Shown here: one piece after another, positions 1 to 64,000 of the stretch
How the letters are laid out: the number at the start of each line of letters is the position of its first letter
Numbering within the stretch: position 1 is the first letter of the stretch
Translations under genes and position numbers: made by a program
Notes under the pieces: model-generated
Database searches by the model: none
Told to the model about the DNA's origin: nothing
What the model saw: only the letters and a program-made list of their open reading frames with translations
NCBI GenBank assembly: GCA_032433595.1
Contig: JASWJB010000109.1
Span: forward strand, 56,812 to 120,811
Origin: Conoideocrella luteorostrata
Taxonomy: Eukaryota > Ascomycota > Sordariomycetes > Hypocreales > Clavicipitaceae
DNA: 64,000 nt
Reading direction: 5' to 3'

Positions 1-931
1 GTAGGATAATAGACTAAAGGTCGTAATCCGATAATAATTTAAGTGAAGAATGTACTCAGGCAAATGATCGTGTTAAAGACCAACTATCTAAGATACCTAA
101 AGAGTGTAATTTAGTAGTGACTATATAGTAGATAGTTCACCGTTACTTTGTGCTGAACCCATGGTGACTTTCTGGACGGTTCACCGTTGGTTCACGGTAA
201 ACCTGTCGTGAATCCTTGTCCTTCTTATTCGGGGGTAGAGTCCCTCTTGGCTGTGTAGTCACGTGGAATGGCGGGGTGTCGCCCGTGGCTTAGCCTTCCC
301 GGAGCCCGCTAGCCAGGGTCGTAACATAAGGTAGCTTAATATATATATAATATTTAAACAGAATTTTATAAAATATATATACAATTTTATAATAAGAATT
401 ATTACGTATTAAAATAGCTATAGCTACCACAGGTTACTCGGGCCACTCACGTGACAGACTCGGCACATTAAAGGTTAAGTCTAGCCTATTAGTAGATAAA
501 TTAACAACTATCTTATAACTTCTTTACATCTAACTTGTGTTCCGCTTTGCTTTACTTACGTGCATCTATCTTACAACCCTTACAATAATACCTAATACCG
601 ACAATCCACGTGCTACGTCTAGCATCCTACTAGGCGTATCTAGCACGTAACAAAAATAATTATTTTTCTTTTATACTATATAGTATTTATTATATATTAA
701 GATAATTACAGCTAGTATAAGCTGCTTAAGATATATATATATAATAATCTTAATATATAAAAGGTTAAGTTTAGCTTATTAGTAAATACACTTAATAACT
801 ATTATGTAATTACTTTATATTTAACTTATATTTTGCTTTATATTATATGCGTATGACTTATACTTTAAGAACCCTTATATTCTTTCTAATTTCGACAATT
901 CTCGTCCTAAGACTCTAGACTAATCTGGCAC
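1..931. other. AT-rich, RIP-like intergenic block
   Basis: No gene is visible. Long runs of TA-rich sequence (for example around 340-420 and 650-760) sit next to patches of normal composition. This is the pattern expected of transposon DNA mutated by RIP, which turns CpA into TpA. Two related copies of one sequence lie inside it and differ mainly by C-to-T changes (listed separately). It is probably the edge of a degraded transposon; I cannot name the family. Confidence 0.6.
468..905. repeat. Direct repeat pair, one copy more mutated
   Basis: The sequence from about 468 to 610 recurs at about 762-905. Both begin aggttaagt and continue through a matching series: tag-c-tattagta, aactat, tttaca/tat-tctaactt, cgacaat. 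The second copy carries many C-to-T (and complementary G-to-A) changes, such as tctagcc becoming tttagct. It is likely two copies of a transposon part at different stages of RIP. Confidence 0.6.
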
Positions 932-1294
932 TTAGCGCCTAGGGGCCTCAATTCCTGGTATACAATATATAAACCAAGGTTCATTGTGACCTTTCTCCTT
1001 CTGAAAGCCCAAATTAACTAAAAATTCCTCAACTATCATAAAGTTATCAGGGCCATCTGCTTCTGGCCCACAATATTTCCAGATAGATTCGTATTTTCCA
1101 AGTGTCTCTGGGTCTTTCTGGTACAGGAGACAATTTTTACCTTCGGATCGATCTTCTATGAGTTGACTAACATCTTCGACAATTTTAGCATGCGCTTGTC
1201 TACAGAGCACATCATATACTGATTGTGGGGGATAAACCCAATCGTAGATCAAGATATGGATATGCCACTCCTCTCTCACTGCATTGTGATCCAT
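932..1294 (-). CDS. Small hypothetical ORF, 120 aa
   Basis: An open frame with an ATG start and TAG stop. The protein is rich in Trp, Tyr, Glu and Asp and looks protein-like (for example HIHILIYDWVYPPQ near the N-terminus and GPDNFMIVEEFLVNLGF in the middle), with no signal peptide or membrane segment. I do not recognise a domain. It lies beside a RIP-affected block and just upstream of a minisatellite, so it may be a fragment of a larger lost gene or of a transposon. Composition is the only support that it is coding. Confidence 0.3.
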   Translation of the reverse strand: MDHNAVREEWHIHILIYDWVYPPQSVYDVLCRQAHAKIVEDVSQLIEDRSEGKNCLLYQKDPETLGKYESIWKYCGPEADGPDNFMIVEEFLVNLGFQKEKGHNEPWFIYCIPGIEAPRR

Positions 1295-1432
1295 AATTAC
1301 TTAAGTTTTACTGCTATCTCGTGGTGTTAGTATTTTGTATGTTAATAACGGGTTTATAGACTTACCTATGATAAACTTATCTGAGGATAGGGGCTGCCTT
1401 AGATGACGCAGAGAGATGCGTGTGCGTGTGTA

Positions 1433-1655
1433 AAGAAGCGAAGCGTTGTCTTGTGTGAAGAACGACGTTGTCTTGTGTGAAGAACGACGTTGTCTTGTGT
1501 GAAGAACGACGTTGTCTTGCGTGAAGAACGGCGTTGTCTTGCGTGAAGAAGAGCGTTGTCTTGCGTGAAGAAGAGCGTTATCTTGCGTGAAGAAGAGCGT
1601 TGTCTTGCATGAAAAAAGGCGTTGTCTTACGTGAAGAAGGGCATTGTCTTGCGTG
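1433..1655. repeat. 22-bp minisatellite, about 10 copies
   Basis: Tandem units close to gaagaacgacgttgtcttgt plus gt, 22 bp each. Early copies carry ...aacgacg... and later ones ...agagcg..., so variants are blocked along the array. The period is not a multiple of three, so the ORF crossing it on the minus strand is unlikely to be a real gene: it repeats in cycling frames. Confidence 0.85.
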
Positions 1656-1744
1656 TAAGGAGGAGAGTTTTCGAGGTAAGCTACCCAGAGGTTTAAATAG
1701 TTATCCAGACGGTAGTATATTTGTCCAGTGATCAAGTCCTAGAG

Positions 1745-4700
1745 AACAATTAATTTATTAAAAAAAAACTTTTGCCTTAAGCAGAGATACAATGATATAG
1801 TTTATTCCTCTGTTTAATCACTTATTATGTGCCTGATGTGTTTTGTTGCCCGATTACGCCTACTAAACAAAGGCTTGTGCCTCGCAAGCTAGGGGGGAAA
1901 GGGATTCACGAGTTGAATAGATGCGTTTAAGCATCTTGTTCATAGGAACAGCATTCACGAACCGAACGTTGGAAAGGATACTGCTGGCGATAGCGATAAT
2001 CACAGCGACAGGATTGTTCAGTCTAATAATGCAGTGAATCTGAAGCGAACATAGTCACGAGCGCAAGGGGTAAACCTTATTGTTCATTGTTGCTGTTCAT
2101 TGTTATTCATCATTTTTTGAGACTAGAGATGCTCGTCAGAACGATCAGTGCCGTAAATAGCTAGAAAGTCACAAGGTCAGGTCACAAGGTTGGGTAACGA
2201 GGTCGGGTCACAAGGTCACAAGATTACGAGGATATGAGGCCTGAAATGCAACATAAATAGATGGTTTTCAGGCTCTTCAGAAAGAAAAAAATCATCATCA
2301 GTATTCAATCAATTCAGTTAGAATTACATCCTTCTATTCCTATCAATTTCCACTGACCACAAATTGCTCAAAGTACTCATAACGCAACATCATTGTGTAG
2401 TCACACCATTTATCGGGTGGCTTTACTGACGCCACGGCGTGACTCGCACGCCGCGCTATGTAAGTAAGAGCATGCGTTTAAGCGAGTCCAAAAAGCTCCC
2501 TGCCGCCTATTTTATGTAAACGCTGCTTGTGTTTATGTAGACCCTACCCTCCTCCCCCCCCCCGGCGACCGCAGTTGACGATGTGGGTTAGGTAGGCATG
2601 CGTGCGTGTGTGTGCTTCAATAGGGGCTACAGAAGCGTTTTGTAGCAGGCCTGTTTTGTCCTGTTTCTTTTGGTACGTGCCTCCTGTATCTGGCTTGTAC
2701 AAGTCACGCGGCCGTCGCAGCAAGCAGAGAGTGTGTGCGTGTAAGTGAGTGAGTGAGAGTGGGTGTGGTGCCTCATCAGGGATTGCGAAAAAGTATGTAG
2801 TCCATGACGTCCTAGAGCAGATGTGTTATGGTCCATACCTACACGTAACCCACGATAGATTCAGTGCATCAGTGAACAGCAGCCCGGATGATGCACAACA
2901 AGCCTGTAAATAATGCACAGCACAGGTTGTTCAGCAGTGCGTGAGTACATTAGTAGACAAGAGAGCACTATAAGTATGGATAGAAGTTCCGTGGAGGGTA
3001 ACGCAGGATGCCTATCGTCATTATTTGTTGCCTGTAACAGATGACCCACTATACTCTAACCAGAAGTTACCACGCCCCGTAACCATGGAAAACGTCGTCT
3101 GTAAAATATACACAGCTCTCATATTATAGTTTCCAGCTCTTCCCGTGTGTAATTCCCCGTTTCCCAGCGCGGAATCGCCAAGTGTAGCCACCGGCCGGCG
3201 CCCATTTTCGCGGCAGAGCACTACGGCAAGGAACACGCGTATACAACCTGTGGAATATACTCACGGAGGCGAAATAAGCGTATTCCACGCGGCAATTCGA
3301 TATACCATGTTGTGTGGCGGGCGGCGGAGGCGGGTGAATCTTGAGATTTTGGGGGATTCTGGGGCCGGCGGGCTGGCTGCCGCGCTGATTTGTGATTTTA
3401 GATTCCTGATTTGGGGTCCGAGCGACCGACTGGGCGTGTGTGTGCGTGGGCAGCCGAATAAACGCAGCCTTGGCCGTGAAACAGGCCCATCTCGACAACC
3501 AAGTGATCACGTACCTTAACGTGGACTGTATATCTGGACTTGTGGTCATGAAATAGCAGTCAAGAGGAGTTGGCATATGGTTGGCGATCAGAAGGGACAA
3601 GAAACCAAGCCTCTCGGACTTCGGCATTTCTTGAGACGCTCCCCCCCCCGTGAAGCTCCCGCAAGCATTCGGAGAGTGGTGGAAAGACTATTGAAGAGAA
3701 CAAAATGTCCCAGTTGGGAACCGGAGACGAGGGTAACAGAAATGCTTGGCTTGCTGTCCTTGCTGGCACCCTACGTGCTGGAATTGCAAGCATGTTGTAT
3801 ATGTTGTTCTTACTATTTAATAAAATCTAGCTATTCCGTACAGAAAGGGGTTCCGCTTGCGGCACAACGAATCCACCCACACATCTGACAATTCGTATTA
3901 TAACAAATGCCGGCAGGGCACAAGAGATGTCACTATCCCTGGTAATCTAGAGAAAGGGGGGAAGAAAAATATCTACGCTGTGGGCTAGGAAGCCGGTTAG
4001 GCTGCTGAATCCGTTCTTGATTGATTGACGAGGCGGCAGGCTGGTGTATGGATAGGCTACTGGCTTGGATCTCGGGCGGCTACCGAACCCGTTCATCGGA
4101 TTGACAACGTAGCAGGCCGAGGCGATACAGCGAACTCGACTTGTGGGTGGGTGGCAACGAACTTAGGGAGTAGGGACTTGATGAAGCCACTGAGAAAAAT
4201 TGCAAGGAATCAATCTTTGAACTTCATCTCTATCAATGATTTCCAGGTCTTCTTGCGCTAAAGTATGAATGCTCCGACTCTATTCTGTTTAATTGTTAGC
4301 ATAACCAAGTCCATATTCACAGTAAATCCTCTCTTCACGCGGTTTTTACCTCACCACTTGCGACGGTGCGCAGTGCTTTGACTGTTATCTTGGTTAAATC
4401 GTACCTTTATCCTTAGTTATCTGACAAAGTACGAAGAGGAGATGTCGCGTGAAAAACGGAGGCTAGCGTATAGATAGGTCGACGGCTTGGATCCTGGGCA
4501 GGCTGCTTAATCCGTTCCTAATCGATTAACGAGGTAGTGGGCTGGCATAACGGGCGGGCTGCTAAGTTTGATCACGATCGGACTGATGGCAGACCGGCGT
4601 ATAGATGGGCTGCTGGCTTGGATCCTGAGCAGGCTGTTGAATTCGTTCATTGTATTAGCGAGGCAGCAGCTGGTGTATGAATAGCTGTTGGCTTGGATCC

Positions 4701-5872
4701 TGGGCAGGCTGTTGAATTCGTTCCTGATCGGATTGATGAGGCGGCGGGCTGGCGTAAGGCGCAGTATTGTCGAGTTGTCTCGCGAGATATTCAATGGTGC
4801 AAGTGTGGAGAATGAGTTTGAAGGGCGACGGAGCGGAGGATAAGGATGAATCAAGTTTTGGAAGCTGCTGGCCAAGATAGACTCGAGGCTCATTTGTCGT
4901 CGGAACGGCATTCTGGGTCCAGGATGTGAGCATCATCAACTTCAACCGATAAACTATCAGGGTTAAGATGGGTGCGACACGTTATGTCTCACTACTAAAG
5001 GGTCGACTGGATGGAGGGCATCATATTTGGGAAAGAAGAAAGTGGCTGGGTTGACATTATCCATGAGACCTAACAACTACCTCTCCAATCGGATAAATTA
5101 ACAAATAACTAAACTAAATAACAATGAGTTCTGAAAATTGTCAAACTTTAGTATTGCACTCGCACTACCGCTATTCAAGGTTTTCATATACTGCCTCCTT
5201 CAGGCTGGTGATAACCCGTTTCCGCGCTTGACGCGCTTCTCCCAGTTGCATTTGCATGGTGCAGGAGCGAGGTTGAGAAGCCCAAAATCAATGTCGAGCT
5301 TCTTTCTCATTGGCGGATACTGAGGAGATGTCGCCCCAGTCGCCCAAAAGAAAACCCATTCGTCAACCATGGACGGCGCCCGTCACACCTATTCATGCGG
5401 CTTGCTGGAAATGTTATCTGCTCTAGGCATAATATGTTGGGCATGAAGCGGCCGCTTTCGTTGACTCTAGTACAGATCTCCGTAAATTTGCTCGCACGAC
5501 TTGTCGTGTCTGTGTATCAGTAATTCCACACAATAGACTGAGTTTCATCTTGACAACGATTCCAAAATTCCACCATTGTATGAGAAAAAACCAACAGTCT
5601 TTTATTTAAGCCCGCAACTATGATGATCCTCATAGATATCGACCGCGATAATTATAGAGCGGCGGATAAAACGGGAATAACCGGACATGGCGCAACACCA
5701 AGTCATGGCATAGCCCTGTATTAAAGTTGTGTGACTGATGCGTAGATATATCCCTACTCAAAGTCTTTATTATACTAGGTGAGTGCAAGTACATCTAGGC
5801 TACCAGAGATGCCGGGCTTTTTGGCACATTTATGTTCAGTTCTTCCTTGCGCCTAGTGGCAGCAGCTTTGAC
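1745..5872. other. Gene-poor 4-kb stretch
   Basis: I see no convincing gene. Contents are a short cluster of gtcacaagg-type direct repeats at about 2167-2222, a C-rich run near 2550-2565, GT/AC-rich stretches near 2690-2770 and 3430, and the degenerate tandem repeat at 4000-4770. The short ORFs here overlap on both strands without protein-like composition. The 3' end of the NLR remnant starts at 5873. Confidence 0.5.
4000..4770. repeat. Degenerate tandem repeat, roughly 80-85 bp
   Basis: A unit built around gcttggatcctgggcaggct, then ttgaattcgttc, a gattgat-gaggc block and ctggcgtatagat recurs at about 4030-4110 and four times across 4460-4760. Copies differ by small indels and substitutions. 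Period estimated by eye; no coding frame runs through all copies. Confidence 0.65.
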
Positions 5873-7391
5873 CTAAGACATTAAGTCTGGATGCCCAAGT
5901 GCTTCTTTTGCTCTTCTCACTTTGTGTCTCAGCTCGTGGAACGGAATATTGTCCCATTTTTGGTCTTCGCCCACTATCCAGGACTGAGAGCCTTCTACGC
6001 ACCAGTAAAGACCATAAACTCCGCTGGCCAAGATCCAAGATGCAAACAAGAAAGTAAACACTTCGTCGTTCAGACTGAGCAGAAGGATGGACATCTGCTC
6101 AGTTGGTAGCACACGTAGCGGCTCCCAGAACCAACAAATACCATAAGCAAGAAAACTGAGTGGTTTGTTCGATAGACCTTGTTGAAGACAAACTCTCAGA
6201 ATCTCCAGAGATCGGCTCGAAAGTATTTGACCAGTGATATTCCATTTCATATCACTAAATCTTAGCTTCGTCAAAGCAGCATTGAAAAGTGACTCTACAG
6301 ACTGGCTGGGAATATGATCCAGATGCGGTGCCAGTGCTTCCGCGATTAAATTGCCAATTTTGGGGTTGCAAGTATTGTATCTCCAAACTGCATGGGACAA
6401 TAATGGTTCCATGTGCGCTTAAATGCCAATGGCTGAATCGATAGCTGCTCGACTATGCCATATGCCAATTCTGCATCGCGCCGGGTACGTAGAGGATTAG
6501 TTAAGATTTGCCAATTCTGTGACGGTAGAGAATGTGATGGTGGGGGCTGTGATGGTGGGGGCAATGACGATAGAGGGTATCCTGTATCGTTCCGGCTACC
6601 TAGACTAGAAACTAATAGTTGTAGAGACTGTGACGGTAGAGGTAGGTGAGAAGCCAATGCGAGTGTTGCGTGAAATCTAAGTCTGTTATCCGAAGTATGA
6701 AGCAAGGGGAGCAATGCGGTTTGCACAATATCTGGCAGCCTGTCCCTGACACAGAAGACAGGGGAAATGATGGCTCCGATACAACCATTTAGATCTAGCA
6801 TCGAAATCAACCTCGTCCAAACCGAGTTCGGAAGCTCTTTCTGGCCCTGTAGAAGTACTATAGCTGCACACACGGCCTCTTGATCTGACTCTGGCCATAA
6901 GCTTCGTTCTGCACTTCCAATCTGCTGCAGCAGATCTAATATCTTGTCTAGAATGATATTTGGCAGCTGACTATGCTCTGCGAGAATCATCGCGGCTATT
7001 CTATTTAGGTCAGTATGTTTGCTTCTTAGAGCATAAACACAATACCCACGGACAGGAAGAGAGTAGCCTCGGCCATTGTAGCAGGGTAAGATCTTATGCA
7101 TGACCTTGTCATCGAAGTCCTTTAGTGAATCCATAATCGGCTGTAAATAATTTTTTGGCATCTCCAGCTGCCTCCATAGTATACAAATCATATTCCCTCG
7201 GAGTTGTGAACCAGCGCGTGATGTTAGAAAGAAGTTGAAGACTTCCTTTACTACAGGCGATATTAATTGACTCTGCTCTCTGAGAATCGATATTGCAGAG
7301 GTTCTGAAACCTGGTTCTGTAGCATGCATCAACTCAATTAATTGCATTTGAATTGAATAAGAAACTGGCTGTCCCCAGTTTATCCCGTCCA
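5873..7391 (-). pseudogene. Frameshifted HEAT-like C-terminus of the same NLR
   Basis: Two further open frames (7392-6346, then 6412-5873) continue the HEAT-like repeats of the upstream NLR: units such as LPNIILDKILDLLQQ and IPSQSVESLFNAAL resemble LPDFVLHDLIQLLRN upstream. The first junction lies near 7400-7420, where a single-base shift connects the repeat cleanly. There the stop and next ATG share a base (TAATG). The second junction lies near 6415-6425, again fixable by one base. No plausible intron spans either point. Either the gene has recently decayed, or these are assembly errors; joined, the protein would be about 1,670 residues. Less likely, the TAATG overlap allows re-initiation. 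Confidence 0.7.
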
Positions 7392-10300
7392 TTATGTGAC
7401 GGACATTGTGAGAAATTTCGGATTCCTTAGCAGTTGTATGAGGTCATGCAGTACAAAGTCTGGCAAAGAATTTTTAGACAGCGTACTTTGACGGCGAAGA
7501 ATGTGCGATACACTCTGTAGACAAGTATTGCAACTCGGCGGAAATAAAGGTACAAACGCTAGATGTTTATGGAAGACTAACTCAGGGATATTTTCTCGCC
7601 ACTCAAGGGCACTCAGCATTAGATGTTGGGATTCATGTGTTGAACCATGCAGGAGTCCTGCAAGATCTTGGAGAATTGATTGCGGGAGCTGTATTTGTAC
7701 TTGGAGAGCTCTGTGTGACTTTTCCGCCACGGCACTATCTGGACTCTTCAATAGTTTAACGAATGACTTTAGAGCCTGCTCAGGTATGAGACGATATGAC
7801 CGTATGTCGTTGATATTCATAGTTATGAGCCAGTTTGATGTTCCCCTTGTTGAAGACAGATCAAACAGTGTTCCAAGTGTTTCCGGTCTTTCTTTACAAA
7901 CCTTGCCCCAAAACTCATGATCGTCGTCTCTACAGACTTTCCGAAACGCATCTATGACCAGTGAATCTGGCAATAATTCACATAACGCAGATATAGGAGT
8001 AGGTTTAGTAGTCTTGCCATGAAATTGAGTTCTAATTTTAATCCAAAATTTAACCCAATGTTCAAGAGGTGACTTAGTCTTTTTGTATATCTCGCCAAAA
8101 AGAGGACTTTCTCTCCGGACCGAGGTGACTTCTTGCTGAGAGCGCACCATCAGCAATAAATGTTGGACGCCAATAATATCGCGCGGCTCTTCCTCGAGTG
8201 CTTCGAAAAGCTGACAGAGTTTTGGTTCATCAGAATGTCCCTGGAGTAGGCCAATCACAAAACGCCAAAAGATATTATAGCGTGGATCATATTTCCTCTT
8301 CCGAATAAGGCTGCGACCTGTCAGACAATCATGGGTTGTTCCCATTCCAATAGAAATACAGCTCAGCTTTCTACCTTGTCTCCATTGCCGAACAAAGTAT
8401 CGTGCTGCAAAGTATTCTTGATAGGTCATATGCAGAAAGTGGAATGTTTGTTGTGTAGCGTCTAATGAAGGATCTGATGTTTTAAAAAAGGATAATTGGC
8501 CAAGTGTCTCGTCAATGGCCAATTTTAAACTGGATGCTTTGATGACTTCATTCCTATCCTGGGCATTGAAGTCCACTGCGGAAGCGTAGAGTCCACTGAA
8601 AGCCATGCATTCAATCAGAGACGTCTCTTCTTTCATTTGAAGGTCAATTTTTGCTGCGTGGGCTGTATGAGAAACCTGCGGGGAAATTTTGTCCAATCGC
8701 CTGGCATCTTTGGCCAGTAACTTATCCACGAGAGCCTCATATATACCGGTCAAAGTTTCTGGTATTTCATTCTGACTGGAAGACAGGATGGTGGAACAAA
8801 AGGCATCCAGTTGGACTGGAATTCGAAGGAGCTCCAGGAGAGTCGGCCGGTTGTCAAGCAAAGGGAATATCGCGTCCGCGCTTGCCTTCGTACTTGAGTC
8901 TTGTGCAATGTATTGTCTGATTTGGTCGTCGCCAAAGCCAATCGTTTCAAGTCGAAGGCCAATATCATCCAGACTGACAGGTAACTGTGTATATGGTCGT
9001 GATGTGATGATGACATTTCGGTTGTTCAGCAGATCCACAAGAAAATCGTCATTGATCAAATCGTAGGCGACTTCATCCAATCCATCCAACAAAAAGAGAG
9101 TTTTGTCACCTTCCGTGGAAGATATTTTTTCCCATAGCTCTTCGGCTAGTCTTTGGCCGTTTTTCCCCATGACTTTGAAGTACTCATTGTACAACATTTC
9201 TTCATAGTTGGACACGGGAGGTTTTTTCCTTTTGAGATTTCGCAATGGTACCCACAACAAGCGATCAAACAATGGAGCCCATGCTTGGTGCAAAGCAGAC
9301 TCTTTACCATGTATGAAGTCGTGGACAATTTTCTTGCATAGAGTTGTTTTCCCGACTCCAGCCTGGCCGTAGATGATGATTCTTCTTTTCGATGTCTCAC
9401 ATTTATTCCGTTTGGCCAGCAACTCGAATATTTGCGCCAGGTCAATTGAAGCAGATGGAGGTTGTTCAGCTGAGTCCGATGTATCTAGCGGTGGCTGAAT
9501 ACGTTCGGTTGGTCGTTCCAGAATGGCAAGGCTCACATAGCATTGGTCCACTGGGAGCGGAGATCGACACAATCGTTCAATCTTAATATTGTTGAGACTG
9601 TATCTTTTGCGACGTATGTACTCATCAGCCTCGCTGACAGTACTTTGATATGGCCGAATCGACGACGATGCTGTGGACACATTATTAAATCGCCGTGCAA
9701 CTACTGCTTTGGAGTCCTTCTCAAATTTGCGAAGGTATTCCAACCCAAGCCTATACCCTCTATCCCGTTCGGAATCGAATTTCACCATATCGGAATGATC
9801 AGCATTCAAAGCTATTTTCGTTTCGTTAGGCAGATACAGAACGGCGGACTCGATGTCAACCACTGTCTCATAGTCTCCTGCCCTTGGAATCCATTTTTCA
9901 CTCTGTAAGTCCTATTTCTGTTTGTTAGTCACATGGCTTCGAGAACATCTTTTGGAACGCACCTTTTTGTTCATCCTCGTCTGTTTTTGTTCATAGAAGC
10001 TAATGATTTTCCGATCCTCAATCGCGTTGGCAAAAGCTTGGCGTTGTTGCCGTAGTACTGATGATCGAGGGCTAATGTCATCTAGCACTTCGCCACGAGC
10101 ACCGTTGCCCATATCTTCCACCATTTCTTTCATGTTACTCACATTTGAACCATTATGAGGAACAGCAAATAGCAGCATGCCGTATGTCGCTTTGTACAAG
10201 GCGGAAAGAAGCTCGTCGTCCTCTTCACTTGCAGCCCCCGCTGTGCTGAGATACTATGCCATTTTTCAGTTATGATACAGATTAATAATAGAGGCATACA

Positions 10301-11130
10301 AGTACTTACTTGTCCTAGGATGGTACCACCATAGCTATGTGCGATGAAGAAAAGCGGTCGTTTCTTGGTCTGTGTTTTTGAAGGGGAGGGTTTAGCACAT
10401 CCTTTGTCCAAACACAGCGCTGGAGCATCGACTTACCTCTTCAGTATTACGAATGAGCTTGAGCTCATCGATGAGCATCTCGCTGTAGTCCATTGTACGA
10501 CTGATTCCATAGTTGATCAGAGATGACTCGTAGCCATATGTGAGAATGCGACAGTAAGGGAAGTCCTCAGGTAAGAAGTCTTTCAGCCACATCTTCCTAA
10601 GCTCTCCTTTGCCTCTCCACGATCCATATGGATGCGCGCTAAAACCAGTAATTGCAACGATACTAATAGAACTAAGAGTCAGTAAGATTCGGAAAATGCT
10701 GTGATTGCAACAAAGTTGTGACGAAAAGCTGGGCTCACTCGGCATTTATTGAAGAGTCGGTCTTGGGAGTATTCAGCTGCGTGAACCCATGGAAATGCCT
10801 ATCGAAGCTGATCTCGGCGCCATCCAATATAGTTTGCCAAATTCCTGTAGGCTGGCTTTCGAGTTTGTAAGGAAATTGTAAGAGTTCGTTGTGCTCCTGT
10901 TTTTGAACCAGGAGCTTGACCAGAGCAACTTTCCAGGTATTTTCCTTGGCACAGTCTGGCATGATGGCCACGTCAAGCTCAATCAAGTGCCTTTCATCCT
11001 CTGGTAATTTTTCTTCGATTAGCGCTCGTATGGCTGTTCGCAGCCCATCCTCTGTTTTCGAGGCTGGGAGGCCCGTTACTCGATACACTGTGTCCTTCGG
11101 CACCGTCATAACTCTCTTGAGACTCGACAT
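7392..11130 (-). CDS. Alpha/beta-hydrolase - NACHT NLR (core)
   Basis: An NLR-type receptor of the fungal self/non-self and innate-immunity class. My model uses exons 11130-10739, 10671-10437, 10369-10310, 10253-9963 and 9911-7392. All introns are GT-AG, 51-67 bp, and phases agree. Residues 1-130 are an N-terminal region of unknown function. Residues about 131-330 form an alpha/beta-hydrolase (lipase/SesB-like) fold with nucleophile elbow AHSYGG (Ser about 221). The NACHT domain follows, with Walker A GQAGVGKTT (about 508-516) and Walker B LFLLDGLDE. Repeats with recurring LP..V...L..LL (HEAT-like) begin near the end. The open frame stops at TAA (7394-7392) inside a repeat, and the next frame continues the same repeat family, so the natural protein was longer. 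Family function is known: NACHT oligomerises on ligand and switches the N-terminal effector. What it senses is unknown. Confidence 0.85.
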
Positions 11131-11604
11131 TTTGCATCCGGTCGGGTCTTGTGCAGTGAAGAACGTGAATTTTGTGACTCGTCCAGCTGTTGCGTCTTAA
11201 ATAGCGGATGGGCGCGGTTGTGTAATGGGATTCACCAATGTCAAGGACGATGTTACCGCCACAAGCAGTAGAAAGAATAAGACGGCGGAAATTAAAATTC
11301 AGCGGGCAGGGGCGGTAGGTTTTATGATCATAGGGGAGCCGGGGGGAAAGGAAGAAAACAGGTCGGAAGTTGGGTGTGAATCGATGATCCTATGTCCTAG
11401 ATTCCAGGGTAGCTACGGAGTATAGTCAGTGGGAAGTAATAAATTTTTGCGTGGCTTCGGTTACCGTCATCTGTGTAACTTAGGGCCTGGCACCAGCAGC
11501 CATGCAGAAAGTTATTGCCACATAATGTACTTGTAGAGCAACGGGTACGGGACTGGGCTCAGACCACGAACAGATGGGCGTGGCAGTTACTCTGTAGTAG
11601 CACT
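11131..11604. other. Upstream region of the NLR, no gene seen
   Basis: This contains the presumed promoter and 5' leader of the minus-strand NLR. A truncated form of the dispersed motif (tacggagtat) is present near 11414. No ORF looks like protein. Confidence 0.4.
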
Positions 11605-12335
11605 CTATATTAGCACTAAGCTATTTGTCACATACAATGCCTCCAGGCCGTCCTGTATCATCACATGGCATTGCTGGACTATAGTGGAACAAACGAGCCG
11701 CTCTGCGTTATATCTGCGCTTTTTGTCCTTTGCCAGTAGGGATCGTCTTAGATCCAACCATTCCATCCCACAGGTGCATAGCCGTAGTCCATAGCGCGTC
11801 ATGCTCGTAGGGAGTTTGTGCAGCGGCTTGTATTCTCCGGATGTGAGTAACGTGTCCGTAATCGTCGTGTTACCGACGATCTGAATGCAGAAACTATCAG
11901 GCTTTGGACGTTGGACGCACGATGGCTGGCTTGTTGCGGTCTCGGCATACTTCTTTCCCAGGGATTTTCCATAATTCTCGAACGTCACGCCTTCCCCAAG
12001 TTCAAAATTCCGCCGAGCAGCGGGGATTTTGCATATTTCGGCGATATTCCCCGCAACCCAATTATCCACAGCAATTTATTCGACTCCTTGTCCACTGGTG
12101 ATGGGACGGATCGTCGGGACAAACCGTCTAATTCGATCTGAGACGAGAACAGGCGTGGCGCATCTCTATTTCTTGGCTGAAGATATCGATAAACAGAGGT
12201 ATATACACTTGCTGCTGCAAGACAGGAGAGCCCACCCAGGCAGGGCTTTAATCGCGTCGGGCAGTATTTTCCGGTTGGAGGTGGGATCGATCCGGTGGTC
12301 ACGCGAGACGAGTCAGCGACAGTGGCCTGTGGCAC
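11605..12335 (-). other. Unidentified ORF fragments, possible gene relic
   Basis: Two overlapping minus-strand frames (12335-11985, 116 codons; 12069-11605, 154 codons) look partly protein-like. The first carries a hydrophobic stretch (CLGGLSCLAAASVYTSVY) after about 30 residues, followed by a basic segment, as in a membrane-anchored protein. Both share the region around PKYAKSPLL/ENYGKSLGKKYAET in different frames, so a frameshift or intron may join them. I recognise no domain. Confidence 0.3.
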
Positions 12336-13051
12336 TGGTGCAGAAGTTCGATGAAAGTGGTCGCTTGAATTTGGCCCTCTGCTTCCTCGCGTCTCCTCCC
12401 TTGCTGCTCAAAGAGCCTCCCGTAATCCACAGAATCGTTGCCAGACAATATTGAAAGAAATCGCGGGCTAAGTGCAGGCGTGGTGGTGTTGCAAATAATG
12501 GAAAAAATTGTACTCCGAAGCTAGCCAAAGTTAGATTAATGGGAATAATACTCCGTACTCCGTACAGAGTAGTTAGTTCCATAACCTTGTGCGCGCGTGT
12601 GGGGATCACTATCTCTTTGGCGACCGTAAGGCTCACTTTTCGTACCGGACAGGGAGTCGTAGCCAATTATGAGCAGCGTCTTAAAGAGTACCTATGCTGT
12701 CCGCTAATTTATACCATAATAGAAGTCCCAGCAAGCTTATGTGTTACGAAGAGATACACTGCACGTCCCACAGTCCTAACAGCTCTGCCCCGAAGAACGG
12801 TACGGAATATCTTAGTGTGGCAGATATCAGAGCACCATCAAAGGTCACTTTAGGTCACCCATAGTGACAGGGGTGTCTGTCGGTTACGGCCTAAGAGGTG
12901 AGCCTTACGGTCACCAAAGAGATAGTTACGGTCCACAATCTATTAACACCTAACTGCTCTAATTGCATGTGCACATCTGCATCGTAAGGGATCTCTAGTA
13001 GATAAATAGAAATAAGGAGAGATGTCTAGTACAAACAGAGAGAAGTACCGC
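12336..13051. other. Intergenic, holds an inverted-repeat element
   Basis: No gene seen. It contains stacked tactccgta motifs at about 12546-12567 and the inverted-repeat element listed at 12603-12933. Confidence 0.4.
12603..12933. mobile_element. Element with about 30-bp inverted ends (MITE-like)
   Basis: The left end reads actatctctttggcgaccg then taaggctcac, and the right end is its near-perfect reverse complement (gtgagccttacggtcacc then aaagagatagt) near 12898-12932. The interior of about 260 bp has no coding content. A matching end fragment (ttaccgtcaccaaagagat) occurs near 46610, so the ends belong to a dispersed family. I could not define a target duplication by eye. Confidence 0.55.
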
Positions 13052-13249
13052 CTAGTGGCGAGCGCAGATCTTTGCCGAGCAATTTACCTTCTCGGCCTGC
13101 TTGACGAACTCGTGGAGACCTCTACCCATTGCTAGATTGATCGTTGATCGCCGCAGCTCTCGTCCGATGGTATGTGGAGGGATCTTTTTGCAATATAAGA
13201 GATGTTTAGGCTCTTTGGGGTGCCCACATAGGCGGGTCAGCCGTGCCAT
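13052..13249 (-). pseudogene. Possible LINE C-terminal tail relic
   Basis: A 65-codon open frame with CGHPKEPKHLLYCKKI, then a conserved-looking run RSTINLAMGRGLHEF and VKQAEKVN. The C-x6-H-x3-C arrangement and following residues resemble the cysteine/histidine tail at the end of fungal non-LTR retrotransposon ORF2 proteins. No reverse transcriptase is attached, so at best this is a truncated fossil. It could instead be an unrelated short ORF. Confidence 0.35.
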
Positions 13250-14079
13250 TACGCGGAAGTCTTCATGATACGATCGAGCTGCCGGCGGGTGGGTGGCTCA
13301 AGGGTTGATCGACGGGAGCCCACCATTTGTTGAGCTTTTGCGGCAAGGCGTATGTGTTCCTGGTTGGGCACCGATGGCTTGTTGGCATCTTGCTAGTTAC
13401 CGTCTGACGTAAAGAATTGCTACAACCAGACTAGTTATACCCGTGTCCCTTCTTTTGATGCGATCCGTGCCATACCGAACTCCGAGCGGGTGAAAGCACG
13501 ATCGATCCCGTAGGGCTGCCACCATTGACAACTTCTTGCTGCTCCTGAAACTTCACGGCGGGGGACAGACAGCTCGCTTCTCGATAAGCGTGACCGTGGG
13601 CAGCGTGGAGAAGCTTTTTTTTTTTTTTTTTTTCCCTGCTGGAGGCTGCGGTCGTCGCCTTGTGGGCAAGGGCAGCTGACAGATAAACACTGAATTGGAC
13701 TGAAATGGACCAGCCAATCCCATGAGGGGCGACCGGTCGCACGGAAAACACGAAACGGAGCTAGAATCTGCGAAATCTACAGCATTTACTCGCCTTCCCC
13801 GCCCTCTACACAACACAATACGTCGATGTTGTGAGGTCAGAACGTCACGGCTAGTCATCGTCCATCACATGTGTTAAACCACTTGTCCTTCCTTTGTTCG
13901 TTTGTTTGACTACGCAGACCTTTGCCCAATATTGCAAAACCCTTTCTCGGCTCAACCCCAACGGCTCTGCGGCATCTACGTACCGAACATGGTGGAAATA
14001 TTCGCAAAACTCGCTCAGCAAGGCTTGCTTGAAGCAAATATGGGCAAATTTATAGCCCGCGGCCTATTACGGGGCAACA
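13250..14079. other. Intergenic, no gene seen
   Basis: It contains a run of about 18 T at 13616-13633. A block at about 13725-13830 (ggtcgcacggaaaacac, then gaatctgcgaaatctac) recurs in part near 24310-24343 and 26760-26830, so it belongs to a dispersed repeat. No ORF is credible. Confidence 0.45.
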
Positions 14080-14175
14080 ATAGCCTACATCACGAGAGGC
14101 ATCACAGGCATCGGTCGCGCCGTTACGCTGGAACACCTGCGACAAGGCGCCAACGTCGCCGTCAACCACCTATAA
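14080..14175 (+). pseudogene. Short-chain dehydrogenase N-terminal fragment
   Basis: One frame encodes the start of an SDR Rossmann fold: a beta strand, then TRGITGIGRAVTLEHLRQG and NVAVNHL, followed by a stop. The TG-x3-G-I-G cofactor-binding signature of SDRs is recognisable, but its first Gly is replaced (TRGITGIG where TGGTTGIG is usual). I could not follow the rest of the enzyme (YxxxK active site) downstream, so this is a relic or a strongly interrupted gene. Confidence 0.5.
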
Positions 14176-16058
14176 ATCTCCCTCAAGATACTCCGTACAG
14201 GGTTGATGAAGGGCCGGCGGCCGGTTGAAAGCTGCGACTCACTTAAAAAAAAAGGCAAGGAACATCCGATCGCCCTGCAGGTGAGCTGCTCGAAATAGCA
14301 GGCGACGTTACAGACCCCCAGAGACGGGCGAGGATCTCGTTGCGGCCGCCGTCGGAGCATGATCCAATCAGAAACGAGACTCCATGTGCCCCCCCATCCA
14401 ATTGTTGGAATTGGCCACAGCATTGGCGGTACTCAACTGTAAAAGCACACTGCACTGATCCGTGAAGTTGCCGCCGCTAACCTTGCAGATAGGTTCCTCT
14501 TGTCTACGAACCATCCGCGCCTTTTTTGAGGTCGCTGGTGCCTCTCGGTGCCGTTATTTAACAGCCAAATGGGAGTATTCCCCTGGCAATTACATACACA
14601 CGGCGTCGAGACATCTGGCCTTCTCGAGAGGCAGCGGCGCCGAGATTCAGAGGAGGCAAGTTCTTCAAGTCATGGAATCCCCACTTGGGCATTCAAACTT
14701 AACTGATATGATATGATAAGTTCAGCTTTCTTCACCTGCCAACTTCCCGATTCGATCGACTCAACGTCCAATACCACTCTGCCGTCAGCTTTTCAGGGTT
14801 CGGCATTGAATCAGCTCGTACCGATGCCGTGCTTGTTGCTCGCAGGCCTCAGCCAAGAACCCCAAGCACACACGGAGAGTCGAAGGCGACCTGTAAACGT
14901 GACTCCAAATCCATCGCCGCCTGATAGCACCATTTTACAAAGTCCGCCAGTCTCTCCAGTCTCCGAAAACCAACGGCGAGGCCTTCCGCGACGAAGGAGC
15001 CGATATTTCCAACGCCGACCGATACAAGCCCCACCTTTGAGCACAGCAAAAAAGAGATCTTTGGATCCGATGCTAAGGTGGCAAAATTTACCTTCTGAGG
15101 CAGAAGCAGCATTTATTATCTGCCATTTTCAGTGCTCGGGGGGGAGCGCCGTTGCGTGCTCGTTCTCTTAGCTGGTAGTCTTGGTAGCCAGCGAGTTGCA
15201 AGCCGAGCTTACTCGACCTCCAGCGTCGGCAGCGGTCTAAGCTGTTCGCCTGGCAGCTCTTCGATCCTACAAACCTCATCTCGAGGGTCTCGTGGAAGAG
15301 CCGTCAAGCGCATGCCTCGAGCAAAGGGGGAAATGCACAGAGAAGGTGTTTTCATGCACGTTTTGTTGAGACTCGTTCAAGAGCAAGTATGATTGGGTAC
15401 GGCATGAAAGATCACTTCATCTGAACCTTGAAGGCTAATGATGTACTTTATATGGTAGGACAACTGTGTCTCCGGATACCGGGAGAAGTCACTGCGCTTA
15501 CTGCAGCCAACTTGACCCGACACCCGATCCTCCCGACAGTCATAATCACGGGAGCTGCCAGACTGAGAAACAGCTTCACGTCTTCAGTCGCAAAGTCCAT
15601 GTAGCTCAACGCCTCAGGCTTCTCCATCACGTTCAAACTCTACTCATTATAGACTATCGGAAAGTAGAAGGGGCCACAGGTGACATCGAGGTGCGGATTT
15701 TGCAGTGCCCGTCTGAGGACCTGGCAAAAGCGTGTCGACCATCTCGCAAAGCATTTTCGCGAGGGAGCAGCCATAGCAGGAAAAAAAAAAGAAGGGAGAG
15801 CACTGCTTTGAACCTTTTATCGCAGCTCAGCTCAACCACCCTATTACCCCCCTACCTCATTGGTTCCGAATTAAAGGCTCTGTCTGTTCCTTTCTCTGCC
15901 ATACATCCAGACACAGAAGACCATCTTTCAATTACATGCGAATAACTTCAAATTACAGGGTTCGGCGATACCTTTAACACAAATATCTAATATCCAGGGA
16001 TTCTGGCGGTGAGGCCTGGCTGACTCAATCGCCTAGCTAATTTGCAGTGGAACCCGAC
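14176..16058. other. Relic-rich intergenic, no gene assigned
   Basis: Several ORFs of 60-160 codons overlap on both strands, but none shows a domain I can name. The stretch 14850-15110 on the minus strand and 15450-15640 on the minus strand have the best composition and may be further pieces of broken genes. A run of ten A occurs at 15781-15790. Confidence 0.35.
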
Positions 16059-17198
16059 ATGGCCGTTCACACAGACAAGCCACACGAGGTGATGCTGAAT
16101 ACTCGCGCCTTTTATTTATACCTCGTCCTCCTCAACCAAAATTTTATTCTCTGTAGCATCCAACATTCGTAGCAACCTACCACGCAAATATTTCTGCGCT
16201 ATCTCAGTACCAGATACGGAGGTTTTTTGAGGAGAACGATTCCGTCACTCAGCTGCAATGCAACGCAGAAGCCCAACGAGTAACGAGCCAGCCTGTCACC
16301 GCAACAGCATGCCAAGGAGGAACCAGTTACACCGTTGAAGGTGGGGAAGTTGTTGTCCAGTTCCGCGTTCCAATTTCCACTCTGGACATGGACCTGCTCC
16401 AAAGCATCGAACAAGCCTATTGCGGCTTCGCGCCACATCACAAGTACCAAGGCAAGCTTGGCCAGGTCAGCGTCTATGTGATGAACAACATAGGGGGGAC
16501 CTACATGTACCTGGCCCGAGCCGAGCTACAGAGCAACAACTACTGCCTCCTGCAATTGACCATAGACGACTACGCAAGGCTTGCCAACCCCTCCCCTCCT
16601 TTCTAAGCCAGAGAAAAGGTCAATTAACTTTGGCTAGGGCAGATTCTTCGCTCGGCGTATCATAACACGCCCGTCGAGATGACGCGGCCAGATCCCGCCC
16701 AACTTTGACAAGTACTTGTCACAACTCCAGCAGCTGCGCGAGGGACTTCCTAAGCGCTTTCGCTCGAAGCTTGACGAGATCATCCCCCAGCTCCCGGACC
16801 TCTTCACGGAGGGTTGGCCGCTCGTACCCAACCACACCGACCTCCTCGAGAACAACATCCACGTGGATAAAGCCACGGGCAGGATCGTGGGCATCTGCGA
16901 CTGGGGAGGCGCCGAGGTTGGTCCGTTTGGCATGTCATTAGGGGGGCTCGAGATCATGCTTGGAACCCTAACCACAACTGGGGACTTTTGGCGTTACCAC
17001 CCTAATCACCAGGAGCTCCGAGATCATTTTTGGACCCTGTTCTATCACTACCTGGGAGGCGCGTCTGACAAGCAGAAGCGGCGCATAGAGGCTGCAAGAC
17101 TGATTGGCCTCTTCCTGGCCAATGGCTTCCAGCAGGGTAGGCCGGCCACGGAGGAGAGTGAGGACTTGCGTTTTCTTGGGGCGATCGTTCTCAAATGA
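16059..17198 (+). pseudogene. APH-family kinase, broken in the middle
   Basis: A fungal aminoglycoside-phosphotransferase-like (protein-kinase-fold) gene; natural substrates of these fungal proteins are mostly unknown. Exon 1 is 16059-16088, then intron 16089-16156 (GT-AG), exon 2 16157-16573 and a GC-AG intron 16574-16637. The N-lobe is readable (GGEVVVQFRVPISTLDMDLL). The C-lobe (16716-17198) keeps the catalytic loop PNHTDLLENNI and the metal-binding IVGICDWGGAE. Between about 16650 and 16715 the reading frame changes twice (RFFA in one frame, HNTPVEMTRPDPAQL in the next, FDKYLSQLQQL in the third), so no single frame encodes the protein. Either the gene is dead or two small indels are assembly errors. 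Apart from the break the length is normal for the family. Confidence 0.75.
16574..16637 (+). other. GC-AG intron in the APH gene
   Basis: The exon ends at TAC, the intron starts GCAAGG, holds ttaac as a branch-like site and ends gctag. The split joins ...TIDDY to GRFFA in phase, matching the APH family sequence across this point. No GT donor gives the same join. Confidence 0.6.
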
Positions 17199-17384
17199 TA
17201 TTTCGCATATCTTACTACATCCAACTCGATACAAAGTACGGAATACAGTATTGATCGCGATATAACCGATGGCTCGAATCCTTGTGTGTGTGGTATGCGA
17301 GTGGACGGCTGTGATCTTACTTGGTTTACTTGTTTACCTCGCATACTCTCCACTCACAACCAGAACCGCCGTCCACCCACCAAA

Positions 17385-18310
17385 ATGGCCACCGCCGTTT
17401 TCGCCACCGTAACCCATCCTTGGGAGATGGAAGGTGCCTCTGATTCTACTACCATCCCAGACATTGGCCGACCTCTTGGGGAGACGGACTTGGTCCTCGG
17501 CTCCAACACGTGAGTTTCAACACCACCTACAATAGCCACCACACTTCAAAACATATGCTAACCCGAATGCCTGTCTCGTCTAGGTACCATGGCCTCACCC
17601 CCATCGAGAAGCAGGTGAGGCTTCAGGGCTCTCACACCGAGTACATCAAGGACCTGCTCACCCTCATCAACAAACATGGCTTGGGCGACCTCTTTGGTGT
17701 TCACTCGCTTCATCGCCACGACGCGGTCGCTGAGAAGACGATTTGCCTTGACGCTGCCGCGCCTGGCATCGACGGCATAAACTGGACCAGGGCCACACCC
17801 ATCGACAGCGAGCTTCTCGCTCAGGACAAGATTCACGCCACCTTCAAGGTCCAGGGCAGCACCTTAATTCCATTCGAGTTCGCCGAGGGCCCCTCGCCCC
17901 TCAAGGGACAGAACATTCCCCCGCAGTTCATCTTCAAAGTCGCCAAGTATCTCTCCGAGCACGATCTGACTGACCTCATCTCCATTGAGGTCAAAGATTT
18001 CACCAAGGCATGTGCCGGGGACGACAAGCGCTCGTCCGAGCTGGATGTGGTTTGGGGCACCACCGAGGCTCTCACCGTCGTCCTGCCCTTCGATCGAATG
18101 GTCAAGGGAGTCACGAACCCGGTCCCCATGGGCTGGAACCCCCAGGGCTACAATCCGGAGAGCGACTCCGATGGGCCTGGCCCAGGTGAGCATTGGAACG
18201 AGTCCACGAAGTCTGATGGCACGAAGACCCACGTCGACAGGGATGAGCCCATCAGCCCCGAGCTTCTCTATGACTCCCTTGTGAACCAGGGATACGTCAT
18301 CAAGGCCTGA
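17385..18310 (+). CDS. Conserved-looking protein of unknown function, 283 aa
   Basis: Two exons, 17385-17509 and 17584-18310, with a GT-AG intron of 74 bp that joins GSN-T-YHGLTP in phase. The start is the first ATG in a caaaATGG context. The protein is soluble, without signal peptide or membrane segment. An N-terminal half (GDLFGVHSLHRHDAV, then EKTICLDAAAPGIDGINW) is followed by a compact middle (PPQFIFKVAKYLSEHDL) and an acidic, Gly/Pro-rich C-terminus (PESDSDGPGPGEHW). Codon use is strongly GC3-biased, typical of an intact expressed gene and unlike its decayed neighbours. I recognise no domain and give no function. It follows the APH relic in the same orientation. Confidence 0.75.
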
Positions 18311-19028
18311 TTGCTTCGATTTGCACAAGGAGGATCATCAGTGTTTCGACGGAGGAGTTTTTCATGGCAACAGATTGGTACACGTATACAAGCCCATGGA
18401 CAAGAATTGATGAATGTACGTGCAATCAGCACGCGGAAGCAAGTTGTCATCATCTCCTCTCTCACTCTAGGTAGCAAGCCAGGTAGTAGTCATGACCACA
18501 TAGAAATGCACTTGTTTGCATATCTGAGAACTTCCTTCCTGTCGTGCGTAACTTGCTCCGCCTTGTGACGCGTTTTTGCACCTCGTGGCTCTCCAATTTT
18601 GGGCGCTGTCATTTGGCTTTGAACTGTTGTTTGACTTTTGACCGTATCTAGAGTCCAACCGTCCGGGTGGTTTGGGGCATGGCATTTGTGAGGCTGGATG
18701 TTCACCCTCGAAGGTCATTCAGCCATTGTACATGCTCGGTGCAATGTGCCGCAGCCCCTGCATATACGCATGTTGGCTGACGAGGACAGAAAAAGCCTCC
18801 TGCTGCGCAACAGCCATCAAAACCTCAATCGGCCAAGCATGGTCGCTAATATTAAACAAAGAACGTAGCAAACTGGCGGCACGAAGATTTGCCATGGCGC
18901 TTAGGTCGGTATCCCGGCCGGCGCTTGCCAATCAGGTTCCGTATCATCCACGTCACGAGCAACACTTATCCAAGTTGCGAATATGGCCAGGAGTCGCATA
19001 ACCCCGTCTTCATGTAGGGGGCTCTTTA
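18311..19028. other. Intergenic, no gene seen
   Basis: Short ORFs occur on both strands, none protein-like. It probably holds the 3' end of the upstream gene and the lost 5' part of the FHA relic. Confidence 0.4.
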
Positions 19029-19820
19029 TGTCTCATTTCTTTGAGCGTACACAGGACTCCTATCTCTGTCCTACTCGACACTCATGACATCTCGGCAAAT
19101 CGCCTTGATCTAATGGATGAACTTGACTGTGACGATGTTATTCTATGGTTGTTGCCGTACAAGAGCCGGGGTTTCGACGGCGCTGCCTTTGCGACCTCTA
19201 TGCCTCAGAACAAGTCGCGGTTTGTCGCAGCTCGCCCCGACGTGCCAAAGTAACGCGACATTCCTCGAGAGGAACGAGGTGGAACGAAGCTCCGAGTGGA
19301 ATACGGGCTCCTCAAGAATACTGATTGCCTCGCGGTGAGGTTCAGTTATGGTGCTAGGACTTCTGTCGGCGTGGTAGGCGGTTGCGTCGCGAACGCAGAC
19401 TTGTCTTTCCAGGACATACCAGGCATCAGCAAATACCACTTCGCCATCACCATCGACGATCAGGACAGATCGATAGCAAGAGACTTGGGCTCCAGGGGCA
19501 GAACAAAAGTTACCTACAATGAGGAGGAAGGAGAGCGCTTGTCCAACTTCGACTGGCCGCCGGAAGGTCCCAGCATTGCAAATGGCAAACCACCAATTCT
19601 CACCCTCACAGACCTTGTTCCGGCGCGTCTTATGGAGACTCACATGTCCCTGCAACGCGATACGGCAAAGAGCAAGAAGAGGAAGCAACCTGATGAGAGG
19701 CCCTCCGAGCCACAGTCAAAGAGGACCACACGAAGAGGCGGTGGAAATGCAGTATCAGGCATGCCTCATCCTCGTCGGAACACTCGTCGGAGTACGCGCC
19801 ATACCAGCGTGAAAGACTGA
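19029..19820 (+). pseudogene. FHA-domain protein relic with in-frame stop
   Basis: A phosphothreonine-binding FHA domain is recognisable: VGVVGGCVANADLSF, then IPGISKYHFAITIDD and IARDLGSRGRTKVTYN, which match the conserved G-x-S...N/D-I, S-x-x-H and D-L-x-S-x-x-G-T blocks. Upstream residues (DELDCDDVILWLLPYK) are in the same frame, separated by a TAA at 19251-19253 that interrupts an otherwise continuous reading (RPDVPK-stop-RDIPREERGG). The start region also looks shifted. The C-terminus is basic (KSKKRKQP, RRNTRRSTRH). Many fungal FHA proteins of this type carry a kinase domain next; none is present here. CAA-to-TAA is the change RIP makes. Confidence 0.6.
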
Positions 19821-20279
19821 GCACGCCTGGAACTGTCCGTCTGTGCTCATTTGTCACAAAGCACGTCCGATCATCTGGGGGAGTTTGGGTAATAGCCGAG
19901 GTTGGTTTGTCTTCGGACGGTCGATACCAAGTCAGCGAGAGGATTCAGGGGTATCAAATATATTAGCATTACATACGTCCTATCTAACTGTACATGCCAA
20001 CTGAGCCATTGCAGCTTGCCGGGTTCCTTTTCCACGTCCCTGGCACACGGCGATGTCGGCCGAGACATCATCAGCACGCAGCGAGGACGGGAAAGGCATT
20101 AGTATATGGTAAATGCGGGTAAGGCATCATGGAGGGAATCTGCCCTTCTCAAGCCATCATTTCTCCGCCGAAGAAATTTCCTTGGGTCTGAGCCATCATG
20201 CCCCCGCCGCAGAAGCTTCCTTAGGCCTGGGCCGGCCAGGTGGGAACCGAGAACTGCGACAGCGGCTCAAACTGTGGCC
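19821..20279. other. Intergenic, no gene seen
   Basis: No protein-like ORF. The region 20130-20260 repeats the sense of a short direct duplication (aagccatcatttctccgccg / gagccatcatgcccccgccg). Confidence 0.35.
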
Positions 20280-21600
20280 AGACCACCATGCCTATCGTGT
20301 CCATCGTGTCAATCGCTTAACACTCTGGAGGCACGACGTCCAGCATCTGCGTGGCACAGTCTCCACCGCGCGGTCTTGCGCCTGGCCGACACCCTCGCCG
20401 TGGAAAGACTCGGTGGGAGTCGCAGGCGACTCAACACTCCACACAACCAGGTCAGGCTCTTTGCTCCTCTTCCTCCTACCACCAGCGGGAGAAGACTTTC
20501 GCGAACGAGCCGTCTTCCCTCCCAAGCCTCGGAGTTTGATGTGGTGCACCGTCAGTTGGTGGTCGTTGTAATGGTCCATGCTCCAGAACTTGCCGACCAT
20601 CTTGCTGCACTTTGGGTGAGCACACTTGAGGAGGCTCTGGGCTAGGCGTTGGGTCAAGGTTGGAAGATGGTGGCTGTCGAAGTGGTCGTTCCTGCTTGAA
20701 GCGCGAGTTTAGCAGAAGGTGTGGTCCTCGTATAGTAGTTGCTCGTCACCGATGCACTCTGTGCACTGGAATTTGTGCATGCGGCAGGGGAAGGGATCGT
20801 TCGGTATGGCTGCATTGTGGACTGCAGGCTTGGTGGTGGTGGTAGTGGTGGTGCTGCTGCTGCTGCTGTTGTTGTTGTTGGTAGGGACGGCGTCCATGTC
20901 GATGATGTCGCGCTTGACTGTCTCTCGCTTCGACATAAGAGCTAACATGCACTCCGAGAACTAAAGTGAGCTCGTCGTCACTCAGGTACTCTGGCTCTTT
21001 GCACACTAGCTGTGCAAGCGATAGCCATGGCCGAAGTATCGCGGCCCGTCTCCGGGTGGCGGACAATCATCAAATTGACTCTTCATTGCACAAGGCTTTC
21101 GGACGCCCACGATCAAGTTGTTCTCGGATCAGGAGGTTCTCCAACTGCCTTTCGGAATCAGAAAGCGTCTCAGAAGAGTCTTCCGGAGATACCCCAAAAT
21201 GATCATCGGCAAAGAGTTCGTCCCAGGTGCCATCCTCCGGTCGCTTCCTCTCGTTGTCCACGATCTCGGCCGGCCGGCAGCCTGTGAAGGCAAGAATGTC
21301 GTACATGGCGCTTAGTCGTACACGGCAATCCTCGTGCGGAAGAATGCCTGAATCATAGGCGATGTTGAAGGTCTGGAGGGCGAGCAAATCCCCAGAATCA
21401 CCCACTTGCTTTCCTACCATGTTGGGCGGCTGAAGGTTGAACTTGTGGGCCAGGTACGAACGGTGATACCTTGCGAAGACATCAGTCAGGAATATTCCTG
21501 AAAGGGCAGCTTCTCGGTTGAATGTCTCGAGGAAGCGGGCATAGTGGGCGGTCCCGTACTCTGCGGTGACCCTTCAGGTTATCAAGCGCCGCCTTAGGCA
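20280..21600 (-). pseudogene. DUF3435 (FluG-like) recombinase relic, internally deleted
   Basis: DUF3435 proteins are tyrosine-recombinase-fold proteins widespread in fungal genomes and related to Starship captains and Cryptons. Reading down the minus strand: FLETFNREAALSGIFLTDVF, then YDILAFTGCRPAEIVDNERK with the family's TG-RPAE core, RGRPKALCNEES, and in the next frame LMIVRHPETGRDTSAMAI. At that point the catalytic half is missing. The sequence jumps to LVCKEPEYLSDDEL, MSKRETVKRDIIDMD, a Gln/Asn/Ser/Thr homopolymer tract encoded by ggt/gct/gtt repeats (20830-20880), FQCTECIGDEQLLYEDHTF and a C2H2-like tail (KCAHPKCSKMVGK...MDHYNDHQLTVHH). Several frame changes and the deletion (my estimate, about 250 residues) make it non-functional. 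Confidence 0.7.
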
Positions 21601-22230
21601 GCCTGGAGGCTCTGGCCCGCAACATGGTGTGAAGAGCTAGAGTGTGAGTCAAGGTCTGCTGAATGCTTCATGATGGCGGCGAGACTAGCTACCCTTAAGT
21701 ATCTTATTTGCATTGTTGCCAAGCATCGTGACGTATCGTTCCCAGTGCTGGCTAGACGAAGCTCCAGGTCCCCTGCGCATTGAAGACGCAGCCAGGGCAC
21801 TCTCTTGGCCCTGGCGAAGGCTGAGAGACCTTGACTGCTTGGTTGAACTGCAAATGCCAAATTTGGTGAATAGTGTTGGCCAGGTGAGAGGCCAGCCGGC
21901 CCGGGCCTGGTGTGGGCGTCCTGTGCGAGCACAAGTCAGGTACGCGGCCATTGTCCCGTCGAGCGCGAAGCCTCCTGTCAAGAGATGATGGAACCCGTCC
22001 ACGGTGCCAGCAAGATTGAGCAGTTGCAACAGCGTCAACTCGACTGAATGTGTAAATATGTACTCCGTAGGGTGACGGAGGGTAGGCTAACAGAACATGC
22101 ACGCCCGAGAACGCGTAACGGAACGCACCAATCGACCATTGCCCTCCCCCCCACACACCACCCCCTGCAACTATCGAGCTGCTTTCCGAGGCATCAGCTT
22201 AAAGGCTAGCCACCAACACGACGCGGCGAC
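21601..22230. other. Possible N-terminal remains of the DUF3435 relic
   Basis: Overlapping minus-strand frames (22038-21685 and 21932-21594) have mixed, partly protein-like composition and lie where the N-terminus would be. I could not align them to the family with confidence. Confidence 0.3.
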
Positions 22231-22279
22231 CTTTGCAGCGGTCGATGTACCCCTCCCAACCCCCTTCTGAAAACCAACA

Positions 22280-22810
22280 TCGGATCATCATGGGTTACCC
22301 ATGGCACGACAGCAGCATCGAAATCGACAGCGCGCCGATGAGCCCTCGCGACCCGACGTCGACCATCCAGCCAAGAGGATCAAGACGAGGAGCGAGATCG
22401 AACGTGAGGCTTGGCAGTCTTGGGAATACCCCCCCCCCCCCTCCCCCCCCCGAATTCTACAACAGATCAAACGAACATCGGACCATGAGCTACTTATGGC
22501 ACAATAGCGGCATCGAAAGCGACAGCGCGCCGACGTTGACTATCCAGCCAAGAAGATCAAGACAAGGAGCGGGAATAAACTTGAGTCTTGGCAGTCTTGG
22601 GAATATCCCCCTAGATTCTACAACAGATCAAACGAACATCGGACCACGAGCTACCTGTAGCCCAATAGCAGCGTCGAAAGCGACAGCGAGCCGACGTCGA
22701 CCATCCAGCCAGGACGGTCAAGACAAGGAGCGAGATCGAACGTGAGGCTTGGCTGTCTTGGGAACACACCTCCCCCACCCCCCGAATTCTACGACAGACT
22801 ATCCCAAGAT
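22280..22810. repeat. Three-copy direct repeat, 160-195 bp unit
   Basis: Each copy holds gacagcgcgccga (third copy gcgagccga), the block accatccagccaag, a gatcaagac-aggagc block, gtcttgggaatacc, a C run and gaattctac-acaga. Copies start near 22326, 22521 and 22682. In the +2 frame the units read PAKRIKTRSEIEREAWQSWE and PEFYDRLSQ, a protein-like string; in the first frame the same copies read as a Ser-rich ORF. It is probably a triplicated exon fragment of a lost gene. Confidence 0.7.
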
Positions 22811-22980
22811 AAGCCTGACTTACAAAGCCCTACAGACGGACCGGTCCGTACGTAGCCTTGGTATCCATCGCCTCTGGTAGCCCCCGCGCCGGCCTTTTCT
22901 CTCTTGTCCCGCACCCCCTCGAGACTCCCAGGCCCGGTTCGCGAGACAAGGCGGTCCGGAACCACGCCATCTTCGAAGGG

Positions 22981-23131
22981 TAAGTGTATACGAGCCCAGC
23001 CTGGAGATTTGTCCTTTAACGCGTCCTTCCAGCTACCCTGCACCCACCAACCGATCGCGAGACACACACCTTCGAGGGGTAAGTTTATACGAGCCCAGCC
23101 TGGAGATTTGTCCTTCAACACATCCTTCCAG
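22981..23131. repeat. Direct repeat pair, 99-bp period
   Basis: About 52 bp starting taagtgtatacgagcccagc and ending ccttccag occur at 22981-23032 and 23080-23131, with four or five differences (for example acgcg versus acaca, a C/G to T/A change). No gene is associated. Confidence 0.75.
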
Positions 23132-24349
23132 TATACCCCCCCACCCTGCGCACCCACCAACCGATCGCCCGCGCCTTGTCGCCATGAGCGCGGGCCGTTC
23201 TTCGCGAAGCCGGGAAGACCAGGTCGGTCTAACTGCCTGGGGATCTCATATAGGGCGACTGGGTTCTTTCTTCGCGTGCAACTACCTACCTGCGCCCTTT
23301 TCCCGGCTCTGCCTGACGTATCAAATGTAACAGCGGAAACAGGAACCCTTGAGTATGACAAGACAACATACCCCAAACCAAGTTAAAACCGAAAAAAGCA
23401 TGCTCCAGAACGTCTTCACACGTAGCTAGTACGATCTGTTCAGCAAGAGTAGACTAGTTTTGATGATATCCGTATAGGGTAGGGCCGTAGTCACAAAATA
23501 AGATAACAGGCTCTCTCCAGTGGTTGGTGCATATCCTACCTGAGGAGTGTTTTGGCACGATCCATTGTACAGGTTGAAGTTGAAGATGCAGCAAGCATTT
23601 AGGTTACAAGGATAATGTCTACATAGCATTGCTCTTCAGCGTACGGAGTAGTTTGCTTCATCTCAGATCCTGCGCTGCAGCCCCTCATCTAAACCACACG
23701 TTCTTATCGGGAGATGTCCGCAGTAATGGTACATTAGATAGCCTGCAGCTATTATCACAGGGTTATCTTCCTATTGCATATTATATGGTGTGTTCGATGG
23801 AGCATGCACGCCTCGGACTGAAGATAAAGCGAGGGAACATACACACATTGAGGGTTTCGCGTTGACTCAGCGGTTGGTGGTGGAAGTGGACGCTCACCGA
23901 AACCGCATTGCTTACACTTACACCAGTCGCATTCAAACGAGATTCCGTCGTGCAAGACTGTCCGCCAAAATCTCAAAAGCCGGTTGAGCTATTTTGTGCT
24001 TTTTAAGTGACAAGCTTGGATGAAAACAGCAGCCGTTTCGTAAAGACGCGCTCGACAGCATGTTGAGTACTTACTGCACAAGCCGGGCTCGAACTAGCCG
24101 TGATGACTCCGAGGAATACAGAGTACTCCATAGCGGATTAGGCCCAATAACAGACCGGGGCTTAGACTCGCCTTGAGCGTAGTTACCGGGGTTGCGGGGC
24201 ACACCCTAGCCGGACGAGCTGGCGCGCTCGTGTACGCTGTCTGACTGACGGGTTACTGGATTACAGGGGCGTACACACACTACTTCCTGCGGCGGCCGCG
24301 CACGACAAACCAGTCGGTCGCGCGGAAAACACAAAACGGACATTTATAT
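23132..24349. other. Intergenic, no gene seen
   Basis: A run of copies of the tacggagta half-motif occurs at 23640 and 24120. ORFs are short and unconvincing. Confidence 0.4.
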
Positions 24350-24450
24350 GCCATGTAGATGTAGGTTTTTATGGTTACAAGGCGTGGTGGCCGCGGGCAA
24401 CTCACGTAGGTCTGCCGAATAAAGGGGACATCTGCCAAAATACAGGGCCC
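24350..24450 (+). repeat. Dispersed repeat, copy left of the GCN5 relic
   Basis: The string atggttacaaggcgtggtgg, then an agggga-catctgcc block and aaaatacaggg matches 27080-27170 (atggttacaagacatggtgg...aaatacagggg). Both copies have the same orientation and bracket the GCN5 and 26-kb segment. Confidence 0.6.
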
Positions 24451-24519
24451 AGTAAGTATCTAACCTGCTGGTACTCCATGCGGCAGCACAGAATAAATAC
24501 GTGGGTGTAATAAAACCGG

Positions 24520-25800
24520 TTATTCTTCAAGCAAGTCAAACCACTCTGGGACCTCTTTAACAAGGCTCTACATGTACTTCTCCAGCCTTACCGCACACTT
24601 GTTATACACTGTCGTGGTGTCATTGTCATTGTATTGCCGACAGTTGCTAAAAACCAATGTAACATCCTTCACAAAGTCCTTTGGAGCGGTATAAAAGTCG
24701 CGCATTAGTCTTTCTTCCACCGTTGATAGATCCATTGGTGTTGTGATGACATTATAATAGTCAGGGACTTCGGCTCGGTTGACTGGATGGAGAAAGGGCC
24801 ATGTCTGTTTGTGGGTTTGTATTTGGTACAGAACACGCCGAAGTTCATTGAAGTGAGGCCCGTGGCGTGGTTCGCGCGCCAGTTCGCCCATCTCCCGACA
24901 CCAGCCTGTTGCGCGAACAGCTGGGATAGACAACGGGTCTATCGGAGTAATAGTGACCCCGTTGGCCCAGCGTTGGGGCGGCCGATGGACAGTGTGACTT
25001 TTGCTGATGGTGCGAATTTTCGCCTGCACAACCTCTTTCTGCTTAAGAAGCACGCGACCGACTTCAAGGTAGCGTATGCGGGGGAGCATGGAGCATTGCA
25101 TCAGTGTTCCGCCCTCGTAGTCCTTAATATAGCCGGCTCATACATAGATACTTTTCGAGAGTAATCTCCTTTGTGAAACCTTGCTTTTGGAAATAGCCCC
25201 GTGGCGTGGTTGTCGGCATACGTCAAGAAATGCATCACCGGGGAAGTAGCCCTCACATAATCCTCCGAGTGTGCCATGAGATGCGCTCCATATCCTTTTA
25301 CTCGCTGATCAGATGACACAGCGCAAAAGACAGTCTCGGCAAAGTTGCGGGTTCGGAATGGTCGATAGCATATCCCGCCAATGGACTTCCAGCGGCTTCT
25401 TCACAATCGCGATGGACAAATGACTTCGATTGTAGGCAAGGCGCGCGATGTAATCTTTGGGCATTTTCGGAAGCTGCTTTTGAAACAAGGACTTTAAACC
25501 CGTAAGGACGATCATAGTCTCCCGCTCGCCATCATTGTTCACGACTCGAAATTCGATCTCGCTGCTTCGTTCGTCCAAAACTGCAGGCTTTAGGGACAGA
25601 TAATTAGAACGTTTCCCTGACACTCGACGTCATGATTCCAACATACCCTGTCTGGGAAAGGAACTCTCCTGGGGGTCGCTAGAGATCCGACATCGGACTC
25701 ATCATGATTAGTTTTGATTCGTTTGGTGTCGGAAGGGGTATTCGGTTCTTCGGACGCGGGGCGCTTTGGACTGGGGAGTTCTCGGCCACCGTCAGCCAGA
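24520..25800 (-). pseudogene. GCN5: Decayed copy of GCN5 histone acetyltransferase
   Basis: GCN5/KAT2 is the catalytic acetyltransferase of SAGA. From high to low coordinate: the N-terminal linker (PSKRPASEEPNTPSDTKRIK-like residues, about 25800-25660); an intron still recognisable (gtatgt...ctaaag, about 25645-25590); [34 protein letters not shown]; then a one-base shift to the acetyl-CoA-binding loop [39 protein letters not shown]; and a bromodomain with [16 protein letters not shown] and the acetyl-lysine-binding NCRQYN. The frame then stops at LEKYM-TAG where the family has Trp, and family sequence continues after the stop (VKEVPEWFDLLEE). At least two frameshifts plus this stop inactivate it. 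The intact gene is presumably elsewhere. Confidence 0.85.
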
Positions 25801-27059
25801 AGTTGATTGTGGCCCGACAGTATCCATCTGCGTTCTATACAAGCCGGAGGCCTGTATATTCAAGCATGTTAGCGTGAAATGAGTGCAGACAGTGCTAGTT
25901 AGTCTTGAGGGCGTGAAAGTTCTCAACGGTGCCGTCCAAATGTTGGACACGATGTCTTGTCGCAGGAACAGGCCCCCACCGAGCTAGTACCAACATGTAG
26001 CAGCCTCACATGTCAGGCGATAAGTTGAATTGCCAGGGGTGCCGACAGATCAATTGAGACATCAAGGGCAGACGCAGAGTGCGTTGGTGGGCCCCGATGT
26101 GATGTCTCGATTGATCTGTCAGGCGCATGCATTGCCTCCCTAGCTAGCTTCGCGGCCTCTTGGCCCCGATCGTCGGGGGTAAATGATAATGCATATTATG
26201 GCTACTGGGAGATGGGCGCTCGCACTCTCCTTTAAGGCGAGGGTTGTGGATAAACGCCACATAACGGAAAGCATGGCGTGAACGAATGTGAACCACTCGC
26301 TGTTCCAGTCATTCATGAACAATAGCTGGTCGCTCACTGTAAAACAACTCCAATATCTTCCAATAGTAGAGCCGCCGAGCCGGCCAACAATGAACCGCGT
26401 TGTGTGAGCTCCGTGGCCGAAGAGACGTGTTGGGCTTGCCTTGCCATTCCATTTCAATGCTTGTGACACGGCGTTAGTGAGCCTACTCATACGCCCATTG
26501 AGGTCGCGCTGCGATAAATTGCGCTCGTTGAGCCAGGACTCCAAATCATCTCGTGCGATGCTATCATGACCGGTGTCCAGTCGTCTTAGAGTCTGACTCC
26601 ACACAGCTACTCCTACCGCAAAATCGGATTACGAATCGTTCGGCTACCAGTAGTTAGCCTCGCGTACGGAGTACACAAATCCATCTTATCCGTCGCTTCG
26701 CTCTGGCAAAGTGAATGACACTCGGGGCCACAATAGATCGACGACGTTTTGGGAGTGGACACCCCGGCAGCCCGTGGTGGAATCTACGAAATCTGCACAT
26801 TCACCCCCCCAGCCTGCCTCCACAACCCGATACATTACGGAGTACTCCGTAATAGACACGTGGAATACTCTAATTACGCTTTGGTGGGCATTTCCCCATG
26901 ATTATATGGAGTATACGGAGTATATATGGTGCTTATTGTGGCGCTCCCCCGCGAAAAGCGAGACTGGGAGAATCAAGGGGGCATTGCGCGTCCAAGAAAA
27001 TAACACACGGGAAGAGCTGGGAAGCATTGTCCAAGTGCTGCACGGAGTATATACAGTAT
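25801..27059. other. Spacer with one unassigned minus-strand ORF
   Basis: An open frame at 26604-26140 (minus, 154 codons) includes DDLESWLNERNLSQRDLNGR and later a hydrophobic end; no domain recognised. A direct/inverted pair near 26048-26120 (agatcaattgagacatc / gatgtctcgattgatct) forms a possible hairpin. Many tacggagta half-motifs are clustered from 26660 to 27070, with one complete palindrome. Confidence 0.4.
26834..26853. repeat. Perfect 20-bp palindrome, dispersed fungal motif
   Basis: ATTACGGAGTACTCCGTAAT is its own reverse complement. The 16-bp core recurs at 28940-28955, a 14-bp core at 63741-63754, and half-sites occur many times in the window. Such palindromes are common in Pezizomycotina intergenic DNA; their role is not established. 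Confidence 0.9.
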
Positions 27060-27170
27060 AGATGTACGGAGTAGCTTTCCATGGTTACAAGACATGGTGG
27101 CTACTGGCGACTGGCACGGGTTGCTGAATTGCAGGGGATATGTGCCGAAATACAGGGGAATTTGCCCAAA
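27060..27170 (+). repeat. Dispersed repeat, copy right of the GCN5 relic
   Basis: Second copy of the unit at 24350-24450, followed by a run of A at about 27169-27184. Confidence 0.6.
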
Positions 27171-27301
27171 AAAAAAAAAAAAAAACAGGGGCTACGACTA
27201 TTGTTGAGTTGTTCAGGTGCCACATATCGCAGCCCACAATCATCAGCGACCAACCATGGTGTCCTTCAACCTAAATCCCGCGACAACCAGAACTATTAAA
27301 G

Positions 27302-27810
27302 ATGGTCGACTATCGTAAATGGGTAAACATGACTGATCATAGAGCCATCGCTAAACGCTAACCGGTGGTGGCCATGTAGGACAAGCTGGAGCTCAGCGAT
27401 GACTCGGACATTGAAGTTCATTCCGATGTTGACAAGCGATCTTTCATGGGGGCAAAGCAGCACCAAATTCACGCAGAACGACAGCAACGGAAGCTTCAGG
27501 TTGAGGCACTAAAGCACGAACGTGTCGTCGATAAAGAACCTGCGCAGACGTCTAGCCACTCTCCTCTCCTCATTGAAGTCTCGCCTAGCCGAGTCTAGAA
27601 CGCGACGGCGACCAGGCGACGCTGCATTTGAGACCGTGATGGAGTTGGAGGCGATAGTCCACCGCCGCGACCCAAGGGCGTTTTCGACGAAAGTTACCCA
27701 CTTCCGACATATATAAAAATAATTTTGGACATCCTGGATGATGTGAACAAGAAACTTGACGAAAGGAACGTGGAACCAGAGAAAGGCTGTGATGCTCCTT
27801 TGGCGGAGCT
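27302..27810 (+). pseudogene. CDC37: Decayed copy of CDC37 co-chaperone
   Basis: CDC37 delivers kinases to Hsp90. Exon 1 (27302-27322) encodes MVDYRKW. A normal intron (27323-27379, gtaaac...cgctaacc...tag) follows, then KLELSDDSDIEVHSDVDKRS and AERQQRKLQVEALKHERVV, the highly conserved N-terminal kinase-binding region. After this the frame breaks: family residues reappear in other frames (TRRRPGDAAFETVMEL, RPKGVFDESYPLPTY, ILDDVNKKLDERN), with in-frame stops between. The Hsp90-binding and C-terminal parts are absent. The retained intron shows that the copy arose by DNA duplication, not retrotransposition. Confidence 0.85.
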
Positions 27811-29428
27811 TAGTGTGTCTCACCTGACATACTGTGCGAGTTGTCGACTATCGGTTGTTTGCACTAGCTGCTTCGACCAGGCTTTTCCGCCTCTGAGAAA
27901 AACATATCAGCGCAAGTGTATCGATACCTGGTTGACGTTCCACGGGTACTATGATGATGGTCTCGCGTAGCAAAGAACCTGTAGCACCCCCACTGTGCAT
28001 TGCGGGTGCTTAGTAGCTTCATAGTGCTACCGGATCTCTCCCTGGTCTTTGTATCAGTGGTAGATCTTGGTCGTGGTCGGCAGTCTGAGATGGTGAGAAG
28101 GCACTCAGTGGCAGGCATTGGGAGTCTGAGCTGGCTATATATAGCCAGCGGTCAGTGGTCGACGAAGGCGTCTATTACCAGCAAGGTTACGATATTGTTG
28201 ACGGCTTGAAGCATAGATTCAAGAAAAGACATCCCTTCTGTGAGTGTCTGCGAGACCTGCGATTTATTTGATACCAGCATCATTAGACTTGCGACTTCTT
28301 TGTCTGCTCCTCAGTCTCACGTAGATGAGTTTCTTTCGCGGGAAACGTTTGGGCGCCTAAAACTACTTATCCACACTCCGTTACCGATATGGGTAGAATT
28401 GGCGCAACACTCCCCTGGACAATGGCGCTGCGGGCCGAGCTGCCAGACGTCGATCCACGGTGCACGTCAGCTGTGGTAACATAGCCGAAATGGCAATTCC
28501 CGGAAGAAGCAGCCGGCAGACGCCTTGTTCCGACGCAGACCACGGGCCAAACATCAAGGGCCGAATACAACCAGTGCCGCCAGTTGCAAGCAAGTCGGTT
28601 AAGCAGGCGGCTGCGGCTGCGGCTGTGGCTGTCCACGGCGGTGGTTGAAATGCGGAGCTGCGGAGCTCTGCCTGCGATCGGCCTGGAATCGAATTGAGGC
28701 GAGGCGGGGAGAAGCGCATCGTTCTTCCGTGGGCTGAACCGTGTGGTGACTTTTTGCGGTCGTCGAGCACTTCCAGGCATGAGAGACTGAATCGTGTGCC
28801 GAAGACGGAGCCGAGTGGTGGCTCAAAATCGCTGCTGGCGTGCCGAGTGCTGTAACAGTTTCTCTTTTTGTCCAGCCTTGGGCAAGTCAGCAAAGTTTTT
28901 TTTCTTTGTTTTTTTTTTGGCCTGGGCTAGCCAACAAATTACGGAGTACTCCGTACATGCAGCAATGTCGCGGCATCATGGCTGTGCGGGATTTCCCTCG
29001 CTCCCGTGTCTGCCCGCTGATCTTGTCATAAGGCGAGTTGATCGCCGCACGAGCAAAGCATGCACGTAAATGCATCCATTGACTTATCGCAAATGCCGCC
29101 ATGGACCAGTCGTAAATACATCCATCATGCTAGCGGAGATGCGTCCATCGACGTGTCGCAAATGCACATGGCACATGCAGCCAGCCTGCGTGGGCAGCCC
29201 AGCCCAGCCCAGCCCAGCCCAGCCTCTTCCCTCCCCCGCTTTGCATCGCCTCGACTGCCAAGTTTTGTCCCACCGTCTCTCGTCTCCTTCGTTGCTCCCC
29301 AACAAGCACAAGCGCGCCAGCAAAAAGCAATACGGACTCCTGCTCCGTGCAACTAAACTGTGCTAGCTATTCCCTGCACCCCTGTCACAGCCAGCAGCCA
29401 GGAAAGGACGTCGCGTTTCTGCCCGCCG
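27811..29428. other. Gene-poor stretch before the hydrolase gene
   Basis: No convincing gene. It contains a CGGCTG/GCGGCT run at about 28608-28630, a poly-T tract at 28897-28918, the complete palindrome at 28940-28955, short agccc repeats at about 29194-29222 and the 5' leader of the gene starting at 29429. Confidence 0.45.
28940..28955. repeat. Palindromic motif copy
   Basis: A 16-bp perfect palindrome tacggagtactccgta, same family as the one at 26834. Confidence 0.9.
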
Positions 29429-30416
29429 ATGAGCACCGCCGGTGAAGGAGGAGGAGGAGGAGGAGGGCTCGTCGCGCTTCGAGACGGCGCCCGCCTGTTC
29501 GTCAAGGAGCTGGGCGACGGCGACAGGTCCAAGCAGCTGGTGATAGCGCTCCACGGCTCGCCGGGCGTTTCGGACCACCGGGAGCCCGAGAGCGCATTCG
29601 GCTTCCTGACGTCGCGATATCGGGTCTTGGTGTACGATGCGCGGGGCAGCGGACGGAGCGACCTCAAGGGGCCGTATACACACCATCGGTGGACCGCCGA
29701 CATCGACGAGCTGAGGTGAGGTGATGGCGGGTTTTTTTTTTTTTTATAATAAAAAAGGCGTCCTTTCCGTCACAAAACCCTTCCTTCTTTTCCCCAAAAT
29801 GACAGCGCTCTAGCTAACCACCAGCAGGATTCGCGCCGGCTCGGAGCCAATCATACTCGCCGGGGCTGCTTATGGTGGCTTCGTCGCGCTCGAGTACGCC
29901 ATCAAGTATCCAAGCTACGTGTCAGCCCTCATCCTGCGCGATACCTGGGCCTCGGGCCCCAAAGGCACCATGTATGCTCTCAAGGCGTCATTGACGTGCC
30001 CCGACCTCGAGGTCGACCCGGACCGCCAGTACAGGGCATGGACGGGCACCCTGCACAGCAATGACGACCTGCGAGCCGCCTTGAGGGAAATCCTTCCGGC
30101 ATGCCCCTTGGTCCAGGCAGACGGCGAGGACGGCAAGTTGCAGCTGCATTATGAAACGCACAACTTCGCCATGAGCTACAACCAGCCTCGCTTCGACGTG
30201 CGTCCGAGCATCCGTGAAGTCTACATGCCGACGCTGATACTAGCCGGCCGCCGTCACCCCACCATTCCCGTGCAGTTTAGCGACGAGATGCACCGTCTGA
30301 TGCCGAATTCCCAATTGACTGTCTTTGAGGATGCGGGCCGCCTTGATCTTCCCGCCGAGGAGCCTGTCGCGTTTCAAGAAAGGGTGCACAAGTTTCTCGA
30401 GCATTTTAGGCTGTAG
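29429..30416 (+). CDS. Alpha/beta-hydrolase-fold protein, likely pseudoenzyme
   Basis: Two exons, 29429-29715 and 29828-30416 (GT-AG intron of 112 bp, branch gctaacc), encode 291 residues. The start ATG is followed by a poly-Gly run (GAGGAG repeats). The fold of proline-iminopeptidase-like hydrolases is clear: oxyanion segment LHGSPGVSDH, YRVLVYDARGSGRSD, then the elbow strand. The elbow reads LAGAAYGGFVALEYA where the family has G-x-S-x-G-G, so the nucleophile Ser is Ala. The acid position reads AGRRHPTIP where the family has GR-x-D-P, and the histidine position reads EDAGRLDLPAEEP where the family has AGH. All three catalytic residues appear replaced although the ORF is intact with normal codon use. 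It probably binds rather than hydrolyses; the ligand is unknown. Confidence 0.8.
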
Positions 30417-31674
30417 TTGTACTCCGTAGCCCTCATCTGTATACCTTGACCGGTTTCTCCGCGCCAAATGTCGCTTCACTGGTACAAAGTGATGCTCGAT
30501 GCAGATACTCAACTCGTCTCGTGCACCGGGGCGCATAAATTCTGGAGCCCTTCATCAGGGACCTCCCGGCGTAGCCATCCTTACATCCCCCACTTTCTCC
30601 ACCAGCGGCCACGGCGGACTGACTGGTTGACTAGCAGGCTGGCTGCTGCAAGACAGCGTGCCGCCTCGGTTCTCCTCAATAAAACAGCTCATTCCGTGTC
30701 AGCGAGTTGGGGGGAAAGAGAGGAAGAAGAGGGGAAGAGGGGGAATATACCGCTAGTTTCACTGGCTATCTTGTGTTTGCTTTGGGAGAGACGCCGACAT
30801 TTTGCGGAGTTTGTGATGGATGGAAGGATGCTTGGTCGCCGTACATCGGCAGAGGAGAAACATGGTCTGACATGTTGAGTTGGATGGGGGGGTAACGGCA
30901 TATGAACCAAGACATGGTCGGACCTTTTGTAAGAAATGTTTGCTTTTTGTTCCAAAGAAGAGTAGAGGGCCGTACCGTACCGTCTGTACTAGTGCCGGGT
31001 GGAACGGGAAGATGTGCAGAACAGACCTGGCTGTATTGATGTAAAGATGCGTTTCATGTCTCGTGAGACCGACCGACTGACTGACTGGCTGGCTGGCCGG
31101 GTGCATTGCAACAAGTTAGCTAGTCCGGAGACTGTGCGGTGACCGGGAAGACGTACAGAAAGACAAGCCTTGGCTGATTTGTCGGAAGATGCATTTCATT
31201 CATCGCGAGACTGACAGACAGTCAGGCTAGCTGGCTGGCTGGGTGTATCACAAAGTACTCCGTTGTTGTGCGTTCCGTCCACACCACCACACATGTAAGT
31301 CGTGTCTGAGGTGCTCTTCACACGTATAGCCAGTAGCGTACGGTGATACGTCCGAGTGAGGACCAGGACCAACAAGGCTGCTGCAGCTCCGACGCCGTGT
31401 CTCGCCGAGATGTGCTGTTGCGGTTAGGGATAGCACATCAGACCTGTGCCATCGCCCATGTTAGCATGTTTGCTTTGCCTCGACCTCACTCACCCCATGG
31501 ACATGCACAGACAGCCACCGCCACCAACAGACAGACAGACAGGCAAACAAACAAACCTTCTTAAAGGCTGCCCATCTTTCCAACTCGGAACATTGCAAAT
31601 CCCTAATAATCTCCCATTTGAATATCTCTTGCTCTCTGCTTCCGTTCTGAAAAATCGTCCCAACATCGGACTAA
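30417..31674. other. Intergenic between two plus-strand genes
   Basis: It carries the 3' end of the hydrolase gene and the promoter of the next gene. Two ctgactgactggctggctgg stretches (about 31076-31096 and 31210-31237) belong to a diverged direct repeat of about 130 bp (agatgtgcaga/agacgtacagaa...gatgcgtttcat/gatgcatttcat). A short acagacagacagacaggcaa tract lies near 31530. Confidence 0.5.
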
Positions 31675-32943
31675 ATGGCCTTAGCATCTTACTCAGCTCC
31701 AGATCCTGAACGGAGTGCTGAGTCTCTTCCTCGTCCAGATGCCGACATGGCATTGGCATCTCTCTCGGCTCTGGGTCCTGGTCATGGTCAAAGTGCCCAA
31801 ACCCTTCCATTTCGTCCCAATCCCAACATCGACATGGAATCTGCATCTCCCCCACCTCCAGATCCTGGACAGAGTGCCCGGACCCTTCCTCATTGTCCAA
31901 ACATTAACATCAACATGGCATCTCTCCCCTCTTCAGACCGTGAACAGAGAGCCCCAACCCCTCCTCTTAGCCCACCTCCTAGCCCAGACATGTTCAGTAT
32001 GCCATCTCTCCCATCTGGGGGTCCTCAACATGAACAGAGTCCCGAACCCCTTCCTGTTCGTCCAAACACCAATACGACACCCCTCTCGGCTTCGGACTTC
32101 CCCGTGGACGTCGCGGCTATCTCTTCGGACCCAGACTTCGAAATCACCAGCATGTTCTACTACTCGGCCGGCCTGATGTCACCAACTCCCATCGATCCCC
32201 TGGGTCGTTTCTACCTCTTCCCGTACACCATTGACAGGCTCCGCGCTGCCGCCGAGGCCTTCCAGTGGCCCCTTGCCGTGCAGCGTTTGAACAACCCGTT
32301 CTGCTGGGTGCAGCTCTTGGGGGAGCTCGCTACGCATTTGCAGATCCATCATGGCGTTTCAAATGTCCACAATCACAGGCACTGCTTCGTTGTCCGTGTC
32401 GCCTTTAAGAGAGACGGCCAGGTGCGCTTCACAACCGTGCTGATGCGTGACAATGACGACGCCAGGCCCATGTTTTTCTTTCCGCTCAACCTGGGCGTCC
32501 CTCCAGCCAGCAATGAGCTTGTCGTCGCCGTGACCGTCTATCTTGACAGTCAGCCCACGAGGCCTTCCCTGTTCAGCAAGTACAAGACCTCGTACACGAA
32601 GGAGTATGACGACGCGAGATCCAGGGTTGGCATCAGCAACATCAACCCGGGCCAACATGACGCCTTGCTTTACAACAAAGCCGGCCACGTTTCCGGGTCG
32701 GCATCAAAAACCGTGTATTTCTGGCGCGACGGTCGCTACGTTACGCCCCCGCACTCCTCTGGATGCAAACTCGGTGTGACTAGGAGGTGGGCCATTAACA
32801 ATGCCAATGTTATCGAGGCAGACATACCTGTGGACGGTCTGGAGGAGGGCGAGTACATTTGGATGAGCTCTGCTGTCACGGGCTTCAGCAGAGGCAGAGT
32901 CACTCTGCAGACGAAACACCGCCCTGTATTTTATTGGGATTGA
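31675..32943 (+). CDS. Aminodeoxychorismate lyase-like PLP enzyme, 422 aa
   Basis: A single-exon gene. Residues about 155-422 match fungal class-IV aminotransferase-fold aminodeoxychorismate lyases (pabC type, which make 4-aminobenzoate for folate): FEITSMFYYSAGL, YLFPYTIDRLRAAAEAFQWP, then the PLP-lysine region SKYKTSYTKEYDDAR, LLYNKAGHVSGSASKTVYFW, GRYVTPPHSSGCKLGVTRRW and EEGEYIWMSSAVTGFSRGRV. The Lys in YKTSY is in the expected place. The first 150 residues are not part of the enzyme. They are about five diverged units of 24-29 residues, most starting with Met, of the type MALASLSALGPGHGQSAQTL, rich in Pro, Ser and Asn and built by in-frame duplication of DNA. A role in folate or in secondary metabolism is possible; no pathway neighbours are present. 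Confidence 0.8.
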   Translation: MALASYSAPDPERSAESLPRPDADMALASLSALGPGHGQSAQTLPFRPNPNIDMESASPPPPDPGQSARTLPHCPNININMASLPSSDREQRAPTPPLSPPPSPDMFSMPSLPSGGPQHEQSPEPLPVRPNTNTTPLSASDFPVDVAAISSDPDFEITSMFYYSAGLMSPTPIDPLGRFYLFPYTIDRLRAAAEAFQWPLAVQRLNNPFCWVQLLGELATHLQIHHGVSNVHNHRHCFVVRVAFKRDGQVRFTTVLMRDNDDARPMFFFPLNLGVPPASNELVVAVTVYLDSQPTRPSLFSKYKTSYTKEYDDARSRVGISNINPGQHDALLYNKAGHVSGSASKTVYFWRDGRYVTPPHSSGCKLGVTRRWAINNANVIEADIPVDGLEEGEYIWMSSAVTGFSRGRVTLQTKHRPVFYWD

Positions 32944-33603
32944 TTTTGCTAGATTAGTCAACGTACAAGTTGGTCCAAAATAACTCTTCCGAGGGTTCGC
33001 AAATCTTGCTCATTAATAAACCCTCCACTTCGTTTTGTCTCAAAAAAAAATGAATCATCCCTTTCCTCCATTATAACTTCGTGACATACTCGAACATCTG
33101 ACGTGCGAGCCGCCGGAACCACAACCACCACTCCCCCGACTTTCCCTGCACAACAAGGAGTAACTCGTGCGACCCTCACTAGACAGGAGAAAACTGAACA
33201 GGCCAAAAAAGGCGACAAATGGTTTCCGTCCAAAGTTCCTCCAAACCGGAAACTAGGCAACAGTGGTACGATAAAAAGAAGGAGAGAGAAAGAAGGCAAG
33301 AAAGAAAGAAAAGGACTGACTCGGTTAAAAGTTGCTCCGGATCAGGGACAAACAACAATGGCGGAGGCATAGCCTCAACTAGAATGTAGTGAAAATCTGG
33401 GCTCCGCCAGAAGCATAGTATGACAACTGACATGCTGACAAGCATTATACTAACAAACTGAACTCGGCAAGATAGAAAAATAAAAAAATAAAAACAGAAA
33501 AGCAAACGTTTTGGAATCAGAATAAACAATCATTGGGCTGCGACATAAATCAAGCTGGTATTGATAGCCAGCAACTGTGTTCGGCCACCATGACGGTGTA
33601 CTT
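32944..33603. other. Convergent 3' region
   Basis: The lyase gene (plus) and the RNA-binding protein gene (minus) end towards each other here. The stretch holds an A-rich run near 33040-33050, AG-rich sequence at 33270-33320 and an A-rich block at 33470-33500. No gene is visible. Confidence 0.5.
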
Positions 33604-36600
33604 TCATCGCCGATCATGGGGCCGCTTCCGTGCCTCGGATCCACCCGCATTTCCATTTGTCCCACCTACATAGGGGTTCGGGGGGTGAGGGCTCATCATC
33701 GAGGCTGGACTCATCATGGTAGTCGGATTCATCATGGTAGTCGGATTCATCATGGTAGTCGGATTTATCATGGTAGCCGGATTTATCATGGTAGCAGGAT
33801 TTATCATGGTAGCCGGGTCCATCATGGTAGCCAGATTCATCATGGTAGCCTGATCCATCATGGAGTTTGGAGATATCATATTGCTGAACATGTTGTACAT
33901 GCCGCCGTAATATGGGTGTCCCATGTAGCCTCCATACATGACTCCAGGCGGTGTCATGGGTCCACTCATGTACGGGTGGGGGTACCCGAAGGAGGAATAC
34001 GCTGGCATCCATGGCATTGGAGTCAACATGCCGGCACCGTTGTCCTCCTCGGCTGCGGGTGTCTTTTGAGACTTGTTGTCATCTGGCCCGTCGTCTCCTG
34101 TAGTTGCGGGATGGGGAGTTGTAGGATGAGCATCTATGTGACCTGAAACCGTGCCCGTCTTGTCTGGCCCAGACGGGCCAGGACAATCCTTATCATCGGT
34201 TACTTGAGCATCTGCAGATTTGTTGGCAGGAGCAGGAGAAGGGTCGATTGGCATAGGCGAGGGATGACGCAAGATCGTTGGCACAGGCGCGGGGCGACGA
34301 AAGATGGCTGGCGTAGACGTAGACGCTTGACGAGGCATGACCATTGGCGCAGACTTTTGAGGAGGTCGGGATTGAGTCTCCTGGGGCAGAGTAATATTCT
34401 GGCCATTCTTCCTGGCATGAGCAAGAGCCATGTCAGCCATGGATATCCCAATTGATCCATCAGGATTGAAGAGGGTTGGCCGAGCAGCTTGTTTTCCTTT
34501 GTGGTCGAATGGGGCAGGATGGCTTCCCTCTTGGGGAATTGGGGTAGGATTAGCTGCTCCATGAGAGAATGAGGTAGGCCGGGCAACTTGTTTTCCTTTG
34601 TGGTTGAATGGGGCAGGATGACTTCCCTCTTGGGGAATTGGGGTAGGATTAGCTGTTCCATGAGAGAATGAGGTAGGCCGAGCAGCTTGTTTTCCTTTGT
34701 GGTCGAACGAGGTAGAATGGCTTCCCTTTTGGGGAATTGGGGTAGGATCAGCTGCTCCATGAGAGAATGAGGTAGGCTGAATAGCTTGTTTTCCTTTGTG
34801 GTTGAATGGGGTAGGATGGCTTCCCTTTTGGGGAATTGGGGTAGGATTAGCTGCTCCATGAGAGAATGAGGTAGGCTGAGCAGCTTGTTTTCCTTTGTGG
34901 TTGAACGGGGCAGGATGGCTTCCCTCTTTGAGGGATGGGGCAGGATCAGTTGCTCCATGAGAGAATGAGGCAGGATCAGTTCCCCCATTAGAGAATGAGG
35001 CAGGATGGTCCCCTCCGCGAGAGAATGAGACAAGTTGACCACCTCCGCGAGAAAATGGGACCAGTTGACCCCCTCCGCGAGAGGATGGGGTAGGATGAGT
35101 TCCTGCATGAGAGAAAGGGGTAGGATGAGTTCCTCCATGCGGGAATGGGTTAGTATGGCCTCCTCTACGGGAGAATGGGACAATTTGGCCTCCTCCACGG
35201 GAGAATGGGTTAGTATGGCCTCCTCCACGGGAGAATGGGGCAACATGACCTCCTCCACGGGAGAATGGGGCAATTTGACCTCCTCCACGTGAGAATGGAG
35301 CAACATGACCTCCTCCACGGGAGAATGGGGTGATGTGACCTCCGCGGGAGGATGGGGCATGAGGAGGACCATAACGCTGTGCTCGCCAGTCACCAGCGGG
35401 AGATGATGCATATCCAGAGGTTTGATGTCCTGTAGTATCGAAAGTGCCAGATTGTGAACTTTCCGTCAAGGCAGAGCCCACATCGCGAAGATGTGCAGGC
35501 CAACGCCGGGGAGTGGCAAAGGTTCGCGAATGCTTGCGTCCAACTCGAATGCAATGCTCGTCAAGTTGCACGCCGTTCTGTAACATGTCAAGTCAGCACA
35601 AAGGAATCTGCATTCGGCATATATACAAAGTTACCATGGCCATAATATTGTCCGCGGCGTCTGGTGTCGTGAACTCGGCAAATCCAAAGCAGTACATCAA
35701 GCCTAAAATGCTGCGTCAGTAGGGGAGCTCCGCGTGTTCGACGACAGAGCAGACTATACCTTCGCTTGATCCAGCAACTTGTTTCTTGTACAGTTGGACA
35801 GATACCACTTCTCCACTCGCACTGGCAAATATCCGGAGAAGGTCCTCGGTCATGGCCATGGGTAAGTTGCCGAGAAAGGCGGAGCGCCGATCCTTCTCAA
35901 ATTGCTCCGAGGCCCATCTATTGGCTGCCGCCTCTGAGGCATAAAGATCTGCAATTCGTTTTGGGTCATTGGCCATGACGACATAGAAATGATTTGAAGC
36001 AAAATACTAGAGAGCATGTTAGGAAAGCCAAAGCATGATTGATTCAACAACAGTTAGGAGGATACTTGCCTGCAGAGGTTCTAGTCTGGTATCGTAAGTT
36101 TTGTATGTCACAACGGCAGCGCGTGGAATGCACAGAGTTGATTGGATCTCTTCCTCCAAGTATTCAGCTCTGGCTATCTCACCAAGCTGAGCAAGTAAGG
36201 ATGCTGCTTCAGCCAGTCCAATGGCTTCACCAGATTTCTTGTAGACAACGAAAGAGGCTGATACGGTTAGCACCAAGCCTGAAGAAAGGGCAGAACCTTA
36301 CTTACAACGAGCCTTGGCCATCTCAGTACGGCATGGGCGTCCAAAGATCATCTTTGCTCTGCCATCTTCGACGGCTTTTTGTGCGTGCGAATCTTCCTGC
36401 ACCGGAAATTGAGCAAATTTCCCACTGGGGGTTTGGTTGGTTTGTTTGTTTGACTTACCGTGAACTGGCAAAAAGCAAAAGGCATTCCCTCATGGTCACG
36501 CTTGATCTTGACCCAGACTGGGCCATACTTGGAGAAGTACCTTGTAACCTCGAGCTTCAGGAGAAGATCATCATGACCTTGAGATAAGCTATTGTAGGTT

Positions 36601-37290
36601 AGTTCGTATCATTGACAGTACAAAGCGGCGGCCAACAGATACATACTTGGCAACAAACATGCAGGCTGTTCGCGGATATAAGCCCTGAGCATCAACCTCG
36701 TCCATGTTTTCAGCGTAAAGTTGCAACTCGTCGTCGTCTAATGTGAGAACCGTCATGGCAGGACTTGCAGTAGCAGAAGGCTGACTGAAAACATCATCTT
36801 GAACACTGGGTCCCGCCACCACCAACGCGGGTCTAGCAAGTGTCAGAAGTGCCGATTTGTCAACCAGATAGATGGGTCACTTACCTTGGAGACGAACGGT
36901 CAGAGCTGGCGCGCAGATGACGTCGTCCTCTGAGATGAGTTAATAGGCATGTCCATAAATATACGAATGATTGCTGGGGTATGTTACCGGAAGAGTATTT
37001 CTGTTGATGAAGACGAACCACTCAGTGCTCTCAGACTGACCCCCCCTGTATGATGTTTAGCTTCAAGTTGAACGACCAGATGAAAGCAGACAACCTGGGT
37101 GCCAGCATAGAGAAGCGAAAGCCGCTTTTGATGAAAAGTACTAACCTCTAGGCAGTGGTCTTTCTGGAGACGATTCTTCGTCCGAATCAGCATGCTGATC
37201 AGAGGCAGTCCTCCGCGGGAAGGCCATTCCACGTCTGGTCTTGCTCCTTTTGGGGATGGGGTCGGCCACAGGCCCTTTGGAAAGCATCAT
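33604..37290 (-). CDS. RRM RNA-binding protein with repeat-built C-terminus
   Basis: Ten exons in my model: 37290-37146, 37045-36988, 36929-36885, 36832-36647, 36588-36459, 36396-36306, 36257-36070, 36006-35760, 35702-35635, 35577-33604; 1043 residues, all phases consistent. The seventh intron (36069-36007) is GC-AG. RRM-like domain 1 (about 137-218) has CMFVANLSQ, FSKYGPVWVKIKRD and MPFAFCQF. RRM 2 (about 320-400) has SAFLGNLP, ASGEVVSVQLYKK and MYCFGFAEF. From about residue 440 the protein is low complexity: a 10-residue repeat (HVAPFSRGGG type, about 16 copies), a 33-residue repeat (QPTSFSHGAANPTPIPQ..., about five copies; 99-bp DNA period) and near the C-terminus a 6-residue repeat (NPATMI, about 10 copies; 18-bp period). 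The basic tail is EARKRPHDRR. The start could lie further upstream. The domains suggest mRNA binding with a condensate-forming tail; the target is unknown. Confidence 0.8.
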
Positions 37291-38310
37291 TTTGATGCTC
37301 TTTGATCTGTAACTTCCGTCAGTCGTCGAGCTCCTGTTAAGACCCGAAGAGCACGAGAGCACAGCTACAAGTCAAGAACCCACAAGCTCGAACTACTGTT
37401 GCAGGAGAGTCACCTTGACACGTTCTGAACAGAGTAGATGCGAATGAAGAAGGGCAAACACTGAGGTGTGTCTGGGAACAGACCCTCGCGTCCAGAACCA
37501 GGGAAATTCTGAAAAGTCCGGGCAAGCAATAATGATGCCGGGCAGTATGGGGATGTAGTAGAGATGGAAGATGGAGATGATGTAGAGATGAAAGATGGAG
37601 ATGGTGTAGAGATGGAAGAAAGGAAAACAGTAGAAGAAGAGAGTGTTCCGTGAGGGGAAAGAAAATGGGTAGGGAGGGGAAGGGGGAGGAGGAGAAGAGG
37701 GAGGGGGAAGGGTGAGCGAGAAAGCTTGTATGCTGAGAAAGAGAAAGAGAAAGAAGAGGAAGGGGCGATCGATCAATCCACACCTGAACAAGACGGCAAA
37801 TACGGCTGATGAATCGACGACTGAGGAACTGATGACTGGTCTGACAGTCGTAGCAGTCCGGCAGAACGTCCAGCTCCGCTCTTCAGCTGTCCCCCTTTCA
37901 TTTGTAAAATTACGCGAGGATTACTACTCGTATGATTCCCTATGATATGAGCTACCGTAAATTGGCAGCCATACTGTGCTGTATTTGTTTTGCTCGTCTC
38001 TTAGCGATGTGAGCACTTGCTGGTCATGGCATGTCTGAGAAGATGAGCTTATGCTGTGTCGTTCTTGACGTCATCTGGACTATGGCTTTGAAGAACCTCT
38101 CCGTGCTTTCGATTGGAGGAGCCAGAAATACAAGCATGAATTCTCCAAGAGGCTATTTCCGTCGCTTGTTGGAGAACGGTCAGATAGACCTAGATGGATC
38201 CGGATGGAAGAGACGAGACTGAGGACCTAGCTAGTGTGCACGGACTACAAAAGCATTGCGAGGATGACTCCAGCATATGACGATAGACTTCAGATCAAAG
38301 CTCTTTTTTT
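37291..38310. other. 5' leader/promoter of the RRM gene and spacer
   Basis: On the minus strand a pyrimidine-rich tract (about 37555-37770) of imperfect gatggagatg repeats probably lies in the 5' leader or promoter of the RRM gene. The rest (37790-38310) has no credible ORF. Confidence 0.45.
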
Positions 38311-38545
38311 GTCCGGTGTCTGCCAATCAGTGTGTATGTTTTGACCAAGAGTACCGCGCACGTAGTTGTCCAGTGTCTGTCTACCAAATAGTGTGTATGA
38401 TTCGACCAAGAGTTCCACGCACGTAGTTGTCCAGCGTCTGCCAAATAGAGTGTATGTTTGACCAAGAGCACCACGGACGTAGTTTGTCCAGTGTCTACCG
38501 AATAGTGTGCATGTTTTGGCCAAGAGCACCATGCACGAAGTTGTG
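38311..38545. repeat. Four-copy tandem repeat, about 58 bp
   Basis: Units start gtccagtgtctgcc, continue aatagtgtgtatg, ttgaccaagagcaccacg and end cacgtagtt. Copies start near 38311, 38368, 38429 and 38486. The length is not fixed, so no frame is preserved. Confidence 0.8.
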
Positions 38546-40845
38546 GCCCCCACAGCCCAATGCAAGGCAAGCCCTCAGCCAAACCAAACCCTCGCATGGA
38601 ATGGTCAGAATCCAAACCGCAACGTCCAGCTTGCACAAGATCAATCTAACCGCTTTAATGCCAACCAGTCTTTCTTCATGGCTCGGGCCAACGACCCGCG
38701 TCGTTTCCATATACTCCTCAAACGGCATGCTTTTATCGTGGGAATCGAGACAGGTCAACCACCGAGCCAAAACCGCTCCCAAAAGCTGGCCCCGGAGAAG
38801 CGGTGAAATCAGGTAGGAAGGGTGACACATGTGCTCTATCAATCTTTTTTCCGGTCACCATGAGAGGGCTTCATTCTCGAAAGCGTTGACGCAACTTTTG
38901 TGTACAGATGTCGAAGCGCAATTGCTTCCCACCTCATCTCACCCCAATACGATGCTACATATCAACATGTACCCAGCGAGCCCCCGAACTCAGAACACGC
39001 CGGAAAATTATACAGGACTGCTCTTCCAGGTTCTCTTCCAGGTTTGTCTTTGAGAGTTGATGGCCATCAGTCACGCCCCAAAGCCCTAGACACTTCTGCT
39101 GCGGACGAGGAGGGGCAACATCGAGCAGTCGGGACAGCCACGATGTCCTAGCTGCAGAAGCCTCGTTCGGTGGGAGACCCCTCCCGGCAGCAGCCTCTCT
39201 ACTAGGGACCTCTACTACATGATGGGGTTTAGCAGACTATATGCGTTTCCTGGCATCCGGACTGTCATGACCACGGCTAGGCGTTCTTCTGTGAGTTCCG
39301 TCCAGGTCGCCGGGCCAGCAGACGGGTTCGGCGCCATGATCCCAAATTAATCGAGACATGCAGGGCAGACGCAGGATGAAGCTGCAATACCAGCTATACA
39401 CGAGGCCATGACACTAGCTGCTCCTTCATGCCGGAAGATGCTTCGTTAATATTAACTACTGGGGCGGCAGCTACACGAACTCCACCCATCTATTCTTCGG
39501 GTTCGCCAGATCGAGACCAATAGGGCCAATAGAACCAATTCAACATGCTGGCAAATCAATTCCCGATGATAGCCAAGCCCAGTCTATTCCCATCTCTGGC
39601 AACTTAATTCCACCGCCCGGCCAGTCCAGTTACGAACAAACTCAGCAGCCTGGCCAACTCTCGTTCGCTGTCTGGACAATTTTTTTCTTGGTGTCTGGGA
39701 CAGCGATTTCTCTGGTGTTGCTGGCATCTGTTACCGTCGGCGTCGTTGGACGTGCGGTTGGTTGCGGAGCAGCTGCACAGCAACGCGCGGCAGCAGGGCA
39801 CGCGCTCAGCCCTATTATAGGTTTTAGCTAGCTAGCCGTATAGGATTCCAGCCTTGTTGGATTCCTGGCTCAAGACGATGCAACACACGACAGTCAACAG
39901 TCAACGCATTCAAATGCATATGGTGACTATGCTTTCAATTCCACCTCGTAACGGCTGTACTAGTTCTTTGCTCCCTCTCCCCCTCAGCAGATAGTGCTAT
40001 TTCTTGTGGCTGGGGAGACCGAAGGGTCGTGTAATTTTTTACCCACTTGGGTGAGTTGGATAACATCTCACTGAACAAACATTTAGTGAGCTCACACTTT
40101 CGCACTATGGTGCGGCGGGTGTGAAATCTGACAACAGCCTTGTACGAGGTGGCCATCCTCCATCGGGGCACTCCAACAAACAACATTGTAATCACCAAGG
40201 CCAATAATAACCTCTTGTAGACTAAATTCACAATTAATCTCCATGGACGTAGTAAGAAGTAGAGGAGCTTGTGCCCGGGATACGCGGGAGGCAGATGCAC
40301 GACGCTCCTCGCAAGAGACGATAAAATGGGTCCCTCCCACGTCGTTGGGTTGACTTGTACCACACTGTACCACCATACACTGCCACATGTACGCATGTAG
40401 AATTTTTCCCTCGCTGTCTTCAAAACCCAACCCTTTTGTTATTGGACAATCTTCTCTCGAAGCCCTTCTGCACAACCCCGAGCGACTGCACTCTATACGT
40501 ACGGCTTGCTGTTATGCTCACTAACCCACTAACACACTGCGTGCCAGGCAGATGAAGCAGAAAAAGCCTACCCTCATTGCCTCCCTCTGGTCATCACGGG
40601 GTCATCATTGAGACTCATCTCATCGCAGTGTTCATCGGTATTTTCGTCCCACATAGATACTAACAGCTCGCAGAGACACATTAGCCTCTGCTCTCCGAAC
40701 ACCACGCGGCCAGCCATCATCACGATACACCTGCCTGTCAGATTGAACGTCAACTCTCAGCCAGTATTCCGCTTGCTCTCGAAACTAGTCCTCAGCGATA
40801 CGACCGTCTCTCTCTTCCCGACCAGGCACGTCCATACGGCCCACA
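38546..40845. other. Gene-poor stretch, no assigned gene
   Basis: The best ORF is at 40475-40092 (minus, 127 codons), with mixed composition and no domain recognised. Another at 39801-39604 (minus) is short and polar. The minisatellite field begins at about 40846. Confidence 0.35.
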
Positions 40846-42050
40846 GTGTTGACGATGCTGTTACCGATAATGCTACTGCTGATGAAGGGTTTGTTACTTG
40901 GCGAGGCTGCTTTTGCAAACGAGACCGCTTCTGCAAGTCATACTGCTTCTTCAAACAATACTGCTTCAGCAAACGAGGCCGCTTCTGCAAACAAAGATGC
41001 TTCTACGAACGAGGCTGCTTCCGCAAATGACCCTGCTCCTGCAAATGATCCTTCTTCTGCAAACGATCCTGCTTTTTTGACAATACGGCTTCACCAAATA
41101 ATACTATTTCTGCGAGCCATGCTGTTTCTGCAACGATGCTACTTCTGGAAACGAAGCTGCTTCTGCAAACGATCTTGCGTTTTTGAAAATACTGCTTCTG
41201 CTTCCTCGATAATACTACTTCTAAACAGTACTGTTTTTGCAAGTCATACTGCTTCTGCAGACGATGCTATTTCTGCTCACCAAGCCGCTTCCCCGAACGA
41301 TGCTACTTCTGCAAACGAAACTGCTTCTACAAACGATGCCGCCCCTTCAAATAATACTGCTTCTTCGAACAATACTGTTTCTACAAACGACCCTGCTTCT
41401 TCAACGATACTGCCTGTGAAAGCAATGTTCCTTCAGCAAACGATGCTACTTCTGCAAATAATGCTACTTCTGCACATGAAGCTGCTTCTGCAAGCGATGC
41501 CGCTCCGTTAAACGACACTGCTTCTTCGAACAAGACTGTTTCTGTAAGCGATCCTGCTTCTTCAAATAATACTGCTTCTTTAACAATAATGCTTCTGCAA
41601 ATAATGCTGCAGTTGATAATCGTAGTGACAAAGGCCTTGCTGCCTTGCACTGCTTCACGTAATAAGGGCCTTTGCCGCCTGAAAATATTAGTGCTGACGA
41701 TGCTATGACTAACAATGCTGCTGCTGATAATGATTATAGTAGCAATACTACCGACGAAGGACTTTTTACCTGAAATTGATCCCGACGAGAGTTTTATTAC
41801 CTGACAATGCTGCTGCGTACAAAGCCGCCGCTGCCGCAAACGATGCTGCTTCTCCGACAATACTACTTCTTCGATACTACTGCTGTTTCTTCAACATTAC
41901 TGCTTCTTCAACATTACTGCTTCTTCGAGAATACTGCTTCTTCGACAATACTGCTTCTGCAAACAATACTCCTGCTGAAACGATGCTGCAGTTGACCACC
42001 CCATCGACGAATTTTTTTTGCCGATGTTAATGCTAGCGATACTACGGTTG
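40846..42050. repeat. Degenerate 18-bp coding-type minisatellite
   Basis: Dozens of units of the type gcttctgcaaacgagacc, each 18 bp, so one frame stays in register. On the plus strand it reads ASANETASASHTASSNNTAS and similar (Ala-Ser-Ala-Asn-x-x). The frame is lost several times after about 41080 and regained. A Ser/Asn/Thr-rich secreted or wall-protein repeat gene in decay is one explanation; pure satellite growth is the other. The region just before reads DDAVTDNATADEGF in the same frame and links it to the Asp/Ala array downstream. Confidence 0.7.
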
Positions 42051-42853
42051 ACAATGTTGCTACTGATAATCTTACTGCTAGCAAAGGTCTGGTTGCCTCA
42101 TAATGCTACTACTAACAATATCACTACTAACAAAGGTCTGTTTGCCTCATAATGATTCTTGTAACAAGGGTCTTGCGGCCTAAGAGTATTGCTACTGATG
42201 ATGTTGGTGCTAAGAATGCTTCTAGTAGCGATACTACCGACGAAGGTCTTGTAGCCTGGCATTGATGCCGACGATGCTACCACCCGACGAGAGTTTGGTT
42301 ACCTGACGATGCTGCTCCGGACAAAGCCGCTGCTGCTGCAAACGATGCTGCTATCGACAACACTACTGACGAAGGTCTTGGTGCCTGATAATAATGCTGA
42401 CAATGTTGCTGCTAGCAAGGGTCTGTTTGCCTCAGAATACTTCTAGTAACAACGGTCTTGTGACCTGATAATGTTGCTGCTGACGATACTACTGCTGACG
42501 ATGCTGCTGCTAGTGATTATGTCGCAGCCGACGAAGTCTTGTTACCCGAAATTGATGCCTACGACGCTGCTGATAATGCCGCCGACGCTGACGCTACCGC
42601 TGACGAAGGTTTTATTACCCGACGATGTTGCTACGGACGATGTTGCTACAGACGCGGGTTTTATTGCCTGACAATGCTTGCTGCTAACGCGGGTTTTGTT
42701 ACCTGATAATGAATACAGCTACTAACGACGGCTGACCCGACGATGCTTCTAACGAGAGTTTTGTGACCTGACGATGCTACTGCTTACGATGCTGCTGCTA
42801 GTAATGCTACTGCCCTTGCGTCGGACCTACTCTCTTAACCTCCATACCTACCG
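42051..42853. repeat. Asp/Ala-type (gatgctgct) minisatellite, array 1
   Basis: Irregular units of gatgctgctgctgacgat alternate with gggttttattacctga-type joints. Short plus-strand readings are DDVATDDVATDAGF and LPDDVATD; stops in the joints (tga, taa) interrupt it about every 60-100 bp. Similar DNA recurs at 44800-44880, 45700-46050 and 47100-47875, making a dispersed family. Confidence 0.7.
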
Positions 42854-43168
42854 ATGCTCACATCAAGCTCGTCGGCTCCCACAAGCTCGTCGGCTCCTAC
42901 AAGCTCTTCAGCTCCTACAAACTCACAGGCTAGCAGCACCCAAGCAAATAGCTCCAAGGTCACTTCTGCTCCTGCTACTACCTCTAAACCCACCTCTCAG
43001 CCGGCGATCAGTTCAAAGCCTACCGGCACCACGAAAAAAGGGGGTTCGGGAGGTGGCGGCGGCGGAAGCTGCGGTTTAGGAAGTGGAAGTGATGGTGGCT
43101 CAGGCAGTGGTTCAAGAAGCGGTTCATCTAAATTTGTTTGGCCTCCTCACACTTTCTCCGTTTCCTGA
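42854..43168 (+). other. Ser/Thr/Pro-rich then Gly-rich ORF fragment
   Basis: A 104-codon frame with a four-fold SSSAPTSSSAPT unit, then a Thr/Ser/Pro-rich part, KKGGSGGGGGGSCGLGSGSD and a Gly-Ser tail. The composition is that of a heavily O-glycosylated fungal wall or secreted protein. No signal peptide or GPI site is attached, so it may be the only surviving exon of the decayed repeat gene upstream. Confidence 0.4.
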
Positions 43169-43532
43169 GCACAATTCTAAGACTATCCATCCTGCCCATC
43201 CTGCCCATCATACCTTTCTAGATCCTAGAGCAACTGCTGCGATAACGTCCATGGCTGACCTGCTGGTGCCCCGTGGCAACGGAAGCGAAATTTAGATTCT
43301 GACCATCGGTACGCAACACCCAAGCACACGCAATAGCAGCATTATATATGTCTGCGTGACATCTTGGCGTCTCGGATAGTTGAAAATCGTCTACTCACTC
43401 AGCACGGAGTACTCGGTGTGGTCCCACGCGAGTGGGAAAAAAAAGGGGGGCACCCGCGACTCTTGACCATGGTGTACGAAGTCAACCAAGCAGAGATATA
43501 GGGTGGGGTGTCCTGTTCATGCGGGTAGAGGC

Positions 43533-44346
43533 CTATATACATAACATTTGATTGGGGCGCTGTAGCCGACTATCCATATCTAGTACGATGTTCTCGAATG
43601 TGTTAGTGCTAATGTTCATCCTCATGTCTCCGAGCTTAGATATACTCATAAACGGCTGGATGTTCATATTCATGGACCTGTGTGCTATAATATCCCTCAC
43701 AGCCGTCAGGACCTTGCCTTGCTTATTCTGTCCCCAACTCCCCACCTTCACCAAGGCGTTTTCACTCGTGTACCCAATCCCCAAAACCGTGTCGGTAGGA
43801 CCGCTCTCCACCAGAGCCTTCCGGCCAGTGTTCATCAAGAGGTCCCCTCCAGGATCGCCAAGAGTGCCAATGCAATGAGCTCGAGCGTGTCCTCTGCCGG
43901 TGGCTCCGACGGTTCCATGTTCGCATCCACGGACGGCGGCATCTTCGGACAGAATTACGTACCCGCGCCCAGCAGCAAGACCACGATCAGCAAGAAGTAC
44001 ATGTAGGTGAATCGGATAGTTCGGAGAACGGTTGAGAGGGACTAAAACGCCTGGAGGATGATGATCAAAACGAACTAGTCATGCTCCCAAACCACCGGGT
44101 CGTAGTTCTTCACCATCCTACCCATCTTCCTGTGTTCCGCTGGATGCAGACTGAACCCGCACCACCGACGATTCTGGACATAATATCGACGTCGTCGAAG
44201 ATTTCGGACATCCTGTACAACAGGTACTGCTCGGCGCTCGCGAACATCTTCCCATCGCATATAAACGTCGAGTCGTACCACTGGCTCAGAACCCCGTGGT
44301 CATCCACCCTCTCCTCTAGAAGGTGTAGAAGCAAAACAAGAAGCAA
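43533..44346 (-). pseudogene. NADAR (YbiA-like) domain relic
   Basis: NADAR proteins are N-glycosidases acting on ADP-ribose derivatives, with roles in riboflavin intermediates and in anti-viral or toxin systems. From high to low coordinate: GVLSQWYDSTFICDGKMF then ASAEQYLLYRMSEIF (family: F-S-N-F...DG...AEHY); in a second frame KMGRMVKNYDPVVWEHD (family: GR-VK-FD...W); and, after about 200 bp of broken sequence, LMNTGRKALVESGPTDTVLG and IGYTSENALVKVGSWGQNKQ with KVLTAVRDII (family: LLATG...LVE-SP-D..WGIG...GKALM-VR). At least two frame changes. It adjoins a truncated LTR, so insertion or rearrangement may have broken it. Confidence 0.7.
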
Positions 44347-44493
44347 AACAATTCAATTCATCCGATCTGGGTTATCTATGAAAGAAGAAGAGGAAGACTA
44401 ATGCCCCCGAGTGTGCCGTATAAAAGAGGCGCGCTAGGGCGGCCACGTGACCTTGTCCACAATTGCTTGTACGCTTGACGAGGGATTCCAACA
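44320..44493 (-). mobile_element. Truncated LTR (family of 57242-57422)
   Basis: It begins tgttggaatccctcgtcaag on the minus strand and follows the same sequence as the complete copies (cgtacgagca, gcgcctcttttatacgg, cttcctcttcttct, attgaattgttttgctt) but ends before the ggtatcgatacc block. Confidence 0.75.
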
Positions 44494-44799
44494 ATTCTCC
44501 TCTCGACAGGTTAAGCCCTACCGCCCCGGTCACATTGCACAGCGCATTGTATTGCATTCAATCGTACGTAATCTGACATAAGCTGGTCTTCGCTTCACTT
44601 AAGCTCTCGTACGAGAGCAAGCTACTAACCCAGAACACCACGGGAAGGTGCCAGCTATGGTTCTGGATCAGCTAGAACTACTAGCTGACGCCTCCGCTTA
44701 GAGCCACTTGGCTAAAAACTTCTTTGGCTGGGATGTGACATATACGCAGGAGTGTGATGTAGTATTCTTGCAAAGACAACAGGGAAATAAACCAAATAC

Positions 44800-45710
44800 T
44801 GCGGACGATGTTGCTGCGGACGATGTTGCTGCAGACGTTGGTTTGCTACCTATGATAAAACGCTCGTTCTGCTAATACAGACTTGATGCTGCCGATGCAG
44901 ACGCTGCTGATGCAGACTTATACTACCGAGGCAGACGTGGCACAGCCACCCATGCAGAAACGCTGGAACTACCTCTGTAGATGCTGCCAACGCAGACTTG
45001 TGCTGCTCAACGCAGACTTGATGCTGCTCAACGCAGACTTGATGCTGCTCAACGCAGACTTGATGCTGCTCAACGCAGACTTGATGCTGCTCAACGCAGA
45101 CTTGTGCTGCTCAACGCAGACTTGTGCTACTCAACGCAGACTTGTGCTACTCAACGCAGACTTGTTGCTGCTCAACGCAGACTTAAGGCAGACGTGGCAC
45201 TGCCACCCATGCAAAAACGCTGGAACTGCCTGTGTAGATGCTGCTGATGCAGACTTATACTACCGAGGCAGACGTGGCACAGCCACCCATGCAAAAACGC
45301 TGGAACTGCCTCTGTAAGATGCTGCCAATGCAGACTTGTGTTGCCAATGCGGACTTGTGCTGCTCAACGCAGACTTGTTGCTGCTCAACGCAGACTTGAT
45401 GCTGCTCAACGCAGACTTGATGCTGCTCAACGCAGACTTGTGCTACTCAACGCAGACTTGTTGCTGCTCAACGCAGACTTGTGCTACTCAACGCAGACTT
45501 GTGCTGCCAATGCAGACTATTACTACCAAGGCAGACGTGGCACTGCCACCCATGCAAAAACGCTGGAACTGCCTTTGTAGATGCTGCCAAAGCAGACTTA
45601 TACTACTGATGTAGATGCTGCTAATGCAGACTTATACTACCGATATAGATGCTGCCAAGGCAGACTTGGAACAGCCACCCATGCAAACTCTAGTGTTGTC
45701 AATGCGGATG
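44800..45710. repeat. 21-bp minisatellite in higher-order repeat
   Basis: Units of gatgctgctcaacgcagact t (21 bp) occur about nine times at 44990-45185 and about eight times at 45345-45505. Each block is followed by gcagacgtggcacagccacc, then catgcaaaaacgctggaact, gcctctgtagatgctgc, which recurs near 44935, 45190, 45270, 45530 and 45660. Because 21 is a multiple of three, all plus frames stay open over each block (DAAQRRL or MLLNADL), so ORFs here are not evidence of a gene. Confidence 0.85.
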
Positions 45711-46230
45711 ACGTCGCCGTCGATGATGTCAGTGCTGATGATGATGTCAATGCTGCTGACAATGATGGTGGTGATGGTGGTAATGTTGGTGATGATGGTA
45801 ATGATTTGATGATATTGCTGTGGACAATGTTGCTGTCAGCTAGGGTTTTGTTCTGAGGGTTTTATTACCTGACCAAGTAACTGCGTGCTATGTTGCCACT
45901 GCAGACGATGGTATGCTGTCAATGATGTTAACTGCTGATGATTCTGCTCCTAACGGGAGTTTTATTACCTGATAGTGCCGCTGCTGACAATGTTCCTGAT
46001 AGATTTGCTGCTAATAATGATGATGGTGCTGATGATGACGATGGTGCTGGGCAAGAGGGAAGATGGAAAAGGGAAAAAAGCAGAGAGAAGAGAGAAGAAG
46101 GAGGAGAGAAGAAGAAGATGGGAGAAGGAAGAGGAAAGAAGGAAGAGGGAAGAGGGTTTTGCTTCCTGCTGCTGCTGCTGCTAACGAAGGTCTTGTTGGC
46201 TCACGGTAACCTCCTTCCGTAGCAGAATCT
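45711..46230. repeat. Asp/Ala-type minisatellite, array 2, with GA-rich tract
   Basis: Gatgatg/gatgctgct arrays with the same joint (gttttattacctga) as array 1. They are followed by a purine-rich tract at 46060-46155 of agaagaggaga type and a short gctgctgctgctgctaac run. Confidence 0.65.
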
Positions 46231-47100
46231 CTCCGACTTTCTTTCTGTATCTTGGGGCTTAACCGCAAATCTCGGGCAAAAGCTCTGCTGTCCCTAATAA
46301 GGGCTTCCTCTGTACATTGGCGAGAAATATTTACAAGCTTTAGACTAGAATATGCAATAGAGTTAGCAATTACCACTTGATGTCTAATGTTTTCAAGTAT
46401 TTATTTTGCATACTACTGTACTTATTTGCTTCTCCCATTGTTGCCACGATTGCACACAATTCAGCAGTAGTTGTCTGATAAGCGGCCTCGGCAGGCGCGG
46501 CCCCAGCACATCCCATATCTCTTATGCAAGGTAAAGCCTCTTATCAGTGATAAGTAGTAGGGAGCCAACTCGCAGCGGTATATTTGGTTAGAGTCAAAAA
46601 CGTATTGCCTTACCGTCACCAAAGAGATGTGAAAACGCACAAAAACAACTAGGAAAGAGTGGATTCTTCAGACGATTGAGCTATGCAGGAATCTTGGTTC
46701 TTGACTTATTGGTGACACAATTTACATACGAGAATACGCAAAACGGGTTTTAAGTAAGCAGCTATGCAGGGGACAAGTCCCGTGACCATATGGCAGTGTC
46801 ACAAATTTCAGCAAAAAGGTGAAGAAGCTCCACACTACGGAGCAGTAGCGTGAATAATGCATTTTGTATAGCCTGTGACATATTTCATTGGCATCCACTT
46901 GCAGCCATGTCCAAAGTTGTACTGGGTTTAGTTTGTACATCATAAAAACACATATCCTGTACGCCCGACGAAGCAGAGCATGAGCGTGCCACTCGGAACA
47001 TGGCGCAGCGGACCAGGTGGGCATTTCAGGATGTGGGACGCTGTACCACTTCTGTATGAGCAATCAATTTGGCCAGAGTTGTGACGCCGGAAATGGACAT
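46231..47100 (-). other. Unassigned relic, maybe transposon RNase H remains
   Basis: Minus-strand frames contain APAEAAYQTTTAELCAIVAT (about 46500-46430) and, after a frame change, IANSIAYSSLKLVNISRQCT and EEALIRDSRAFARDL. The string TTTAELCAI resembles the glutamate-containing helix of retroelement RNase H domains. A second ORF at 47063-46722 is protein-like but unknown. A copy of the ttaccgtcaccaaagagat end lies near 46610. Confidence 0.3.
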
Positions 47101-47875
47101 TCTGACGATTCTGGTGCTAGCAAAGGTCTGTTTGCCTCGTATTGCTTTAAGGGTCTTGTGATCTGACAATGCTGCTGCTAGCGATGCTTCTATTGACAAT
47201 ACTTCGAACGAAGTATTGTTGCCCGACATTGATACCGATGATACTGCTGCTGACGAAGCCGCTTACGATAGTTCCATTTACAATACTACCGACAAAGTAA
47301 CGTTGCCCGACATTGATGTCGCCACTAACGAAGCCACCGCCTACAATGCTACCACCGACGATGCTACCGCTGACGAGGGTTTATTACCTGAAGATGCTGC
47401 TGCGGGTGAGGGTTTCGATACGTCGTGATGCTACGGCTTACAATGCTGCTGCTAACGTTGCCGCCGCAGGGGATGCCACCGCCGACGATGCCACTACAGA
47501 CGAGGGTTTCGATAAACCATGATGCTACGGCTTACAACACCGCCGCCGCTGATGATACCGATTCGGACGAGGGTATTGTTATCAAGGGGGGGCGCATCAA
47601 CAATGAGATAGTGCATTAACTGCGCAGCAACTCTTGAGCCAACTACGTCGCACTTCTCAATTGCATTTGGGATTTCTTGCGTTTCTTCTTCCGTCAAATC
47701 AACATACAAGATGATGCTACTGCTGATGATGCTGAGGCTGACGATGCTATGGCTGAAGATGCTGCTTCTGCAAATGATGCCGCGATTGACGATACTACTA
47801 GCGCAGGTTTCGTTGCCTGATATTGATACCGGAGATGCTCCTGCTGACGAGGGCCTCGTTGTCTATTGATATTAC
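47101..47875. repeat. Asp/Ala-type minisatellite, array 3
   Basis: The same family as 42051-42853. Plus-strand readings include LPDIDTDDTAADEAAYDSS and TDDATADEGLLPEDAAAGEG, that is, acidic Ala/Thr/Asp repeats bounded by DEG-F/L-LP joints. Frame breaks recur. Confidence 0.65.
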
Positions 47876-48514
47876 TACTAACGTCAGTTTGTCGACCGCT
47901 ACGACTAGTACCATATTATTGTGAAGAGTACTCGAAATAGTGAGGCATCTGTCCAGCCCAGCCAAGAGCGTAAGTTCAGCAATCGCTTATTTTGCGGTTC
48001 AGATAACACAACCTGAATATAGTTGCTGTCGAATTTGTCCTAACCGCTCCATTCCACAGTGACAAAAAAATCTAATCAGCGGCAATACACGCAAAGGCAA
48101 CAGTCGCTAATACCCTCCGTCGACAGGTTCACGGCCTGTAATGAGTATGTAGCCTTTATGAGTCTCACCGACTTCTGAACTGTCTTAACTCCCACAATAG
48201 AAGAACTCAAAATCTAATTATCCCTTTCAACAGATACTGGACCGAGATCTCTGGTGATCCACATCATGGAGGTCATCACTTAGCCTTATTTGTGCCGTAT
48301 CCTCGCCCCCTCCGAACCATACATACATGTACACAGGAAAAAAAAAATGAAGGGACGAAAAAAGAGGAGGGCAATAAAAGCAATCAAAACTGGTAATTCG
48401 TCGCTCTGAGTCATGCTGACTGAGGCTTCAATGCCAAGAATGTACAGAAACCCCTTACAGCTTTGGAAGAACCCTGTGTACCAGCAGAGACACCACTTAC
48501 TCTATTTCCAGTGG

Positions 48515-50260
48515 TCAGTCCCAAAGCTGACTCTCAGCAACAATCAGAGGTTTTAACCTGCCGAAGAAGTAGTCCATCACGTCCTCCGCCGACTTGTTCC
48601 CCGTGCATATCGCGGTGTTAATTATCCCGGCGTTACTGTAACTCAATTCGTCTCCGGATGCGAACCCAGACGGGATCATCCAGAACTCGTCGTTTTGGCC
48701 CCTCATGTGGTAACCCTTGCGCTAAATCCTTGTGCACGGTATAGCCGGTGACCGACGTCAAATCCTCGAGCTTGTACACGTACCTCTTAATGTTGTCGGT
48801 GTTCAGAATCTTTCAGGTGCAGGACACAACCATCGGTACGGCGTTGATTGATAATCCAGGCCTAGCTACCCTCCTCACCGTGAAGTGTCTACTGGACGCG
48901 GTGACGCTATTTGCTATGACGAAGATCCCGTGCAGTCTTCTGACTTGTTTCTCGTTCTACGATCTCGGGTGCGAACATTCCAACTGCATCTGCAAGTTCA
49001 TGAATACGATCCTGGTCTCGATGATGGGTCGTAGACCGTCTCATGACCAAGGCTGAATTGGTATGACCGTAGTCCGTATACATGGCATGTCTTGCGTTGA
49101 TATGACGATGGTCGCAGTACTCTCGCACAGCGTCACCACAGCGGCATCACCGGCGTATCTACACCTGCATCGACAGCGTATCGTCGAGATGATCCTGTCC
49201 GGCACGGTACCAGCTTCGCCGTCCCCACAGGGGATATCAGCGATAGCGTTCCTGAGGTTGGTGGTCTTCCGCGATCCTCCGCGTCCAATCGGCACACACT
49301 ATTGGCAGTTCGGGAAGCAGATGTCGTTCTCGATTTGGGGTAACGAGTCATTGAACAGGTCCTCGGTGTAGAGGTAAGTCTTCCTGATGACACCCGACAA
49401 TTCCCTCATGGACATCTGGCAGGACATAGGGTCGCTGGATTCGACTTGACCGTGACCTCTATCAAGTTCAGGAAGAGGTCGGGCGCGTGATGGACATTTG
49501 TTGATCTTGCACTAGTTGTGACCGTCAACGATCTACGACATGTGTATCTACGAGATTAGTAGGTGTAAAACCTGCCACAAGACGTCGAGCAGGTACATTA
49601 ACATGTGTGACGATGGATTCGTACTTACGGTGACGTGATTCCTCCCATGCCCAGGGATGTCGACTCCAGCACGATCGTGGCCCACACCGGCTAGATTTGG
49701 TGGTACCCGAGATTTTCAACGACTCGCATATCTATTATCTTGTCATTATTCTTCTGTTTGGTGATGATTCGATTATGAGAACATCAGTGAGGTCACAGGC
49801 CCTAGGTCGGCAGCCTCCACGATGGTTGCAATCGCACCTTCAACTCCCCCAAGACCCACTTCCTGTCCATGTTCGTGACCTTGTTCCCGAAATCTGTCAG
49901 TACGTTGACGTAACCGCCCTCTGCGGACTTGTACTTGTAGTGGCTGGCAGTTGATCTTGGTCTCGAACATCTGCATGGTCGGGGGCAGTCTGTTGTTGTT
50001 GATGGTGTCCACGGCCTACCCAAAAACTCGGCCACGTTCTTCTTCTTGTCCTTTGTCTTGGAGGAGTTGATCATGTTCAAAATATTGCCCGTAACGTAGT
50101 TCGCTATTGGGAGTCGGTCCCTCTTCACGGGCGCCGAACCCTTGGTCTCCAGCAAACCGCCCCAGTCGATGGTCGAGTACTTCCCCCTGGTCGTAATCAG
50201 CATATGCTTGTAGTTGCCCTTCAAGTATGCCTTCACGTTCTGCAGGGTGGTTCTGAACAA
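48515..50260 (-). pseudogene. Unidentified fossil coding region
   Basis: The minus strand is protein-like in patches but switches frame repeatedly. The longest patches are 50260-49802 (HMLITTRGKYSTIDWGGLLE, then APVKRDRLPIANYVTGNIL), about 49420-49040 (TYLYTEDLFNDSLPQIEND, VPIGRGGSRKTTNLRNAIAD) and 48706-48515 (DELSYSNAGIINTAICTGN, EDVMDYFFGRL). Codon composition (frequent tcg, cgg, gac) differs from the surrounding satellite DNA. Motif-like strings point in two directions: a damaged P-loop (GRGGSRKTT) or, in other frames, B-family polymerase-like signatures (TANSV at about 49300 and YGHTNS about 80 codons on). I cannot decide and assign no function. Confidence 0.4.
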
Positions 50261-50269
50261 GAGCCTGCA

Positions 50270-51135
50270 CGCATCTCAATAGTCACACAGCCGCCGCAAC
50301 AGGCCCAAACCTGGCGGGCAAGACTCGGAGAAACGCACTGCCCCAGGGCAACGCGAACAGAGGAGGGAGAGGGACAGATACAGAAACAAATAGATAGAGA
50401 AAAACATGCTTCTGATATGGCTGAATTCCTGTGTACGTTATAAATTCCTGGAACATTGTAAACTTCTGTATACGTCATGCTGGTGCTAGTGCTAGTGGAC
50501 CTACGCTGCTTACAATTCGACTGCTCACAATGCCTACAGTACGGAGTGACAAACCTTGTGTTGCTCGCGCTACTGCTGCCTTTCCCCTCTCCTGACCGCC
50601 ATCTTGACCAGAATCCTGACCAGAATTCTGACCCGTGGTTACGATAACCGTATCTTGCACATCTTCATCGTCTTAGTTAGATGAACTTGCTAAGTCTAAT
50701 GCTTCTTTATCGTCTTTGTTGGATTAACTTGCAATATCTGATACTTCTTGTAGCCTATACGGCTTCTAGGAATCAATCATTTTCTTTATCCGTCCCTCTC
50801 TATCTCCCGCCCCTGGCCACGTTGGTCCGCCCGGCGCCGCCAGGGCTTGGTCTTGGTCAGAGTCCAGCGATACAGGCTTACAAGCAACGCGACAGCGACG
50901 AGAGCAACACACACAGTAAGACAGAACAACAACCAGTGCACCAAATAGAGCAAGACCTAGCGCAGAAGATACAGAAAAGCCCGGCCCACGCGATTCAGGC
51001 AAAATCAGCGTGTTTATGGCGACTCTGCGGCGGGCAAGGCACAAAACGCAACAAGCAAGGCACAAAATGCCGGCTGGATGTGTGGTTTTTCGCTCGGGCT
51101 GTGAGCAGAAAAAGGAGAAGACTATGGGCCGTATC
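50270..51135. repeat. Left copy of a large inverted repeat
   Basis: Several blocks are reverse complements of blocks at 57820-58860: cagccgccgcaacaggccca (versus tgggcctgttgcggcggct), the accaagaccaagccc block near 50850, gcattttgtgcc near 51075 and gagcagaaaaaggagaag near 51105. Order is only partly kept, so the arms are rearranged. The NLR/PNP gene pair lies between the arms. Confidence 0.6.
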
Positions 51136-51138
51136 ATT

Positions 51139-51223
51139 GAGACTAGGACAGTTCTTCTAGTATTACTCTATACTATACTTAGTACTAGTAGTGTAGTCAC
51201 TTAAAGAACGTAGTCTTAGTCTC
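51139..51223. mobile_element. 85-bp palindromic MITE-like element, copy 1
   Basis: Arms gagactaggacagttcttct and aaagaacgtagtcttagtct-c are inverted copies around an AT-rich centre (tattactctatactatactt). The same arms form copy 2 at 57733-57816. Confidence 0.75.
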
Positions 51224-51445
51224 AACAACACAGCCCACAGCCCACAGTCTTCTCCTTTTCTGCTCACAACCCGAGGTCCTGAAACATAAGGAATGTTGTC
51301 AGTCAACCATCCAGTTACCGAAAATGTTAGAATACCTAGATAAAATTTAACTATAAGAAGGGGCCTAATTCCTCGTCAATTATCTAGAATACAAGGACAA
51401 TTCCACTGCTTTAGACATCCATAGCTGCTCACTTGTGACACTATT

Positions 51446-51537
51446 TCTCTTCTTCTCTCTCAGATAACCCAGATCAGAGGAATTGAATTGTTTTGCTTGT
51501 TGTTTTGCCTCATCTCCTGGTATCGATACCCTCGTCA
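51446..51537 (+). mobile_element. Partial LTR, 3' end only
   Basis: Matches the last half of the complete LTRs (cttcttctctctcagataac, ttgaattgttttgcttgttg, ggtatcgataccctcgtca). The 5' half starting tgttggaat is missing. The following acgaagccttgtgcttccta is also shared with the other copies and may be the old internal leader. Confidence 0.75.
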
Positions 51538-51916
51538 CACGAAGCCTTGTGCTTCCTACACAAACTTCATCATGACTGGCTAACCACAGGCGACGTTGGT
51601 GGATGCAGAGTTATTATCAAGCAGTAGGCGGTCCTCCAAAACATACCATTGACGATACCGTGCTATAGTCTTGCCACGTTTCGTTCTCGCGACCGATCGT
51701 GCCGCATAACGAACGACGCACCGCACCTTGTCCCGAGTGCTTGCGCCTCCCCTCTCAAAAAGAGATAAACCTGTGCTTGCTCAATAATCAGTAACACAAC
51801 TCATACTGGCCTATCCGGGAAAGGCACGTGTTTTATTTGATCTACTTATCCATGGCTCTGGATCTACGAAGGTAATAAGTATTCCGCATCCTGAGCCCTT
51901 CAAGTGCGAAGGAAGG
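51538..51916. other. Spacer downstream of the NLR, no gene
   Basis: Contains sequence related to the region after the LTR at 61475 (gcttcctacacaaactt, gcgacgttg) and the 3' flank of the NLR gene. No ORF. Confidence 0.4.
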
Positions 51917-54900
51917 TCAAGTTTCCCACTCAGCTAGATTCTCAGCAGCAGACGAGTAGTAGGGATGGCTGGCACCCAGTTTAGCTCGTAATAGCTGGAC
52001 GCAATGCCTCATCAAAGTTTTAGCTTCTTCACCGCGCCCTGTATTCCAAAATGTCCATGCCAAGTTATTCATGCTATTCAGCGTGTCAGGATGATCCTCC
52101 CCTAGCTTCCTCTTGCGAGTCTCCATCACCTGCACCCCTAATTCCGCCGCCTCCCGCCGGCCTTGGTTCCTAAATATTGACGCCAAGTTAGCCATGCTAG
52201 TCAGCGTGTCAGGATGATCCTCCCCTAGCTTCCTCTTGCGGGTCTGTATCACTTGCGTCTCTAACTCCTCCGCCGCCTTCCACCGGCCTTGGTTCCAGTA
52301 TGTTGACGCTAAGTTAGCTATGCTAGTTAGCGTAGCAGGATGATCCTCCCCTAGCTTTTTCTTGCTTGCTTTCATTACTTGTACCTCTAACTTCTCTGCC
52401 GCTGCCCACCGGCATTGGTTCCTATATGTTAACGCCAAGTTAGCTATGCTAGTCAGCGTGTCAGGATGATCCTCCCCTAGCTTCCTCTTGCGAGTCTCCA
52501 TTACTTGCACGCCCAACTCCTCCGCCGCCTTCCACCGGCCTTGGTTCCAGTATGTTGACGCTAAGTTAGCTATGCTAGTTAGCGTAGCAGGATGATCCTC
52601 CCCTAGCTTTTTCTTGCTTGCTTTCATCACTTGTACCTCTAACTTCTCTGCCGCTGCCCACCGGCATTGGTTCCTATATGTTGACGCCAAGTTAGCTATG
52701 CTAGTCAGCGTGTCAGGATGATCCTCCCCTAGCTTCCTCTTGCGAGTCTCCATTACTTGCACGCCCAACTCCTCCGCTGCCTCCCACCGGCCTTGGTTCC
52801 AGTATGTTAACGCTAAGTTAGCTATGCTAGTTAGCGTGTCAGGATAATCCTCCCCTAGCTTCTTCTTGCTTGCCTTTATTACTTGCACGCCTAACTCCTC
52901 CGCTGCCTCCCACCGGCCTTGGTTCCTGTATGTTGACGCTAAGTTAGCCATGCTATTTAGCGTGTCAGGATGATCCTCCCCTAGCGTCTTCTTGCTCGCC
53001 TCTATCACTTGTACCTCTAACTCCTCTGCCGCTGCCCACCTGCCTTGGTTCCTGTATGTTGACGCTAAGTTAGCTATGCTAGTTAGCGTGGCAGGATGAT
53101 TCTCCCCCAGCTTCTTCTTGCTCGCCTCTATTACCTGTACCTCTAACTCCTCTGCCGCTGTCCACCTGCCTTGGTTCCTGTATGTTGACGCCAAGTTAGC
53201 TATGCTAGTCAACGTGTCGGGATGATCCTCCCCCAGCTTCTTCTTGCGAGTCTCCATCACTTGTACCTCTAGCGCCTCCGCCTCATTCCACCGGCCTCTC
53301 AGGCCGTACGCTGACGCTACCATTGCTTTCGACCATATCACATCTTCATGCTCCTTGTTAAATATCCTTTTCCTTGCTTTCATGGCCCAAACTGACAGGT
53401 CCTCTGCCTCTAGTCCGTTTCCCTTTTTGAGGGCATACCATGCCGCCTTGTATAGGATTGTAGCCCACTCTTTCATTGACTCTTTTCCGGCTGGGGGCTG
53501 TGCAGACACCGATTGTGCATGCGGGAAAAGCATCTGGCATTTAGCCCAGTTCTCGTATTCTCCTCCGGGAAACTCTGCGCAGAGCCTTATAATAAACTGG
53601 TGCTTCCTCTGCTCGTATACGTCATGCGCTCTAAGCCACTCAAGTGTAGCTAGCTGCACTAATCTATGCATCTCAAAGGTGGTGCAGTCTTCATTGGCAA
53701 CAATGAATGAGAAGTTCCGCAGTGTTGCAATATCGTTTTCAAATCTGTCATTGTTGCTATAATTGAATTGTTGGGTCGAGTCGCCGTCGCCGTCGCTGTC
53801 GATACTCTCATTATCATCAGCATAATTATTGTGTTCACCTCCATCGCCCATGTCGATCGTTCCTTCACCCTGGTTCTGTTCACCATCGCCGCTTGTACAG
53901 TCGTTTTGGTCGCGCAGTAGAATTTCGGGAATGCCTTGTCGATCGCAGAAACTCATGAGCGAGAGTATGTCTGATGCCGATGGTCTGGTTTTGCGAATGT
54001 AGTCAAATGATATTTGCCACGTAATAAGGATAGAGTTCTTGGCTTCGGCGTCTCGACGGAGTTCTCCACCTTTAAGCATAAGCAGATCAGCTTTTCTTTT
54101 GTCACTGTTGCGAAACTCATCGAGATATTTCCGCAAAGAGTATCGTGGACGCCTCTGCAGAACGTAGGCCGCTGCTTGGACAATGGCCAGTGGCATATAG
54201 TCAAGCGCTGCAGCGAGCTCGGCGGTGCACGCTTCGTAATCGTCTTGACCGAGCTTATTCTGGAAAAGCTGCAAGGCGTCTTTTTCATTCATTGGCTCGA
54301 TCGTAATGATATTGGAGCGCTCAACCAGCTCTAGTGCGGCATCTCTGCTTCGTGAGGTGACAAGGACGGACCCATGCTGGCAGTGAGGGATGTACGATAT
54401 CAGCTGTCTCGGATTTGCACTCTCCATCGTGGTCGCCGCCGCTTCGATACCAGGGCCGGGAAACTTCAAGAAACCCGCATCGTCTACATTATCGAGAACA
54501 ATAGTCCAGGGTCCTGTTCTCTCGTCTTGAAGCCAGTCGTGCACGAGCTGAAATATGTTGGCTTTCGGGTTCTGCCGCCCTTTGACCTTGACATGTGTCG
54601 CAATATCTCGAAAACTCTGTTCGAACCGAGGGCTATTGCTCGCGTGGATCCAAAAGACCCATGTATCGGAAGATCGTTCTCGGACTCGATACGCGTATTC
54701 GATGGCGAGTTGCGATTTGCTTCAAAGGTCAGACTTTTTTCCTAGCAGAGCAAGGCGCCTGGAACGTACCCGACACCACCAAGACCGACGAGCGCAGTAC
54801 GCGATCCTCGCTGGTCACAGCTTTGTTCGATCTGGTCGATAAGGTCTCCTCGTTGTACAAAGTCTCCGTCGCGACCAAAAGGAATCAGAATCGATGGATT

Positions 54901-55069
54901 GGGCGGCGTTTCTGGTCGCTCTATCCGTTCGTCAACGAGGAGGTATGGAGCCAGTGCATCGTTGGAGCTTACCTGGGGTAGCGTAGTAGTGAAATTCCGC
55001 GCTGACTGGCCCGTGGATCGTCCCCGCTTGAAACCCGGAATTGTTATTGCCGAAAGCGATGGTGTTCAT
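51917..55069 (-). CDS. NB-ARC-TPR NLR with N-terminal amyloid-like motif
   Basis: A 1016-residue receptor from three exons: 55069-54973, 54920-54770 and 54719-51917 (introns of 52 and 50 bp, GT-AG, phases agree). Residues 1-32 are a short N-terminal tail: MNTIAFGNNNSGFQAGTIHG then PVSAEFHYY. It holds a G-F-Q-A-G core like the fungal PP amyloid motif and the RHIM. NB-ARC follows: P-loop VGLGGVGKSQLA (about 77-87), Walker B WTIVLDNVDD (about 154-163), HGSVLVTSRSRDAA and PLAIVQAAAYV. An acidic, Asn-rich linker lies near 366-406. From about 560 to the end are eleven TPRs, nine of 42 residues (W-x-AAEELEVQV...LGEDHPDTL). This is the PNT1 architecture (PP motif, NB-ARC, TPR). It is divergent from the PNP gene, with about 314 bp between starts. 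Intact ORF, so probably functional; the ligand is unknown. Confidence 0.9.
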
Positions 55070-55383
55070 GGCGCTGGAAGATAGTTGATGATTTCACTCA
55101 TGGCTCGAGGGCAGTTGATCGCGGGTGCCGGGGGGTAGGAAAGCCTCAGCGACTTGAAGGAGGATGGCTGTGGCTGTAGCTGGTGCGGGAGTGATGCTGT
55201 CAGCAGCGAATTACGGCTGTATTACCATGAGGTTCAGCTGGGTCTAATGATTGGCCGCCTTCCTGCAGGTCGCCCGCATCGTTGCCATGCTGACATGCTA
55301 TTGAAAGCCGTGTCCTCAGCCGCGTCTGCCGTTCTTTCACTAGACTTGCCCTTCCCCTTTGTATAGTTCTTCGCATACCTGCG
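55070..55383. promoter_or_regulatory. Shared divergent promoter of the NLR/PNP pair
   Basis: The only non-coding DNA between the start codons of the receptor (minus) and the effector (plus). Its short length suggests the two genes are co-regulated. No clear TATA or operator could be picked out. Confidence 0.5.
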
Positions 55384-56577
55384 ATGGCCACAGTTAAGAA
55401 GCCAACAAGTCGCGCAGACTTCCGCATCGCAATCATCTGCGCTTTGGCCCGTGAGGCCGACGCGGTCGCTTTACTGTGTGATGAATTCTGGGACGACGAT
55501 GGCGATATTTTCGGCCGGGCGACGGGAGATACCAACATGTATGTCACAGCGCGGTTAGGCATCCATAATATTGTCCTTGCTGTACTTCCTGCGATGGGGA
55601 CAACGAATGCAGCCGTGGCGGCGGCCGGTCTGCGCTCAAGTTACTCCAACCTCAAATTGGCGTTAATTGTCGGAATCTGCGGCGGGGTTCCCAAAATCAG
55701 AGGCAACAGTGCCTTCCTGGGCGATGTTATTGTCAGCAAGACGATCATCCAGTACGACTACGGACGACAGTACCCGGGCCACTTTGCGGTCGAGAAAACA
55801 GTTGACGATAGCCTTGGCCGGGCGAACAAGGATATTCGCGGTCTCCTCGCTAGTTTTGAAACGGAGTTTGGACATGAGCGATTGAAAACAAAGGCTGCTG
55901 CTCATCTCAAATACCTACAGGAAGCAGCAGCTCGCAAACACCGGCGAGCGGATTACTACTATCCTGGAATGACTAGAGATAAACTATTCCTACCGACTTA
56001 CCGCCATTCACACCGAGATTCCTATGATACATGCTGCGGCGGATCTATTAATATATGCGAAGTTGCCGCCAAAGCTTCCTGTGAGGAAGTTGGCTGCAGC
56101 GAAACTAGCCTTGTGACGAGGGAACATACCAGAGGAGAAGGTGACTACTGCCCGGACATCTTCATTGGCTGTCTGGGCTCAGGCAATATGGTTATGAAAT
56201 CTGGAGAGGACCGTGATCGCATCGCCACTCAGCATGATATCATTGCCTTTGAGATGGAGGGCGCCGGGGCATGGGATGAAGTCCCGTGCATTGTTGTCAA
56301 GGGTATCTGTGACTATTCGGACAGCCACAAAAACAAAGGATGGCAGGACTTTGCAGCAGCAACGGCAGCAGCGGTGGCAGGAGCACTACTCAAGTGGTAT
56401 ATACGTGATGATGGCCATGAGGCCATACATGGCAACTCGCGGCAGGAAGCTTCTGTAAAAGCTGCCGCGGAGGACCAGAACCAGCTAACTAGTGTAAAAT
56501 TTGGGGAGCAAAACTCGGGGTTTCAAGCTGGGATTATCAATGGCCCTGTCAGTGGGTTAACTTTTGGAGGAAAGTAA
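55384..56577 (+). CDS. PNP-type phosphorylase effector with C-terminal amyloid-like motif
   Basis: A single-exon gene of 397 residues. Residues about 13-345 are a nucleoside-phosphorylase (PNP_UDP_1) domain: FRIAIICALAREADAV at the start, the phosphate-loop ALIVGICGGVPK, GDVIVSKTIIQYDYG, then the substrate-binding FEMEGAGAWDEVP and GICDYSDSHKNKGWQDFAAA; the Glu and Asp expected in the active site are present. A basic/Gln-rich linker follows, then SVKFGEQNSGFQAGIINGPV and SGLTFGG at the very end. The stretch NSGFQAG..NGPVS is nearly identical to that at the N-terminus of the divergent NLR. PNP domains are common NLR effectors in fungi, and relatives (Detocs) cleave ATP to adenine and ribose phosphate. 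Here the domain is separate from the receptor and would be recruited through the motif. Start is the first ATG. Confidence 0.9.
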   Translation: MATVKKPTSRADFRIAIICALAREADAVALLCDEFWDDDGDIFGRATGDTNMYVTARLGIHNIVLAVLPAMGTTNAAVAAAGLRSSYSNLKLALIVGICGGVPKIRGNSAFLGDVIVSKTIIQYDYGRQYPGHFAVEKTVDDSLGRANKDIRGLLASFETEFGHERLKTKAAAHLKYLQEAAARKHRRADYYYPGMTRDKLFLPTYRHSHRDSYDTCCGGSINICEVAAKASCEEVGCSETSLVTREHTRGEGDYCPDIFIGCLGSGNMVMKSGEDRDRIATQHDIIAFEMEGAGAWDEVPCIVVKGICDYSDSHKNKGWQDFAAATAAAVAGALLKWYIRDDGHEAIHGNSRQEASVKAAAEDQNQLTSVKFGEQNSGFQAGIINGPVSGLTFGGK

Positions 56578-57241
56578 ACATATTTTAGGGAATCTAGCAA
56601 CAATGCACATGTGCTTGCAACATAAGAAAAGTACTCTGGTTTATTCAGTAGCTGAGTAGCAGTGGTGCTGCGCAGGGGTTCTTGTCAGCCTCAACAACTG
56701 TGTACTCGAACATAACGGAAATGGTGACAACGTTCCGGTCCTTGCATGTGGTTGGCAGGTTGTTCCATCCCTTTTGCTGTTTGTCAACAGCCCGCCAATT
56801 GTCACAAGTGAGCAGCTATGGAAGTGGCTCTCTAAAGCAGTGGAATTGTCATTGATTTCTATCTAATTGAAAGGGGGATTTGACTACTGATGACATTCAA
56901 TCTACACTCGGCTGAGAATCACCGCAGGCGCAGCTCGCCTCAGGCGGCCCCCGGCAGGGCCCCCGGAGGGAAGTGATGTAGTACCTGGTGCCGGTGTTGG
57001 TGCTCCTTTAAATAAGCTTATTAGACTAACTTGCGATGTCAATGCTTCTTTATTGCCCTAGCTGGATTAACCTGCAATGTCTAATGCCTCTTACACCCTA
57101 TATGTCTTCCGAGATTTAAGCTTCTTTAACTAGCTTGTTGATTACCTTAACATGTCTGACGCTTCTTGCAGTGTACGTCTTCCGAGATTTGAGCCTCTGC
57201 AACGAGCTTGTCAGATTGTGAAGGAAGCACAGGGCTTCGGG
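56578..57241. other. Spacer with scattered satellite pieces
   Basis: After the PNP gene lies a 3' region with no ORF. From about 57000 to 57230 come three degraded units of the ctaatgcttctt / cgagcttgtcagatt repeat that forms the array at 59060-60560. Confidence 0.5.
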
Positions 57242-57422
57242 TGACAAGGGTATCGATACCGGAAGGTGAAGCAAAACAATAAGCAAAACAATTCAATTTT
57301 TTCGTGAATTTCCAAGAAAGAAGAAGAAGAGAAAGAGGTATGCTGCCAAGCGCGCCGTATAAGAGGGCGCGCTAAGGTGACCACGTGACGTTCGCTCGTA
57401 CGTTTGACGAGGTATTCCAACA
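57242..57422 (-). mobile_element. Complete solo LTR, 181 bp (Ty1/copia-like)
   Basis: On the minus strand it starts TGTTGGAATACCTCGTC and ends GGTATCGATACCCTTGTCA, giving TG...CA ends. The internal landmarks gcgcgccctcttatacgg and tcttcttcttct are shared with 61289-61474, 44320-44493 and 51446-51537. The starting TGTTGGAAT is typical of Ty1/copia LTRs. No internal gag-pol is present nearby. Confidence 0.8.
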
Positions 57423-57732
57423 GATTGACCTGCCATATCTGATGCCTGTACGTGTCGGAAGCGACGGTATGGAAGGGAATTGGAAGGGAAAATAACAAGC
57501 ATGTAAATTGATGAATATTAACGATGATGATTGATGATGATGATGATCTTCTTCCTTCTTCTAATTCCTGTCCAAATTCTTCCTTTTATGCCTACTCTCC
57601 TTCCTGCCTCTGATATCTCATATTCCTTGTATCCCCGCATTATTGACCTTTCCGAGTTCATGACCAAACTCCTCCGGGATATTCAATAACCTTCTGCGCT
57701 ATTGACTATCCTATCCGACAATACGTCCTCGT
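57423..57732. other. Short spacer, no gene
   Basis: Contains a gatgatgatgatgat run at 57520-57550 and no ORF of interest. Confidence 0.4.
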
Positions 57733-57816
57733 GAGACTAAGACGGTCTTCTTAGCAGTGACTCTACTTGTAGAGTAAAGTACAGACAAACTGCTTAGAAG
57801 ACGTAGTCTTAGTCTC
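57733..57816. mobile_element. 84-bp palindromic MITE-like element, copy 2
   Basis: Arms gagactaagacggtcttctt and gaagacgtagtcttagtctc pair as a hairpin around ctctacttgtagagtaaagt. It is related to copy 1 at 51139-51223. Both copies are followed by ctccttttcc(t)gctcata/caacccgag, so they sit in copies of a larger repeat. Confidence 0.8.
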
Positions 57817-57819
57817 CCC

Positions 57820-58990
57820 AGGTCCGCTTATACTCTCCTCCTTTTCCCGCTCATAACCCGAGCTGAAAACCGCTCTCCTGAGAACCACCCATCCCGCGAG
57901 CATTTTGTGCCCTGCCCCCCGCCGAGTGGCTGGAAGCGTCTGAATTTTGCCTGCATCGTGTGCGTTACGTTTGTCGGAGTCTTTTGCACCAGGTTTGGGC
58001 CTGTTGCGGCGGCTTTGTGACTGTTGAGATGGCCGGACCAGGCAGGACCTGGTTTTCGGCGGATTACGCGCCAGGTGGTTTTACCTTATGCGCTGGGCTC
58101 TTGTGCATCTTTTGCACCAGGTTGGGTTTTGTCTCGTGGTATTTCTGTTGTGTTGTGTGGTGTGGTGTGGTGTGGTGTGTTATTGCGCTTATTAGCTGGT
58201 CGCTGGATTCCTAACCGAGCGGGTTTTTTGGTACTGGAGGGTGACAAGGTTGAATTCACGTGCGTTGTGAACTTGACCAATTTGGTCAATCTAAATAGTA
58301 TAGCTATAAGGAGTGCGGTTGTGCCCTTCGAGACAGGCCATCATCAAGAATCAACAGACGTTTTCCCCCGAAGTTTACTTGGGCATTGTGCCTCACACGT
58401 TCATTCATCATTTTATTCAATTAAAGTGCGCAGTTGCTCCACAAGAGGCAAGCAACCTGCAAGACCATTTGATCTTGGCAAGAGAAAAGTCACTACGAAT
58501 CACGGGAGGCCTTTGCGAGAAGCCTTTCTCGAAGTGTACGGAGCGTTGCTGGGTGTGTGTCAGATCTCAGTATACGTGAGTGTTAGGTGTGGTTTTTGGG
58601 TCGACAAAGTACATTGCGCGCCAGGTGTGACATTTTGGGCCCTGCTTTCTATTGCATCTTGTGCGCTACGTTTTTTTGCATCTTGTGCGCTGGTTTTCTC
58701 TGCATCTTGTGCGCTGGTTTTTTCTATATCTTGCGCGCTGGCTGTTGTTGTGCTGTGTTGTTGTGCTACTCTTGTGTTACTTACCAGCCCCGTGTCGCTG
58801 GTCCCGACCAAGCCCTGCCCTTTTTGCACCTTGGGCGCTGACCCAGATCTATCATCTGCCTGGTGGGAATGGCTAATTCATGCGTCGGCAGCAACATCCT
58901 CATCAGCAACAGCGGCATCATCATCATCATCAGCTGACTCTTCCATCTCCCAAGTGCTTACTTTTCCCCTCTGCCGACCGCTCCTATTGT
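57820..58990. repeat. Right copy of the large inverted repeat
   Basis: Reverse-complement partner of 50270-51135, with gagcattttgtgccctgc, gtttgggcctgttgcggcgg and gaccaagccctgcc blocks. A 322-codon plus-strand frame crosses it. It is rich in Cys/Val/Leu and is partly built from a tandem catcttgtgcgctggttttct unit (about 27 bp, four copies at 58664-58745), so I treat it as repeat DNA rather than a gene. Confidence 0.6.
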
Positions 58991-60560
58991 AACCGTCTTC
59001 CAGACCGTCTTCCTGACTGGAATCCTGACCTGTGGCCGCCACCATCATCGTATCTCGAACATCTTCATCATCTTCAGGTTGACTTGCGAGATCCGATGCT
59101 TCCTGCAGCGCCTGTACGTCTTGCGAGATTTATACCATTCAAAAGGCTCGTCAGACTGACCTGCCGTGTCTAATGCTTCTTGCAGTGCCTATATGTCTTG
59201 CGAGACTTGAACGTTTTTATCGTCTTCGTTAGATTGCCTTGCGATATCCGATGCTTCTTGAACGCCTGTACGTCATCCGATATTTGAACCTTTCAACGAG
59301 CTCGTCAACTGACTTGCAGTACCTAATGCTTCATGCAACCTATGCATCGTCCGACATTCGAACGTTTCAATAAGCCCGTCAGATTGACTTGCGTTATCTG
59401 ATGCTTCTTGCTATGTATGTCTTCCGAGATTCAATCCTCTTCATTGTCATCGTTAGATTGGCTTGCGATATCTGATGGATCTAATGCTTCTTGCAGCGCC
59501 TGGACCATTCAATGTAGCTCGTCAACTGACTTTTGATATCTAATGCTTTGTGCAGTGTACGTCTTCCGAGATTTGAACCTTTTCAACGAGCTCGTCAGAT
59601 TAACCTGCGATATTAGATGCCTGTAAGTCTTCCGAGATTCAAACCTTTTCAACGAGCTCGTCAGATTGACCTGTGATCTGATGCTTCTTGCAGCGCCTAA
59701 ACGAGCTTATCAGCTAACTGAATTAGATGGCGGCCGACAATTCGGTTATCAATGACTTGAGATATGTGATGCTTCGAAAGCGCGTGTACGTCTTCCGACA
59801 TTTGAACCGTTTCGATGAGCCCCTCGCGATATCTGTTGCTTCTTGCACGCCTGTACAGCTTCCAAGATTTGAGCCTTTCAACAAGCTCGTCAGATTGACC
59901 TGCGATATCCGATGCTTCAGGCAGCCTGGACGTCATGCGAGATTTAGACCTTTCGATAAGCTTATTAAATGACTGGCGATATTTGATGCCTCATGCAGCC
60001 AATATGTCTTCTGATTTAAGCCTTTTCGCCGAGCTCGTCAGGTTAGCTGCATGCCTGATGTTTCTTGTCATGTGTGACGCATCGAAAACGCCTGTACGTC
60101 TTGCGGGATTTGAACCTTCTCAGCGAGCTCGTCAGATCGACTTGCGACATCGAATGCATCTTGCAGCCCGTACGTCTTCCGAGATTGAAATCTTTCAACG
60201 AGCTCCTTGTGGTCTATACGTTCTCCGAGATTTGAGCCTTTTCAGCGAGCTCGTTGGATTAACTTGCGATATCTGATGCTTCTTTCAACGCCGGTACGTC
60301 TTCCGGGACTTGAGCCTTTTCAACGAGCTCCTTGCAATATCTAATGCTTCTTGCAGCCTATATGTCTTCCGAGATTCAAACCTTTTTATTGTCTTTGTTA
60401 GGTTGACTTGCGATACTTGATGCTTCTTGCAGCGCCTGCACGTCTTCCGACATTTGAACTGTTTCAATGAGCTCGTCAGATTGACGTACGAGATCTAATG
60501 CTTCTTGCAGTGCCGTACGTCTTCCGGGATTTAAAACTTTCAACGAACTCGTTAACTAAC
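58990..60560. repeat. Irregular satellite, 65-95 bp units
   Basis: About twenty units built from the blocks gatgcttcttgcagcgcct, gtacgtcttccgagatttga, acctttcaacgagctcgtca and gattgacttgcgatatc. Spacing varies because parts of units are missing. Minus-strand reading gives ELVERFKSRKTYRRCKKHQI and SQVNLT, a repeat peptide, but stops and frame changes are frequent. Single units also occur at 50680-50770 and 57000-57230. Confidence 0.75.
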
Positions 60561-61288
60561 TGATTTAGATCGCTGTCGACAATTCGGTTATCGGGGAAAT
60601 TGTCCTCATTGCAAATAACGTCTCTCGTCACGATAACCTTGTTCTGGTGTGTCACAGGAAACATTCCTCACCACCAACGAACGATGCACTCAACATCACC
60701 GAAAACGCACGATACGACCGGAAACATTCAACATTGCCGGAAGCATTCAATATCATCGGAAGCATTCACATTCAACAGAAACGTACGACTGGAAGCATTC
60801 AATATCGTCGGAATTGAACGATGCCGACGAACGTGCCCCGCTCGAGGAATTTAACATCGCCGGAAACCTACGATATCGTCAGAATCAATGGAATTGAAAA
60901 AATCCACAAAAAAAGGAATATCGTATAGATAAATAGTAGTCGAATTCCCCGTCAGTTAGATAGAGATCAAGGACAATTTTCCACTGCTTAGAGACCCGAC
61001 TTCCATAGCTGCTCATTTGTGACATGGTGCATAATCCGGATGCTGAAGTTATTCGATGAATTATATCCTGCGAGATATCCGATGTGTGCCTGGGGTTCGG
61101 GCTTTAACTTCCGACGAAGCCGCAGCTAAACATCTAAGGTTATTGCGAATGCCAATGCCTAGCAGATAGCTTCCACGATATCTTGGGGTGAATTTGCTGC
61201 GAATCTCATCGTGTTATTTATCGCAAACCTGCTGCTGAATGGCCATACTGTTGAGGCGAGAATTGATTTTGTTAGGAAGATCACTGCC
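60561..61288. other. Spacer with cattcaacat-type short repeats
   Basis: From 60657 to 60895 a short unit (ggaaacattcaacatcgccg type, about 20-30 bp) repeats irregularly. After that there is no gene up to the LTR. The stretch before the LTR (61140-61288) may be old retroelement interior but is not identifiable. Confidence 0.45.
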
Positions 61289-61474
61289 TGTTGGAATCCC
61301 TCGTCAAGCGTACGAGCAATTACGGACAAGGCACCCTAGCGCACCTCTTTTATACGGCGCGCTCGGGGGGCATTGCTCTTCCTCTTCTTCTATCTTAGAT
61401 AGTTATGAATGAACTGAATACTTTGTTTTACCTATTGCTTCAAGCAAGACCCTTCGGTATCGATACCCGTTACA
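61289..61474 (+). mobile_element. Complete solo LTR, 186 bp (Ty1/copia-like)
   Basis: Starts TGTTGGAATCCCTCGTCAAG and ends ggtatcgatacccgttaca. It is the same family as the minus-strand copy at 57242-57422 but diverged from it by many substitutions. No second LTR or internal coding region lies within reach. Confidence 0.8.
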
Positions 61475-62821
61475 GAAGCCCCGTGCTTCCTACAAACTGA
61501 CTTCCTGGACGCGCCTCCGACGACAACGTCACCTCTATGATGTAGGACTCGATCCTTGAAGTCTTACAAGTACGTAGCTTGTGAATATCGACGGGACTCA
61601 TCAATCGCTTCGAAAAGTTCCAAGCGCCAAAATAATTCTCCGTCATTGGTCCGTAGCCATTAATATAGAGACTTCTCCTAAAAAATATATATAGGGGTCG
61701 CTATACAAACATAATAGACTCCTACTAGCGAACTCATTGCAGAGATCTCCCAAGGAAAAGCCTCTACTCCGGACAATTCTTAACTTTTCAAGCAATTATG
61801 ACCCATAGCGGATCGTGAAAAGAAGAACGATCTCCCCTAAATGAGTCGCGAGACTCTCTTCGGCCTCTGATCTCTCTAGGGCAGTGTTTATGCATGAAAT
61901 GAGCGGCGCGCCTCTCCGTATAAGCAACTTGTATGCCCGAAATCGCCCTGCAGCAAAAAAAGGCAATACTTCATCTCCATCCGTCATGGCTATGTAACCG
62001 TTAAAAGTTTGTTGCCGCCGGAGAGCCTCCTGCTGCCAGCCAGCCAATATCGGTGAACAGATAATGTTCATTCCACGATTTGCAGTTGCTCCTCAGCAAA
62101 GCTCGACAATACGCTGGGATTATGAACGGTCTTTGCAAATACAATTGCATTGGTGGAAGCGAGCCAATCTACGCCAACCGGAGGCGCCTATGATGATTTG
62201 CCCTTCATGAATGTCGTAAGAAGGAGCGTACGTTCGGACGAAGTCAGTAGGTTTTCGACTTTATAGTTGTTAGGGTCCCCACGAGCCTCGAGACATTGAT
62301 ACTGATCTCCCTCGAATACGCTTAGAGGTTTGGAGCCCGAGAGATGACGTTGTGCAGGGAACTCTTCTGCAGGTGATTGTTGAACAGCAACGAATTGACT
62401 GTCATTGGCGTCGTTTGGATCGTGGTGCTTGCCATAACGCCAAAACGACGATTTGGTAGTGGGAAGGCGGTCGTCGTCAAGCGAGAGCATCGACTCAACA
62501 GCTTCTGGAGAAGCACATAAGAATATATTTTAGTAGATGCCCATAGCCGTGTCCGCCTCCTCCTTCTTTAGCTGAGTGAAATGCTCACGAAGAGTATCCG
62601 CAGTTACGCCATCAAGTTCTCCGTCTTCGATCCAGTGAAGCTCAAACAACCTCCTCGCCTCGGCAACTTGCTCGTACTCATGGCCCCTGTGTTGCTCCAC
62701 CACATGGTCAAAAGCCGAGTTCAGGATGCGTTGGACCCGGCCCTTGAATGCAGCCCATTTCTCCTCTTCATTGTATGAGGCGGTGCGGAAAGCGATAAAT
62801 CCCTAGGAACCGTTCTATGCG
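61475..62821. other. Gene-poor stretch, unassigned ORFs
   Basis: Minus-strand frames at 62071-61796 (91 codons) and 62490-62188 (100 codons) are somewhat protein-like (for example FFAAGRFRAYKLLIRRGAPL; VENLLTSSERTLLLTTFMKG). I recognise no domain and they may be pieces of one decayed gene. Confidence 0.3.
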
Positions 62822-63190
62822 TCATCTGGCACCGTTGTAGGAAGTCGGGCGCGCTTTATGCTCGGGCGGTGGAACACCGTGATCATTGAGCTTCTTGTCT
62901 TCCCACTCGCGTGCATTTTGCCTTACGTAGAGGGTTAGTTTTCTCATGTCATCGTCACCGAGAACCTTCTGCAGGCTATTACGCATTTTGCCTTTTCCTC
63001 CTCCGACAAAGTAGAGAAATCGACTTCAGGGTCGCTGTAGCGTGCCCAACTCCACCCTTCTGGCCAGTAAGAGCTGGAGGAGTCTGAGAATGGCTCATCA
63101 TTACTACTGCTAAGCCTCCGTTTGCTGGCCAATGACTGAGCTGCTGATGCTGGAGACATGTTGCGGACGCGGAGGCTACGACTCCGCACA
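62822..63190 (-). pseudogene. Small unknown gene, one-base frameshift
   Basis: The first frame (63189-62944) begins MRSRSLRVRN, has a Ser/Asp-rich part (SSSNDEPFSDSSSSYWPEGW) and reaches LSEEEKAK. The next frame carries on naturally from the same point: MRNSLQKVLGDDDMRKLTLY then VRQNAREWEDKKLNDHG, ending near 62822. The junction falls in a run of A (gcaaaatgc), where one missing base would join both into a protein of about 120 residues with a charged helical C-terminus. Whether the shift is real or an assembly error cannot be told from this sequence. Function unknown. Confidence 0.5.
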
Positions 63191-64000
63191 CCGAATAATG
63201 TTTGGTAGATTGAGATCTTGATGGCTTGTTTGGCGTCCTGGGCGCGCTTTTTTATCCATTACGAATGCCACCGCTGGCCGGGGTCAATATCGGCGCCGCC
63301 CCCCCCTCAGCCCCCTCCGCCCAGCGGCAGCATTTTATAAGGGCTTAGATAGAATTCATCTTGCGCTGTGCACATGGTACAACGTGGCATCACAACACAA
63401 GCTGTGGGTGTGTGTCACGGGCTATATAAAATGAATTATTCACGCTATTAGTGTGGAGCTTCACCTTTTTGCTGAATTTTGTGACACTCTCGGGATTCCC
63501 TAGTCTTCGGCGTCTCCTACCTAGCGTTCTATCCAACAACACCGGCCTCCGATGACTCCAACCGCTCCAACGTTGACTGGTAATTGCGCAGCCGAGTCCG
63601 CTCACTGAAAACCACTCATTTGCCCTGGTACAGCCGAAAGGATTAGGCAAATACTCCTGTCGAGTGGAGGCTCAACGTCAGTGGCACGCCAGTGACTTGG
63701 TATTGGTCATGGGGGCTGCCTGGTGATGCACTGAATAACTACGGAGTACTCCGTGTGTGTGTGTGGGTGGATATATGGATACACGGGCTGTGAGAGAAAG
63801 GTTACGTGGCCTCTAGGCCTAAGGCAGGAATTCAGGACGGAAGTGTCTCAGATTATAGGGATTTGGACGGGACCGTTAGACGAGGGATTCTAGATCCATC
63901 ATCCAAGTAACACAGCTCTTCTCATCAATGCAAACATCTTTGAACCTCTCCTATCAATTCCAACAGTGGCTGCTTTTAGTCAATTTTTCTTTTAAAAAAA
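63191..64000. other. End of window, no gene assigned
   Basis: Contains a C-rich run at 63299-63306, a 14-bp palindrome at 63741-63754 followed by a GT run, and an A tail-like end at 63993-64000. The ORF at 63650-63390 (minus) is not protein-like. Confidence 0.4.
63741..63754. repeat. Palindromic motif copy (14 bp)
   Basis: acggagtactccgt, a perfect palindrome of the same dispersed family as 26834-26853. Confidence 0.85.

Follow-up and report, generated by a model that had tools for sequence, protein, structure and literature searches.

Does the NLR gene at this locus of the insect-killing fungus Conoideocrella luteorostrata switch on the phosphorylase-superfamily (PNP) gene that lies next to it, and could a short motif found on both proteins carry the signal? 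The two genes lie in a stretch of 64,000 nucleotides of contig JASWJB010000109.1, here called the window. We consider it probable (roughly 75%) that they form a two-gene fungal NLR signalosome, in which an NB-ARC/TPR receptor would template the PP-variant tag of the adjoining PNP and so fire a nucleosidase. Coordinates are collected in Table 1.

Receptor, effector and shared tag

By our splice reading, the receptor gene consists of three exons on the (–) strand, separated by GT...AG introns of 52 and 50 nt, and encodes 1016 aa. The public C. luteorostrata protein QQS21_006139 (P0121) has the same length as this model and is 100% identical to it over the scored region 1–300. As expected of a fungal NLR, the product combines an NB-ARC domain bearing the P-loop GLGGVGKS with superstructure-forming TPR repeats, and nine TPR units located by pattern search have a mean pairwise identity of 0.69 (maximum 0.98, minimum 0.43). 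Flanking repeats were considered as the borders of a mobile unit around the pair, an idea that was rejected on finding the repeat dispersed in the genome with at least 42 matches.

Table 1. Features of the divergent NLR/PNP locus, in window coordinates
Feature	Position	Strand	Details
PNP effector gene, PNP_UDP_1 (phosphorylase superfamily)	55384..56577	+	uninterrupted ORF, 397 aa, without intron; PF01048 E=1.2e-10
PNP_UDP_1 domain, residues 14-320; putative catalytic E24, E292, D310	55423..56343	+	
Effector-side motif NSGFQAGIINGPVS, PNP residues 377-390, in poorly ordered tail	56512..56553	+	Ses_B 18.8 bits
Divergent intergenic region, 314 bp ATG to ATG	55070..55383	.	
NLR exon 1, bears motif	54973..55069	-	splice reading; public protein QQS21_006139
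Receptor-side motif NSGFQAGTIHGPVS, NLR residues 10-23	55001..55042	-	Ses_B 24.0 bits for 44-residue N-terminus
NLR exon 2, ends inside P-loop GLGGVGKS	54770..54920	-	splice reading
NLR exon 3: remaining NB-ARC, acidic linker, TPR array, stop codon	51917..54719	-	NB-ARC E=1.9e-8, TPR_10 E=5.3e-138
TPR array, 126-bp (42-aa) units, ~9.8 copies	52071..53297	-	Tandem Repeats Finder

The effector belongs with the PNP_UDP_1/MTAN-type nucleosidases both by profile (PF01048) and by predicted fold, and a relative in Pochonia chlamydosporia is 89% identical to it. A structure model with 85 of the 121 PNP relatives in the alignment reached a pLDDT of 80.7 and adopts the MTAN fold; a first model from 21 sequences (pLDDT 52) was discarded. 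Residues E24, E292 and D310, invariant across 21 sequences, align with the E. coli MTAN catalytic residues Glu12, Glu174 and Asp197, where the catalytic standing of Glu174, and which aligned letter bears which E. coli number, are presumed. Glu12 and Asp197 of the E. coli enzyme are named in PDB titles. The tail (residues 341–397) is predicted to be poorly ordered, in blocks with a mean pLDDT of 36–50, and PADLOC matches the protein to its ‘PN-superfamily’ effector (E=2.8e-12). On this model, the window PNP is a predicted nucleosidase that keeps its putative catalytic residues and ends in a poorly ordered tail, and together with the PADLOC match these features argue for the signalosome.

The N-terminal tag of the NLR and the C-terminal tag of the PNP are identical at 12 of 14 residues, and the genes diverge from starts 314 bp apart, just as the sequence-only reading had described. 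When the whole PNP was shuffled 300 times and compared with NLR residues 1–40, the best match over 14 residues reached eight identities (once) and most commonly had five (221 of 300). Codons at the 12 identical residues are the same in six cases and synonymous in the other six, so recent copying of DNA does not explain the likeness. A likeness above all 300 shuffles, with half of its codons synonymous, points to a signalosome. Searching the 46.4 Mb assembly in all six frames with the last 29 PNP residues gave nine matches at E<=10: five PNP C-termini (C109, C140, C251 and the decayed copies C8 and C59), two N-termini of adjoining NLRs (C109, C251), the C-terminus of an effector-like frame that adjoins the C18 NLR, and one match at the edge of contig C326.

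The tag as a variant of the PP motif

Both window tags have a single Pfam match, to the model Ses_B (PF17046), equated in one paper with the PP motif. The 44-residue N-terminus of the NLR scores 24.0 bits, above the Pfam cut-off of 23.2 bits; the whole 1016-aa protein (18.1 bits) and the PNP tag (18.8 bits, the best and only Pfam match of the tail) score under it. Of seven Ses_B matches in the genome, the window NLR (23.4 bits) alone exceeds the cut-off, and another, at C196, lies in a Q/N/G-rich frame, looks like chance and was rejected as a real tag, while a further match lies at C169; the control search gave a weak match in 1 of 14 genomes. All seven tagged whole proteins scanned together stay under the cut-off, one of them (P0006) having no Ses_B match, as do eight of the nine isolated tags scanned, two of which were composites, with Ses_B the sole match of all nine. 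The accidental look of the C196 match, the weakly matched control genome and the short, G- and N-rich tags are what one would expect if two low-complexity ends merely resembled each other by chance, a reading that is hardly credible in the face of the shuffle test, the genome-wide search, the presence of the tag in other genera and its retention on both partners of the homologous pairs compared.

The core of both window tags is GFQAG, with I replacing the second N of PP and N or H beside that I; the core Q is followed by A, at a position for which descriptions of RHIM and PP give a hydrophobic residue. Neither window protein has the strict PP signature, NxGxQxGxN; among the listed relatives it occurs in 6 of 120 NLR starts, and the 120 PNP tails lack it altogether. 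Sigma (GxGxQFN, GGTQN) and PUASM (FxGxGxQxxGxGxF) were ruled out as the tag family, since their patterns are missing from all 240 of these ends and Ses_B is the sole Pfam match; the scanned tags gave no NACHT_sigma match either. Judged by its letters, the window tag is a variant of the PP motif, not a textbook PP. The earlier likening to the PP system is supported by the Pfam assignment and by the NLR tag that passes the cut-off; it is qualified by the PNP tag, which falls below it, and by the missing strict signature. Sub-cut-off Ses_B scores, the missing second N and the A after the core Q were counted against the signalosome.

In 94 of the 120 listed NLR relatives, a tag of the window type lies within residues 1–70, which, with Ses_B as the only Pfam match, argues for a signalosome.

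Related pairs, other effectors and fusions

Two further intact divergent PNP/NLR pairs with the tag on both partners occur in the C. luteorostrata genome, C140 (273 bp between starts; public QQS21_007098/007099) and C251 (238 bp), so that all three intact PNP pairs keep the divergent, adjacent arrangement. Both partners are also present in three other genera: in Lecanicillium saksenae under consecutive numbers (NLG97_g107/g108), and in Pochonia chlamydosporia and Beauveria bassiana, where the two partners are listed with contigs of equal length. These partners and the C140 and C251 pairs support the signalosome. The sequence-only reading had staked its case on the motif persisting in both partners, and it does so in all seven pairs compared, with core glycine changes noted: in C140 and C251 the second core glycine has given way to W in the effector and to K in the receptor, and it is also replaced in the B. 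bassiana NLR.

Such changes bear on an alternative in which the tags serve for homotypic docking and form no amyloid, the PNP being activated by proximity to the receptor oligomer alone. The C140 and C251 pairs stay open despite their W and K, and the core differs from PP and RHIM (GFQAG; I for the second N), as docking would allow; the only Pfam match is nonetheless the PP/Ses_B model, the PNP tail is predicted to be poorly ordered, as expected before conversion, and motifs at the same positions (HET-s, HELLF, PP, PUASM) form prions or amyloid-like aggregates, according to passages of PMC7885112 and PMC9815663. We regard docking without amyloid as unlikely.

The genome also holds decayed relatives (PNP copies C8 and C59, remnants C23 and C554, and a partial pair, C361). 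Among the 120 listed PNP relatives, 17 have a window-type tag, 46 another C-terminal pattern and 57 neither. The small share of tagged PNP relatives (17 of 120) and the decayed relatives were counted against the signalosome.

The tag is not confined to PNP pairs. Beside a PP-type NLR in C18 lies an effector-like frame with the tag; by eye the frame may be SesB/lipase-like, but a Pfam search of its pieces found no domains. A tail of the window type also ends a Stachybotrys PNP (42% identical to the window PNP) and a 271-aa PF17111 protein, named PigL_N in the Pfam copy used and HeLo-like in passages of PMC9815663. The same tail on these three proteins argues for a signalosome.

Shared tails also raise the possibility of an uninsulated network, compatible with the signalosome, in which one receptor tag would address several effectors. 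Over seven pairs, permuted partners matched as well as or better than true ones in 328 of 5040 permutations by identity and 119 of 5040 by BLOSUM, and without C18 in 188 of 720; true pairs match weakly better than re-paired ones, and such weak co-evolution is not used as support. Re-pairing that is nearly as good and the core glycine lost in C140 and C251 were both counted against the signalosome. Cross-pair identities close to within-pair identities for most PNP pairs, the close similarity of the tags of three intact PNP pairs within one genome and the recurrence of the tail behind different effector domains all fit a network, against which stands the divergent and adjacent layout of all three pairs; we consider it possible, if doubtful.

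In C107, a fusion frame of 1234 aa joins a PNP (53% identical to the window PNP; PF01048 E=1.3e-21) to NB-ARC and TPRs, with no tag between the PNP and NB-ARC parts. A PNP-like N-terminus replaces the tag in 5 of the 120 listed NLR relatives (BLASTP, 25–30%); Pfam (E<=0.01) found no PNP_UDP_1 in those five, and PADLOC gave no match for the one submitted to it. These Pfam and PADLOC misses were counted against the signalosome, for which the fusion and the five N-termini argue in spite of them.

The existence of such a fusion, and a predicted fold that is that of MTA/SAH nucleosidases, would also suit an ordinary metabolic nucleosidase beside an NLR, its tag being left over from an ancient fusion or duplication. 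Splitting a fused gene, however, would leave no tag on both products, the C107 fusion has none at the junction, the tag is retained in several genera, and PNP relatives in the genome are many (129 match rows, several from some loci), all of which makes a relic highly improbable.

Known systems and a proposed mechanism

Comparisons with published systems draw on passages of the cited papers. PNT1 of Podospora anserina is likewise an NB-ARC/TPR protein (PMC7885112), so that ‘PNT1-type’ is a reasonable label for the window receptor. That part of the sequence-only reading stands, namely an NB-ARC/TPR protein without its own effector domain and a divergent PNP gene next door; its kinship to PP is that of a variant. 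With PNT1/HELLP of P. anserina and PNT1/HELLP/SBP of Chaetomium globosum, the window pair shares the N-terminal NLR motif, the NB-ARC/TPR architecture (in P. anserina), an adjoining effector with a C-terminal motif, the GxQxG core and the PP/Ses_B naming (PMC7885112, PMC8086366). As in PP signalosomes, adjacent effector and NLR genes carry the motif at opposite ends. The window effector, however, is a PNP-type nucleosidase (PNP_UDP_1), not a HeLo-like domain or putative lipase, and in its motif the second N is missing and A follows the core Q.

The first impression, that no described case with this exact effector was known, does not hold in general: phosphorylase/NLR pairs were published in 2012, and motifs specific to PNP followed in 2022. 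The former are UDP-phosphorylase/STAND pairs with a common sigma-type extension in A. oryzae, A. terreus and M. grisea (PMC3321046), which have the same adjacency and the motif on the effector C-terminus and NLR N-terminus; their motifs are repeats of GxGxQFN and GGTQN, whereas the window tags are PP-like. The latter comprise two motifs exclusive to PNP_UDP, one of which was put through peptide and prion assays, and a variant of HRAM that PNP_UDP effectors carry (PMC9815663). PUASM and HRAM/NLR12 pairs likewise join a PNP_UDP effector to an NLR via a short motif, and PUASM peptides aggregate, its effector-side copy acting as a prion (PMC9815663). PUASM receptors are NACHT or NACHT-WD40 proteins, in contrast to the NB-ARC/TPR receptor of the window; from HRAM the window tags are set apart by the Pfam scan alone. 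PP accompanies ‘both’ pore-forming and enzymatic effectors, the enzyme being unnamed in the passages covered (PMC9815663). None of the published passages covered here describes a PP-type motif on a PNP effector, which the supplementary tables of the 2022 paper could still list; this combination may be the new element. The general kind of pair is already known, and the tag/enzyme pairing looks like a variant of known systems. Detocs PNP and NLR-fused PNP_UDP also use a PNP/MTAN-type enzyme as an immune effector (PMC10197012, PMC11249213, PMC12881547); the window PNP differs in being a separate protein with an amyloid-type tail, and its substrate is putative.

In the signalosome that we favour, the TPR array would sense something and the receptor would oligomerise, whereupon the clustered N-terminal tags (a variant of PP, RHIM-like) would nucleate a cross-beta fold, which would recruit and convert the matching C-terminal tag of the adjoining PNP. 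Brought together or released, the PNP would cleave a purine nucleoside or nucleotide, leading to metabolic shut-down or cell death. ATP is our best guess for the substrate, by analogy, drawn from review passages, with other immune PNPs. A Detocs-like ATP nucleosidase would split ATP into adenine and ribose-5'-triphosphate, and what ties the window PNP to this class is its profile kinship to the PADLOC effector. PNP-domain immune effectors are described as ATP nucleosidases in bacteria (PMC10197012, PMC11249213, PMC12881547).

A bolder picture, which we consider quite improbable, is that the RHIM/PP-like tag is a plug by which one NLR clade can be connected to chemically different killers in turn (a nucleosidase, a pore-former and perhaps a hydrolase), the duplicated PNP pairs C140 and C251 forming a private channel through a candidate W/K hetero-amyloid code, insulated from the G/G pair of the window. 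The passages covered link RHIM/PP-like templating with HeLo-like effectors and putative lipases. If the signalosome is real, such templating would also fire an enzyme able to drain nucleotides and would connect necroptosis-like signalling with self-sacrifice of the Detocs type in bacteria, and the several similar pairs, two with cores altered on both sides, would provide a test bed for private lines versus a shared network.

The tagged gene pair and its copies in the genome

Two observations of the sequence-only reading were confirmed: residues 10-23 of the NB-ARC/TPR receptor (NLR) and 377-390 of the phosphorylase-superfamily protein (PNP) share a tag with 12 of 14 residues identical, against a best of 8/14 in 300 shuffles, and the genes are divergent, with 314 bp separating their starts. 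In a protein search, the public protein QQS21_006139 of C. luteorostrata, a pathogen of scale insects (PMC12352038), has the same length as the window NLR and 100% identity across residues 1-300. When the 29-residue tail of the PNP was searched against the 46.4 Mb genome, nine hits passed E<=10, eight of them PNP C-termini, NLR N-termini or an effector-like frame on contig C18, and one at a contig edge. Inverted repeats of 86 nt (88%), 46 nt (85%) and 26 nt (96%) lie on both sides of the pair, and their sequence is a dispersed repeat (at least 42 matches).

Table. Features of the pair and its flanks, in window positions
Feature	Position	Strand	Remark
PNP gene	55384-56577	+	single open frame
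NLR gene		-	three exons, from splice-site reading
Inverted repeats, one side	51376-51566
Inverted repeats, other side	56800-57298

Two more intact divergent pairs, on contigs C140 and C251, carry the tag on both partners, with starts 273 bp and 238 bp apart, respectively, and PNPs of 65% identity to the window PNP. In both, W on the PNP tag and K on the NLR tag stand in place of the second glycine of the GxQxG core, a joint change in both partners of duplicated pairs. Other relatives have decayed: there are PNP copies of this kind on C8 and C59, remnants on C23 and C554, and a partial pair on C361. C18 carries an NLR whose core, NTGLQVGINHG, is strict PP; upstream of it, in the same orientation, is an effector-like frame with a related tag at its end. 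This frame looks hydrolase-like by eye, and its pieces gave no Pfam match.

Identity of the shared motif

The proposal that the tags are of PP type, a motif written 'PP/ses_B' in PMC8086366, held in part. Ses_B (PF17046) is the only one of 24736 Pfam models scanned that matches the two window tags, and the NLR tag exceeds its curated cut-off; the PNP tag falls below it, and the strict core NxGxQxGxN was not found in either. In Pfam scans the cut-off was passed by none of seven whole tagged relatives and by one of nine short tags (two of the nine being composites). A Ses_B search of the assembly gave seven matches, the window NLR alone exceeding the cut-off, while among 14 control genomes one had a match, under the cut-off.

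Among the best 120 listed relatives of each partner, the looser pattern N.G.Q.G..[NHQSTY]G occurs in 78 NLR starts and 14 PNP tails, the strict PP pattern in 6 and 0, and the PUASM and sigma patterns in none; sigma, which the sequence-only reading had put up for comparison, is thus absent from all 240 ends. In 89 pattern-aligned NLR tags, the residue after the core Q is A in 72, and the second-N position is occupied by I in 61 tags, by V in 13 and by N in 5. We therefore call the motif a PP variant rather than a proven PP member.

Partners, tails and fusions beyond the window

We think that the window NLR and PNP are a working pair, because there are further intact pairs in this genome, partners in other genera, the same tail on other effectors and a PNP-NB-ARC-TPR fusion. 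Both partners were found by protein search in Pochonia chlamydosporia and in Beauveria bassiana, in each case on contigs of equal listed length, and in Lecanicillium saksenae, where their gene numbers are consecutive. In the B. bassiana NLR tag, R replaces the second core glycine. The same tail is carried by P0241, a 271-aa HeLo-like (PF17111) protein on a 1261-base contig, and by P0242, a Stachybotrys chartarum PNP with 42% identity to the window PNP; these two also have a near-identical linker in common, and it looks from their sequences as if effector domains had been exchanged ahead of one tail.

The fusion, on contig C107 of this genome, is a single frame of 1234 aa in which PNP (PF01048, E=1.3e-21) is joined to NB-ARC and to TPRs, the latter with 11 TPR_10 stretches; no tag was found between the PNP and NB-ARC parts. 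The receptor-enzyme link therefore exists both as one chain and as two tagged chains. In 5 of the 120 listed NLR relatives the N-terminus resembles a PNP by BLASTP (25-30%), and Pfam lists PNP_UDP_1 in none of the five. Several NLR relatives, P0122 and P0127 included, bear the public names kinesin or kinesin light chain, presumably owing to their TPRs.

Counted against a working pair is a permutation in which the tags of seven pairs, when re-paired, fitted nearly as well as in the true pairing. The core-glycine replacements, the decayed copies and the tag's minority share among PNP relatives were likewise counted against it: among the best 120 listed, which describe close relatives, 17 carry this tag and 46 a '-Q-G-D/N'-like tail of another kind; the other 57 have neither, and some of them are apparently run-on gene models. 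The second tail type, such as NNSFGNNTLINQGDVGGNLTY, is perhaps the HRAM/NLR12-like motif known on PNP_UDP effectors; one such tail gave no Pfam match when scanned.

Known systems and proposed mechanism

The sequence-only reading knew of no described case with a PNP-type effector, and this claim to novelty does not hold in general. An NLR governing a separate phosphorylase through a shared prion-like motif was already proposed in 2012, with the difference that those motifs are of sigma type (PMC3321046), and a 2022 paper reports two motifs exclusive to PNP_UDP, one of them assayed in vitro and in Podospora, as well as an HRAM variant on PNP_UDP (PMC9815663). Topic searches of the literature turned up no description of a PP-type motif on a PNP; in view of the 2012 and 2022 precedents, it is thus a combination of known parts that may be new. 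If the pair works like PNT1/HELLP, in which prion-forming PNT1(1-31) switches HELLP on (PMC7885112), the PNP tail would be templated by oligomers of the receptor. Three reviews report PNP domains as ATP-cleaving immune effectors (PMC10197012, PMC11249213, PMC12881547); the window PNP is presumed to use ATP and to kill the cell.
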